DNA from: Niebla homalea
Lineage: Eukaryota; Ascomycota; Lecanoromycetes; Lecanorales; Ramalinaceae
Length of the DNA stretch: 64,000 bases
Direction of reading: 5' to 3'
Assembly: GCA_019925105.1 (NCBI GenBank)
Contig: JAHGAU010000006.1
Coordinates: 1,116,001-1,180,000, forward strand
Under the pieces are notes generated by a model. It worked only from the letters and a program-made list of their open reading frames with translations. It made no database searches and was not told the origin of the DNA. The stretch's first letter is position 1, and the number at the start of each line of letters is the position of its first letter. Of this stretch, positions 1 to 64,000 are shown piece by piece. The position numbers were made by a program, and so were the translations under genes.

Positions 1-1
1 C

Positions 2-1951
2 GAAGCTGATATTGTGGTCTTTCAGGAGACTAAGATCCAGCGTAAGGATCTTTCCGATGATATCGTTTTGGTACCTGGGTGGGACTGCTACTTTAGTCTG
101 CCTCGATATAAAAAGGGTCTGTCTTTTCTGTATCGTAGTGTAAAGACAAGGTTCATTTGGCATAGGCTACTCAGGGGTCGCCATTTACACGCGCCAGTCT
201 GTATGCGCCCCCATTCGTGCAGAGGAAGGCATCACTGGCGTGCTTTGTCCTCCGAATTCTTCAACGCCTTTCTGCGACCTTCCATCCGACCAGCAAATTG
301 GTGGCTACCCAACAAGAGAACAGCTCGTCAAGTCGTCCATCGATGCAGCTGCTCTCGATTCAGAGGGACGAGCCGTGCTTCTCGAATTCCCTGCATTTGT
401 ACTTGTTGGCGTCTACAGCCCTGCGAATCGGGACGAGACAAGGGATGAATACCGACTCGGCTTCTTGAATGTTCTCGACGCCCGGCTACGGAATCTGGAC
501 GCCATGGGCAAACAGGTCTTCCTGACAGGCGATCTCAATATTTCGCGAGAGGAGCTGGATGCAGCAAATGCCGAAGCCTCGATGCGAAAGCAAGGACTTT
601 CAGGTTTCGAGTTCGTTTCTAGTCCTTCAAGAAGGCTTTTCAATCAACTGCTGGGAGGTGGCAAGGTGTTTGGAGAGCGAGACGCTGGTCGAGAGCATCC
701 CATCCTTCACGACATCTGTCGAGCCTTTCATCCACTTCGCAAGGGGATGTTCACTTGCTGGGAACAGAAAGTCAATGCCCGTCCAGCCAACTGTGGGGCC
801 AGGATAGATTACGTGTTGTGCAGCCTGTCGATGAAAGATTGGTGTGATGACTCGAACATTCAAGAGGGCTTGATGGTGAGTGTGAGCTCTATTGGGGGGA
901 GGAGAGGGGGAGAGAGAGGGTGGGGCGCATTTGCTGATACGCGTACAGGGATCCGACCACTGTCCTGTTTATGCAGTCCTGGGAACGATGGTCAGTCTGC
1001 GCAGCAATCGAGTTCACGTCCGAGACGTTATGAATCCTCCAGGCATGTTCGTCAATGGTGACCGGCAACGCCAATACTCGGCCAATCTTGATATTCTTCC
1101 AATGTCTGCGAGGCTGATTCCTGAGTTTACTGGTCGTCGCAACATCCGTGATATGTTTACCCGCACTCCATCCATTCCCCATGTAATGGACAATGGAGAT
1201 TCGTGTAGGCAAGTGGCTGGTGACGAGGTCCCTATGCCCAACCCGTCGCTGCTAGGGCCGAATGGAAGTCAATCTCCTTCAAAGCTGCCGCGGTCGAGAG
1301 AAGTCAAGAGTCCCGCACAACCCTCGAGAAAACGGCTGCAGGCACGAACGATGACGGGCACCGCGAACAAGCGTCTTAAAACTGCAGTTGCATCGGCGCC
1401 CCCTAAAGAGGCTCGCAAGGGCCAACAAAGTCTCCAAAATTTCTTCAAACCTCCACAAAAAGAACAAATGGCCTACATAGATGATTCGGAGCAGACATCA
1501 ACCACTAAAGAGAGTGGTATGTCAATCACAGAGGCACGTCCGAGGGAACAGTACTAATTTGCTAATCCCAAACGTTATCACAGAAGAAGGATTGAGAGGG
1601 CTCTCACAACGCCGCAGATTATCTGGGGAGGTTGGGGCTAAACCGGAAGACATTGTGACACTCGTGGCAAGTTCGCAAGCACCCACAGAAATCATCAATG
1701 ATCCTGTACAGAGTAAAGAGTCGTGGTCGAGATTGTTTGCAAAACCTATCGCACCTCGTTGCGAAGGACACGACGAACCTTGCATAACCCTGCTGACTAA
1801 GAAGCCCGGCATGAACCTAGGACGTTCGTTCTGGATGTGCCCACGCCCATTGGGTCCATCTGGTACCAAGGAGAGGAATACCCAGTGGCGCTGTCAGACT
1901 TTCATTTGGTGCAGCGATTGGAACGCTCATGAAGAGACATGTGGACTCTGA
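2..1951 (+). CDS. APN2: DNA-(apurinic/apyrimidinic site) endonuclease 2 (5' partial)
   Basis: Class II AP endonuclease of the exonuclease III/EEP family, acting in nuclear base-excision repair. The start codon lies left of the window. Exons read 2-116, 166-875, 949-1516 and 1584-1951, giving 586 codons, all in frame. Visible hallmarks are VVFQETK (catalytic Glu), KGYSGVAIYTR, LTGDLNI (Asp and Asn of the active site) and GSDHCPVY (catalytic His) just after the second intron. Downstream is a linker with a PCNA-interacting box QQSLQNFF (1423-1446), then a C-terminal GRF zinc finger (residues CEGHDEPC, GRSFWMC). The third intron (1517-1583) has a TACTAAT branch site. APN2 is the standard left flank of the ascomycete MAT locus. 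It converges on MAT1-2-1. The identification is very secure; only the N-terminus is missing. Confidence 0.96.
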
Positions 1952-2519
1952 TATTGTATAATGTCATCAAGGGGGTCCAGAAGCGCGCATCGTCGTGCGA
2001 TGGAATGAGCGATCTTCGACCAAATCTCATGACCTGTATGTAACAATTTTCAGTTCTAGGATGATCCGCAAGGGCGACCTTCTTGACCAGAAGATTGTGA
2101 AATACTATCAGGGGATACCACTCACAATGAGGGATCTAAGCCTTTTTAAATCTCCGAGTGCGTTATCTGGCCAACGGACACGTTCATAGGCTCCTGGGTG
2201 ACTGCAAATGCTTTAAGGCCTTTGAAACATGGAGGCAATGCCGGTGAATAGATCTTCTTAGGTAAGGGAAATTAAGTATCATGATGGCAGTCCTTTAGAA
2301 ATATCTAAGTCAAAGCTTTCTCTATGACTATGGATGCTGTCCCAAAGAACAACTGCACCTGCTACCCCCTCTCCGACATCCCCTGTTTCTTGCAAATTGT
2401 AAGGTCATGGTTTCAGTGACGATTTCGTGTGAGAAACGGACCAATGATACTTAGTGTTGTTTGACACGAATTGATCCCACACTATCACTGTTAGACAGTG
2501 GCCCCAGATAAGCCTGCGA
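1952..2519. other. Intergenic spacer between APN2 and MAT1-2-1
   Basis: 568 bp between two convergent 3' ends. Only short open frames are present and none has a recognisable domain. It probably holds both 3' UTRs and one border of the idiomorph, which cannot be placed without the opposite mating type. Confidence 0.6.
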
Positions 2520-3731
2520 CTACGCGAAGGCGCCCTCCTCCATAAAATCTTCCCAGGTGGTGTCACCAACGTTGAAGCCAGCACAAGTTTCATAGAAGAC
2601 CTTTTGTGACAATGACGCTTTTGTGGGCTCGGAGTGGAGAGGCGTGAGATTGATGGCGTCGAAGTTGATTGGTTGGTTGGGCCTGTTTGAGATGAAGTTA
2701 TTGTAATTTGTGAGGTATGTACGAAGCTCCTCATCACCCATGTTACGATCCCCGAGATCAATGACAGCGTTGCCAGAACTGGTCATGTGGATTTCAGAGT
2801 GTGGAGCAGTGTCTATTGAACCAGGTCCTGGGGTCGGAAAATTGTTCGCATCCGAAGAAGTCTCCGCTGATTGCTCCCCGTGGGCAGCAGCAGCGGCGAG
2901 TGCCTCTCGTTTCTTGGGGCCCAGACGCCTCTTAATTTGACTAGGTTTTCGCGGACTGAATTGATAGTTTGGATGCAAAGTCTTGTGACGAAGGGCTTCC
3001 TCCTTCGACAGCTGCTTCCATTCGTCTTTGGCCTCCGCACTCAAATGTTTCCACACCTTGCCAATCTCAATCGCTGAAATTCAGTTAGATCTGTGGGTGA
3101 CTTGAGTAAAAATTCACTTACATTGTTGGGATAGTGGCATGTGGCTATACTTTTCGGGATGTGTTTTGTATTCAAATCGACGGAAGAGCACCCAGGGATT
3201 CATAGGCCTTGGCACGTGAGGCTCTTTGCTGGTGCCCTTCAATGCTTTGGTCTGAGGCCAATGCATGGTAAGGATTTCGGGGCAGCGAATGGCCTCGATC
3301 GTCAGACGATTTCCCGAAGCTTCCGCAACTACCTGAGCTTCCATCTCAATCATGGCGCTGTCGATTCTATCAACAAGCATGTTGGCATGTATCAACTAGC
3401 ATGCTTACCTGTACAGCAATACCATCTTTTGAACGTTGTCCGCGCCGATGTGATGTGCAAAGTCCATGAGAAGTACGGGCACGTTGCAATTACCTTGGTC
3501 CAACTCGCGTTCAAAAGTGGTCCAAACGATCATGGTAGCTTGATCAGGTACACCGAGATTGGGCAAGGTTTGCTGCAGCTGAATAGCTGTCATAGGCGGA
3601 GGGTTATTCATTGCCTCACAGACTGTGGTAATCTTGAAGAAATATTTGATGCGAGATGGTCCGTTAAAATTGTATCCTGTTGCTTGGGCTTAGAGACGTT
3701 GATGTACTTTACTTGTAGGTGTAGTACTCAT
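2520..3731 (-). CDS. MAT1-2-1: Mating-type protein MAT1-2-1 (HMG-box transcription factor)
   Basis: Master regulator of the MAT1-2 mating type, a nuclear DNA-binding protein of the MATA_HMG family. Exons in transcript order: 3731-3713, 3676-3409, 3366-3122, 3073-2520, giving 361 aa. The HMG box spans about residues 147-217. It begins VPRPMNPWVLFRRFEY, continues through SQQSIEIGKVWK, and ends in a basic tail KPSQIKRR. An intron (3074-3121) splits a Ser codon inside the box (T|CG), the conserved intron position of Pezizomycotina MAT1-2-1. The N-terminal part (TTFERELDQGN, MDFAHHIGADN) also resembles this family. Start choice: the model uses ATG at 3731 and needs a 36-nt intron (3677-3712); the conservative alternative is ATG at 3611 with 333 aa. 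Both are in frame. It is divergent from the homeodomain-like gene, with 248 bp between the two ATGs. The family call is near certain; the first exon is not. Confidence 0.93.
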
Positions 3732-3979
3732 CCGACGTTGAAGGAAGATTCGATGCGTAGGATGTAGAAGAGATCAAAGTTGGTGAGAAAGAACAACACA
3801 AAGACTCTGGAAGAGTGAATCAAGATTGGTGCACACGCTAGCCGTATTTGTGGAAAAGAAGGGGTTGGGGTTTCTTTGTCCAAAGCTTTTATGACACACT
3901 ATCGGATTGCGTCAATTTTTAATGAAAGTTGTCTCCTACATTTTCCCCTCTTAAACTCATGACAGTGTAGCTCCACAAT
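3732..3979. promoter_or_regulatory. Divergent promoter of the two MAT1-2 idiomorph genes
   Basis: This 248-bp spacer separates the ATG of MAT1-2-1 (minus strand) from the ATG of the homeodomain-like gene (plus strand). It must hold both 5' regions, so the two genes are likely co-regulated. If MAT1-2-1 starts at 3611 the spacer is 368 bp. No specific binding site is claimed. Confidence 0.6.
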
Positions 3980-4718
3980 ATGTCCTTGCAAACATTGCCT
4001 GAAGGTCCAGCGCGCAAATCCTCGAATCTACAATCACGAGTAACCGCAATGCAAAGCTTACTATCAACGCTCGAAAACTGGTCTGCTCAAAGTGAACGCG
4101 AAGTTTCTCGAGAGATGGCTGAAGAGGAAACACGTATCGAGTTTGAGCCAATCATATTCAGTAAGAGGATTGTCTTGCGAAGCCAGGTGTTAGCACCAGT
4201 CGAACGGCTTGTCAGTTTTCACAAGCTGATAAAAGAGGACTGTAACATCGCTGACGAGGTGGTCACCGCATTCGCTGGGGGGGAGTGTGAACCACTAAGT
4301 CTCTTCATCTACTGTTATGTTCGAAATAGGATCGAGGAGTAAGCCTGACTATATAGAAATCCTGGCAAGCTGACTTACTTCCAAAACACAGACGTCAGAA
4401 ACAAACTGCACAGCTTTCAGGTCTATTTCTTGCCGACGAGCCATTTGATAAGGATTCGCAAGACCTGTTCGAACAATTCTACGAACGTCACGGCCGCCCC
4501 AACCTGGATGAGAAATTATTACTGCGACATATCAGTGGTGCCCAACTCCATGAGATCGATGAGTGGTGTACGTATGCACGTAACGAGACAAGCTTGAATC
4601 TACTAAGAATCAATCAGTTGCAGCCAAGCACATGCGAACGCGCTTTCATACCATCCTGCTACGGTCTCTCCAAGTTATAAGTCGCCAAGGTTCGAACACT
4701 CCCTCAGCGCAAATTTGA
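3980..4718 (+). CDS. Second MAT1-2 idiomorph gene; degenerate homeodomain-like protein
   Basis: Exons 3980-4338, 4392-4567 and 4618-4718 give 211 aa. Splice sites are GTAAGC..ACACAG and GTACGT..ATCAG, the latter with a TACTAAG branch site. Residues 1-120 show no known domain. Residues about 141-190 can be aligned to a homeodomain: L145 and F149 at helix 1, then P156, K161, L164, G169, I175, W178, F179 and R185. With W178 taken as position 48, P156 is 26, L164 is 34, I175 is 45 and R185 is 55, the spacing of a real homeodomain. The helix-3 Asn51 and Arg53 are replaced by A181 and H183. Intron 2 splits the codon of F179. Seen: motif and spacing. Known: several Pezizomycotina lineages have lineage-specific extra MAT1-2 genes, and fission yeast mat1-P pairs an HMG gene with a homeodomain gene. 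Inferred: a mating-type regulator or cofactor. It could also be one of the named auxiliary MAT1-2 genes, or a chance resemblance. Confidence 0.68.
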
Positions 4719-5744
4719 GGGCTGTGAACGATCAGACATGTGGGGAGACACTGAAGTATATTAGCGGAAACATGATCATCAACCTGGATGAAGTTCGTTT
4801 GTCCTTCGTGGTCATTCTTTTTGCTGATAACACCTCTCCTTTTGCCGTCATGAGATGCGCACAAGTTGACCATGATGCTACTTCTTTGTATACCGGCAAA
4901 GATGTGACATCAGATCGGACTACTAGAACATTCTCTTGAGAGGTTTCAGTGCTGCCTCTTGCTGCGGACTAGAAAAGGCATCATGTGAAGAATCTTAAAA
5001 CAACAGCGAAAAAATTTTCGTCACCCATATCCACCGAACGAGGCGTTAGGATTCCAAAACATATTGAATAGACCAAGTATCTCAAGTAGTCGAAAACTGC
5101 CGCTTCACAGTAATAACCCCAAGATCTTTGGACATGGGTCTGAGTTTCCATGTCATCAAATTCGACACCACGAATATATGATGAATGGTTCTGCTGAAAG
5201 AACAAAATTGCGTTTGTCTCCCCTTAATTCTTTTTCGTCCTCCAGAAAGGTCAAGTGTACTCCGCACATGTCAAAGCTCCATTCAGACAGTCTGAAAGAT
5301 TCCAATCTTCGACATCGTGTTGCCATTAGCACAAGCGAAAGACAGCGCAAAGAATAGATCGAAGTACTTTCCCAGTTTAAGCCAAAGCTACTTCGAGATA
5401 CAGGTGTCGCGAACTATGTTCACGGTCGACGAATAAGCGGTAACCGAAGGGGTATGTCTAAAGTTTGGAAAGATAGGGTTGAGCTCGGAAACTACATTGC
5501 CTTGCGAGCCCTGGCGTTTACACGAATCTGCGCTTACGGAATGCCTGCATTTGTGACACGTTGCCTTTGCGAATCATGCCTCATTGTATCTTATGCTATA
5601 CCTTGAGAGCAATACTACCACCAAGGTCAATCACAAGTGTTAATGAGATGAACCTATGTACATGGACGCCCAATCGCCTCAACATTTTTGAACATTGCTG
5701 GCCAGCACAGTCGATTCTTCAATCCTACAATCCCACCGAATACC
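4719..5744. other. Idiomorph/SLA2 spacer, no supported gene
   Basis: About 1 kb between the 3' ends of the homeodomain-like gene and SLA2. It holds two overlapping minus-strand open frames (5156-5350 and 4981-5205) in different frames whose composition looks protein-like, but neither has a recognisable domain or clear start. It could be a relic of a lost gene or plain 3' sequence. The right border of the idiomorph should lie here. Confidence 0.5.
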
Positions 5745-8700
5745 TCACTCTTCCTGATAAGAGATCTTCCTCATTTCACCGAGTCTCCGCCTGGCTTCCT
5801 CCAAGCTGTTCACCAGCTGTACAATCTCCACCTAAATGCACAAGCGAGCGTTAGTACAAAGCAACCAACGTGGTGGAAAGGCCGTTCAGCAACCAGGACG
5901 AACATACCTGCTGCTCCATTTCCCTAACCTTGAACTCATGCCGACTGAGAGACGCGTAATCAACCTCATTGCCCTCGTCCTTGTTTTTCTGCGAAATGAT
6001 GTCGTGCACTTGACGGACCAAACTCCTACACGCAGTGCCCACCGCCTTGCTTGCCTCCTCCAACCTGTCTTGCGTTTTGCTGCCAAAGTTTGCCTTGACC
6101 CTGCTTGCCGCCACGAGCTGGGCGGTAGATGCGGTAACATCATTGCTTGCGACAATGAGCTGCTCAGGGCTGTTACGGCTGGAGATGACCCCATCGGCCG
6201 TCTCTATGAGAGTGTTCGTCGACGCCGCCACGGCTTTGGCGGCTGAGATAAGCCCCTCAGTCCATCGGTTGTTCTTCTTGTAGAATGCTGCTCGCGAAGA
6301 GGACCCTCGACCCTCTTTTACAATCTCCTGTTGCGACGCTGTGGCGGCCTTGATAAGCTGTGCAATGGCTCCTGTCACAGCAATTGCCGCCTCAAGAATG
6401 CTGTCGTGGATGCGAAGCTCGTACGTGCTGTAGCCTTCTCGAGATTTCTTCATCAACTTATTCAAACGTTCGGCCGCAGCGTCGATCGCGTTCGCCGCGT
6501 TGGTCAATTCTTTGTCCACCAAGTCTCCCAGATCGCCTTTAGCACCCGTCAATTTACTTGAATTGGGTGCGAATGCGTCAGCAAGCTTGGAGAGCTTTTG
6601 TAGGTTCATGAGAACTTCGTGATTATTGTTGATGACGATGTCAGTCCTCTGAGTTGGCTCCAGCCCCTCTAAACGATAGGACTGCAGAGAGCGGAAGAAC
6701 CTGACGGTAGATTGCGCCGACTGACGACCCGCGTTCACAAGCTGGTCAGCTTTCCTATCTTCCGTGGCTAAGCGAGTTAAGCCCTTGGTGTTGCTCAAAA
6801 CGTCCGCTATCGAGCCAGCAAAGGTATTGACCGTCCGAATGATGTCAGCATGAGGGCTGTTGGGGCCATCTGCGATGAAGTTGTTGAAGGCTGTTGAGAA
6901 CTCTGTGGCGCTGGCAGAGGCTTTCTCGATCTGCGACAGGACGTACGGAGCAGAGGCATTTTGATTTCCCGCTTGCATGGTGGAGTCGAGCTCGTACAGT
7001 GCGTCATCCACTCTTTGAACGCCGCTTTGAAGAACAGAGTCGATGATGTCGTTGATCTTTTGTATATTGTTGAGCAAGACTTGGTCGATCTGGTCATCGA
7101 GAGCCTTGTCGGTGTCGCCTCCATTCATGCGTAACTCGTTAAGCTCGAGGAGCGTTTGATCCATGCCGGACTTGTATATCTCAAGCTCCTCTTCCTTTTC
7201 GCGCAATGCATTCTCCAAGTCTCCGTCTCTCTCACCAAATTTCGATTGTATGTCGTCAAGCGCGCGCGTCTTCTTTCGCAAAGATTCTTCAAGATCGGCC
7301 ATCTCTCGGTTGTATTTTGCCAACATGGAGGACAGCTCAGAGCCTTTGGCCCTGTCCGCGTTGTCCGCCTTTTCCAGTGCGAAGCGAAGCTCTCGCCTTA
7401 GCTTCTCGACCTCCTCCCTGTTGCCACCTGTGAGGCGATCTTTCTCATGCAAAGCCCGATCGCGCTCACGGATCATGTCAGCGAGCTCCAAATTCTTCGT
7501 TTTGATCTCTCGTTCAAGCTTCTCTCGTTTATCGATGGCCTCTTGAGCAGAAGCAGCTTTTAGCTGAACCCCCTTGAACTTTTGCAACAGCTCCAGATGC
7601 TCGTGCCTCAACTGCGAGTAGAGCTTCGCCAGTGCTTCGTACTTGGTCCGCCACGTATTGACTTGCTCCTGTAATGCCCTGATTTGCTCGTCTTTGGACG
7701 AGGTTTGCTGCGAAAAATTGCTATTCAGCTGATTCAGTTGGCTTTCGAGATCCTTCATGCGCCGATCATATTGCTCCAGCATCAACTGATCGCGTTCATA
7801 CTGAGCTCGGGCATTGAGGTTCTCTCGCTCCACTTCGGCCATGCGACCTTGCGTTTGGGCCTGATACTGCTCCCTTAGCAATTGATCCTGCGCTTGTCGT
7901 TGCTGCTCTTCCTGAAGCCGTCGCTGTTCGGCGAATTGCCGCTCCGCTTGTTGTTGTGCTAATTGTTGTTGGTAGTGCTGCTGATTCATCTGATCCTGCA
8001 ACCTTCGCTGTTCAGCATCATACTCTTCCTGCTGCCGTCTCTGCTCGTTCTTCCAAAATTCATTGATTGGTTCTGGCTCAGCGGCAGCTACAGGAGGCGG
8101 AGGGGTGGGTGTTGGCTCCTCTCGTTTTTCAACTTCTCTCGTTGGCCGACGTGGCAGTGCTGGTCGACTCTCGTCGTCTTCAGAAAGTAGGTTCGGGGGC
8201 TCTTGAGGTAGTTTGGGCACCGTGATCAGGCTGGTGAGATAGCGCAGATTCGAGCATTCGTAGTAGAACTTCAGCAGACGGTAGTGTTGCGTGTCGTATC
8301 GCCCTCGTAGAGGCTCTAGAGCTTCTTCATCCCCAGTGGCTGCGAACTTGTTACTTTCACAATGCAGGTAACCTCAGGATGGTGGCACATACTTGTATGC
8401 ATAGCACGTAGCATGCTGGTGACGAACTTGTAGATGCCGTAACTTTCTTGCACGAGCGGCACAAGGGCGGAGATCCTGCATTCATTGTTGGCGCCGCCTC
8501 GAAAATGGGCAAATATAAGCTTCTGAAAGGTGTCGATCTGGTCTTGCAACGTCATAAGGTCCATGATCGTCTCGTAACTACGAAACATAAGCAAGGATTT
8601 TGGAATTCGGACAAGACGTACCACACCCTTCGTTGGGATCGTTGATGGATTTGAGGCTGATATATTCTTCATATTCGAAGAGACCTGAGCGCGCGTTAAC

Positions 8701-9510
8701 CGTGTCAAGCTCGCAGCCAGAGCACCGTGCTTCTCACCGTTGAACTCTGGGTGTTGCCGATGAAAAGCAAGCTTGGCAAGCAGAAAATACACATAGTCAC
8801 GGAGTAACGGCCCATAACCTGTCTTCTGTCAGGCTTGGTGACCTCTGGGGAGGATTTTGGATGCGCGAGAGGGAGGTGCTCTCTCACACAGAGCTCGTAC
8901 CTCTCATGCCATCTCCCGTGACACCCCTTGTCAAGCTTTCCAACCAATTGATGTTTGCCTGCGCTTCCTTCACAGCTACAGGGTGACCTTCTTGAAGTAC
9001 TTTGTGCACCGTAATTAAGGCTTTAAACGTCTGTACCTCATCCGCAAGTATTGGCTGGCTATTGACCGCCTCACATCAGAAGCCATTTCAGAGAGCATCC
9101 GGGGAAACAACGAACACTTTCATGCCCGCCCAGAAGGATTGGGAGGACTTGTGATCCCATGTATAAACAATGCAAGCGCGAACATGTTTTCCTAGCAAAG
9201 ATGAGCGAGAGAGCACCTCTTCGCAAAGCGTGGGACATGGGTACGTTTGGGTGCGGTCTCCTCTACACAACATCTATCAGCCAGTACGCTCCCCAAGGGG
9301 GCTCGATGGAGACTGACTGACCAATGCTTGTGGCCTTGCGAATGTTTATAGCAAGCTCATTCTCGGATCTGAATCACCCTTTTGTCAGACTCCAGCGTTT
9401 TTAATCAATACCCTGCCCGGCCCAATGTTGTTCTTCTCTAGCTGACAGTCAATGAAATCGTCCACCTACCTGCCCAGGTCCACGTTGCGAGAGCTGGTAC
9501 CCCCATACAT
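5745..9510 (-). CDS. SLA2: Endocytic adaptor Sla2/HIP1R (ANTH - coiled coil - talin-like I/LWEQ)
   Basis: Links clathrin-coated pits and PtdIns(4,5)P2 membranes to actin during endocytosis. Ten exons in transcript order: 9510-9470, 9368-9322, 9262-9245, 9191-9112, 9054-8901, 8818-8738, 8684-8627, 8577-8393, 8339-5908 and 5831-5745. They sum to 1060 aa with no frame error. Residues 1 to about 262 form the ANTH domain (for example ENELAINIRKATSIEE, VYTWDHKSSQSFW, TFKALITVHKVLQEGHP). A proline-rich linker follows, then a Gln/Glu-rich coiled coil at about 324-614. The C-terminal I/LWEQ actin-binding module covers about 830-1060 (KNNRWTEGLISAAKAVA, LVAASRVKA). The third exon is only 18 nt. SLA2 is the classical right flank of the ascomycete MAT locus, so with APN2 it brackets the idiomorph. 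Confidence 0.96.
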
Positions 9511-10163
9511 GATGGTCCAGCTTCATCGAACTCGGAGAGGAAAGAAGCTGGATCAGCTAAGTGGTGCAGTCAAGCAATGGATATTAGGAGGTAGCTTGGC
9601 GGTGGCACGAGAAGGATGGTGGGAACGTTGATGAGGGGAGGGGAACGATGAATATGCTATTGTAGAAGGCAGGAGGAAGATTGTGCAGTGACAGCTGGAG
9701 CAGGCAACAACAAAGCTCCCGGAATGCCTCCTCAGCTTTATTCAATTCCTGCGTAGACTTGCTCCAATGTCCAAACCTTGAGGTCAGCCCTATCATAAAT
9801 TGGGGGCAACTCGTCATCAAGTCTTGGCAACAGCATCCACACTGTAGGTAAGCACTAGCATAGACACAACGTCTACTCTTGCTTCAAGGTTCGCGAACGT
9901 GTTGCTATGATTTAAGAATTGGAATAGAGAGATGACAATATGGTAGCCTGCAAAGACGTTGCTTTGCTCCGGTAGATCCCAAATTTTCTAGACTACATAT
10001 TTTAAACATTTAAAGTACATCGTCTTTCTCTCGTGAATAGGCTGCTTTCCCTACCTAATGCCTATGTTGTATGGGGCGACGCCGTCGCTAATGCAAGAAC
10101 ATGCTTCTCGTAGTGCTAAATGCTGTGTAACACCCTCTCTCCCCTCATACACATACCGAACAC
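9511..10163. other. SLA2 upstream region
   Basis: 653 bp between the SLA2 start and the stop of the SMP/PH gene, both on the minus strand. It contains the SLA2 promoter and the 3' UTR of the upstream gene. Open frames here are short and featureless. Confidence 0.6.
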
Positions 10164-12884
10164 TCATCCTCCGGTGGCGCTCTCTTGTGGTGGAGGGTGG
10201 TTGGTTGCCACTTCTTCAGACTCAAGATCTCCATCGTCCAATTTAGCGTTCTTCGCATCGTTTAGCCCGCTGTTCACGCTCTCCTCCGAGGCCGCTTTCT
10301 CATCTGAGACGAACAAAGCCTTCTCGTCAGGTTCATCAGTTGGACTGCTGGTTTCGGATAGTGGTGCTTGCACAACCAGAAGGCCATCATCCGGTGGCCC
10401 TAGAGACCTGCTGGAAGATTGCCAGTGACGAGCGGGTAAAGGCGGCTTTGGTGGCGAACGCGACCTGTGACTCTGGTTCTGCTCCAGCGAAACAAGGGCT
10501 GGAGGGAGGGGCTTTCTCTTCGTCTCCGCAACAGGCATCGTCTTAGCTCTTTGAGCGCTAGGAGATGGCAAAGGCTGTCCAAATGGAGGTAAAGGCTGCC
10601 CCCGCCCAATGGGATTAGACGGTGTGCCTGCCCGCCTAGGATTCAGAAGCTCGGCGCCGTTCTTTTGCTCGTTATGGCGTGCCAGAACACCCCAGCCCCA
10701 TTTCTTAGCAGCTGCAGTAGCTGCGCCTAGAGCCGCCATTGATTGTTTCTTATTTGCTGCGATGCCTGCCGATGACTTAGGGATACTCTCGTGCGATTTC
10801 GCAGAATGATCATCAAGTCCAGACCTCGTAGATTTTGAGTCTATACTTGTCGCATTCGTGGATGAAGGGCTCTGGAGCAGGCTGTTAGACAGGAAATTGT
10901 CGTTGTGTCCACTGTCGGCACTTTCACTTGATTGCGAAGGTCTCGAGTCGTGACCCTTTTGTTCATCACGAAGACTTCCCAGACGACGATCAGAGTGCGG
11001 TGAGTGGGGAACTTCGGTGGGTGAGCTCGGTCTTGATCGGTTAGAGATGGCTATCATGCTGCTTGCTGCATTCTCATGGTGCACTGTTCTTTGACGGTTT
11101 TCGCGATGCGTGGAATCAGCATTTGCGTTACTCACGAGTGGGTCAGCAGCTGAAGCAAAAGAGGTTGACCTTAACGCCTTGGGCGGCTTATCGGCAACGC
11201 TAATCGGCGAGGTCCCCTCGATTGTCTCTGGGGGGAGTATCCCGGCTGAGTCTTGAAGGACCTTCGCAGGAGCTAGTTCAACTGTGCTCTCAAGGGGACT
11301 TGTTACACTTGTAGTCCTTTGCTTCTGGTTCTGCGGAGCCGCGACGTCGTCACCCTTGTCGATATCGAGATCAGCTTCATCTTCTGGCGATTCGTCCGGT
11401 ATCTTCGTCTGTACATGGTCCGGCACCGTTGTTGATATCTGATCCGTCCACAGCCCACCGCGGAATCGCTGGTGGGCAGTATCAGTGAACGGGCTGTCGT
11501 CCCAATGAGGTAGTACAATAGTCTCTGCAACAACTTCACGTATCCTGCTATCTATGGCCTTCAGAATCAAGCCATAAGTGATTTGTCTAGAGCTGACAAT
11601 GGGTTCAATCAAGAGTTCCATATCTGGCATACGCTCAAAAGCCATCCAAACACGGTTGCTCGGAGGGGGTTTGAATTTCAGCATTCCATGGCCATGCAAT
11701 TTCTTGACAACCACGGCTAAGACGAGATTGACCTCACGAGCCCGGAACCGGGCACCAAGATCTAGCCGAGCGGTCGCTGCGATCTCCAACCGTAAATTGC
11801 CATTGTACTTCAAGTCAGCCTCGACACAACAGTCCCCATCAATCGTCAAATCTTTCAATCGCGGATTCGTAATCTGAGGCGCACTTTCGCCCATGTCGAT
11901 GCCTTGCAAGACAATTCCTGACATGAATGCTGGCTTCTTTGCCCTCGCAATTTTCTTGCTGACTTTCTTACGAATGAAGTCTTCAACATCCGCAGTCTTG
12001 TAGAGCGCAAGAAAGAGCCTGCCGATAAGACCATTGAGCCATCGCGTTTGAAGCTGCTCCTCTGATGAATGCAGCCGCTGGACTAATCCAATAATGTGTT
12101 GGGGATCGTATTGTAATGGTCGTGGTGGATTATCCTTGGCGCCAGCCTTGACCTCCTGGTTGTGCAATAGAGCAAAATAGAAGTCTTCCTTCTCGGAACA
12201 ATTCTCCGAGAAGAGGAAAAAGGGTTTGGACATGCCCTCTTCTATCCAAGGCTTCCGCGTTAGTTGGATTGCATTCCGCTTGATCCACAATTCACCCTCT
12301 GGTATGTCTTCGCCCCCTCCATATATACTCACATCGTGGTGCTCTAGAGATATGACGTGTTTGACCTCCGTATGCTCTGAATGCTCATACAGCATCAGGT
12401 GGCCGTGCCGTAGGACCACAAAGAAGACATTCCGAGCTCTTTTGATTGACTTGCCATTTGCCTTCGTAGCATCTAACGTCAATGGTTGTCTACGGTCAAA
12501 TAGGCTCCTGTACATGCTCTGGTACACACTCGGACTCTCTGCAGCAACTACCGCCCCCGCAGGTGTCGTGCGCTCCGGGGGTTTGCCATTGACCCCCCCA
12601 GGGACGTATTCGCGACATACCGCGAAGTATCCATGTGCAGCATCTGGCTCATAGCTCCGTTGGTATTTGTCCACGACGCTCTGAGCGCCCTTCCCGGACG
12701 AAAGTACACGCTCGTCATCGCCAGAGCGATGGAGAGTAGATGCTGACCGATGAGGGGATGTATTCGACGGGTCTTGGTACGGTGACGTAAAGTAGAAATG
12801 GATCAGTACGAGTATTAAAACAGCAGGGATGAAGGTGATGCCTCCAACAAGATAAGCTATTAGCACGGTCGGAGTTACGCCCAT
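10164..12884 (-). CDS. SMP-domain and PH-domain lipid-transfer protein, Nvj2/TEX2-like
   Basis: Single-exon gene, 906 aa. The N-terminus is a membrane anchor (residues about 7-31: IAYLVGGITFIPAVLILVLI). A PH-like region follows (about 125-250, with RNVFFVVLRHGHLMLYE). The SMP lipid-binding domain covers about 280-480 (RWLNGLIGRLFLALYKT, NPRLKDLTIDGDCCVEADL, RVWMAFERMPDMELLIEP). The last 400 residues are Ser/Pro-rich and probably disordered. Known for the family: ER-anchored proteins that move lipids at nucleus-vacuole or ER-Golgi contacts. A PH-domain gene of this kind is reported near MAT in some Dothideomycetes, consistent with its place next to SLA2. Start: the first ATG gives the membrane anchor directly. 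Confidence 0.88.
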   Translation of the reverse strand: MGVTPTVLIAYLVGGITFIPAVLILVLIHFYFTSPYQDPSNTSPHRSASTLHRSGDDERVLSSGKGAQSVVDKYQRSYEPDAAHGYFAVCREYVPGGVNGKPPERTTPAGAVVAAESPSVYQSMYRSLFDRRQPLTLDATKANGKSIKRARNVFFVVLRHGHLMLYEHSEHTEVKHVISLEHHDVSIYGGGEDIPEGELWIKRNAIQLTRKPWIEEGMSKPFFLFSENCSEKEDFYFALLHNQEVKAGAKDNPPRPLQYDPQHIIGLVQRLHSSEEQLQTRWLNGLIGRLFLALYKTADVEDFIRKKVSKKIARAKKPAFMSGIVLQGIDMGESAPQITNPRLKDLTIDGDCCVEADLKYNGNLRLEIAATARLDLGARFRAREVNLVLAVVVKKLHGHGMLKFKPPPSNRVWMAFERMPDMELLIEPIVSSRQITYGLILKAIDSRIREVVAETIVLPHWDDSPFTDTAHQRFRGGLWTDQISTTVPDHVQTKIPDESPEDEADLDIDKGDDVAAPQNQKQRTTSVTSPLESTVELAPAKVLQDSAGILPPETIEGTSPISVADKPPKALRSTSFASAADPLVSNANADSTHRENRQRTVHHENAASSMIAISNRSRPSSPTEVPHSPHSDRRLGSLRDEQKGHDSRPSQSSESADSGHNDNFLSNSLLQSPSSTNATSIDSKSTRSGLDDHSAKSHESIPKSSAGIAANKKQSMAALGAATAAAKKWGWGVLARHNEQKNGAELLNPRRAGTPSNPIGRGQPLPPFGQPLPSPSAQRAKTMPVAETKRKPLPPALVSLEQNQSHRSRSPPKPPLPARHWQSSSRSLGPPDDGLLVVQAPLSETSSPTDEPDEKALFVSDEKAASEESVNSGLNDAKNAKLDDGDLESEEVATNHPPPQESATGG

Positions 12885-13384
12885 CTTAAGCTTCCGTTAG
12901 GATTGGGTAGGGCAGATGAGCGTGGACACATGGCTGTCGCGTCAAGAAGGGCAAAAGCGCTTCGCGTCCACCTCTTGCAGCAGTACGGTGAACGGTAAGA
13001 ACCAGGTTCAAGATAGGTAGTTCATCGAGACCGTCTGCAGTGTTGAGCTAAGAGTAACCACCCACGACGTTCTGAAGGGTGGAATGACGCGCACCGAGTT
13101 AGACGCCAAGCGCCAACCTGAATACGCGCGTTCCGCCGGGAATCACAACTATGATGCAAATATAACGGACGCGGGACTCAGAATTGTGGAATGTCATTTC
13201 CTTCAGCTATCAGTTTGCTCGAGCATTTGAGGGGTAAACGGCATTTGGTTTTGATCTTCATTCAAAGTGGTTGCAATTAATCAGCCTGTTCTCGTGTCAG
13301 GCACTCAACTTCTCTGTTTCATAGGATCTCCCGTCTAACGGCGAAAAAAAGATATCGAACTAAAGAGCGTTTCCATGATCGCTT
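12885..13384. other. Intergenic, SMP/PH gene promoter
   Basis: 500 bp between the REV3 stop and the start of the SMP/PH gene, both on the minus strand. No coding frame or RNA gene is recognisable. Confidence 0.6.
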
Positions 13385-16300
13385 TTACCAATACCCATCT
13401 TCCCCTCTCAACCGCTCAAGCTTTTCCATGGCAGATGCGATGACTGCAGTGGTGTTTCTCAGTCGAGCAAAATGTCTTGTTCGTGTGTAGAACACTGGAC
13501 AGTCTTTGCTGTCACACCTGACTTCATCGTTCCATGTCAGCTTTGCGCAAGATCGACATACCTGTGCAAGCTGATCACCCTTTGACTCTGCTTTTGAAAG
13601 ACGGGTACGTAACACCAGCAGAGACTGCTCGCGATTATCCTGGCACTTCTCGCAAATGCCAATGTAACCTTCAAGCTTCTCGCGACAGACAAGACAGGAG
13701 GAAGATTTCATATATGATTCAAGAGTCTTCCTGGTTGTCAATTGATCCATATTCTTCGCCTTCAAGGTTGCTTCAATGTGTCGAATGCGCTGAACCTTGG
13801 GCATTTCATCATACCATTGGCGGACGTTCGCTCCCATGAGGTTAAAAATCCGCTCAAGGGGTGGTATAAGATTTTTGCTAATGTAGTATTCGGAGTCTAA
13901 CTCGCTAGTTTCGTCCTGCAGAAGTACTTCAGGAGCCACGCAGCGATCGATTAGTCTGGCCCCTGGGGCTCCAGCAAGTACTACATACGGAACCCGTTCA
14001 CCGTACTGAGGCTCTGCTCGGGGATCCTCGAGCATTCTCCTCGTACTTATCAATGCTCCCGGTGGGGGCAACCCTTTGTCGCTGTATGTTCCGAGTTTGA
14101 CTTCTTTGGCAAAGCAGAAATCCTGAATGGACACCTTGCCCTGCATGATTTTTGTGCATTGGGTTTGGAAGTATTGCTTGACTTGGCTCAGGTCTGCCGT
14201 GCGAAACAGTATCTTCAATGCTTTCTCTTCGATCTTCTGCTCTGCCGGGGTGCCATCTCGGCGGACTGTCTCGATGCCTTTAGCGTCGAAGTCCGGGGAT
14301 TCCTGGTCTTTGCTCTCATATTTAAAACCCACGTATCTCTTTTTTGCTAAGAGGACGCACGGAAAATAAACTTTCTCGAATTTCAATTTCACTGGTCGCG
14401 GATTCATGTCCGTGATGGTCTTTGCGATTTCATTGCCAACCTCAAATGCCTCATCCTTGGAGCGACCCTTTAAGTAAACAAAGAGGCTGTCGGTATCTCC
14501 ATACACGACTTCTGCCCCCCATTTCTTCACAGAGTGGATCAACGCGATAGCTTTCTCCAGGGTCTCCCGACCTGTTTGGACGATACTGTCGGCGATCTCG
14601 GAACAGGGCATGCGGCCGGAGAACGAAGCAGAAGTATAACCGTAAGTAACGTTGGCTATTAGCTTCAAAGCCAGCTGCCTGTTATTCAGGAGACGTTGCA
14701 GGGTCTTGTCGTCTTTGTCAACCTTCATACCGCTTTTGACCATCACTCGAGTCTCCAAAATTTCCCCTAGCATCTTCGCAAGGAGCGATTTGCGAATCTC
14801 AGGCTTGACATACATGATACCATTCGGAGCAACATTGATCTGTTCTCCGAAAAGTTCAAGGATCCGCGGCTTCCTGCGATAATTTGAAAATCCCATCTTG
14901 TTTTGACCGCGCCAGTCGACAACCCTGCCAAGGTAGGTCGAATAACAGTAGTTGTATGCAATCATCACGCTCGGATAGAGCGACTGGAAATCCAATACCA
15001 GCAGAGGGCTCGAGTAGAAAGCACTCTGAGGTTCCATGACAAGTGGCAAACACTCTAAGGCATTCTGTTGCCCAACCTGCTTTCGGCTTGGGGAGGGAAG
15101 TAGGAAATTCTCAGGCTTTGCGATCCGAAACATGAGGGACTCGACCTTGAATTGAGAACCTCGGGAGAAGACGGAGAAGAAGTCGACACCAAGAAGGCGA
15201 GCCTGCTCACTGGTTCGAGGAATAAGTTCGTTTTGCTCCAGAATCTCCAAATCTAATTGTACCCGTGATACAAAATAATCAAGCAGCTTTGTCAAATCTC
15301 GAGGCCTGCCACTAGTGTACCATGCAGTAAGGTCGGAGAATGAATAATGTGGGATTCGGCGGTGGCATAGCTGAAAGACGACGTTCTCCATGGTGTACTG
15401 CAGCAGATTCAGCTCGCCCCGCATAGCTCGCCAGATGTTGATCATATGGCGGCCGGTCACCCTGATCGTGGATGTGTGGTTGAAACCCCATCTGTCATCA
15501 TCTTTGCCAAAACGACCATGAGACTGCGATTTAACACGCGAGAGCTCATCACAAAGATTGTAATCATACTTGACTCGAGATCTCTCTATCAAATAGCCCC
15601 ACGAGCCACCGTGTACCTCGTAGCCTGTGAGGATATCGGGATCATACAGTCGAACTATGTCGACCAATCGATTGATGAGATCTAGCTCACTCGGCTCTTC
15701 TTCAACCTCGATGGGGTATTGTTGTGGGATTCGCTGTGCAAGCCCACCGTCCTCAGAGAGAGCTAGTATGCCAACATGGGTGCCTGCGTTGACACCGTTC
15801 ACCTCAAGTTCCTCATCGTCAGACTGCAGGCACCAAAAAACGCAACATATGTCATCATGCTCTGGATTTGGCACCAGGGATTCGCGCGTATTAACGTGGA
15901 CCTCTAAACTCATGATACTCATGTACTGGGCCTCGTGCTGGACGCTCGTTGACGCCTGCTTCTGCGAATACTTGAAGCCATGTTTGTTCTTCTGAGTGGC
16001 ACCGTCAATCTGGGAAAGATCTTGTCCGGACCTGGAGAGGACCCCTGCGATTCTCATGTCTATACCTGCTCGAGCGTCGTTCCTCAGACCATCAAGCCAT
16101 TCTTGGACCTCGCGACAGGTTGGAGGCAGCTGCTGCATCTCCCAAGTACCCAAGCTGCAATTCCGTCCTCTTGTAGCGTAGGCTGCACCTTCTTCACCCC
16201 ACGTAATCATTCTTGCAGGAGCCTCACCAAGGCTTGCCGGGGAAGTCCCACTGGGATCGAAGATCGGCAAGTAAGGTAGCGTCTCGCTCTCAATCCTGAA

Positions 16301-18599
16301 TTCTTTACCAGCGTACTGCCTTGCATGGTCTGGAACATCCCTATCACAGCTATAGTATGCGTCTCGATGCAGAATGGATGTGAAAGGGTATTCTCCAGTA
16401 TGAATGTGTAAGTCTGAAGACGATGGCGCAAGGACACCATAGCAGTGAATAGGCACTTGAGTTGATATATCAAACATCTTACGAGCTCGCTGACCCACAA
16501 ATATCGCTTGGTCTCGATCAAGAGACAACGTCCAAGAGGGCTGCAAGTCCTTCGCTGCAGAGCTTAAAGATAATGTGTTGTGCCCGCTCGACGCTGCTGA
16601 CATCGAATCTTTACTTTGCCTCATGAGCAAGTGAGAACCTTGGAGGAACGGGTCACACGGCAGCTTTTTTGAAGCTGGGTTGACATCCTGTGGTATGCTG
16701 CCTGTGGTTTGTGATGGATGATCACTTCTAGGAATCTTGCCATTAGCTGGAACCTTAGAGGGAGAGCTTTCCGAGGTCTTCGTGCTTCTTCCCGTACTCC
16801 CACCGAAGGGCGATGAATTGGATGCAGCGCGTCCGTCAACAACTGCAGTGGAAACCAGGTTGTCTGTCAACTCCGGATTGGTTGATAGACGCTCTCGTAC
16901 GAGACGCTGTGGAGCTTGACCAATGTCCTCTGTTTCCCAGGTAGCGCTATTCGACCTCTTGCGCTTCTTTGCATATTGAGCGGAACCTTCCTTTATGAGA
17001 ACCTTTTGCTCTTCTGAGATATTGCTAGCGAAATCATCGGGTACGTTGAAAGAATCCAGGCTTGATAACAAGATCTTTCCAGCAGAGCGAATGCCCATAG
17101 CTTCTAGTGGTAGAAGCCCCTTACGGTTGTTGAGCCTCTGGTGTAGCGGAGGGGAGTGATTGACCGCAAAATCGGGTTTCTCATGGGTAAAGCGGGGGGA
17201 TTTAATTGGAGCATGAGCGCTGTGACCCTGCGGCATTACCTGCCCTATCTGTTCTAGATGTTGCTGTTGTTGCGACAACGCCAACTCGCGAATTTGGTCT
17301 TCGTCCGAGTCGTGTACGAATTCATCGTCGTCCCCAACTTGCAGTCGACTTTCATCGACAATGGGAAGATCCGAGAAGGCAGTTCGACCTACGTCTGTAG
17401 GATTTCGCCGTATCTTGGAAAGCTCGAGGTTTGCATCAAAAAGATCCTCTACACTTTCCAAAGCAGTTTTAACGTTACGCTCAAAGGGGACCTTTGAAAC
17501 AAAGCCATCAAAAGCGATCTTCCTCCCATCACTCTTTTCTCGTTCCTCACGAATGATGTCCGCAACCTTACGGAAGAACTCGTCCTCGTGAATCCAGCCA
17601 CCTGCTCGGGTGTTTCTTGGATCCGCAGATACAGAGACTAATACATCTGGTGGAAACGGAGTACTGGTGGAGCCAGTCAAACCCATTTTTATTTTGCGCC
17701 GCCTTGTCTCATCCCGCCAAAGGCCGGCCATGCTTTGTACTAATTTGTGGTCACTGGAAGGCGAATGTTGTTTCTCAATGAAATCGTGATGAATGTCGCG
17801 AGGGTTGACATCGTTCCTGTTCATGATGTCTGCAACACACAGATCCACCTCGATTGAGCAATGACTTTGCCGTGGAAATGAATCCTCATCCAGAATCTCC
17901 GAGTCTTGGATGGTGTGGTCGTGCCATTTATGAGAAACGCTGCTCATTTCGAGATACTTGGGGATCGGACTTCGGAATTTGACACGCTTACAATCGATGT
18001 AAGAACACCCATAGAGATTGTAGTCGCACATCCACTGCGGAATGTACTGCATGTGACTCTCGTAAGGTTGAATTACACTTTTCATAATAGCTCCCTGCCT
18101 TAGAAGGTCGGCTAGACGAGTCATGTGGGATGGGTTGAGTAGGTAAACCTTTAAGAAGAAGTCATGGCCAACATGATAACCATAGAAAGGAGTTCCTTTG
18201 ATCAGTGTAACATGCGCGACGAACGTAGTCTTGCCATTAAACATATTACGACGGTAACTGGATGCCAACGCATGATTGATGGATATTTGGAGTTGGTGAA
18301 TGTACGCATCCACTGGATCTCATTAGACAAATTGCACTTAGAGACTACCTCTGTACAAACATACCGTCATCGGGGTTCAAGCTGCCATCGTATCGGATGT
18401 ATAAATATGGCAGCGCGCCATGTATATGGGCGCAAACTTTCTGCCCAGTCTCTGTTGCGCCAAAGACTCGAATGACCGGGACTCTACCAGACTGGGTTTG
18501 CTGGTGGTTGTTAGGCGCAATTGGTAGCGCTGGATCAAGCAGAGATGGAATTGCTTGATAGTGGTCGACGCAATTGAGTCGGATGCGAAAACAGTCCAT
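13385..18599 (-). CDS. REV3: DNA polymerase zeta catalytic subunit
   Basis: B-family polymerase that extends past lesions in translesion synthesis, partnered with Rev7, Pol31 and Pol32. Two exons: 18599-18365 and 18312-13385 (intron 18313-18364, GTATGT..CCAG), 1720 aa. The N-terminal motif MDCFRIRLNCVDHYQ matches the Rev3 start. An in-frame ATG six codons upstream (18617) exists, but the shorter start fits the family. Polymerase motifs: DFQSLYPSVM (about residue 1183), YGYTSASFSGRMPC, and the catalytic YGDTDS (about 1347). The C-terminus has the CysA pair (CLVC..CEKC) and the CysB cluster (CRSC..CDSKDC) that binds an iron-sulfur centre and the accessory subunits. It is divergent from SLU7. 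Confidence 0.96.
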
Positions 18600-19055
18600 G
18601 AAGGAGCGCTGTCCCACTTCTTGACGAGCATGATGAGCAGTCGCTTCACGTGCTGCTCACTCTTGTCAACTGCAAACGATGCTGAGAGACCAAGCCTTAT
18701 AAGTCGCACCTATTGCCAGAGGGGATTCTGGTTTTTCGAAGTGATGCATGAACAAAGGCACGCGGATCTATTAGATAAATGCGATCACGACGTCACGTTA
18801 TACAAGTCCAAGCCCTAGCGCTTAAACCTCGAGCGCCAGGCTTGGGATTTGACCCCTCAAGACCCTCTATTTGGTGAAAGCCAACAAGTCCAAGCTTCTT
18901 GTCTCTGATCATCCTTGTATTTGTTGACATGCAAGTATTGAAGGGACGGACCATCAGTAACTCTTCACGCTACTGAACTGTGATTAATCAAAGTTAGACT
19001 AATCAGGCCGTCTCCGAAATATCTGCTATAACCTCTCTCTTCAAAATCCGTTGCA
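18600..19055. promoter_or_regulatory. Divergent REV3/SLU7 intergenic region
   Basis: 456 bp between two start codons on opposite strands, so both promoters lie here. No motif is singled out. Confidence 0.6.
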
Positions 19056-20519
19056 ATGTCGCGCAAACCGGCGGAACCTGCCAGGAAAGAACAGAACGAA
19101 TATATCCCGGCTTTCATCTCCAAGAAACCCTTCTATCTCGAATCTGCCGATAGTGAGAATGACTACCTCGAGCATCAACGCCTCCAGGGTTCAACTCCTG
19201 ATCAGTCACGATGGTACGATCGCGGGAAGCGCGTGGGGCCCGCAGCGACCAAATTCCGCAAGGGCGCCTGCGAAAATTGTGGCGCGATGACGCACAAGAC
19301 CAAGGAATGCCTTAGTAGACCAAGGGCCAAAGGTGCTAAGTGGACGGGAAGGAATATCCAAGCCGATGAATTGGTACAAGACGTTCAATTGGGATGGGAT
19401 GCCAAGAGAGACAGGTGGAATGGGTACGATGCCGGTGAATACAGGAACGTGACAGATGAATATGAAGAGTTGGAAACCCTGAAGAGAAAAGTCAAAGGAG
19501 AAGGTCAGATCGACGGGCACCTGGCAATGAATGGTGCAGATGACGAGCCGCTCAGACCGGACGGGGAAAATCAGGAGCAAGAAGAGGCCAGGTACGCAGA
19601 GGAGTCAGATATGGGAAGGCAGCAGAGTACTGCTACAAGAAATCTGCGAATTCGGGAAGATACTGCAAAGTATCTACTTAATTTGGACCTAGACTCAGCA
19701 AAATACGATCCTAAAACTAGATCTATGGTTGATATAGGAGCACAAGCAGACCAAGCCTCTGCCATGGTAGCCGAAGAGAATTTCATGCGAGCGTCTGGAG
19801 ATGCGGCCGAATTCGAACGGGCCCAGCGATACGCTTGGGAATCGCAGGAACGTGGCGACAAAAATAAGACTCATCTGCAAGCGAATCCAACATCTGGAGA
19901 GTACTTCAGGCGGAAAGAACAAGAAGAGCGCGACAAGACTCGAGAGAGCCGGAGGAACGCCCTGCTTGCTAAATATGGAGGGGAGCAGCACCTCCAACCA
20001 TCCCAGCTTCTTGATACTGCGGTCGTTGAGAGCGAAAGATATGTCGAATACGATGCATCGGGCGCCATTAAGGGTGCGTCCCAAGAGAGAGATACATCAA
20101 AATACCCAGAGAACGTTTTCATTAATAACCACAACTCCGTGTGGGGAAGCTGGTGGTCTAATTTTCAGTGGGGCTACGCCTGCTGTCATTCCAACATCAA
20201 AAATAGCTACTGTACAGGCACGGAGGGTAAGCAAGCTTTGGAAGCCGCCAATGGGACGCTATTGGAAGTCGGCCTTATGAAAGAGAATAGAGAACCGCTT
20301 GAAGAGCCGCCCTTCCTCCCCAAGAGTGACCAAGGAGATGCAGGTCACTTGACTACAGCAGCCGAGAATTCCAAGATCAAAGGCGCCGGTAAGAAGAGGA
20401 CCTTAACGGAGATGAAGAATGGCATCACCGACGAGGAGCTAGAAGCGTACAAGAAGGCCCGTGCTGTTGCTAGCGATCCTATGGCCAAGATGCTAGGCAG
20501 AGATGAGTTGGTACAGTAA
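19056..20519 (+). CDS. SLU7: Pre-mRNA splicing factor Slu7
   Basis: Second-step splicing factor needed for 3' splice-site choice. Single exon, 487 aa. Near residue 70 a CCHC zinc knuckle [14 protein letters not shown] is intact. Conserved family blocks follow: [58 protein letters not shown] and [17 protein letters not shown]. The C-terminus ends with a typical Lys/Arg-rich tail ([20 protein letters not shown]). Length and domain order match fungal Slu7. Confidence 0.96.
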
Positions 20520-20760
20520 GAAGACAAGCATTGATGTATTAGCGTTGCATGTTCTCTCATGGAGCGAGTAGCATGATGGTCGGCAAGGGGCTTGGATTTT
20601 GATGGCACGCGAAATGATACCCAATGAGACTTGAGGATGAAGATCCCCATAAGTTTAGACTGCTCCCTTCATTCATTTTTACAGCCTTGATTGTGGAAAA
20701 GATCAACTTGACTGAATCTGTTTTGCAAATGTGCTCGTGGGAGGCTGGAAACTAGATATC

Positions 20761-21595
20761 TCACTCCTCTTCCTCCTCTCCTCCATCGCCTTCATCCTTT
20801 TTCTCGGCAGCCTTAGCCTTCTTCCTCCTCACACGACCAGGGCGACCTCCGCCGAAGGGTGAGGTAAGAGCAAAGTCGATATGCTTCTGGGAATCAAGTC
20901 GAACAATGAAAGAAGGAACATTGACGATCTGTTTTCCTACACTGGATTCCCATTGCTTGAGTAGTTAAACGTGTGTGCGGACCTGTGGAAACTAACCGAA
21001 TGTGCCTTTGCTTGATGAGTACCCTTGCATGGTGAATGCTCTTTGCCAGTCCGAGCTTGTAGACGCAGGTCTGGAGTCTCCGTTCTAAGAAGTCTTCAAC
21101 CTTGAGAGCCAACACGTAATCGAGCTTCATTCGAGACTCATCCAGCACACCAACACGGACTAGCCGGCGAATGAGCGCGTTGCCTTCGAAGAGTCGTTTG
21201 GGGTCTTTCTCCTCCATGGTTAACAATTGGCTAAAGCCTACTATCAGTAAAGCGATCCGACGATCCATCCGAAAAGGCAATATTGCTTGTGTACGGCATA
21301 CCGGGCAGCACGACGAATTTTGGACAACGTGAGCAAAACACGCCAGACCTCGCGCTTGTTGCGTAGACCATATTCACCGACGATCTTAAGCTCGGCGTCT
21401 CTGTCAGTGAACCGTCAGCACAGTCCTCGCCATGAGCAGAGATGAGCTCGTGCTTTCAGTGGCCAGAGAAGACGTACAGACGTGCAGCCTCAAAAGCTAT
21501 TTGTCATTAGCGACCCCCATTAAGAAAAGTTAATACGATCACTGCTTACGACGACGCGGGACCTTGTAGGTCTTGCTGTAGGAACGGGGAGCCAT
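20761..21595 (-). CDS. RPS9: 40S ribosomal protein S9 (uS4 family)
   Basis: Small-subunit ribosomal protein with an S4 RNA-binding fold. Five exons in transcript order: 21595-21550, 21496-21478, 21400-21302, 21230-20997 and 20941-20761, giving 192 aa. The start reads [16 protein letters not shown]. Internal family blocks are [33 protein letters not shown] and [20 protein letters not shown]. The acidic tail GDGGEEEE ends the protein. Exon 2 is only 19 nt. It is transcribed head to head with RPL21, with 172 bp between the ATGs. Confidence 0.97.
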
Positions 21596-21767
21596 ATCTC
21601 GTAATATAGGATGGTCGGGTTGATGGTCTTGACGAAGATGGGTCTGTGTGCAATTTGGGGTTACGGATAATCTTCGGTAAATTAGCCCACCAAGCGAACC
21701 TCCACTTCTTTTGTCTGCGAGGCATCGTTGGATTATCTACATCACAGGATTCAAAAAGACTGCAACC
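21596..21767. promoter_or_regulatory. Shared bidirectional promoter of RPS9 and RPL21
   Basis: A 172-bp spacer between two ribosomal protein start codons on opposite strands. It contains a telobox-like GGGGTTA (about 21657-21663) and TAGCCC (about 21680-21685). Such motifs occur in ribosomal protein promoters of several eukaryotes; their function here is inference. Confidence 0.6.
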
Positions 21768-22489
21768 ATGGGTCACTCGGCAGGTCTTCGTGCTGGGACA
21801 CGAGTGAGTCTCTCCAAGCTAGCCCTGGTCCCTCACCCAATGCTTCCTCATCGGCGACCCGCAAGATGCGATCCTTGTCCAAACGGAACACACCTTCGAG
21901 CAGGGCTAACTCAGCACTAGTATGCCTTCTCACGGCAATTCAAGAAGAAGGGGATGATCAAGCTCTCGACGTATTTGAGACAATACAAGTAAGTAGCAGA
22001 ATCTCAACATGTATCCAGGTACCTGAGGCTGACCCTGGAATCAGAGTTGGGGACATCGTGGATATCAAAGCCAATGGCGCCGTACAGAAAGGGTAAGTTG
22101 TGAGCGGACAACATTCTCGCCGTCGAGAGGTCCAAGGTCGAGGCACTGAAATTTGGTGTAGCATGCCACACAAGGTCTACCATGGGAAAACCGGCGTCAT
22201 CTATAATGTCACAAAGTCCGCCGTCGGCGTCATCATCTACAAGCGTGTAGGCAACCGGTATATGGAGAAAAGAGTCAACGTGCGGATCGAACACGTATCG
22301 CTATCCCGTTCGCGAGAGGAATTCATCAATCGGGTTAAGGAGAATGCTGGAAAGAAGCAGAAGGCAAAAGCTGAGGGCATACACATGCATTTGAAGAGGC
22401 AACCGCTGGCACCGAGAGAGGCGAGAACGATAGATGCTAAAGCGGGCGTGGAGACTGTTGTACCGATTGCATACGAGACCACCATTTAG
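21768..22489 (+). CDS. RPL21: 60S ribosomal protein L21 (eL21)
   Basis: Large-subunit ribosomal protein. Exons 21768-21803, 21921-21988, 22045-22092 and 22162-22489 give 159 aa, the usual family length. The start is MGHSAGLRAGTR, then YAFSRQFKKKGMIKLSTYL, VGDIVDIKANGAVQKGMPHK and KTGVIYNVTKSAVGVIIYK, ending near VPIAYETTI. All splice junctions keep frame with GT..AG ends. Confidence 0.97.
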
Positions 22490-23126
22490 TGACTCTCAAG
22501 TCATTCAAGTATGGAATGCCACAGCTCGTCCGAGCAACGATGCAACTTTGGCGGTGTTCCAATTTTGTCAATGATTTGATCATGTGCATTCGCCCACACA
22601 TTGCGCCGTGCCTTGGCTGAGTACCATTCCAGTCCTGGCGGGCCCCGTCAAAAATGAAGTGAAGCGTGAATTGCCGGGGCATGATGCTCTAGGGTACGAC
22701 CTGGTTCAACGACGTTGTGAAGTAAGCCGCCTAGGGTGCGCAATAGTATGTCTCTCGCAGGAGTTTTGGTAATCTAGCCGTGTTACGGTTGACAGTGTTC
22801 GAGGGTAGCAAAGATCTGACGATCCAAGTCAAATATTCAGGCTTCTTTGCACAATGCGTCAACCGGTTTATCGGATCCTCAGTCACCGAGAAAGGCTGAG
22901 AAGGATGCTTTCTATCTTCAATGTGTCTTGGTGGTTTAAGTGCTTAATCCAAGGAACTTTGCTCACGGAGTCGGTGCCCCAAATATGACACTTGCCATCA
23001 ACACCACTGTTCTTAAGGATTCCCAATATGAAAGATCCATCGGCATCGTTGGTGCCACAACAGCGACAACGAAGTCCTTCTGAAAGAAGCCAGGGGCAGA
23101 AGCATGTAGGTAGGTTCATATGAAAG
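22490..23126. other. Intergenic between RPL21 and SSS1
   Basis: 637 bp between convergent 3' ends. A minus-strand open frame at 22883-23119 sits just downstream of SSS1 and most likely lies in its 3' UTR. No gene is supported. Confidence 0.6.
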
Positions 23127-23498
23127 CTATGCTACCAGAATATTATTGACTGGTATGTGGACTTTTTAGAATGTTAGCTTTGTCGGCGCGATTGCAGGCG
23201 TGATTGATCCGACCGAGTTTGACGAGATACCCAATAGCTCCCATCACCACGAATCCAACTCCAACTGCTTGCGATATCTTGATAAATTCTCGTTTGTCGG
23301 CTGACATGAGGTGTCGATCAGCAAGGAGGGCGCAAGATGCAGAACGTGCGGAACCTACGCTTTGTACAACTGCACAGCACACGGTCAATCCTGTCATTAC
23401 TCAAGATTGGAAAGAGAAACCAACCGGTTCATGAATTGCGTTCCATCACGAAAGAAGTCTCTGGGGATGTCGAGTAGCTCCGAAAATTGGTCTGACAT
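23127..23498 (-). CDS. SSS1: Protein translocon subunit Sec61 gamma
   Basis: Single-span tail-anchored subunit of the ER Sec61 channel. Four exons in transcript order: 23498-23425, 23369-23359, 23300-23214 and 23161-23127, total 68 aa. The reading is MSDQFSELLDIPRDFF, then MNRCTKPDKREFIKISQAVG, then the membrane span VGFVVMGAIGYLVKL and the end VHIPVNNILVA. Exon 2 is only 11 nt (codons for Cys-Thr-Lys plus two split codons). The last intron has a GTCGGA donor and a GCTAACAT branch site. The family match is unmistakable despite the tiny exons. Confidence 0.93.
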
Positions 23499-23680
23499 TG
23501 TCGGTTAAGGAAGGGGCTTTTAGGATGCTCACGGCTCTACAAAGATCCTCGTTATAAAATGGAGGAGTTGAGTGGACCGCAGGTTGAGGGAATTGAAGAC
23601 TGAAATTGATTTGGATGGGAAAAGGACAGAAACCTACGTGCCTAAAAGTACGCGTTGATGCGGCAAACCAGGCTCAGCAT

Positions 23681-23790
23681 TACCCCTTCATGCTTTTTTC
23701 TTGTCGGGTCCGGATTTTTTGCAATCGATTTTATGAAATTTTTGTTAAAATCACATTTCAGTTACGTATTGAACAACCACGCTTTTAGAT
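23681..23790 (+). repeat. Left terminal inverted repeat
   Basis: Pairs with the segment ending at 24214. The first 32 bases match the other arm exactly; similarity then decays with scattered, mainly transition-type, differences. The inner limit is approximate. Confidence 0.8.
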
Positions 23791-24104
23791 TAAATTAAAG
23801 TAAATAGACTGTATCTTTATATTATAAAGAATCAATGATCTAAGTTTTAGACCGGATTTTATAGATTTAGGTAAATGGCTGGTGGTAAAGTAACTTGAGT
23901 AAATATGTGTTTTTAAACCCCAGAACTCAAATTTCTTGGTGGGGTAACGGGGTAATTACGGGGCCGGATTAACCTAAAATTCAAGTGAAATTCTAAGCAA
24001 AGAAAATCCCCCCTTATAACTTAATTATAATAGCTCTATACTAATTAAAATTAACGTTAAAGCTTCTATAAGCTATAAAGATTATATATAAGTACTTTAA
24101 GTAA

Positions 24105-24214
24105 GTTTAATAGCGTAATTGTTGAGTACGTAGCTAAATAGTGATTTTGAGAAAAAGTTCATGAAATCGATCGCAAAAAATTCGGACCCGACAAGAAAAA
24201 AGCATGAAGGGGTA
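24105..24214 (-). repeat. Right terminal inverted repeat
   Basis: Reverse complement of the left arm. It includes the block from about 24181 (TTCGGACCCGACAAG) to the terminal GGGGTA. The inner limit is approximate. Confidence 0.8.
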
Positions 24215-24928
24215 CCGCTCCTTAATCCGTACCACGCTCGGCTTGAATCAATGAGCGCTATGGATTGCCGTAGAAGAAGGCTGTGATGTGGAACGTCAAA
24301 CTTCAAATCTTTTCTTTCATTTCACAAGTCATTCATAGCATATGCTTTGTTTTCCTTGTGACAAGCCCTAACGAGTCCTTCTTTTTCTTCTCCCTTGGTC
24401 GCTCGAAAGTTGCCAAAGCAGACCTGAATCTTTGTTGAAGTCTCGCTAATCGCCGGAGCGTCGAAGGGAGCTCTCGTTGCCCAATCTGAGGGGGCATACC
24501 CCGAAATTTTGACCTCTCACACTGACAACAGATACAATGAATTGATTTGTTGTCGTGTTGGAAAGAAGCCGCAGTAGAAAAAGCCGGTGTTGAGAAGCAC
24601 GAGTCTGGCACTGTTGATGGCCTGAGCCGCCGTTGTACTGAGAGAGAGGACTCTCCCTACTTTTGATTGCTATTTCAAATCATCATTTGGGTCCTTTTTA
24701 TAATCAATTGGAAACTGTCATTGTACGTATTTCTGCCGAAGGCTCCGAGGAAGATGAAGAACGGCCATCAGTCGTCGCAGCAAAATCTTCCTACATCTTG
24801 TTGAAGCTGATTTGACTGTTGGCAACCTGCAGACATGTATTATACGTCGATTTCTACGAAAGTTGTATCTTAATACAAATCGCAGTCCTTTACACCTGCA
24901 CAGGGTCTCCAGTCTCTCTGCTCTTGCC
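24215..24928. other. Intergenic between the TIR element and the RRM gene
   Basis: 714 bp. The right part should carry the promoter and 5' UTR of the RRM gene. A minus-strand open frame at 24333-24611 has no recognisable domain and is not called. Confidence 0.6.
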
Positions 24929-26259
24929 ATGGCTTCTGAAGAAGACAATTTCGATATTGATATTTATGGGGATGGAGGGGATGAGTATCAAGAAAGCAGT
25001 CCACAAGATGGCAAACCGAGTGTCAATCCTCTCAAGGTGGATGCTACGGGAGGAGACAAAGCGCTTGGTAAGGAGACGGACGGACAGACAGCACAGTCCC
25101 ATGATGAACAGATGCAGTCCCATGATCAACAGTTGCAAGACGAGATCAAGGCGGAGGGGGTTCACCCAGCCGATGAGCCCGCGCAAAAGATCAGCAGCAC
25201 GGATCCGAGTGCAACTGATTCCGTCCAGCTGCCGAAACAGGCACCACAGATCCAAGGCACCAAACGCAAAGAAGGTGAGCAAGACGAGCGGCACATTGAT
25301 CCAGGCGCGACAAATGCCCTGTTCGTGTCCGAACTTCACTGGTGGATCACAGACGATGATATTAGAGGTTGGGCAAATCAGACCCACTGTGAAGATGAAC
25401 TCGAGGATATTACATTCAGTGAACACAAGGTAAATGGCAAAAGCAAGGGGTAGGCGTTCTCCCTCGGATGGGTTTTGTAATGAGGTGCTGACAGGGGCCA
25501 ACAGGCAAGCATATGTGCTTCTCAAATCGATGCAAGCTGCCACAGCCGTCAAACAGAGAATCGAGACATTTGGACAAGGCCAGCAGTACGCCAAGAAATT
25601 CACGGTCGGTTATACGAACCCTTATTCGAACCCTTTCAAGACTCTGCCCAAAGACGGCCCTATGAGAAACAATGCTTCCGCCAACACGAGCCGCGCAAGT
25701 ACCGGCGGTATGCAGCCATACTCAGCAGGCGGCTATCGTGGACGGGGCAATAGCAATAATAGCAGAGGAGGGGGAATGGGCAACAACAACAATAGTAACC
25801 GCGGGGGCTTTCAACCGCAGATGGGTGGGTTTCAAGGAGCCGGGATGGCAGGATGGCCAGCAATGACAGGAATGCAACCATATGGCGGCTTCCAAGGCCG
25901 CGGAGGTATGATGAACGGCATGCGAGGTGGGAACATGGGAATGCGCGGGGCCCGGGGCAGCATGATGGGCATGCCCATGAATATGGGAGCAATGACGATG
26001 CCAATGGCGATGCCACAAATGGGCGCAATGGGCATGACAGGTGCGTAAAGGACCCACTCGGGCCGCTAGTGCTCAAAGGCTGCCCCCTCCGGACGAGGTC
26101 GGCTTGGAGGTCTAATGGTCTCCGTATATAGGTACCAACGGCTTCCAAGGCAATCAGGCAGCATTCAACCCTGCCATGTTCAATCAACAGCAACGCAGCT
26201 CGTCTGGATATGGAGGTGGCGAAAACCCTCATCCTGCCAAGAGGACTCGGCAGGACTGA
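24929..26259 (+). CDS. RRM protein of the CPSF6/CFIm68 type
   Basis: Exons 24929-25449, 25505-26040 and 26132-26259, 394 aa. An acidic N-terminus (EEDNFDIDIYGDGGDEY) precedes one RRM at about residues 128-205, with NALFVSELHWWITDDDIRGW and SKGQAYVLLKS. The WW(I/T)TDDD signature is typical of the 68-kDa subunit of mammalian cleavage factor I. The second half is Gly/Met/Asn-rich with RGRG-type repeats, and the C-terminus is HPAKRTRQD. Inferred role: nuclear mRNA 3'-end processing. Fungi lack a clear full cleavage factor I complex, so the precise role is open. The start ATG fits a protein that begins directly with the acidic tract. Confidence 0.85.
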
Positions 26260-26735
26260 CATCTATCGGGCTGGTAACTTCTCTGGTGCTGCTCATCTCG
26301 AGTAGGCCCGATATTGACGCTCGTGGTTCATTTCTATCCAGACTTTCAAAGGAATTTCCGTCTGCTAGTGGGCCTTCATTGGGGATGAGGTGACATGACA
26401 GTCAGTGGGTGTGTCAGCTAGCGTAATATCTATTGAATCACCACAAGCAATGGGCAACGAAGACTTCATCGCAGCTTCTACTGACTTGCTCTCCAAGATT
26501 TGCGGCTGCCTTGCGCGTATCAAAATTGAGCCGTAGACGTCATCCTGACCTACGCATTCACAGGCTCAATCCTTGCCACATCCCAAGCGCCCCTTCATAA
26601 AAAGGGCTGAACAATAAAAAATGGCAACACAATGATGAGGCTTCTGATGCACTCGAGGTTCTTTTGTCATGCAACAGCCTCGAAGTCCGCAATAGATTCT
26701 TCCACTGCCACCGTCAATACTGACTTCATTTGTTC
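26260..26735. other. Intergenic, carrier gene promoter
   Basis: 476 bp between two plus-strand genes. No coding or RNA feature seen. Confidence 0.55.
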
Positions 26736-28012
26736 ATGACCTTACCACACGCTCCTGCAAATATCGGCAAACCCCCAAGTCCGTCAAACCTCTCCAACGT
26801 CAACGATCCAGTATTTCCGCACTCGCCCCAGAGCGAGAATGCCCTCACGGAGAGTCCATCACGGGATCGTCTGGCTCATGAAGCTTCAACAGCTGTGGCG
26901 AAGCCATGGGCTCATTTCGTTGCCGGCGGGTATGTCGCTGCATCCTCGAGCATGGTCTGCAAATGGGGGAATTCTAACGAGTCCTAGAATTGGTGGCATG
27001 ACCGCAGCTACTCTGACATCGCCACTGGACGTTCTGAAAACACGTCTACAATCCGACTTTTATCAATCTCAAATCCTTGTTTTGCGTCAAGAACGAGGTG
27101 TTCCTCCGCCCTCCAACCTTTCCCTACCGCGCAGTGCTCTCTTACACTTTCGGGAGACCTTCCAGATACTCTTCTCTATCCATCGCGTCGAAGGATGGAG
27201 AGCTTTGTTCAAAGGACTGGGCCCCAATCTGATAGGCGTCGTTCCGGCACGAGCCATCAATTTTTACACCTACGGTAACGGCAAGCGTATAATCAGTGAG
27301 CGATTCAATCATGGCCAGGACTCTGCTTGGGTCCACGTCTGCGCTGCAGCTACTGCTGGTATTGCAACTGGGACTGCGACTAATCCAATCTGGCTTGTCA
27401 AGACCAGACTGCAACTGGACAAGAATAAAGCAGAAAAGAAGGGTTCATTGTCGAGCCGCAGATACAAAAATTCTCTCGACTGCATAAATCAAACCCTTCG
27501 GGCGGAAGGAATCAGGGGACTATACCGGGGCTTGAGCGCCAGCTATCTTGGTGTTACCGAAAGCACTCTTCAGTGGGTCTTATATGAGCAAATGAAGTCG
27601 TATCTGAGCACCCGGCAGGAGAGATTGAAGGCTTCTCAACGAGCCCCGACAGTATGGGACACAACGGTCGACTGGACCGGAAAAGTCACGGCTGCAGGAA
27701 CAGCCAAATTTTTCGCTGCTCTCATCACTTATCCACATGAGGTCATACGAACGAGACTCCGGCAAGCTCCACAAACGAGTGGTCAGATGAAGTATAAGGG
27801 TATTGTACAATGCTTTAGAACGGTTCTCAGGGAGGAAGGTGTCTCATCACTCTATGGGGGTTTGACGCCACACCTGCTTCGGGTTGTACCTAGTGCAGCC
27901 ATCATGTTTGGAATGTGAGTGGCCTGATCTGTCTTCTCGCTGTATAAAGGTCAACGGCTGATTGTCGCCCAGGTACGAATTGATCCTCGGGATTCTGGGG
28001 ACGACAGCATGA
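26736..28012 (+). CDS. RIM2: Mitochondrial pyrimidine nucleotide carrier, RIM2 type
   Basis: Inner-membrane SLC25 carrier, 386 aa. Exons 26736-26929, 26988-27914 and 27973-28012. Three repeats carry the signatures PLDVLKTRL, PIWLVKTRL and PHEVIRTRL. The Trp in the second signature marks the pyrimidine nucleotide/NAD/folate subgroup. The first loop is long, as in Rim2 (SLC25A33/36), which exchanges pyrimidine nucleotides and supports mitochondrial DNA synthesis. The last exon adds YELILGILGTTA. The NAD carrier is the main alternative; repeat-1 spacing favours Rim2. Confidence 0.85.
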
Positions 28013-28483
28013 GATGATCAAACCACTGACCTTCCGGCTTTTGCGATGCTCGCCACTCCTTCTCACTTGAGTTCAGAATATACATTGTACATACATTAGT
28101 CACTGCCTGAGATACCCTGTACGATACCATATAGAAAAAGTATGCTACACCATTTCATACGATTCGGACATGTCGTGCAGTCGATCCTCACACGGCACAA
28201 TTGTGGACCGATAGCATCTGTCCTTGGTCTCCAGTATCTCCGGGATTTGCAACTTGTGTCAAGGTTCTGTACCGTACGCATCGGTAGTCCATAGCCTCAC
28301 TCCCGCCACCTGGTGCCACTTCACGCCAATCGACGATCCGGACTTAAGTTGGATTAATCCGTAAGTGCGCTGATGCAAATGACCGAGCTGGGGCGAGTGG
28401 GTGGGTAATCGATAAGCTTAGATTCCAATATCTACTCATACTTATTCAATCCTCATTTTGGACTCTATTCCGGGCACCAAATC
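28013..28483. other. Intergenic, WD40 gene promoter
   Basis: 471 bp between two plus-strand genes; no feature recognised beyond presumed UTR and promoter. Confidence 0.55.
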
Positions 28484-30955
28484 ATGAGCGCGCAGTCCAA
28501 TCCTGATCATTGTCGCAATGAGTCACCGGATCCAGCAAGCCATATTTTGAATGTCTACGACGATCAAAACGAGGAAACCGAATGGTTCGATGGAGGAGAA
28601 GATGACGACATGGATTTCGAACCAACAACAGATGCAAGCGAAGATAACGAATTCTTCGAACCCAGCGAGGACGCTGCCATTGTTTTTCACGGTGAATCCT
28701 TGCTTGCCCCAACAGGCTACAGCATCGCTTGAAACAAGCATCGCAAGCCAGAAAGGCTCTGGAGGGCTGACTGTTTGCACATTGCCTTGTAGACGCCGAG
28801 GACGGTCTAAGTGGTGTTGAAATTGAAGTCGAAGTTGACGATGATGGTGACGGAGAAGGGAACACCGTTACTGCAGAATCTGAGGATGGCTCTGCAACTC
28901 AAAGGGCAACACACACCGCGACCGATGGAGGCAGGAGAAGCCGAATACAGGGTACGTCATGGAGTTCCCGTTCAATATAGGACGACACTGATCAGAATGA
29001 CCTGCAAGTTCCATCACAGATAGTGCAAATGCTTGGTCAACGGAATTTGCGCCAACTGCTGACAAGATACCGGCCTGGGAACCATGGCAATAACCTCATT
29101 TCAGACGATGAAGACGACGAGGACGATGAAGATGGAGGGACCGATATTGGGCAAGGCTCTCGAAGGCGGACTAGAAAGCAAAGACCCAAGAACAATCAGC
29201 TGCCAGCTGTTCCTAGCAAGGAAGGGAGGCGATTAATGAACGGTGGCGTCTTTGGCGCAAGTCAAAGCTACAGAGACAACTTGAGGCAGAGACAGCCGAG
29301 GCTTGCGAACAGACTTATGCATCGAGAGACTGGTGCTGACGATTTATCTTTCCTCAAATACCCAGGCACTGTTGCGCAGGTGCGTTACATGCCCTGTGTG
29401 GTCCTCGCACCGATGTTCAACGGTTGCTGACGATGACCAGGACCTACTGCCTTCGTCGAAAGCTGACAAGATCATACACTATGGATCAAGATGCTACTCT
29501 GGCCAATTCTCCGATGATGGTAATTTCTTCTTCTCGTGCGCCCAGGATTTCAAAGTTCGCATGTATGACACTTCGAATCCGTACGCTTGGCAATACTACA
29601 AAACAGTCATCTATCCATATGGTCAGTGGACAATCACCGATGCTACTTTGAGTCCCGACAATAGATATCTTGCGTACAGTTCCATTAGGAGCACCGTTTG
29701 CCTCTCGCCTACAGATCCAGGGTCTCAAAGCGAGCCATGGCTCCTTGATTTCTCAGACGTAGGAGGCTCTCAAGGCCGGAGTTGGCGTCACGGATGGCAT
29801 GGATTTAGCCATTTTGGTGTGAGTCTTCCATTGGTGCTCATAATGAGCTATTCTAAAAGTCATGTAGATCTGGTCAATACGCTTTTCTGGAGATGGCAGG
29901 GAGATAGTAGCGGGAACATCGGGACCATCTGTTTGCGTCTATGACATAGAGAGGCGACAATCAATCATCAACATCGAGGATGGACACAGCGAAGACGTAA
30001 ACGCTGTGTGTTTTGGAGACACCTCATCTCCGCACATACTTTATTCTGGCTCAGACGACACCCTCATCAAGGTTTGGGATCGAAGAAGCTTAGGCGATGG
30101 ACGAGCGGCCGGTGTTTTCATGGGCCACACCGAAGGTTTAACTTATGTTGACAGCAAGGGTGATGGTCGATACGTGCTGAGCAATGGCAAGGATCAGTCA
30201 ATGAAGCTATGGGATCTGAGGAAGATGATGTCCACAGATAAAGCCTCCAAATTGAAACCGCAGAATTGGACCACGGGCTTTGACTACCGCTTCATGCCTT
30301 ATTCTGACGAGGAGTATACCCCTCATCCCCACGACTGCTCTCTGGTCACCTACCGGGGCCACAGCGTTCTGAAGACACTGATCAGATGCCATTTCTCGCC
30401 ACCAGGCAGCACAAATTCAAGATATGTGTACTCGGGTAGCGAAGATGGCAGCGTCTATATCTATAACATTGACGCAACACTTGCTGGCAAAGTCGACGTG
30501 CGGAAAGCTACCGAAGACTCCAGACCAAGAGATCCCGACATGACCAATACCTATGTCATCGACGACCGTAGAGACCGGAATGCATGGAAGACTTGTGTCA
30601 GGGATGCCAGCTGGCATCCAAACGCTCCTATGATCGCAGGTAGGTGGCGCCATCTCACTCTGCTAGCGGCGAAGGGAGCAAACTCGCTGACTCACTTCTA
30701 GCTACTTCTTGGAACGGCTGGGGCATGTCAACGGGCACGTGTACAACTCACAGCTGGAATGATGGTGCCGAGGAGGATGAAGGCAATCCAAGGATGGGTC
30801 AAAGTGTGGATCAGCGCTTAGTCCCGGACAAGCCTGAAGAGTCCAATGTTCGTCCTAGGCAACGTGGAACGATAAATCAGTGGAGTCACAGGTTACGAAG
30901 TCAAAGAGTCACGGCTGCAGATAGCCGTGGTGACAATGATGGCAATGTATGGTAG
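28484..30955 (+). CDS. WD40 repeat protein, DCAF11/LEC14B family
   Basis: Six exons: 28484-28691, 28793-28951, 29009-29379, 29441-29818, 29868-30639 and 30702-30955, 713 aa. An acidic N-terminal third (poly Asp/Glu) is followed by QIVQMLGQRNLRQLL, a motif typical of this family, then WD repeats. Readable blades include YSGQFSDDGNFFFSCAQDF, HSEDVNAVCF with KVWDRRS, GHTEGLTYVD with MKLWDLRK, and YSGSEDGSVYIYNI. WDRR and WDLR are candidate DDB1-binding WDxR motifs. Known for DCAF11: substrate receptor of CUL4-DDB1 ubiquitin ligases. The role here is inferred from that. Confidence 0.88.
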
Positions 30956-31277
30956 AATCAATACATTTCATATGACAGGACAGCCTCATAAGGCCAAGGC
31001 CAAGGCAGTGATCTGGAAAAATGCGAATGTGTATCTATCTTTGACTACTCGTAGATGGCTCAAATAGGGGCTGACACGTGACGAGAGCGGAGTCTGCCCC
31101 GCGATCGCAACGTATTTGCCCGCAGTGCGTTCCAATCACGTCAAATGGACGGTCAAATACGACTCTCATATGTAAAGCTCACTCTTCCTGGATCCTCACC
31201 TCCACGATTGACACTGATATCTTGTGTCAGAGCACCAGTCTCTTCCTGTGGGCGATCTGCGCTCCTCCTCCGACGCC
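30956..31277. other. Intergenic, SNX3 promoter
   Basis: 322 bp. An AG-ended pyrimidine stretch near 31229 could be the 3' end of a 5'-UTR intron of SNX3. Confidence 0.5.
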
Positions 31278-31861
31278 ATGCAGGCGATGCCAGACGCTCG
31301 CCAACAGAGCTTCGAAGAGATTTATGGTCCTCCGGAGAATTTCTTAGAGATAGAGGTAGGTGCCAACCAGGCGACCGACCTCAGACCCCTTATCCATATC
31401 GGAGGCTCCATTCCACATCGCTAATCACGGCCTCGCAAAACGCAGGTCAAGAATCCACAGACCCACGGTACCTCACGCAGCATGTACACCGACTACGAGA
31501 TCATCTGCCGCACCAACATCCCCGCCTTCAAGCTCAAGCACTCAACGGTGCGCCGACGTTACTCCGACTTCGAATATTTCCGCGACATACTGGAGCGGGA
31601 ATCGGCACGGGTCACGATCCCGCCGTTGCCGGGGAAGGTCTTCACGAATCGGTTCAGCGATGATGTGATTGAGCATCGGCGGGAAGGGCTGCAGCGGTTT
31701 CTGCAGATAGTGGTAGGGCATCCGCTGCTTCAAACGGGGAGCAAAGTGCTTGCGAGTTTTGTGCAGGGTGAGCGCCTGTCGTCACAGGATGTTTCCGGTA
31801 AAGATGGCGACAACTGACTCGGACTCACACAGATCCTAATTGGGACCGCAACTCATGGTGA
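31278..31861 (+). CDS. SNX3: Sorting nexin-3 (PX domain, Grd19)
   Basis: Retromer-associated sorting nexin that binds PtdIns3P on endosomes and recycles cargo to the Golgi. Exons 31278-31355, 31446-31767 and 31833-31861 give 142 aa. The start [20 protein letters not shown] is the usual fungal Snx3 start. The PX domain includes [12 protein letters not shown] (Arg and Tyr of the lipid pocket), IPPLPGK and [12 protein letters not shown]. The final short exon encodes DPNWDRNSW, the conserved C-terminus, which confirms the last intron. Confidence 0.95.
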
Positions 31862-32254
31862 AGTGTACGACTAGAGTAAATGACGACCAGAAATGATGGG
31901 ACAAGGATTGCGGCGGCATGGTATAAGGCTCTAAATCTCAGCGATTCCAGCGACAGGCGTCTCAAGGCGCACGTCTTTGCTTCTCATAGCCTCAGGATAG
32001 CGCAAAGTCAGCGTTTCTACACATACTGACTCATTCTGCCATTACTGCATAACCGTCGAGCCTATGATCTTGGATCTGCTGCTAAAGAGTGCTTGACCAC
32101 AAAACAGTATAATGATCACGTGAGTTTGCCAAGATTTCGCTCGCTTACTAGCGCGGTCGCGGCTCACAGCCCGATGTGCTACCACCATTAACTATTCCTA
32201 CGAGTCGTCTTGATCCTTACTTTACCCCGTCATCATTGCAGCAAGCTTGTAAAG
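31862..32254. other. Intergenic, RPS4 promoter
   Basis: 393 bp upstream of a ribosomal protein gene. Contains TTTACCCC near 32221, resembling telobox-type sequence. No coding feature. Confidence 0.5.
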
Positions 32255-33360
32255 ATGGGACGTGGACCGTAAGTCACTTTTAATGGCTCTGTCTGGCATC
32301 TTGTGTCACATCCCTATCTGTGTGCCTTCGCAAAGCGGCTTATGCGGACCGCCCAAGGATCACTTACTGACGTGGTTGTGCTCAACATAGGAAGAAACAT
32401 CAAAAGCGTCTTAGCGCACCCTCGCACTGGCTTCTTGACAAGCTGTCTGGTGCTTACGCACCCCGCCCGTCGCCTGGACCTCATAAGCTACGCGATTGTA
32501 TGCCGTTGATTGTCTTCATCAGGAATCGGTATATTCCACCCTCCCAGTGTACTGGCTGTGTAGCGGTCCTTGAGCTGACAACTTGAAGTCTGAAGTATGC
32601 CCTCAACGCTCGAGAGACGAAGGCCATCGTCATGCAACGCCTCATTAAAGTTGATGGCAAAGTGCGCACCGACTCCACCTACCCTGCTGGCTTCATGGAC
32701 GTGATCTCCATTGAGAAAACTGGCGAGAACTTTCGCCTCGTCTATGATACCAAGGGCCGTTTCACAGTACACCGCATCACTGGGGAAGAAGCAGAGTACA
32801 AGCTCGGCAAAGTCAAGCGGATGCAATTGGGAAAAGGCGGGATCCCATTCTTGGTTACGCATGATGCGCGAACGTAAGTTTGCTGCCATCTTTCAGCCGT
32901 TGGATCAAGTTGTGGTAGATCTCAGAGAGCTCACATGAGGTCGTTTGCAGAATAAGATATCCAGACCCGCTCATCAAGGTCAATGACACTGTCAAGATCG
33001 ATCTCGCAACTGGCAAAATCACAGACTACATCAAATTCGACACTGGTGTCATTGCCATGGTCACAGGTGGTCGTAACATGGGCCGTATTGGTGTGATCAC
33101 ACATCGGGAACGACATGACGGTGGCTTCAATATAGTCCACATCAAAGACGCCATCGATAACTCCTTTGCGACCCGGGAAACTAACGTTTTCGTCATCGGA
33201 AGTGAGAAGCCATGGATAAGCTTGCCCAAGGGCAAAGGTGTCAAGGTAAGCTTGCAGCTAACCTAGCTCTCATTCGGATTGTCATGATCGCTGACTATCA
33301 TAGCTCACCATTGCCGAAGAGAGAGATCGTCGTCGTGCTCATACTATAGCTGGCCACTGA
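32255..33360 (+). CDS. RPS4: 40S ribosomal protein S4 (eS4)
   Basis: Five exons: 32255-32268 (14 nt), 32391-32528, 32589-32873, 32951-33245 and 33304-33360, total 262 aa, the family length. Reads [20 protein letters not shown], then [55 protein letters not shown] and the basic end. The S4, eS4 central and KOW segments are all present. The first exon is only four and two-thirds codons. Confidence 0.97.
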
Positions 33361-33629
33361 AGAGGTATCGGGTCATAGATAGCGTTCAGTGATGGACCTG
33401 CCAGTTGACGTTGGCCGAATGAGGAAATACCAAGGGATTTTTAGAGGAGGCGCTACCCATTGGGCGCTCCGAGTCTCACAGCCTCGAGGTCGCATTTTCA
33501 TAAATCAAAAGGTCGATATATTCGTCAAGAGAATGAGCGCCTCGCTAATGGTCATGACTACCATTGTTTTGAGCTCGAAAGCGCCGCTCGCAGATGAAAT
33601 GCCGACACACGTCTTGAAGCCTAGACTTG

Positions 33630-35294
33630 CTAGCCTTCTTTCTCCTTTTCGACCAACATGCCATGCCCTTTATCAACTCTACCTGAGATTCTGTACCTGC
33701 CTGAAACCAAGTCCTTTGCAACAACTTCTCTGGTACGTCCCAAACTCTCGATGGCGGAAATTCGGTCAAGTGTGGCATTGAGGTGCTCCTCGAACCCTGG
33801 CTGTCCACATATTTCCCTGAATGCATTTTGCATGGGCACCGAGTCCGCCCTGACCATTGCTTGCGCATCAATGGTGAAAATGTTGATGTGGTCGTAGTCT
33901 TTGATGAAGTCCGCGCGAGTCATTATCTCTCGCGCTTCGTGCAAAGGTATCTGAGGCAGCACATGCCCTTTCACTGGATCATAGGTGCTGTCGGCCTCGG
34001 TCTCTTGGTCCACGAGGGCTTTGGCGAGTACCATGGCCGCTGATGCATACTTCTGTTGATCCATGACATCATCGTCCATCTCCTCCCCGAGGATCCAGCA
34101 TTTGTTCAAGAACCAGACTTTTTCCATATGGCAGAGGTCGTGACATGTCTGTAGCATGTCCGGTGATTTGGCAACGCATGCCAAAAAGGTAAGACGTCCC
34201 CCAACCAGGTCATAAACTTGCTCTATAATTCCTGGCGCAGGCTCCTCGCCAAAGGAACGGGTGCGGTACTGCTTCAATGCAAACATTGCTTGATCTTTGG
34301 GCAGATCAAGCACGGGAAGAATTTCCATCCTTGTGGCATATTGCTTGAGACGTTCATAGACCCAATAGTCGTCGCTATTGAGCACCACAGTAACCAGGTT
34401 GCTTGCTGCCCATTGCTCGGCGCGCTGTTGCACAAGCTCGAGCAGGTTGCGGCCGTCGTCATCGTCTCGGAGCAGGTGGGTACTATTGATGATGAGGACC
34501 AGAGGCCGCGCGACCTTCTGACGGCGTCTTTGACGGTCGCGCCTTTTCAGCGCGATCTTCTCGAGCTTGTTGAAGGCGCGCTCGATGTCGAGCAGGGCAG
34601 TGTTTCCCTCCCTAGGGCCCTTGATTGAGAAAAGGCTGCCAATGTAATCTTCATGGAACTCGTAGTCTAAAGCCCTGCCGAGACGGATACGGAATATCTC
34701 GAGATCTGCGTGCGCTTCAAACATGGAAATGCCTTCTCCGTCCACCTTCCGCATGGCGTCCAAGAGCATAGAGGACTTACCAGTCCCCTTCTCGCCAATC
34801 AGTAAGTGATAGTGCCCAATTTCTCGTCCGTTGACAATAGCATCAATCTTGGCTTGTTCGGTCTGTCTGATCCATTGTAGACCATCCTTCTTCTCTTCTG
34901 AGGTCTCTTTATCCATGGCAGCCAGCTCCAGTACAGGATCACCCGGCTCGAAAGCCTTCTCCATCTTTTGCAACACCAGATACTTGTAATACTTGTGGTA
35001 ACCATATCCTGCCAAGCCTAGAACTAGGAGAGATGCAGACGTCGTTGCTGAGCTTTCAAACATCTTGAAAAGAGTCCCTTGCCATCTCCAGCCCTTACGC
35101 TCACTAGAGCCTTGAGAATGATTGTCCTGCTCTTCCTGCAAGTTGGGCTGACCTGGAGATGGGGGACCAGCGGAACCATTCAGCTGTCTAGATGGTAAGA
35201 AACGCGGCAATCTATGATATGGTCGAAGACATGCCCTACAAAGACACGGCCCCCTTGGGCAATAGAAGGAGCGCCACAACACCATTTCCACCAT
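33630..35294 (-). CDS. Mitochondrial P-loop (AAA-type) ATPase of unknown role
   Basis: Single exon, 554 aa. The N-terminal 80 residues are rich in Arg, Ser and Pro without acidic runs, as in a mitochondrial presequence. A probable membrane span follows (SASLLVLGLAGYGYHKY). The Walker A motif is GEKGTGKSS (about residues 167-175). The Walker B-like strand is ARPLVLIINSTHLL, with Asn/Ser in place of the usual acidic pair. A helical C-terminal region follows. I recognise a fungal P-loop family but cannot name a function. The start is uncertain: 35294 is the first ATG of the frame, and MVLWRSF three codons later is equally possible. It converges on RPS4 with 269 bp between. Confidence 0.72.
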   Translation of the reverse strand: MVEMVLWRSFYCPRGPCLCRACLRPYHRLPRFLPSRQLNGSAGPPSPGQPNLQEEQDNHSQGSSERKGWRWQGTLFKMFESSATTSASLLVLGLAGYGYHKYYKYLVLQKMEKAFEPGDPVLELAAMDKETSEEKKDGLQWIRQTEQAKIDAIVNGREIGHYHLLIGEKGTGKSSMLLDAMRKVDGEGISMFEAHADLEIFRIRLGRALDYEFHEDYIGSLFSIKGPREGNTALLDIERAFNKLEKIALKRRDRQRRRQKVARPLVLIINSTHLLRDDDDGRNLLELVQQRAEQWAASNLVTVVLNSDDYWVYERLKQYATRMEILPVLDLPKDQAMFALKQYRTRSFGEEPAPGIIEQVYDLVGGRLTFLACVAKSPDMLQTCHDLCHMEKVWFLNKCWILGEEMDDDVMDQQKYASAAMVLAKALVDQETEADSTYDPVKGHVLPQIPLHEAREIMTRADFIKDYDHINIFTIDAQAMVRADSVPMQNAFREICGQPGFEEHLNATLDRISAIESLGRTREVVAKDLVSGRYRISGRVDKGHGMLVEKEKEG

Positions 35295-35730
35295 TTGAAA
35301 ACGAACAATGTACGCTTAAAACAATTGCTACAGCAAGATACCTCATCCAAAATTGGCAAAACGCGTTCAAAACGACATGTGATACTTGTCAAGTGATATC
35401 TGCAACATTGAGATGACCTATGGAACATGAAACGGAACCGCGGCCTTTTAGATAGGCCATGATCAAATTACTTTTGGAATGAGAAAAATGATGTACGGGA
35501 TCGAGAGTGGTGATCGGTCGCACAGTGTTTTGCAACAAGCACTTTGAGTTCTGGGTCGTGTATCATTTCATGGTTCAGTTCAGAGCCTAATTTCACGATC
35601 CGCCCCGTTTGGGACTAGCCTTGAACCTCACATAAAAACATTTGACGCGCTTATGGCTGATTTCAGTCTCAAGTCCCTTGTGAAATAAGCTTCTCATATT
35701 TGAATAGCTAAATCGCCTCAGTGACCGAAG
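35295..35730. promoter_or_regulatory. Divergent intergenic region, ATPase gene and membrane protein gene
   Basis: 436 bp between two start codons on opposite strands; both promoters lie here. Nothing else recognised. Confidence 0.5.
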
Positions 35731-36827
35731 ATGGCTACGACGAGAAAACGAGCGGGCTCCAAACGAGGTGCTTCTGTCGAGCCAGACCAGCAGCCGCAAG
35801 CTTCTGTGACCCAAATCGCTGCGGATCTTTCAGAAATACCAGCTGCATCGGCGTCCATGATTCCAGCAGCTTTTCAATTTCCGGTCTTGGCCTTTCTAAG
35901 CATGAGCCTCTCCTCATTCCTTTATGCAACTATATTTCCGTACACTAGTGGAGATCTCTCAACCGTGAGCGCGCACCGGGATGCTTGGGTAGAAGTTGGA
36001 GGTCTTCTGGCGTGGAGAGCCATCGAGCTTGCTGCAAGCTGGTACGAAGATTTTGACTGTAAGCACCCTTGCTTCATGCAATTTCTAATTGCTAATATGT
36101 ATGGTCAGCCGTTGATCAAAGCGCCTTGACCTTTCTCACGCATCTGCCCTACTTGTACTTCCTTACAAGCTTCTACAGAATTCGTCCTACCACCGCGGTG
36201 TCGTGTCTCAGCATTGACCTGGTCTCGACCTGCCTCCCCTTCTATTACTTCCGAGGGTCAACACCTTCGCACATGCCCAAAGCTCCCAAGGGTACAGTCG
36301 CGAATCGCTCCGTGATCAATGATTGGGGAGTTCAGCTTTCTACCGTCTTGTTCGCTACAGGCGTCTACAGCGTCGTCTTATTGGGAAGCTTTGGCACCTG
36401 GATGCCAAAGCATCTGGTGACGCATTTTGAGGGCATCAAGGACATATCCACACTACGCAGCTCGACCTTTCTCCTGCTGTGCGCTGCCCTTCTTCCCACC
36501 GGGCTCGCAGCAAAGGTATTTCTCTTCACGCCAGCTGAAGCTGCGAAACCAGATGCCTATGACAACAAGATCGCGACATTCAATGCTGAGACAGCTACGC
36601 TTGGTGAAACGCTGATACACAATGTCTGGGGCTATTCGAGCCGGGTGCGGACCTTGATGCGACGGACCGGGGTCTTGGTTGGGCTCGTTGGTCTGCACAC
36701 ATGGCTCCACCTCTATGTGGCGGTTGAAGGGGCTGAAGGATTTGGTGCTGCAGGGTGGTCAAGCATATGGATGATGGCGGCAACGTTGACGGGCATCGGC
36801 TTCGGGTGGGTGGGTGATGTGAACTGA
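35731..36827 (+). CDS. Fungal multi-pass membrane protein, family not named
   Basis: Exons 35731-36058 and 36109-36827 (intron of 50 nt), 348 aa. A basic N-terminus (ATTRKRAGSKRG) is followed by several hydrophobic segments: FPVLAFLSMSLSSFLYA, LLAWRAIELAASW, the TFLTHLPYLYFLTSFY block, LFATGVYSVVLLGSF, FLLLCAALLPTGLAA and VLVGLVGLHTWLHLYV. The C-terminus is also hydrophobic. No catalytic motif is visible. Many ascomycetes carry a protein with this layout; its role is unknown to me. Confidence 0.8.
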
Positions 36828-37022
36828 GAGGCGTGTGAGAGCCTTCTGGACGATCAGGTTGCCAAACAGGATGATCCAAAGCTCTACATATGGCCCATCG
36901 GATTATGCTAGTTCAGCGACGAGATACCATTCCAGCATGATTTTGGGCCATTCCGGCCGGGACAAATTGTCCCCAAGCTTCAGCGTTTAAAGATTGTCTC
37001 TGCATCAGGCTTCATGTCCAAA

Positions 37023-37601
37023 TCAGTTTTGTCTTGGCTTGACAATTCCGTCATGGACGATGTAATAGACCACAGTGCTGTCATCGCCCACAGTGGCCAA
37101 CATCAGCCGTTTCCCGCCTCGCCTTTTACCACGTTTGACTTTTACTTGATCTTGCATGGGCATGGACGGGTCTTCTCCCAGTGTCTCATGCGGTTCGCTA
37201 CCGTCAGGCTCCTCACAGATGCCATCAAAGACGTCACCAAACCGGCTCAAGCTCCATTTCTCCCTCAATCGCGTCGGTAGGACCCATTCCCGCTCCACCC
37301 CTACATTTTCCTCTTTCAGACCTTGCTTCAGCTCCTCAATCTGCTCATCCGGGTGGACATATATCCGTCGAGGAGGTAGGCCAGAAACGAGCGGCCGAGG
37401 CAGTGGTTTCTGGGACAATGGTGAAGAGGTGTGGATCCGGAGTGATGTCCAATAATGCTGATGCAGCAGATTGTTTTGGACTTCGAGGGCAAGAGCTTGC
37501 AGGTACGTCGGATGTGCGGGAGCCCCAAGGTCCTGAACTACTTTGAGGGTGCTTGTGGCATCTGGCTGTATGGTGGAGTTTGAAGGCTGCGACAGTGGCA
37601 T
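37023..37601 (-). CDS. SEN15: tRNA-splicing endonuclease subunit Sen15
   Basis: Non-catalytic subunit of the Sen2-Sen34-Sen15-Sen54 enzyme that removes introns from pre-tRNA. Single exon, 192 aa. The N-terminal helix block (HPTYLQALALEVQNNLLHQH) and the C-terminal block (LMLATVGDDSTVVYYIVHDG, then IVKPRQN) are the most conserved parts of fungal Sen15. A basic insert KVKRGKRRGGKR precedes the last strand. It converges with the preceding membrane protein gene. Confidence 0.88.
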   Translation of the reverse strand: MPLSQPSNSTIQPDATSTLKVVQDLGAPAHPTYLQALALEVQNNLLHQHYWTSLRIHTSSPLSQKPLPRPLVSGLPPRRIYVHPDEQIEELKQGLKEENVGVEREWVLPTRLREKWSLSRFGDVFDGICEEPDGSEPHETLGEDPSMPMQDQVKVKRGKRRGGKRLMLATVGDDSTVVYYIVHDGIVKPRQN

Positions 37602-38501
37602 TGCCCAATGTGCACGCTGAAGATATCGAGGTTCGGTTTTATTACATCATTGGTGTGAACAAACTCTTCGCAGCCTGTGACCTCAAACGGTCAGTAAGAA
37701 GACGCCAAAGGCTCTTTACTCTTTGGGCTGGTCATATCTACCCAATATTGTAGGAAATGTACCAAGCGTTTAGGTGCGATTGATAACGATTGGTTGAGAT
37801 CAACGGACCTTTGCTTGATGCCGCGCCGCTGATGCTGAGTCAATGCCGGGGCCATCCGGTAGCGGGTCTCGTCAGCAGAATCGCTGCAGAGTGCAGATAA
37901 GCAGGTTGCTGTTGCGGGGTGTCCGGGGTGCCCGGGGTGTCTCAGGGACCGCTGAAAAGCGTCAAGACCGAGCATGCGACCCAACTTCTAACAATCTCAG
38001 GCAGAATCGTCAACGAAAGCCACGATTGATCAACCACCAGTCATCGTTCATGAAGGGAAATACTTCTTCAATAACGTCTTCATTGCATGTTGGCGTTGCA
38101 AAGACTTGAGTCTAAGTTTCAGATGCAGCAGCCGGGCAGTTGAGTCGATCCCGCCTGAACCAGGGGGGCAGAACTGCAAGACCCTCGCTGCAACTGCGAA
38201 AATTTTAGTCTTTTCACTTGCACTTCAGATATTATTATTGACGCTCTTTCGCGATAATTCACGGCCGAGACAACAGTACAGACTTTGAACTCCGCCACCG
38301 AGCCTGAACCCTGCGAGGTTGCAGAGGCTACCTTCTCCATAAGCCATCTTATAAATATTGCTCGCCCATTGAAGGTACAGTAGAACGGACTGCAAAACAA
38401 TTGATCTTTGGGCCATCATGACTTCAAATCACTGAACGCCAGCACTTTCCGTACATCCTTTGACAGGACTTGCGAACGCCAACTCGTGATCAAGCTCCAT
38501 C
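37602..38501. promoter_or_regulatory. Divergent intergenic region, SEN15 and DUF2985 gene
   Basis: 900 bp between opposite start codons. It includes an imperfect GTGTCCGGGGTGCCCGGGG repeat near 37919-37941. No gene is supported. Confidence 0.5.
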
Positions 38502-40130
38502 ATGGCCGAAAATCACAATTCTGAGGCGCAAGCCTCCCCGTCTCAACCTTCAAACCCCGTCAATATTGACAATGAATCCCCCTCACGAACCCGCTCTTCT
38601 ACACAAAGCTCAGGTGGCCGACTACGAAGTGCATCGGTCAAGTTCTTGGAATCCAGCCCACCCTCGGGCATGTGGCATGCCACTGGCACTACTCTAGCTC
38701 AAGCTCCGACGCCCCTGGAGATAAGACGGGGTGAATTCGATCATAGTGGGTGGAATGGTGAATTACAACGGCGGAATAGCAACATCAGTGAGGAAAGCAT
38801 GCAGAGGTTATCCAGGCAGTCATCTGTACAGACGCCTGGAAGTATGGCCAGGACAATGACCAATCCCTTACATCCTCACCAGGAGGCCGAAGACGAGGGA
38901 CAAGCAGTACCTCAACGCGAAGCAGGCAAAGTACCCAAGCCGGCCGCCACAAAGGGAAAAGGGACCGCCGCAATAGATGACGCTGAGGATGATGATGATC
39001 CATTCTCTAAATTCATCGGTCGAGGGAGGATCGACAGCCAGTCTTTTGAGCCGAAGGGCAAGACCACCTCAGGGAAGGCAACATCTGAATCAGTGGATCC
39101 ACTCGGTGATGAAGATGGCTCTGATTCCTTGGATGATCTTGATCCTCGACCGAAGAAGAGACTGTCTGCTCTTCCTAAAAAATTCATGGACCCGACGGGG
39201 GAGGCTGTTCCGATGCCAGGAGATAAGCTGGCCACTATCAAGACCAGTCGGACAGCGGAGCCTCCTTCGCCAATACTGGCCAGTGGACCCAATGCCGATG
39301 GTGTGTATCCTAATGGATACAAGTTCCCTGCAAAGCACACTTGGGCCGAATCTACGATAATCGGATTGAAAGCTTTCTGGAGATTCACAATAACCCCATT
39401 TGGCTTTCTTGTGGTCCTCTATGGTTTGAATGTTGTCGCATGGGGCGGCATGCTCTTTCTCCTTCTCATTGGCGGTGGTAAACAATTCATGTGCTACCCT
39501 CCGAACAAGCCTCCAGGCTACAAAGACTGCAACGATCTGTACTCACCTCGCCGAGTTTGGATCGAGATCGACAGTCAAATCCTGAATGCATTATTCTGTG
39601 TGACGGGCTTCGGTCTCGTTCCATGGCGATTCCGAGATCTCTACTACCTCCTTCAATTCCGCCTCCGCCACAAACAGTCAGCCTTACGGAGACTGGCGGG
39701 CATTCACAGAGCCTGGTTCAGACTGCCGGGAAGTCAGGAGCTTCCACCTGCTCCTAATGCTCGGATTCCAGATGAGGAGAACAATCCAGCCGTACCACTA
39801 CCCATCAAGAAGATCCCTGATCCACCCTTGACGGGGTTCAGGGCTCCTGCCAGTAAGCTTTGGAAGCTAGACTACGTCATCTGGGCCTACGTTTTCAACA
39901 CGTTTCTTCAGATTGTCTTGTCCGTATTCATGTGGAGTATGAATCGCTTTAATCGGCCAAGTTGGAGTACTGGCACTTTTGTAGCGCTTGCCTGTATTGT
40001 CGCTGGACTTGGTGGTCTGATGGCATTTATGGAAGGAAAGAAGATCAAATCAGTCGAAGGCATCCCAGTCGAGGAGGTGGAAGTGCTCAAGGATATCGAG
40101 AAGCAGGTTATTAAAGGTGAGAAAGGGTAA
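38502..40130 (+). CDS. DUF2985 integral membrane protein
   Basis: Single exon, 542 aa. Residues 1-280 are polar and Ser-rich with an acidic run (DDAEDDDDPFSKF). The DUF2985 core follows at about 287-340 (GLKAFWRFTITPFGFLVVLY, then NVVAWGGMLFLLL), with further spans near SQILNALFCVTGFGLVPWRF, VIWAYVFNTFLQIVLSVFMW and TFVALACIVAGLGGLMAF. Family members occur throughout Pezizomycotina and have no established function. The open frame continues unbroken from the first ATG. Confidence 0.85.
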   Translation: MAENHNSEAQASPSQPSNPVNIDNESPSRTRSSTQSSGGRLRSASVKFLESSPPSGMWHATGTTLAQAPTPLEIRRGEFDHSGWNGELQRRNSNISEESMQRLSRQSSVQTPGSMARTMTNPLHPHQEAEDEGQAVPQREAGKVPKPAATKGKGTAAIDDAEDDDDPFSKFIGRGRIDSQSFEPKGKTTSGKATSESVDPLGDEDGSDSLDDLDPRPKKRLSALPKKFMDPTGEAVPMPGDKLATIKTSRTAEPPSPILASGPNADGVYPNGYKFPAKHTWAESTIIGLKAFWRFTITPFGFLVVLYGLNVVAWGGMLFLLLIGGGKQFMCYPPNKPPGYKDCNDLYSPRRVWIEIDSQILNALFCVTGFGLVPWRFRDLYYLLQFRLRHKQSALRRLAGIHRAWFRLPGSQELPPAPNARIPDEENNPAVPLPIKKIPDPPLTGFRAPASKLWKLDYVIWAYVFNTFLQIVLSVFMWSMNRFNRPSWSTGTFVALACIVAGLGGLMAFMEGKKIKSVEGIPVEEVEVLKDIEKQVIKGEKG

Positions 40131-43100
40131 GGGGAGAAGAGGTGACCTGGTTGGATCCCCCTTCGCGCTTCGGCTGGCGGCATGGAGAAGTTTGATTTGG
40201 CACCTACTTACTAGGGACAGAGAATCTATACGAACTAGGCGATAAATACAATAATGACCAGAGTGCCATCAAGCTGTTTTCAAATAGGATGATTCACGCC
40301 CTTCAAATATTGAGATCACTGTATTTGCATTATGCTCGTGAGGTGCGCGACTTCGAGCGTACAAGGTCATGCCGCTGGTGAGATGTCACTGCCAGGGAAA
40401 TTTTGGAGAGTGCGGAGAGATTCTAAGTGATGTTCTGAGACTTTGCTCGCCAGTCCCCTATTGCAGGAAAGAAAAAGTAAGCAGGATCAGAAGTTATCTG
40501 CTCCATCAACTTCGCACCACCAGCCTACATCTTTGCCCCTGAGATATGTTGCAATACAAGACCTGTATGTCTTAGATATTCCAGTCTCGACAAAGAAGGA
40601 GACATCTTCTTGCCACGCTTGAAGACGATACGTGAGTACCTAGACTGGGACTGCCTTCTATGAACTTCTGAGCTAGCGTACACGTGCACTATGACTGCTG
40701 TTAAAATCCTTCAAATCGGGCATATGCCTGTCCAAGAATCTTTCTGAAAGCATTTCTCTTACGTACTTGAAGCTCAAGAGGTGAGGAGTAACAATATCAT
40801 TCATGCGTGTAGCATTCACTCCCTTCTACCACCTTTATGAGTGTATGAGAAGTCTTTCTATCCATCCAGAATAGTTGCAGAACATAGCATATCTGTCGTG
40901 TTCACATAGCTCATCTGATCCCAGGCTGAACACTTGCTTACCATGAAGAACCTGTCGGAAAGAATCAGATATTAAGTAAAATCTTACTAGGATGAGCTGC
41001 TACGTTTCTGGATCTGACAGAGAGATAGGAGTCAGAAAACTCCAGATCTCATGGCCTAGGGTCGCTTCGGGAGTAAAATTGATTGCAGCATAATAACATG
41101 TAGACGCAAGTCAGGCAAGTCCGTGGCCTCACCAGGACCTCGCCGCTCAGTCTTGTGTTTGATTATCCGGATGTGGCCAAAGACAAAAAAAAAAGCCATA
41201 CTGCGACATTTAAGCCTGTAGACACCCGCCATCACGATAAACCAAATCTGGTCATAATTGGAAACGGTCCTTATCTTCATTTTCCCACTCTCTCAGTCCG
41301 AGCGATATGTATTCCCCATATCAAAACATCTCTGCTTCGGATCAGCTTGCCTTAGATTCCAATGAGAGTGGAAGTGGGCACGGTATATTTTAGCAAACAA
41401 GTAGACTCTGACATCCAAAAACCCATGTATTTTATTGTGTCGCCACGTCTCCCCACAATGTGGCCTCTCCTGTCCTTTCGTCATTGCCGCACGTCCCTCT
41501 TCACCTATCGATCTTCCGCTTTCATCCCCCTTGATAGCCAAACGCAGCTAACCCAACGCCCATCCTGAGATATCTGCGAGAGAGTGCCCTTTAGAATGTA
41601 GCACTCAGCCAGCAGCGATACCAAAAGCCAGCGCCACTCGTCTCGAGTAAACGCCTAGATACTGACCCGAGAATTGTTCCTCTCCAGCAGTCACTGCTTT
41701 CCCTTTCTCCCCTTGGCCGGCCCATTGTCAATATCAGCTACGAAACTGCTGAGTAGCTCATGTCAGACCCATCCCATTGGCACCTTAACACACCTCCCTT
41801 GAGCCACACCGTGGCCTCCCTCCAAATGAGCAGCTAAGGGTATGTATTGGACGCTATGGTCAACTTTCTGCCTGGGGAATGAGCAAGCATGCTCGACAGG
41901 AGGATATCTAGGACACATCAAGGAAGGCGGTAGAAACTGGGAAAGGGGGGAGGGCCAATGGGATATGGATAGGCGAAAGGACCGAATTAGTAGAATTGGA
42001 ACGCACACACGCGAGCGAAAGAATGCAAACGGGCAGTAGGAGCCATAGCCTGAGGAGGGAGCTACAAGCGTGGCATTGGAAGCATGGCAATCGACGGGAA
42101 AGGGGAGAATAGCTGGAAGGAAGGACACTGTAGGCACGCACACATGCCAGGAGAAATCAGTGGTGGGGAGAATGAGAGGGGAGCAGTGAGAGTGGAGCAC
42201 TGCGAACGAGCCAATTGGAGTAAGAGAGACCCGGAGCAAAGGGCCAAAGAAAGAAATCAAATCAAGGAGAGACAGCTAAAGAAAAGAAGGTCTCGAAAAG
42301 AAAGGAGATGATATTTTGAGAAGGGCATAGATAGGGAAGAAAGGAAGAGCAAAGAGGAGGAGGATCGTGATAGAGACAGCGAGGACACAGTGCACCAAGA
42401 CAAGGAGAAGGGAAGGATGGAAAGGGAACGGGCCGTGGGAGGGATGAATGGGAAGGGAGGAGTAGGCTGGGGTAAAAAATATCTTACGTAGACCAGAGCA
42501 TGGAAGGGCATGTTGACATAGCATCTGGCTATGAGGATGATATGGTCATTGTCCATAGCATGAAGCCTTGGGCCATAACATGCAAGCCTCGATAGCTGTT
42601 CATCGGAGCGGCGCTCGGCGCAATTTGGCCTATCGTGGGGCGTTCTCCTTCGTATGAGAAGAATGGAGATAGGCGCACATCGTCATGTTGAAGGAACATT
42701 TCGTGTCGCATCAACCTTTTCATGGAGAGACGCTGGTCTGATCTGACACTCTGGATGATCCTCCATCCTGTTTGGAGGATATTGGCCATTCAATTCTGCC
42801 CCTGAAAATCACGCATCCACGACGGATAGTTTTTCAACGCGTCTCTAAATCTTACGTTTGCGTCGAGGAAAGAGCGGCCTCAATGAGAAGCATGCTCGGA
42901 CCATGGACATCGGTACTTACCACACGCCGCTACGAGAGAGCAACAACCATCTTACTTACTATGGCAACCCAGCTAGCTACTCGTGAGATCGAGCAAATCC
43001 TGCCTGCCCAGCTTCATTTGAAGTTCTGTGAAAAATTAGAGGAACAGCGGGCGAGCTCGTGCACATGTGAAACATTTGCAAAGGGGATATGGCCACCCTC

Positions 43101-44157
43101 ACTTTGACATCTTACTCGAGTACTCTTGCTACCTACATAGCGTTCCCACATTTCGACGTTGTGAAGAGGCAACGTCACCCCATACTCAAAGCGTCGTGGC
43201 GTACATTGAAACCGGAGCCTGACTGTGATAGCGTAATGATGATGCAAGAACCAACTATTCAAATTCACCAATCGAGGAGTGTGTCCGTCCAAAGCACTCT
43301 CAATCATGCCATCACATCACCAAGGACGATCTAGCTTTCAGACAAGATAGCGCGCCCAACTCCGTCCGTGAATGACTTCGAGTGTAGATCTCGTGGTGGG
43401 AAAGGGTTTCTAGTTGTACATTCCTTAGAGGTTGCCGTTGCCTGCTGAGCGGAATAAAGCCATGATGAAGACTACTTGAAAGGAAATTCACGAGAGCAGA
43501 AACCCGACAAGCGGACGAGGATTCTTTTTCATCATTCTTGAGAATGTAGTTAAGCAGGGCACTGCCACGTTCAAATTACGATCAAGCATGAGAATAAATG
43601 TTGAGAAACGTAAGATAATCAAGCTGCATTTTGGTATCAAGACTTCATGGTCGGATCTTTGGTCTGGCGGAAGGCTTCTTGATCTATTGGACACGTGTCT
43701 GTGACAAAAGAGGACTACAAAACAACCAAACTATCTTGAGGAGTCCTGGACTCACAGGGAGAAATCTATTTGGATCCAAATAGCAAGTGACCGCAAGTCG
43801 AGAGGCCAATATCTATTTGTCAGAAGCTACTTAGCTAGATTCGTAGTTTGCATCGATCTTATTTTACCTTGACGGTCGAATTGTTTGCTTTAGGGTCCTC
43901 GACTATAGCTCTTGCGGCAATCCCTATGCAACGTAGCCTACAATTGCAGGCATCTCCATTCAACCGCGTGGTTGCTGCCCAAAAAGTCACAGGCTTTGGT
44001 CGAAGGACGGTCAAGGCCTAGATTCAGGCCTTGGTGGCTCAGATGCTGTGATGTTCATAGTGAGAGGGTACAGAAGCTTCGGATACAGCATATAGACCTT
44101 TCCAAGGCGGCACTGGGAACATAAATGCCACTTTCAAGTCTCACTGCAAAGCACCTT
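40131..44157. other. Large convergent intergenic region without a recognised gene
   Basis: 4 kb between the 3' ends of the DUF2985 gene (plus) and TOP3 (minus). Open frames up to 165 codons occur (41763-42260, minus) but are low-complexity and lack start context or domains. A strongly purine-rich plus strand spans about 42070-42480 (pyrimidine-rich on the minus strand), as in fungal promoter or 5'-UTR tracts. No tRNA or rRNA was recognised. Confidence 0.5.
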
Positions 44158-46361
44158 TCATACCTGTTCGCCAAAGACGTATTTTCTTGCAGCCTGTAGC
44201 ACCGATAATGTTAGCTGACGCTGTAGGCCGACATGAGGCATAAGTGCGCGAATTCACCTTGACAAGCTCCTGCTGTCGGCGATTCGCCGTCATGAAAACC
44301 TCAAGATACTGCTCCAAGGTTTCTTGTACGAAATTGTGGCGAGTTCTGGTTCCCGCACAGATTTCTCTCATCTTGGTCTCCATGTCCTTCCTTAGGAAGG
44401 GCTTGTCTAGACTCGTCTCTAGACCAATGTTTCCGTAGCCTTCAATAAGAGCTACTCCTAAAGTAGTCGGTATGAATTGTTGGACAGAGGCGCCACGAGC
44501 AGCCTGCGTGTTTCGGCCGTCCTGCTGCACGCCAGCCCTCGGTCCAGATCTTGTCATAACGTATTCGCGTTCCTGGATCTTTTTGATATGTTCTGCCATG
44601 GTTGCATCTGTACCAATCCCGTTGGCGTCCATGAGGCTGATAAGCTCCGGTTCAGTCAAATAGCCCGGCGCGGTAGTCTTGCCGTCAGTGATCATTGCCT
44701 CTGTTGGCTCAAAGTTCTCATGCAGGCTGAACCTCGGGAGAGGCTGGCTGCTTGTCCACTTATCGTAAGGATAAACGTTCAGATAGTTGCGTTCAAGTAC
44801 AATCAGTCCACTGGCATGAAACTCCTCGTCCCCGTACTGAACATCGACAGTGGTTGACTCGCCCTTGGCGTCTTCGGAGCAACACGCAAGAAACCTGCGG
44901 ACAACGAATTCATAAACTCGTCGGGAATCCTCATCAAGTGATGCCGGTGAGACATAGCTGACAGGATGGATTGGGGGATGGGCTTGATCGTTGTTGCGGC
45001 CACTACGTGGCTGTCTGAAGGCTCCACCGAGTAGACCTTGGGCGTGTGGTCCCCAAGCATGATCTTGAGTTTGTTTTTCAACAAGCTTCCTCAAATCAAT
45101 GCCACGGTCGAACTGGTCTGTTTCAGTACGGGGGTAGCTGATCCAGCCTTTCTGGTACAGCTTTTCGGCAATCTTGAAACAATCTTAGCATTGGAACATG
45201 TTTGCCCACTTGGAACTCACATCCATTACCCGGGAGCTGCCCATGCGTAGGAACATGCTTCCAAGCTTTTGCAGCTCTACGGTCGTTAGCGGTAATGGCC
45301 TCCACTTGCTTGTCGGCTTCTTTTGTAGTTTTATAACTTTGGCAAGGCGAGCGTGAAGACACTTCTCGAAAAGCATCACAACAGCAGCCCGGTCAAACAA
45401 TCTGTGGCGACGCCAGGAAAATTCAACATCTATAGAGTCACGCGTATGCAAAATCTTGATGCTCCAGAATTTCTCGGGTATGAAGTTGCGGACCTTGAAA
45501 TAGCGATCTACCACGAAGCCCAACGTTGGAAATTGGCATGACCCTGAAGTCACATTAATTTTGCATATCTCCGCGATCATGATCCCCACGAACCGTAGCT
45601 GATAGGTACCGACTTTCCACCGGCGTCATTCTTGGCAAGTGGTGGTCCTAAGGCTTGGAGAGTGAAAGTGGTGAAACGAGTGAACGCTGCCCCTAAACGA
45701 AGATCGAGTTCCTGTCTTGCGGCAACAGCGTCGACCTGCTTGTCATCCAGTATAACAGCCTGTTGAGCGGCACGAATGACATGGCTGCAGCGGTGTGTCA
45801 GGACAGTAATACAGCGAAAGAGCAAGGCTAGCACAAAATCACGAACCCTCTCTCTGTATTGCTGAATCTGGCTCTCTTAACCTCGAGTGAGCGATTTCCC
45901 CGCAGAGCGGCTTTCCTGATTTCTGAGCCAATGTGCTCGCCTTCCCGGTCGCAATCGGTCCATATGAAGAGGGAAGAGCAATAGCGAGCCTGTTGTGTGA
46001 TATTCTGAGCTATGGGCTTCTTGTCGGCAGCAACAGCATCGATGACTGGCGCATCGAAGAGGGCTCTCGGTGGACACGAAGTCCACTTGCGATACTCCTG
46101 CGCAAATTCGAGCTCGTTAAGGTGGCCAAGCACACTGGTCATGGTGACATCGCAGCTCCCCCATGGTTGGCCAAAGTTGAATGTAAAACTGTAATTCTTC
46201 ACATAGACGTTGCCCGTGACATTACGCTATAAGCTTGTCAGCAGTGTCTCGAGTAATAGAGACTGTCAATATACACTTGTAACTTGACCTCCACCTAGAT
46301 GTTGAGCAACAATTCTAGCTATCGCTGGTTTTTCAGCCACGCACAGTATCTTTCGCGCCAT
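44158..46361 (-). CDS. TOP3: DNA topoisomerase III (type IA)
   Basis: Relaxes single-strand links and works with the RecQ helicase and Rmi1 to dissolve recombination intermediates. Exons in transcript order: 46361-46275, 46226-45847, 45784-45594, 45543-45221, 45172-44258 and 44193-44158, 643 aa. The Toprim part shows ILCVAEKPAIARIVAQHLGG and WTDCDREGEHIGSEI (acidic metal-binding triad). The catalytic tyrosine is Y340 in WISYPRTETDQFDRG. Further family blocks are MDANGIGTDATMAEHI and the end RKYVFGEQV. The protein stops just after FGEQ, with no Gly-rich or zinc-finger tail, similar in length to yeast Top3. The last intron (44194-44257) and the last exon of 36 nt are supported by the family motif. 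Confidence 0.93.
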
Positions 46362-46752
46362 GCAAGCGCCGAACAGGACGTCTTGTTCCTGCAAAACGCT
46401 TGGCTTGATGTCCCATCATGTACGGATTATGTCGCGTGGACTGCCAAGCAAGGATTTGACAAGCCCATTCGGTCATCAACAGTGGAGGACAAGGTACGGG
46501 CTTGACGGGTTACTGTACGGATGTACACAGTGGGCTAGTACAAATAATACGATTCACACGTTTCGACTGATAATTCGACTCCAGTCACTCCACAGATTTT
46601 GCGGCGCTTCGGCTGTTGCCGGCCGATGGCGTACCAAATAGTGAATAATAATAATAATGGGTAAATAATAATGACGAGTTGAATGGCTTCAACGTTCAGC
46701 AGGCGCGGCACCTCTTCTTGAAGAGCTACGTGAAAAACACCCCAACCTAAAT
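46362..46752. promoter_or_regulatory. Divergent TOP3/DUF1295 intergenic region
   Basis: 391 bp between opposite start codons. It holds a short TAA/ATA microsatellite at about 46644-46673. Confidence 0.55.
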
Positions 46753-47943
46753 ATGTCGATGGCTCTACCTGCTATCAAGACTTTCGCCGACTGCGCCGAT
46801 TGGAGCAAGACCGTCACACCGTACATCCCACAGCTTTACGATCTACCCCAGCAGATAACCTCCAGTATCACTAATGTAGAGGCTCTCAAACTTCTCTACA
46901 TATCGACCAATCCATTGATTGCAGCTTTCTTCTTCTCCTGTGCTCTCTTTCCTTTGTTCCTGGTAGTTTCAGAAGCAAATAGAAATTGGTCGCAGGTTGA
47001 TCGGGTCTGGAGCATTCTCCCGACCGTCTACAATGTTCACTATGCTGTATACGCCCATCTGGCCGCAGTACCGACTAAGAGGCTGGATACTCTGGCATTC
47101 TTTAGTATCGTCTGGAGCGTGAGTTCTCACTGACCTGTTGCCAACCCGACTAATTGCTTCAGGCTCGTTTGACCTATAATTACTGGCGAAAGGGGGGCTA
47201 TCAGATTGGGTCAGAAGACTACCGCTGGAATGTGATCAAGGATTACACTGGGGCACCAGTGTTCTTCCTTTTCAATGTTGTATTCATTTCCTCATTGCAA
47301 AGTGTAAGGCTGGTCACGTAGACGGCGTGACGAATATGGCTAACGAAGCGCTCTGCCTTAGACGCTCTTGTTCTTGGTCACCACACCTGCATACATTATG
47401 CTTGTGGCCTCAAAAGGGCTCGGCGATACCGAAGCCTTGACCGACGTTGTGTTTTCGCGAACAATCGGCCTGGTGATTTTCATTGCCTATCTTGCGGACA
47501 ATCAACAGTGGTGTCAGTGCACCTGCCGGTCCATTGGCTCTCTCATGCTGACCAAGCCTACAGACTATTATGAGGCCAGGAACCAGTACCGAAAGACTGC
47601 CAAAGTACCCCCAGGGTATTATCAACACGACCTGGACCGGGGCTTCAACACCACGGGCATGTTCGCGTGGAGCAGGCATCCAAACTTCGCAGCGGAACAA
47701 TCCGTTTGGGTCTTGGTGTACGCATGGGGAGCGTATCTTACAAGAGGGCTAGTCAACTGGACCGTCGCCGGACCTTTGTGCTACCTGCTTCTCTTCCAAG
47801 GATCGACCTGGCTCACCGAGCTCCTTTCCTCCCAAAAGTATCCCGATTATGCAGAATATCGAAGGAGAGTTGGACGTTTCCTACCGAAATTGCCGGGCGG
47901 ACCACCAGGAGACTTTTCTGACATGCGCAAAGCGAGAGAATAG
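46753..47943 (+). CDS. DUF1295 / steroid 5-alpha-reductase-like membrane enzyme
   Basis: Exons 46753-47118, 47163-47303, 47362-47512 and 47564-47943, 345 aa. Several hydrophobic spans; conserved family blocks are DRVWSILPTVYNVHYA, ARLTYNYWRKGGY and, near the C-terminus, DRGFNTTGMFAWSRHPNF with EQSVWVLVYAWGAY. The SRHPNF motif is the NADPH-site signature of DUF1295 and related reductases. The third intron (51 nt) is also open in frame, but removing it restores the family spacing between QQW and KTAKVPPGY, so I splice it. Substrate unknown; an ER lipid or sterol is plausible. Confidence 0.88.
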
Positions 47944-48692
47944 GGATGGCTGCAGCAATTTTGTTTGATCATTTGGAACTGGATCAGCACAGGACGTAGT
48001 GTGAAGTACCTAGTTAATGATTGGGTGCAAGATCAACCATCTAAGGACTCTGCACTGCTCTGCTCGTCCAATCGTATGCCACTTTCGTGGATGAAACAGA
48101 ATGAATGTTCGGCGCGTATTCAAACGCACTTGGGCGACTGTCAACCCGGATCGCCTTGATCGCCAATGGTGGGGCGGCTAGCCTAATTGAGCGTCATGTC
48201 CGCAGTGATTGGTCCCGGCAGATGCTATCAATCCTAAGGTATGCGTGACCTACATGACGTCCGAGGGCACAACGGCCTGAGTCCAAATACTCATGACACG
48301 TAGGAGAGTCTTGTTCGTAGGACTTTATTACTAACTCGGCCTCATCATATATCCTGTAACAGCCAATTCGCAGTAGCCGTTGGGTATCTTCCTCCACACT
48401 AGCTGCAGGAAAATGACTAGTCCTTAGCTGACAGCCTGAGGAATCTTGCAATTCGACAATTTCTACTTCCTCGCACCCCCCTTCGCTTTCAGCTTCTCAT
48501 GCCAGCATTGCGCACTCGGAGATCCTCGTTCATGACACAATTGAGCGCCGCTCAGCAGTAATTGGGCGACCCGTCAGCCTTTGCCTTTCGCAGGCCGAAG
48601 CACCTAATCTGAGCGCTCAATCAGGCGGCTGGCCAAAGGGGAAACACGCAAGCTCCAGCCACGGCTCGATCATCTAGATAACCATCGTCAAT
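47944..48692. other. Intergenic, MKK promoter region
   Basis: 749 bp between two plus-strand genes. No coding or RNA feature is recognised. Confidence 0.55.
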
Positions 48693-50472
48693 ATGGAGGG
48701 CCAGAACGATGCCAGGAAAGAGGAAGGCGCCCCTCAGCTGCCTCCAATGACATCCCCTGCCCCTCTCCTCCGCCCTCCGATACCTGGCAGCACTCCGAGG
48801 AATTCAGGGCCGCGAGCGCCACGGCTCGGCCTGGCTATTCCGCCCTCACCAGGCCAGAAGTCTGTCGTCAACAACTCCAATGTGCAAGATGCAGCACCTT
48901 CCCTTCCTCCAATATCACAAATCTCCCGCCCCTCCCCAAGGCCCACCCCACCACAACTGCGACTGGCAACCCCAATGGGGAGCAGTGCTACGCCCTCAGA
49001 CCAATCGCTCCCTCCAATCAACCGTCCCCTACCTCAGACGCACATGAGCAACTCGGCTAGTGGCGGCAGCGATGGAAGCGGGCACTCAAGATCAGACAGC
49101 TTTACAATGGTGGACGGGAAGAATAGCAACCCCACATCCGCCTCATCCTCAGGCTTCTCTGCATACAGGCACCCTTCAGGCACGCCCGACCCGGCTTCTG
49201 CAATCAGTTCTGTCTACTCCGAGGCCGGAGCCACCACGGAACGCGACCCGAGCCATCACATCCTGCCGGACTTGGAAAAGCTGAGCCTAGAGAAGGGTCG
49301 CGATCTGGATGTGGAGGATTTGGATGATGAAGGGTGGCGAGCTGCAAGCGAAACGAAGAAAATCGTCGAGCTTGGCAGCCTGGGGGAGGGCGCTGGGGGG
49401 GCGGTGACGAGGTGCAAGCTTGTCAATGGAAAGACAGAATTCGCGCTAAAGGTGCGTAACTCTTCTAGCGGTGGGAGAGGGTTGGAAAAGCGCTGATATT
49501 GTGCCAAGGTCATCACTACCGATCCCAACCCTGACGTGAAGAAGCAAATCGTTCGCGAGCTTGCCTTTAACAAGGACTGCGACTCCGCTCACATATGCAA
49601 ATACTACGGCGCCTTTGACGATTCGACGGGTACCATCAGCATTGCCATGGAATACTGTGCTGGGGGATCGCTTCACGGCGTCTATCGCGAAGTAAAGAAA
49701 TTGGGTGGCCGAACAGGAGAAAAGGTGTTGGGCAAAGTAGCTGAGGGAGTACTGAACGGCCTGACCTACCTCCACGGCCGCAAAATCATCCATCGAGACA
49801 TTAAACCAAGCAACATTCTCCTTACCCGGGAAGGCATGGTCCGGTTATGCGATTTCGGTGTCAGCGGCGAGTTTGGTACCAAGGGTGATGCCAACACCTT
49901 TATTGGCACCTCGTACTACATGGCTCCGGAACGTATCACTGGACAGTCTTACACCATCACCTCAGATGTATGGTCACTTGGTGTCACCCTGTTGGAGGTT
50001 GCGCAACACAGATTTCCATTCCCAGCCGACGGCACGGAAATGCAACCGAAAGCTGGGTTGATTGATCTTCTAACATATATTGTCCGTCAGCCGATACCCA
50101 AACTCAAAGACGAGCCAGGTGATGAGAAAGGCGATGGAGCCATTTCGTGGAGTGCCAACTTTAAGTACTTCATCGAATGTTGGTAAGTGCTGATCTTTGT
50201 CCTTGTTTCTTGCCTATCCTGCTTCTAATTTCCAGACACGACTGTGACTATGACTACCTTTCCGTCATCGTGGCAAACACGACTCTGCCATGAGATCCCA
50301 AGGTCATTTTGCTGACTCAGATTACTGACGGGTGCAATGCAGTCTGGAAAAGGAGCCATCAAGGCGTGCATCGCCATGGCGCATCATGGAACACCCTTGG
50401 ATGGTGGACATGCAGAGCAAGAAAGTCAACATGGCGCATTTCCTGGCACAAGTTTGGGACTGGAAGTCATGA
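48693..50472 (+). CDS. MKK1: MAP kinase kinase of the cell-wall-integrity pathway (Mkk1/Mkk2 type)
   Basis: Dual-specificity kinase between Bck1 and the Slt2/MpkA MAP kinase. Exons 48693-49451, 49509-50182 and 50343-50472, 520 aa. Residues 1-200 are a Ser/Pro-rich regulatory tail. The kinase domain shows the Gly loop LGEGAGGAV, the ATP-binding Lys K253 (last codon of exon 1), HRDIKPSN (D350), DFGVSGEFG (D368) and a loop ending [12 protein letters not shown]. Candidate activation sites are Thr377 and Thr383. The third exon restores [13 protein letters not shown] and the conserved tail [15 protein letters not shown]. The second intron is long (160 nt), but no shorter choice keeps the frame. The tail separates it from Ste7/Pbs2-type MAPKKs. 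Confidence 0.94.
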
Positions 50473-52485
50473 GAGTTTGGTGCCTCCGATTCCTTCACCG
50501 CTCCAACTTCCCTTTCAGCATGGTGGCTGTACAGCGATCCATGATGTATCTCGCGTCTGGCTCCACCACTCCGCAAAAGAAACCCGCTTTACCTGCGCCC
50601 CTCTGGAAGATTTCGGCACTTTCTGATGATAACGCAAGTCTGATTCTACCGTGTCTTATCGATTTGGAATATCTACTAACGATGTTTTGATATTTTGTTT
50701 TGTCGACTCACCGCCTGAGGCGTAGCATGGTTAGGGGGCCGATTCCTCCAGACCGCAGGCGGCATTTGAAAAAAAGGGGCCATGGAGGAGTCAAGGATTC
50801 TTGGGTTCGATTTCGGACGGAGATGACGAACGCATGCGCCATGGCCAAAGGAACGGGTTCACGCAAGTGTTGGAGGGATGGGGGAAAAGACTTTTTAGGA
50901 AGTTGGCTTTGGAAATGGGCTGTGCAGCTTTGTCGATTGGATGAACGCTCCCCATTCATCAAGGAATCCAACCCGAAGGAGATCTATAAATATGGATTTG
51001 GTGTGCTCCGCTGATCCACGCAATCAAAACATTTGGCTAGCTTCACCTTCGTCATTTGGTGTCTTCCCAAAATGCGTACCTTGCTCGTTCGCGCTAAATC
51101 CCTTGTCATGGTGCTGTCTACCGATGAGCTCTTGTCTCCGAATGTGACATCCATCTGCAAGTGCATCTTTTCTTCTATCACGGCATGTGCGGATCTTCCG
51201 ACGCTCCTCCTGCATAAGAGGGCGGTGCCGAAGATACTCTGGGGGGATTCAACGGTGGTCACTCGACCTGCCGCAGTCAGATACGCACTCATTAGATCCT
51301 CTTACCCTGCAGGACTGACAAAGATGCAATCCCGAATGCATGCTCTTCCTGCCTGCATCAGAACGGGCGGTGCTGGACGGAATACCGAGGGGTTCTGCTG
51401 CTGGTCCAACTTGCCGCAATCTGCTATCAAGGTGGCCTGAGACAGACTGATACAGATGATCAAGGATCCTACCCACCTACCCACCCCTGCCAGGGGTAAA
51501 CGCAATAGAATACTGGACTGGACTCCAAGACCCTGTGTTGCGGCGAACCTCGAGAGGCGGTTGGAGTCTTGACAGCATACTACTTTCCGAACATAGCATA
51601 TGTGACCACTGATCCAGGAATAGGACTGGGAGGTGTGAGGTGCATGGGCAGCGCTGTCCGTGTTCCCCCCCCCCCCAGCAACCACGACACCCTTTTACTG
51701 GGGGCTTTGAGCATGGTGAATCAATCCGTCGAAGCTGCTGTCCCCTCCAAGCCATGACCTGCATTTGCTAACCAGGCCTCCATGCTCGACGGATCGTGTT
51801 CGGGCTTGATTGACTGTGTTGGAATTCGTTCGAATCAGGGACCTGTAGATTTCGATGTGCAGGATGTGTGTGCAGGATGTTCGGGATCGATGGCACGCAC
51901 GTAATGCACGCTGCCCTTTTTCATGCACAATGGTAAGAGAGGAGAACATTCACGCGTTTCTCTTGATGGATGGTGGAGGTCATATCGTTAGCCAGGGCTG
52001 TGTACGTGCATAGGTGCAATGTCGCCTATGAAGCCACTCCTTTTCGGGTTGCACAGCTCATCATGTGGAGAGATGATGGCGAGTTATGAGAGACTCCGGC
52101 GCTTAGATGTTGTTGGGTGGGTAGGGGTGAAGTGATTCTTTAAAGGAGGATCTGGCAGTCTCTAATGTTGGGATAATCTGCATTAACCTTGGTCTTCTGG
52201 GATATTGCTGCTGTATGGAAAATGAGCATGGGCAAACGGAATTATTTCGTTCAAACGTGTCTGTAGTAATGGGATGATGCTACCTTTACAGCGCTACGCT
52301 ACCTCTCCAATGCTATGCTATAGTACAGTATTCTTTGCGGATGACTCGTAGATGTAGTTGTACATGGGTATTCATATTTATTCGCCACCGTGACTCGTCC
52401 TCGCTGCCATTCTGTATAGATACAACTTAAAGCTGAAGTTCAAGTCATGTACCCACCATCAGGGTAGGAAGTCAAGCCACTCTAC
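50473..52485. other. Convergent intergenic region without a supported gene
   Basis: 2 kb between the 3' ends of MKK and the proline-rich gene. Open frames up to about 130 codons appear on both strands without domains. A run of 12 C lies at 51665-51676. Confidence 0.5.
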
Positions 52486-53865
52486 TCATGGCCTGTTGGA
52501 GAGTTTTCTTGCAAACCCATGCCAGCTTCTAGAATTGCCTTCCATTTCCTGTTGCAGGAATTCGAGAGTCGACACAGTCTTGGCCCTGCTAGATGAGCTG
52601 CCATTCGATGAAGCTGTCTTGGACCGATGATGAGAGCTTCCTACTTGAAGACCACCTTTGGAAGAGAATCCCTCTTCTTCTTCATTACCAAACTCGGGCG
52701 TCCAAACGCCATAAGTCGAAGCCGCAGGCCTAAGACTAGAACGGCTGCTACCTTCAGTCTTCGAGCGGCCAAGGCTGCTCGCGGCACTCTTATCGCTTTT
52801 TCCCGAGTTGGAATGACGTAGGATTGAAGTTGATGATGGTAAAGAATAATTGACGGTGCTGCCTGTGCTAGCAGCCCGGGCCGGTGGAGGTGGACGTCGG
52901 TTGGACTTGTGTGGTATTGGGGGAATAGGACGCCGGATGGTTGGGACCGAAGACAATGTTGCTGACAAGGGAAGCGGTTTGCGAATGATAGGTGGCGATC
53001 TGGGTGACGATGCCGATGGCTGTAATAGAGCTGAGGATGGTGGAGCGGATCGCAGTACTCGCTGCCCGCTGACTGTGCCTGCGTAAGTGGGTGGTGGAGG
53101 CGGATCAAGCGTGTCCATCATTGGCACAGAATTCATGGCTTCCTGGAAAAGTGGTGACAGTCGCTCTTCGTCTCGCGGCTCAATCAGGCTGCGTAGTTGT
53201 GTTTGGATGGGCGACATTGGTGGGGTCATGTTCGGAGGCGTTGTTGCCCATCGAGACATGACGCTGGTTCCCGGATCAGACCGAGCATAAGTCGCCGGTC
53301 GATGGTAGCTCGTTGGTGGTGAATGGGCGGGTGGTGTTGGATATTGACTTTGCATCGGGTATGGATCTCGCTGGCCCTCATCAAGCACCAACCACATCTG
53401 TTCATCCGCCATCCAAACCATTTCCGACGCTCCTCGCCGGTGATTCGGCATTTGTGGTACTGACAGGGTGAGCTGAGGTGGTGCAGCCACATTTCGGCGT
53501 TGCGATAGCGTACTGTCATTGGGAGAGTCGCCAGTCCTCTTCCTTTTCATTTTCGTAAGGATGCATGTCGGCTCACCGTCACACTCTCGGGGAACAGAGA
53601 TAGCACCACACAATGTTCTTGGTGGCAGTCTTGGCAACGGCTTTGTGTTAATGACATTGACCGCATTTAGTGGTGGATTTCTTCTTAGTGGAGCACTTCT
53701 TGGAGCGTAGAATTCTCGCACTGGGTCCAGCGATGGATGGTTGAGCTCTTCGAGAAGAGTGGGTACGGTGAGTGACTGAACCGGTTGACTTCCATTAAAA
53801 TGGCTGTCGTCAGTCGGAGAATGAGCGAACAGAGATAGATCGACAAGACCCTCGATCCCGGACAT
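52486..53865 (-). CDS. Proline/serine-rich protein of unknown function
   Basis: Single exon, 459 aa. Not recognised. The protein is rich in Pro, Ser and Arg with SH3-type proline patches (PPIIRKPLP, IRRPIPPIPHKSNRRPPPPA). Two short hydrophobic/aromatic islands stand out: SEMVWMADEQMWLVLDE and, near the end, TVSTLEFLQQEMEG with WHGFARKL. Such islands in a disordered protein often act as binding motifs. The start MSGIEGLVDLSLF is the first ATG. It may be a scaffold or signalling adaptor; this is a guess from composition only. Confidence 0.72.
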   Translation of the reverse strand: MSGIEGLVDLSLFAHSPTDDSHFNGSQPVQSLTVPTLLEELNHPSLDPVREFYAPRSAPLRRNPPLNAVNVINTKPLPRLPPRTLCGAISVPRECDGEPTCILTKMKRKRTGDSPNDSTLSQRRNVAAPPQLTLSVPQMPNHRRGASEMVWMADEQMWLVLDEGQRDPYPMQSQYPTPPAHSPPTSYHRPATYARSDPGTSVMSRWATTPPNMTPPMSPIQTQLRSLIEPRDEERLSPLFQEAMNSVPMMDTLDPPPPPTYAGTVSGQRVLRSAPPSSALLQPSASSPRSPPIIRKPLPLSATLSSVPTIRRPIPPIPHKSNRRPPPPARAASTGSTVNYSLPSSTSILRHSNSGKSDKSAASSLGRSKTEGSSRSSLRPAASTYGVWTPEFGNEEEEGFSSKGGLQVGSSHHRSKTASSNGSSSSRAKTVSTLEFLQQEMEGNSRSWHGFARKLSNRP

Positions 53866-56800
53866 ATCGATTTCGAGACCTGCGTCGTTTTACATTGCCG
53901 GTGGAATGAGTGAACAGAGAAGTCGACGAAGATATATCCTGTCGCAGGAGGGATAAGAGGCGCAGAGAGCAACCTTATGGTCAAGAGAAGGCAAGATTAT
54001 GCTTCGTGTTGTACTGATATGACGATGACCGGCAAAGCGGCCGCTGCGGGCGCCAAGTGTACCTACCCAACATGGAGGCGGAGTTGCAAAGAGGATTATC
54101 GCCTGCCACATACCGGCTCTAACGCCGCAGGAAGTGATACGATTTCGGTACCTTTTTGTATATTTATTGATTGTGAGACAAGGATCAAGTAGCTAGTCAC
54201 CTAATCTTCCAACAAACAGGAAACTGTGGGCCATGTACAGTGCGTTAGTCGCTCGCAAGACTTACGGTGAGTCGGAAGATAGATAGCCGGGAAGCTCTAT
54301 TATAAAAGGTCCTCTGAATTTTTAGAAAACTGATAACGAAGTAAGATGTGAGTACTTGGGACAGTTCCAGCAGGTCTTGTCTCGTTCCTGATGCAGGTGA
54401 GACAAGAAATGGCTATGTTGATGCAAGAACTCAGAGACGAGCTTCACTTTGATTTCCCACGGTGAAGATGCTTTTGGTAGACCGGAGATGCCGGTGAGCA
54501 CACATGTTGTTAATTCATTTGTCCAAGCCGCCCGGTGTTAATCTGTGGCGCAAAAGGAATAACATAACATCCATGTAAAGCACGTACCTTGCAGAAAGAA
54601 CGGTGAAGACAAGATTTAGCTACCCTCGCAAGACGGCAGGAGTTAGGTGGAGTCACTGGAGTGTGCGGAGCGCGAACTCCCACCACTCCCTTGAATTGAT
54701 CTCAGATCTCCCCTCTTGCTCATCACATGCATGGTCCTAGAAGGGAGACCTGGTCTCATTTCGGTGGCTATGCAGGTAGTTGACAGCGTGCGGGGATGGC
54801 TCAGCGGGCTGTGTTGGTGGTTAGAGGATGTTGGAAGTCGAGGTCCAAGCCGAGGCGCCAATTGTTTGGGGTAGGCTAGTCTGACCAAAAGGCTTGGCAT
54901 ATCTGTCACGGACTCGAGGACCATGGTTTATAACATTATCACAGCTTGCTAGTCCGCCAAACCTTGAAGCACATTGGGTCCAGTCATTCCACTCTTTGCC
55001 TCACGCCAGCTAACGATTCCATATGGGCTTAAAAGGCATTGGAGATCTTGAAGGGTAGACCTGTGCAAAGATCTACCGTACTCCTTGACCCCTAAGCGAG
55101 CAGCCACCTGCACCCTTCGGGGTCAGACGCAGTCAGGCTTAGACGCCAAACGATGAAGCAGCAAGAGCCTCATCGTTCTGGCCCGTCCATTCCTTCCGTC
55201 TAAAGCGTGAGAACCAGCCGAGCCTCAGTCCGAATGGTCTTTGTTCAAGTCCTCCTTCGATCAAAATAGGCGGAAGTTGAAAGGACAGCAACTTGGAAAG
55301 CAGTACCTGGTCAAACAATTGCATCCGGCATTGGTCAAACCCTACGAAGACAGCTGCGTGGCTCGGTGTTGAGTGAGTCGTGTTTAATATCCTAGGTAGA
55401 GACCGTTGAATCGGGCTGTAGAGGCATTAGCGATAAAGTTCTGCAAAAGGAAGGTTGGTGAGGAAGTGAGTTTGTTGTGAGACACTGCCATCCGTAATCA
55501 TACACTGCTGGCAACTTCATTGCTCATTCTGCGCCAGCAAAATTTCTTTAGGCATAGAGGAACCTCGCCTCGTTGATCTTCATAACAAGGCTGGAACACA
55601 AGCTCTCCTTACTCACAAGCGGACGGTAAATATAACTGATGGGAGTTTGAAAAGTAGATGGCGGCAATGCTAAGCGTTTGCTGCTCGCAAGTCATTAAAC
55701 GTCATGTTGACCTCTTGAGCACCCCTTGCATGATCAGGACAATTGGCACACGAGACAGCAACTGGAGGCAGGTGCAATCGAGAACCAGTACGCCCTACCC
55801 TGTCCGATTACATCCTACTTACAGCGCACACAGCGTTTTCGTATAAATATGGGTGTATTCGCCTGTGCAGCAAGTTGAGGCCAAATAGAAACGGGAAAGG
55901 TTCCGATCATGACGGCACATCAGCATTAATACTCGACCTACGCGTGGGTGGACATTGCATTTGAGTGGCAGCGACAAAGACCGAGTTTGCTCCTGAGGCT
56001 GTGGTATTTACAAGAAGAAGGCAGGGCCCATGAACCTCTCATAGCTCATTGAGTGCTGATTTTGATCTTATACAATCCGCGGCGCGTTCCTGCATGACGC
56101 TGGCGAAGTATCTGAGCCAGAGAAACTTTCGTGTGGTGCGAATATAATGTTTGCTGGGCGCATACCCTACACGAGCTGCCAGTCGCATGAACACTTGGCA
56201 AGGGTGGTGATGGGTAAGTCCACTATGAGTTATGTACCCCAAAGACAGCATCACCATAATATCAAAGATCGGAGTAGATATCGGCGCTGCAAGCCACAGA
56301 GCTGGGGAAGGGTCCTTTCATATCCACCTCAAGCCTCAAGGAAGCAAGATGGATTTTCTGACCGCGGCTGCAGGCTAACTTGACTTGTCATTGGCTCGTC
56401 TCAAGCGGTCAAGCGGTCTGGAGCCCATTGCGCTAAATCTGAAGCCGGTTAGTCAGGGGTAAAGTCTTGTGTCACCCGAACCACTCGCGTCTCTCATTCG
56501 CCAATCTTGTTTCAGTCTTGCGTTGTGAAATTGTCCTTGTTTCGCTTTTAGGCACAGCAGCTGTAGCCATAACTGTGCCTTTTCTTGCGCCGTCTCAGTC
56601 CAATGCCAGACAACCCAATTGCAGAGAGGACAGCTATCGGCAAGGTAATCCCACCGCGAAATGGAACCACCGAGGGACTTTGTTCTTATGGATAAGGAGA
56701 GTGTGGAGAAACCGAAGAAAGAGAAAGAGAAGGCGGGACAAGCTTTGACGCGGCGCAAATGAAACGTTTCTATTTTGAACAAGATGGACGCTCATTCGTT

Positions 56801-57416
56801 GAATAATGGCGTACCTGCAGAAAGTGGATCGTCGGGTCCTTGTGCTAGACAGGGGCCTTCTTCCTCATTGATGAAAAAGTTACATGAGGGTGGAAGGTGG
56901 AGGTCAAAATTACAGAGCCCAGATGCTCCTTTCCGGGGAGAGATGTGCATACGGATCCGTATCACGGGCTTGTTTGAAGAGGGACTAAGTCTTAGCGATT
57001 GAAATCTTGATCGATGATGGGCCCGGGGAAGAAATTGAGGTCTCACTAAACCTGGTAACGTGCCCGGATGGGAATTAAATGAAGTGATGGAAATATCGGC
57101 GTAGGCCAAGGATTGACTCCTTTTCTATGCGATTTGTGGATTTTTTCATCGTTGCCCGCCGATGATCGTTGGTCACTCTGTAATTTCCCAATCTTACGCG
57201 GGTGTTATAAGAATCATTGTACCCGCCGTACAGCCTCTGCTCCTTCATCCAACTTCGCTTTCTTCAATTACTTTGTCTGTCGCATAGTCCTTTACTTGAC
57301 TTCGGTCGTCCATTCTCTAATAATAACAAAGCCCCTTACAACTCACACTCTTTAATAATCCCAAACCTCCATCCTCACTCTCGTCAAGTTTCGACTTTTT
57401 CAACACTTCCATCAAG
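53866..57416. promoter_or_regulatory. Long divergent intergenic region upstream of the GPI-protein gene
   Basis: 3.55 kb between the start codons of the proline-rich gene (minus) and the secreted repeat protein (plus). Only short featureless open frames are visible. The last 200 bp before 57417 are pyrimidine-rich with TCAAG and CATCAAG just before the ATG, typical of a strongly expressed fungal gene. The rest could be regulatory sequence or a non-coding RNA gene. Confidence 0.5.
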
Positions 57417-58486
57417 ATGCGTTATTCATTCGTTCTCGCTACCCTCTCCGCTGGCGCCGTCTTCGGTGCTCAGCAAGCCGTCAACCAGATTAGCGATGGT
57501 CAGCTCCAGGTCCAGACGTCAGCTGCTCCTCTCAACACTCCCACCACGGCCGTTTCGACCGTCCAGAGCACCGCGACTGGTACCATCTACAGCTGCCCAG
57601 CTTCAGTCTCTAGCTGCCCGGGCCACACTGCCACCGCTGGATCTGGCACCAGCCCTAACGTGAGTTTGGCAATGTGATTCAACCAAATGACAAAAACAGC
57701 CAACTGACTACGCTTCCTTTAGTCTCCCGTCCAGCAGACCTCAGTTCCCGCTGCTGGACCATCCAGCGCTGTCGGAGTTCCCGTCGCTGGACCCTCGTCT
57801 GCTGTCGGTGTTCCCGTCGCTGGACCGTCATCTGCTGTCGGTACTTCGGCTTCAGTGCCAGCTCAATCTCCCCCAGCTACCTTGATCCCGGCCAGCTCAG
57901 CGGTCGTCCCCAACTCTCCAGTTTCTGCACCCGCAGGTGGCGCCTCATCTGTCTGCCCACCACCAAGCACCGTCACCATTGTCAGCACCGTTACTCTCGC
58001 CCCGTCTGCAGGAGCCGGATCTCCAGGTGCTAGCTCCCCAGCGTCCCCATCAGGCGGTGCTGGCTCCTCAGGCGCGGGTTCCCCAGCTAGCCCCGTTGGC
58101 GGTGCTGGTTCCCCAGGTGCGGGTTCCCCGGCGTCCCCGGCAGGCGGTGCTGGTTCCCCAGGTTCCGGTTCCCCAGGTGTCTCCTCGCCAGTTGGCACCG
58201 CTGTTCCCGTCGCACCAGGAAGCCCCGCCTCTCCCATTGGTGGATCACCTGCTGTCCCAGTCGGCTCCGGCACTGCTGCGCCATCAGGAACCGCTGGCTC
58301 AACTGGGTAAGCTTTCCCGTCTTGCCCGAATTTCTCCCAAATCGAACATCATCTAACTTCTTGCTTAGCTCCGCTGTTGGCCCAACCTCGTCACCAATCA
58401 CACCCTTCACCGGCGCTGCCAGCACCGTTGGCAGCAGCATGGCCATTACCGCCATTGCTGCCTTTGCTGCCATCTTCCTTGCATAA
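57417..58486 (+). CDS. Secreted GPI-anchored Ser/Pro/Gly-repeat cell-wall protein
   Basis: Exons 57417-57659, 57723-58306 and 58369-58486, 314 aa. A cleavable signal peptide (MRYSFVLATLSAGAVFGA) starts the protein. A Thr/Ser-rich segment with Cys pairs (YSCPASVSSCPG and SSVCPPPS) follows, then tandem repeats of 11 and 15 residues. The C-terminus has a small-residue site after SPITPFTGAASTVGS and a hydrophobic tail MAITAIAAFAAIFLA, the layout of a GPI attachment signal. Expected to be heavily O-glycosylated in the wall or on the membrane. Function unknown; an adhesion or surface-coat role is inferred from layout. Confidence 0.85.
57753..57851 (+). repeat. Three 33-bp coding repeats
   Basis: Units start at 57753, 57786 and 57819 and encode AGPSSAVGVPV (third copy diverging to AGPSSAVGTSA). 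They differ mainly at third positions, apart from the end of the last copy. Confidence 0.85.
58008..58187 (+). repeat. Four 45-bp coding repeats
   Basis: Units start at 58008, 58053, 58098 and 58143 and encode variants of GGAGSPGAGSPASPV. The outer copies are degenerate. Confidence 0.85.
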
Positions 58487-59448
58487 ATTATCTGATCTCA
58501 TCGATGTGGTTTCCTAGCTTGGCTGTTCGCTAGCTGGTCGAGGAGGGACAACGGATAGATGCCTGGACAAAAAGATGCATAGCGTGTGATCCTTTTTTCA
58601 ATCTTATCATGACTTGGGTGGCACATCATACGTTCAAGAACATGGAGGACAGGGGGCGCGAGCCGCTCCTGAATTCCCGAACGATTCGCATGCTCCTCGA
58701 TTCGGTTTGTAACTTCAAAGGCAGCAGGACAGTTGTTAATAATAATGCAAAAAGGTGTTGAAAAAACAACAACTAGGACGCGCTTCATTGGCATTCATTT
58801 GTCCTCTATGAGAGCTCATTTTTTCTTCGTCTGAATAACTTGCGTGTGAATATCATTCGTGTATATACTTTACACACCAAACGCAGCTTTGTACTTGTTG
58901 GATCAAAAATTGTGTGGTTTTCCTGGACTCGGATGTTTTACATCAATCCTATTATCTCGAAAAGCCTCCATTATCCCGGCGCTGCCTCCTCATTGTCCCT
59001 GCCTCTTTCCTCTATTGCACTTCCCACTCGTCTTACGAGGAACCATAGGAGATAGTCACGCTTTGCATGCTCTGCCCAAATACGCGGCCCTTGGAATAGC
59101 TTTTCACTCTCAGTGCAGTCGTAAGGTATTCCTTGAGGCAACACGTTGAGCGGTTATTTTCACAAGCAGGCCAGTGGAGCCGAGATTTATTCATAGAAAT
59201 GTACACACCAGAGAGCCAATACGCGCGCTCACAGGGTACACATTCAAGGTCCTCTCAACAGCCCCCACGTGCTGTGGTGCGGGATAGGATCCGAAGATCG
59301 ACCTGCAGTAAACAGCACGCGGTAGTTACATGTGGTGGACTGATTACTCTACACCTTAGCAGCGGCACCTACGCTGCGGTCACATAGCATAAGCGGACAG
59401 CTGTTTCACCCACTTACTATTTCTTCCCGCGTTCGGATGTAGACATGA
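58487..59448. other. Convergent intergenic region
   Basis: 962 bp between the 3' ends of the GPI-protein gene and the molybdopterin synthase gene. Nothing beyond short open frames. Confidence 0.55.
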
Positions 59449-60004
59449 TCAGTCATCCTTGACGACCTCTCTTCCAGAAGCCCCGTCTCGATTGGCCCTC
59501 CACACACCTCCCTGCTCGCCCTCAAAGCTTTCTAGCTTCCACACCTCGACTTTCTCCTTGCATTCCTCCAATGCCTCTTCACCGGCCCTCCAGGCAGCTT
59601 GACGGTGCGGCGCAGACACTGCAATCAGGATGCTTTCTTCACCAATCGGGCACACGCCGAGCCGATGGATCATACTGATGGCGACAAGACCGTGCTTCTC
59701 TTTGATGGCTTTGGCTATGGCGTGCATGGTCTGCAGGGCGCGAGGACCGTAGGCGGTGTACTCGAGTTGGGCGACAGGCTTGTTGTCGAAGCTGTCTCTT
59801 GTGGTGCCTGCATGGAGCATATCAGTCAGACGCCTGGTTTCGAGGTGTCATGGCGACGATCGAACCTGCGAAGAGGACAGTGGCCCCAGCTTTAGGGCTT
59901 CTGACATCGTTGGTAACCTCAAGTATATCCAAGGGGTTGTGGGTGAGTGCCACACACACTCCATCGCTCGCATGACGCGCCAATTCGCCCTCGTCTGAAG
60001 GCAT
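59449..60004 (-). CDS. cnxH: Molybdopterin synthase catalytic (large) subunit, MoaE/MOCS2B
   Basis: Transfers sulfur from the MoaD-like small subunit to precursor Z, giving molybdopterin for nitrate reductase and other Mo enzymes. Two exons: 60004-59866 and 59807-59449 (intron 59808-59865), 165 aa. Family blocks are ALTHNPLDILEVTNDVRSP, GATVLFAGTTRDSF, ISMIHRLGVCPIGEESILIA, APHRQAAWRAGEEALEECK and VEVWKLESFE, which carries the active-site Lys. An upstream GTG frame to 60025 exists; the ATG at 60004 is the better start. The symbol follows the Aspergillus name. Confidence 0.92.
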
Positions 60005-60553
60005 CGTAGATCCTCTAGTGCTCACCGAGTCAATAGCTTGGGGCTCATCAGCTCAGGTGGAGAATTGTTGGCGGAGTCAGAAGATCATTGCATGTGCCTT
60101 GAATTTCCAAGTCATTCTGTTTGACTTAATGAGAGAAACAGGTCACAATATCCCCGTGTTATGAAATGAGATGGGATGGCAATTCGAGTAGTTCAAGTTT
60201 GTATGTAGCTTCGTATGAAACAGATCTATCTATCTAAAGTCGTGCAAACGCTATCGCTCAGGTTCCAACCACAAGCTCATTTTACATCAGCAGCTACCAT
60301 GATACTCCTTACAGCTTCATGTGTAGCTTCCGAAGCAAGATTGCCACCCAATAACCATAACGTCCTGATCCGGACCCAGTGGAGCAAATGTCTCGCCCGC
60401 CAATCGGGCTCGTGTTGAACGAATGCGGAAAATGCTCAGGGCACCATTCTAATCTCGGGCGGTCCTTGTGACATTATTCTCATCACTCAAGAATAAAAAA
60501 ATGGTGACGACCGTCTCTCGAGTCCGGTCGAAGCATTTCCATGACTCCCAATC
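60005..60553. promoter_or_regulatory. Divergent intergenic region
   Basis: 549 bp between opposite start codons of the molybdopterin synthase and MIT-domain genes; no other feature seen. Confidence 0.5.
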
Positions 60554-60865
60554 ATGGCCACCGACCCTGCAGCCATCACGCGTGCCATGCTCACCGGCGC
60601 CCTGCAGAAAGCCAACGACGCGGTCCACGCCGACGGGATCGGCGATCACAGCTACGCCATCGAGGCTTACATTGCTTCGTGTGAGCTGCTGGCGCAAGTG
60701 ATGGGGAGGACGGAGACGGGCAGTGAGCATTGGAATAAGATTAATGCTATTGTCTGTTCTTCCCCCCCTGCCCTCTCCTCTGAGACCCGGACTGTGATGG
60801 CAGCTAATGGGTGCTTCTGGCAGAGGACGACGTACCAGCAACGAATCAATGAACTGAGGCGGTAG
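60554..60865 (+). CDS. Small MIT-domain protein
   Basis: The sequence reads MATDPAAITRAMLTGALQKA, then AYIASCELLAQVMGRTETGS, HWNKINAI and finally TTYQQRINELRR, a three-helix MIT (microtubule interacting and transport) fold. MIT domains bind ESCRT-III tails. A probable 72-nt intron (60752-60823, GTCTGT..GGCAG, branch GCTAATG) is open in frame: 79 aa if spliced, 103 aa if not. Splicing restores the third helix directly after INAI, so I prefer it. A donor-like GGTAGC overlaps the stop, so a further exon of a longer protein is possible. Confidence 0.65.
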   Translation: MATDPAAITRAMLTGALQKANDAVHADGIGDHSYAIEAYIASCELLAQVMGRTETGSEHWNKINAIVCSSPPALSSETRTVMAANGCFWQRTTYQQRINELRR

Positions 60866-61329
60866 CATGAAGAGACATACATGACTGGGGAAGGAGGGGA
60901 GGAAGAATGGTGCTTGTTGGTTCTTAGACCCGTGATGTAAAGCGACGGCACAGAGTTGAAAAGAACCCATGATCATGCAGGGGAATGCGACGAGGTACAG
61001 GGGTTGCAGGGTGCAGGGTGCAGGACTCTCCCTCCACCTCAGTGCATACACGAGAATAGGAGTCGCGGATCCCCCATGAGATCTTTGATTGCCCATCGAT
61101 TGGACATTACGGGTTGCTTGTTTACCGTGTGCAGCACTAACCGCCGGCCATTGTTTCCTCTATCATGAAAGTTTAGACTGTTGGAAATACTGCATGGTGA
61201 AGGAAGGTTCAAGGTCCTGGAGAAGGTCATGACTCTTAGAATGATTGTTGCAATTATTCACAAGAAGTGAAGACCCTGGAAATGTACAAGTACAAGCAAG
61301 GTGGATGCCTCGGCGCTTATGCAGGTCTA
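60866..61329. other. Convergent intergenic region
   Basis: 464 bp between the MIT-domain gene and the 3' end of SED5; nothing recognised, apart from a possible further exon of the MIT gene. Confidence 0.5.
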
Positions 61330-62609
61330 TCATCCAGCAATCAAAACCCAAAGAAGGAAGAATATCTGAAGCCATCAGTCTGAGTTTGGAGGAGATAGAG
61401 AAGTGCCTTACCATCAAAACGCCAAACATCTTGGCAACAAGCCATCTATTGCCCTGCACCCTTGACCAGTACTTCATTAATTCACGCTGAGCCCCTTCTA
61501 CATTGTCAACGACGTCTTCGGTGTTGGCATCTATTCGCTGTATTTGTTCTCTTGAGCCGAATCAGTACCTCTAATCTCTCTTCACACACACGAGGACGCT
61601 TACCCTTGCTCAGAAACCATTGCCGCCAACTGGCCAAAGACACCGCCCAACTCATTTATCGTCCTCTCAATCATGTCAATGGCTTCACCTCGCATGTTGA
61701 TGTAGGTGTTTGCAGGTTGGGCTTCTTCCATCATAAGGATCTGCTGATCGGATTGAGGGCCGCTCTGCATGAGCGCTGAAGAGGAAGGTATTGGATCGAG
61801 ATTCAGTACGTCGTTGTTGGTATTTTGGTAGCCCGGCTGAGGCGTTCGCGATTTCGTTGGAGTGTTGTAAAGGGGCGATGCGGATTGCTGGGAGTTGAGG
61901 GAGGGTTGCGAATGTGCTGAGACGGATGAGACGAAATTCTCTGTTCTTGACCTGGAAGCTTGGAGATTCTTCGTGCGGACTTCGAGCACTTCTTTGAAGT
62001 TGACGCCCACGTCGGCCAGCTTGCCTTGAAGGAGAACAACGACCTATGCTCATTTTAGCTACCGACATGCGGATCTGATCCTGCGCAGGAGACATGCATT
62101 CTTGTTGTGTTCGCCTTCCTGTTCTGCACCGCCACGTGAGTTTTGGTTTCTTGTAAGACCCTGGAGGGATGATATTTGCGCATTCAGTGAGGCGAGATCT
62201 TGCTTGATCACGTATGTGAGCTCGTTGATCTCCACCGGCCGATCGTCAAAGAGAGACTTTCGCTTTGCCACTGAGGAAGTAGAGGATCGTTAGCAGCTGC
62301 GCTCTAAATCTGGTCCCGGCACTTTTCGTGCCATGTTGCAAACGTACGTTCAGCAAGCCTGCCCAGCTTCTCCATCGTTCCCGTTATGCCTCTGCCTATT
62401 TCGGCTGCCCTCCTTGCAAAGTCAGATCTCGCCCCTTTCCGCGGACCCTGCGCTGCTCCATTGGGCGATCCATTGGCAGCCCTTCGCTGAGATTCAGTCA
62501 GCAACGACTGCCGTTGCGCTCCGACTTTGGTGGCATTTCTAGACTTCTGCGCCTGCGCAAGAACGGTCCTGAACTCCGCAGTCCGGTCTTGTATGCTATT
62601 TGTCCCCAT
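61330..62609 (-). CDS. SED5: Golgi t-SNARE syntaxin 5 (Sed5)
   Basis: Qa-SNARE of the cis-Golgi, needed for ER-Golgi and intra-Golgi fusion. Exons in transcript order: 62609-62348, 62270-62098, 62043-61604, 61550-61412 and 61365-61330, 349 aa. The N-terminal region shows SIQDRTAEF and ARSDFARRAAEIGRGITGTM. The Habc part contains LFDDRPVEINELTYVIKQDL and LADVGVNFKEVLEVRTKN. The SNARE motif runs from MMEEAQPANTYINMRGEAID through INELGGVFGQLAAMVSEQ and QRIDANTEDVVDNVEGAQ. The last 36-nt exon supplies the end of the membrane anchor, IFFLLWVLIAG. The second intron (62044-62097) starts with GC (GCATGT) instead of GT; no GT choice keeps the conserved NVVVLLQGKLADV reading. Confidence 0.94.
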
Positions 62610-63396
62610 TCCTGACAGCCGAGATCTACCGACACATTGCTCTCGCTTTGTACCCGTTCAGAGAGAAGGCTTATCCAAGGCACCAAGGCAGTTTTGACCT
62701 TCAGCGCTGTTTCATAGGAAGCTGCTAGGTTTGGTTATCCACATGTAGTGGATGGGATTGATGAATGGGCAAATGAGGCAAAAGCTTTTAAGTCGAATGT
62801 TTGGCTGCTTTTGTCTTTTTGAGCGGTAGTTGAAGGATGCTTGAATGTGGCTTGATCATCAAATAAATGTCTCGAAATAAGTTAATAAGGAGCCGGTATG
62901 CAGCGGAAAGTGTTCCGCCCTTCATATTTGCGCATTGAGGAAGTTGACAGTCTGTGCTTCTGCCAGGTTTTGTATTCTTCGCTTTCTTGCATCTTACCTT
63001 TGCGAATTTCTCATCGCTAAGCGTCGCTGTGAGCTTTGAGAACTCAATCTCTTCTTCGGGTTGTCAAGAGCAGTAATACAAGTATCCTTTTAAACAATCT
63101 CACGATCCCTCATCCGCATTGGAAGGGCCAACCACTTTGCGGCCCTTCTCCTTTCTCAATATCTGCAGCGCGCAAATGGTCTTTGTTGACACGTTGCTGC
63201 AGCTGTCCGAGAGTCCTTCAACCTCAAGCTCAAGCTCGAGCTCGAGGGTTTGATTCATGCCCTTGGCCTGCCATACGACTTACTGCTGAGCCCCCCACCT
63301 CCCTCCCCCCCCCCACCACACCACTCCAGATCTCATTCCTTTGATGTGAATATCAATGATACTTCAAACATTGCTCTTGCCTTGCAGACCCTCGAC
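62610..63396. promoter_or_regulatory. Divergent region, SED5 and the last gene
   Basis: 787 bp between opposite start codons. A CAAGCTC/GAGCTC-type simple repeat lies at about 63220-63247 and a C run at 63305-63314. AG-ended pyrimidine tracts just before 63397 suggest a 5'-UTR intron. Confidence 0.5.
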
Positions 63397-64000
63397 ATGT
63401 CCACGTCAACATCTGCCGGAGGACAACCAATGTCCTACAAAACAAATGTGAACCGAGCCAAGACCAAGCGTTGGGTAGAGGCGAAGTCATACTCGTACGA
63501 TGGAGATGATTGGGGTGATGTTGACGACTATGATGAGTATGGTGGTTACAATGAGCCCGTCCCACCTAATGAGCCGACCGGGTTGAGGCAAATGGGTCAA
63601 TCCGCTCAGGATTATGGCGGAAGCCATGGCCAAAATTTTTACCAGTCGCCCGTGAGCCAAGATCAGACAAGAGGTGCTTTCAACGAAGCAAATACCCAGC
63701 AGCCCCAGGGTACACGTAGTGTCACAGGTCCGTCCTTGGGGAATACTCAAAACTTACATCACTCGAGTTCCTTCGATCGCGGAGACGAACGTCGTTCCTT
63801 TTCTACTGGTAGACCTCAGCAAGGTAGCTCCAACGTGCTTGGTCGAGGACCACCTGTTGCACCCGGCGACCACAGTGTTGAAACACAGGACTTCTATCCG
63901 CCAACACCGTATACTAGTCACCCCAGTGGACTTCCTGGTCAATATTACCCAAACCAACCAGGCGGTCGGACATCTATGGAGTCCCACCGCCGCCCCGGCG
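63397..64000 (+). CDS. Unrecognised fungal protein, 3' partial
   Basis: The frame opens at ATG 63397 and runs unbroken to the window end (201 codons). It begins MSTSTSAGGQPMSYKTNVNR, then AKTKRWVEAKSYSYDGDDWG and an acidic Asp/Tyr-rich stretch, then a Gln/Pro/Ser/Gly-rich region with many PQQ and SS motifs. The block KRWVEAKSYSYDGDDWG looks strongly conserved, but I cannot assign a named family from memory. The rest of the gene lies outside the window, so domains further on are unknown. It is divergent from SED5. Confidence 0.75.
   Translation, partial: MSTSTSAGGQPMSYKTNVNRAKTKRWVEAKSYSYDGDDWGDVDDYDEYGGYNEPVPPNEPTGLRQMGQSAQDYGGSHGQNFYQSPVSQDQTRGAFNEANTQQPQGTRSVTGPSLGNTQNLHHSSSFDRGDERRSFSTGRPQQGSSNVLGRGPPVAPGDHSVETQDFYPPTPYTSHPSGLPGQYYPNQPGGRTSMESHRRPG

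Follow-up and report, generated by a model that had tools for sequence, protein, structure and literature searches.

The MAT1-2 locus and its auxiliary gene

The window (the whole analyzed stretch of 64,000 nucleotides) corresponds to positions 1116001-1180000 of contig 6 in a genome of 50.6 Mb and 52 contigs. The gene order at its left end was the 3′ part of APN2, MAT1-2-1 (reverse strand), an auxiliary gene (forward strand), and SLA2 (reverse strand), so that the auxiliary gene, lying between MAT1-2-1 and SLA2, is the second gene of a MAT1-2 idiomorph (Table 1). The putative MAT1-2-1 was identified from the second half of its HMG box, which was the part matched by PF00505 at a score below the curated cut-off (25.4 bits), together with its location; its presumed 5′ boundary is the first ATG of the upstream frame.

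Table 1 Features at the left end of the window (window coordinates)
Feature	Positions	Strand	Basis or content
APN2, 3′ part, entering from the left edge	1..1951	+	Exo_endo_phos, 36 bits; GRF zinc finger, 21.4 bits (below the cut-off of 25.9)
MAT1-2-1, putative, HMG box split by introns	2520..3611	-	PF00505, 22.3 bits, residues 5-40 of the last coding exon
Spacer separating the start of MAT1-2-1 from the divergent start of the auxiliary gene	3612..3979	.	368 bp, from sequence
Auxiliary gene (predicted)	3980..4718	+	Model from sequence
Exon 1	3980..4338	+	Residues 1-119 plus two bases of codon 120
Intron 1, 53 nt	4339..4391	+	Donor GTAAGC, branch-like GCTGAC, acceptor CAG
Exon 2	4392..4567	+	Last base of codon 120 through first base of codon 179; N-terminal arm, helices 1 and 2, start of helix 3
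Degenerate homeodomain (probable), residues 138-187 (positions 8-57), broken by intron 2	4444..4643	+	Gapless profile alignments
Intron 2, 50 nt	4568..4617	+	Donor GTACGT, branch-like TACTAAG, acceptor CAG
Exon 3	4618..4718	+	Remainder of helix 3 from Phe49 onwards, hydrophobic C-terminal extension, stop
SLA2, main exon, gene running on rightwards	5851..8373	-	I/LWEQ, 162.3 bits; ANTH, 45 bits

The alpha-box family MATalpha_HMGbox (PF04769) had no match in the genome at E ≤ 0.1; the genome therefore looks like that of a heterothallic MAT1-2 strain, in a search that was silent in all control genomes too. When the auxiliary protein was searched against the genome, only its own three exons were returned, with no second copy. 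An Rfam scan of the window gave 0 matches. From the auxiliary gene to SLA2, approximately 1 kb of sequence (window 4760-5790) was devoid of coding signal, no 300-base window exceeding 0.001 per codon. The MAT1-2 idiomorph of Letharia is reported to contain what remains of the last MAT1-1-1 exon (PMC10512270).

The model of the auxiliary gene has two introns and 636 coding nucleotides (stop codon included), and its predicted product has 211 amino acids. Intron 2 falls between Trp48 and Phe49 of the homeodomain numbering, in phase 1 of codon 49. The training set for codon-usage log-odds comprised 22,033 codons in 38 long frames, taken from the window and from sampled stretches of the same genome. 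For exons 1 and 2, codon usage supports the frames of the model: exon 1 scored 0.131 per codon (-0.29 and -0.43 in the other forward frames) and exon 2 scored 0.259 per codon (-0.03 and -0.62 in the other forward frames).

A homeodomain-like region in the predicted protein

The spliced protein was aligned without gaps with a profile panel of 12 sequences, namely five homeodomains of this genome, yeast a1, DUX4 (twice), engrailed, PKNOX1, TGIF1, and MEIS2. The alignment covered residues 140-186 with the 12-sequence profile HMM and residues 138-187 with hhalign, and W178 took homeodomain position 48 in this register. The canonical positions were assigned from a list that we take to be the standard one; the panel confirms W48, F49, N51, and a near-invariant R53 (W48, F49, and N51 invariant; R53 at least 90% conserved). 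Residues kept in the auxiliary protein were F8, F16, E17, Y20, P26, L34, I45, W48, F49, K52, R55, and R57. The canonical spacing of the 60-residue domain and its hydrophobic core were both found in gapless register, with F138, F146, Y150, L164, I175, W178, and F179 at positions 8, 16, 20, 34, 45, 48, and 49; core positions 38 and 40 were weak, having Ser and Ala instead of hydrophobic residues. The original prediction had named F149, P156, K161, L164, G169, I175, W178, F179, and R185 as matching homeodomain spacing, with 22 residues from the proline to the tryptophan. All nine residues and the distance are correct, with one reassignment: F149 is at position 19, and the canonical aromatic residue of position 20 is Y150.

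Residues that contact DNA were lost. Asn51 is replaced by Ala181 and Arg53 by His183, as had been predicted and as the gapless alignment bears out. The basic N-terminal arm was absent (net charge of positions 1-9, -3), the net charge of positions 1-60 was -4 compared with +12 for the 61-residue yeast a1 chain, and that of positions 42-58 was 0. The suspicion that the usual DNA contacts are gone is thus upheld by Ala51, His53, the acidic arm, and the overall charge. An AlphaFold model of exon 2 alone, built without relatives, contained, at low confidence, one helix (residues 140-153; mean pLDDT 50.5), which sits at the expected location of helix 1.

The 12-sequence profile HMM scored the spliced protein at 11.8 bits (E = 1.1e-5 for one sequence). 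This score was reached by 8 of 100,000 whole-protein shuffles, by 27 of 100,000 shuffles that preserved the W-F pair, and by none of 1733 stop-to-stop genomic frames of at least 60 aa (1694 distinct). The sources of these frames, all in this genome, were the window, two rDNA loci, and 20 sampled 10-kb stretches, two of which share 4 kb. Two of the 1733 frames belong to the auxiliary gene itself, and its exon 2 frame, lacking helix 3, had the highest score of all (8.1); the best unrelated control frame scored 7.2. Leaving out one row of the panel of 12 at a time gave 9.2 to 13.4 bits. The score fell to 5.1 when W178-F179 were masked and to 6.4 when exon 3 was omitted, which indicates that helix 3 matters most; the W-F pair supplied more than half of the HMM score.

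A comparison by hhalign with a MAFFT alignment of the same panel gave a score of 25.9 (probability 30.7%, P = 5e-4), which was reached by 0 of 600 shuffles (best, 24.7) and by 0 of the 40 frames tested out of 175. In an ungapped comparison over positions 14-55, 11 of the 12 panel sequences had P ≤ 0.0002 and engrailed had P = 0.0064; the best single match was the TALE protein of this genome (L003; 11 of 42 identical, z = 7.1), and yeast MATa1 also had 11 of 42 identical (z = 5.6), these P and z values being inflated because the register was fixed on the W-F pair.

Curated families gave no match. Neither the spliced protein nor its C-terminal 79 residues matched any Pfam family (PF00046 and PF05920 included) up to E = 10, and NCBIfam likewise returned 0 families up to E = 10, with search filters that discard most matches above approximately E = 0.1. 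A PDB sequence search found no homeodomain. The Homez family (PF11569) had no match in the spliced protein and none in the genome, in a search that was silent in all controls and that can miss a domain split by introns. No relatives were found in viral and genome contig collections, both free of fungal genomes. Profile searches were positive above chance with the 12-sequence panel (HMM and hhalign) and negative with Pfam and NCBIfam. Taken with the absence of equally high-scoring genomic frames, the agreement of the two panel methods supports the central claim, namely that the second gene of this MAT1-2 idiomorph encodes a degenerate homeodomain.

Published auxiliary genes and alternative explanations

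Pizarro et al. 2019 (PMC6414310), in a survey that examined 41 lichen genomes for the mating-type locus, report an auxiliary gene in every MAT1-2 Lecanoromycete except Graphis scripta and a homeodomain match (pfam11569) in the MAT1-2 auxiliary genes of three lichens, Cetraria islandica among them. The statement in the original prediction that no homeodomain gene was established in Pezizomycotina idiomorphs is therefore too strong. The homeodomain match in lichen MAT1-2 auxiliary genes is already published; its meaning is not pursued in the available part of the survey, which states that characterization of the auxiliary gene "warrants further study." The survey also groups the Xanthoria parietina gene with Aspergillus MAT1-2-4 in a preliminary tree in which the lichen groups are unsupported. 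In a later report, the Lecanoromycete gene is named MAT1-2-14, with homologs in Lecanoromycetes only, and the word homeodomain is not used in the available part of that text (PMC10512270). A homeobox-class gene is mentioned in a mating-type search of Morchella crassipes (PMC7014384). Among titles and abstracts, in a coverage that leaves out most subscription journals, none followed up the homeodomain match in MAT1-2 auxiliary genes.

The auxiliary gene described here is likely MAT1-2-14 of Lecanoromycetes, to which it is likened by description rather than by sequence. The ITS of one rDNA locus of this genome (L028) looks like that of Lecanoromycetes, so the host may well be a lichen-forming member of this class, in keeping with the assignment. 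Both are second genes of a MAT1-2 idiomorph between APN2 and SLA2, both have introns, and the sequences are very divergent. MAT1-2-14 has a pfam11569 match in three species, whereas no Pfam match was found here. In addition, the survey locates the auxiliary gene between MAT1-2 and APN2, whereas ours is on the SLA2 side, so that identity with the published gene is not certain (PMC6414310). The species may differ in gene order, or the sides may be swapped in the text of the survey. The region corresponding to the APN2 side (window 1952-2519, between APN2 and MAT1-2-1) had no likely gene besides a short frame directly downstream of APN2 (1962-2189, forward strand; 75 codons from stop to stop). 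A single 210-base window of this frame gave a weak coding signal of 0.085 per codon. It is a guess that the frame is related to lorf, a small and weakly predicted ORF that lies downstream of APN2 in Letharia (PMC10512270).

Judged from its sequence, the auxiliary gene probably encodes a worn-down homeodomain without the main DNA-contact residues. It is unlikely that the product is instead a lineage-specific helical protein of other origin that resembles a homeodomain by chance. Chance resemblance is compatible with the lack of a curated family match, with the 8 shuffles in 100,000 that score equally high for a family chosen after the sequence was viewed, and with the large share of the score that comes from W-F, but the match extends without gaps over about 50 residues, takes in helices 1 to 3, recurs when hhalign is used with the same panel, and has published counterparts in the MAT1-2 auxiliary genes of three lichens (PMC6414310). 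That the gene model is wrong, intron 2 being kept and helix 3 hence never formed, is hardly credible. The frame does stay open, to position 4680, when intron 2 is retained, and the coding signal of exon 3 was small and not decisive (0.011 per codon over 32 codons, compared with -0.06 in the retained-intron frame and 0.15 in another frame); however, the donor, branch-like site, and acceptor of intron 2 are all typical, as is its length, and splicing sets TGG against TTT exactly at the homeodomain W-F. Furthermore, four of the five other homeodomain genes of the genome have, by eye, an intron in helix 3, at other codons.

What the domain does was considered in the same way. The retention of K52, R55, and R57 in helix 3 would suit a working DNA-binding homeodomain that makes its contacts through these residues with a partner, as yeast a1 works together with alpha2 in the diploid (PMC5871698). 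Such a role is nevertheless distinctly improbable, given that Asn51 and Arg53 are both gone, that the arm is acidic, and that positions 42-58 carry no net charge. The loss of these two residues together with the acidic surface argues against DNA reading by the domain alone, and the net charge of -4 makes DNA binding by the protein on its own unlikely. Loss of the key contact residues would also be expected of a decaying gene, in which a once-functional homeodomain is turning into a pseudogene. We regard decay as very unlikely, because the 211-codon frame is open across three exons with typical splice sites, codon usage is coding-like in exons 1 and 2, and an auxiliary gene is reported in all MAT1-2 Lecanoromycetes of the lichen survey but Graphis scripta (PMC6414310). 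That the core is kept argues that the fold is still in use.

Proposed function and descent

As the best explanation, which we consider reasonably probable, this is a MAT1-2 auxiliary gene with a degenerate homeodomain that would not bind DNA on its own and would serve as a protein-protein module. The C-terminal third of the protein would be a homeodomain in which the hydrophobic core is largely intact and both the E17-K52 pair and the canonical 60-residue spacing are retained; with Asn51, Arg53, and the basic arm lost, the domain itself would no longer bind DNA. By analogy, its most likely partner would be MAT1-2-1 or a canonical homeodomain protein, encoded in either its own nucleus or the partner nucleus, and this pairing may adjust gene regulation after fertilization, in the dikaryotic stage.

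Homeodomain proteins of the mating-type locus signal the meeting of two compatible nuclei in basidiomycetes and yeasts, and filamentous ascomycetes are usually depicted without them. If the present reading is true, a homeodomain relic in a MAT1-2 idiomorph means that at least some Pezizomycotina retained this part of the system in a modified form. Such a relic could supply a common origin for auxiliary MAT genes that are now listed as domainless, and it enables a direct test, in which auxiliary MAT1-2 genes are compared as profiles and members keeping Asn51 are sought. When as many as six homeobox genes were deleted in a single Podospora strain, croziers remained intact, a result used to argue against homology of clamps and croziers (PMC3360767).

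Auxiliary genes of other MAT1-2 idiomorphs have roles in fruiting-body formation, as described for MAT1-2-4 of Aspergillus and MAT1-2-10 of Sclerotiniaceae (PMC5821092, PMC9602353). The latter is described as a gene of unknown function; in Botrytis, its mutants formed stipes and failed to develop apothecial discs, croziers, or asci (PMC5821092), which indicates that auxiliary genes can act after fertilization.

In Saccharomycotina, MATa1 (homeodomain) lies beside MATa2 (HMG), a pairing in one mating type like that of the homeodomain-like and HMG genes at this locus. In several species of Lipomyces, MATa1 and MATa2 occupy the ancestral yeast site between SLA2 and APN2 (PMC6692504), the interval that also holds the homeodomain-like and HMG genes here. 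The two products differ: yeast a1 is basic, with both Asn51 and Arg53 present, whereas the auxiliary protein has neither residue and its homeodomain-like region is net acidic. A doubtful extension of our reading is that the auxiliary gene is the surviving Pezizomycotina counterpart of MATa1. The "a" mating type of the common ancestor of Saccharomycotina and Pezizomycotina would then have consisted of an HMG gene and a homeodomain gene, sited together between SLA2 and APN2. In filamentous ascomycetes, the homeodomain gene would have persisted as fast-evolving MAT1-2 auxiliary genes (MAT1-2-14, perhaps MAT1-2-4 and MAT1-2-10), whose products changed from DNA binders into cofactors and became too degenerate for standard profiles to recognize. 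Both the content and the order of the genes at the locus (SLA2, homeodomain-like, HMG, APN2) fit this descent. However, the same picture would result if some other homeodomain gene had been recruited into the idiomorph, and the closest single panel match was a TALE protein and not a1. The wide descent is further opposed by the report of MAT1-2-14 homologs in Lecanoromycetes only, as far as that source is available (PMC10512270).

Five canonical homeodomain genes were found in this genome (L001-L005), none of them on the contig of the mating-type locus. Their spacing and core residues are as in the auxiliary protein, and W-F-x-N-x-R was present in all five (in two after exons were joined by eye). 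By eye, L001, L002, L004, and L005 (contigs 36, 12, 26, and 14) have an intron within helix 3 and the TALE gene has none there; codon 52 is interrupted in two of the four genes, and in the other two the intron falls between codons 46 and 47. A shared intron position as proof of homology was rejected, the intron of the auxiliary gene being in codon 49.

On contig 31, the rDNA gave two 5.8S matches (L028 and L029) approximately 11.6 kb apart, and their unequal scores (171.3 and 164.2 bits) suggest that the rDNA units may not be identical.
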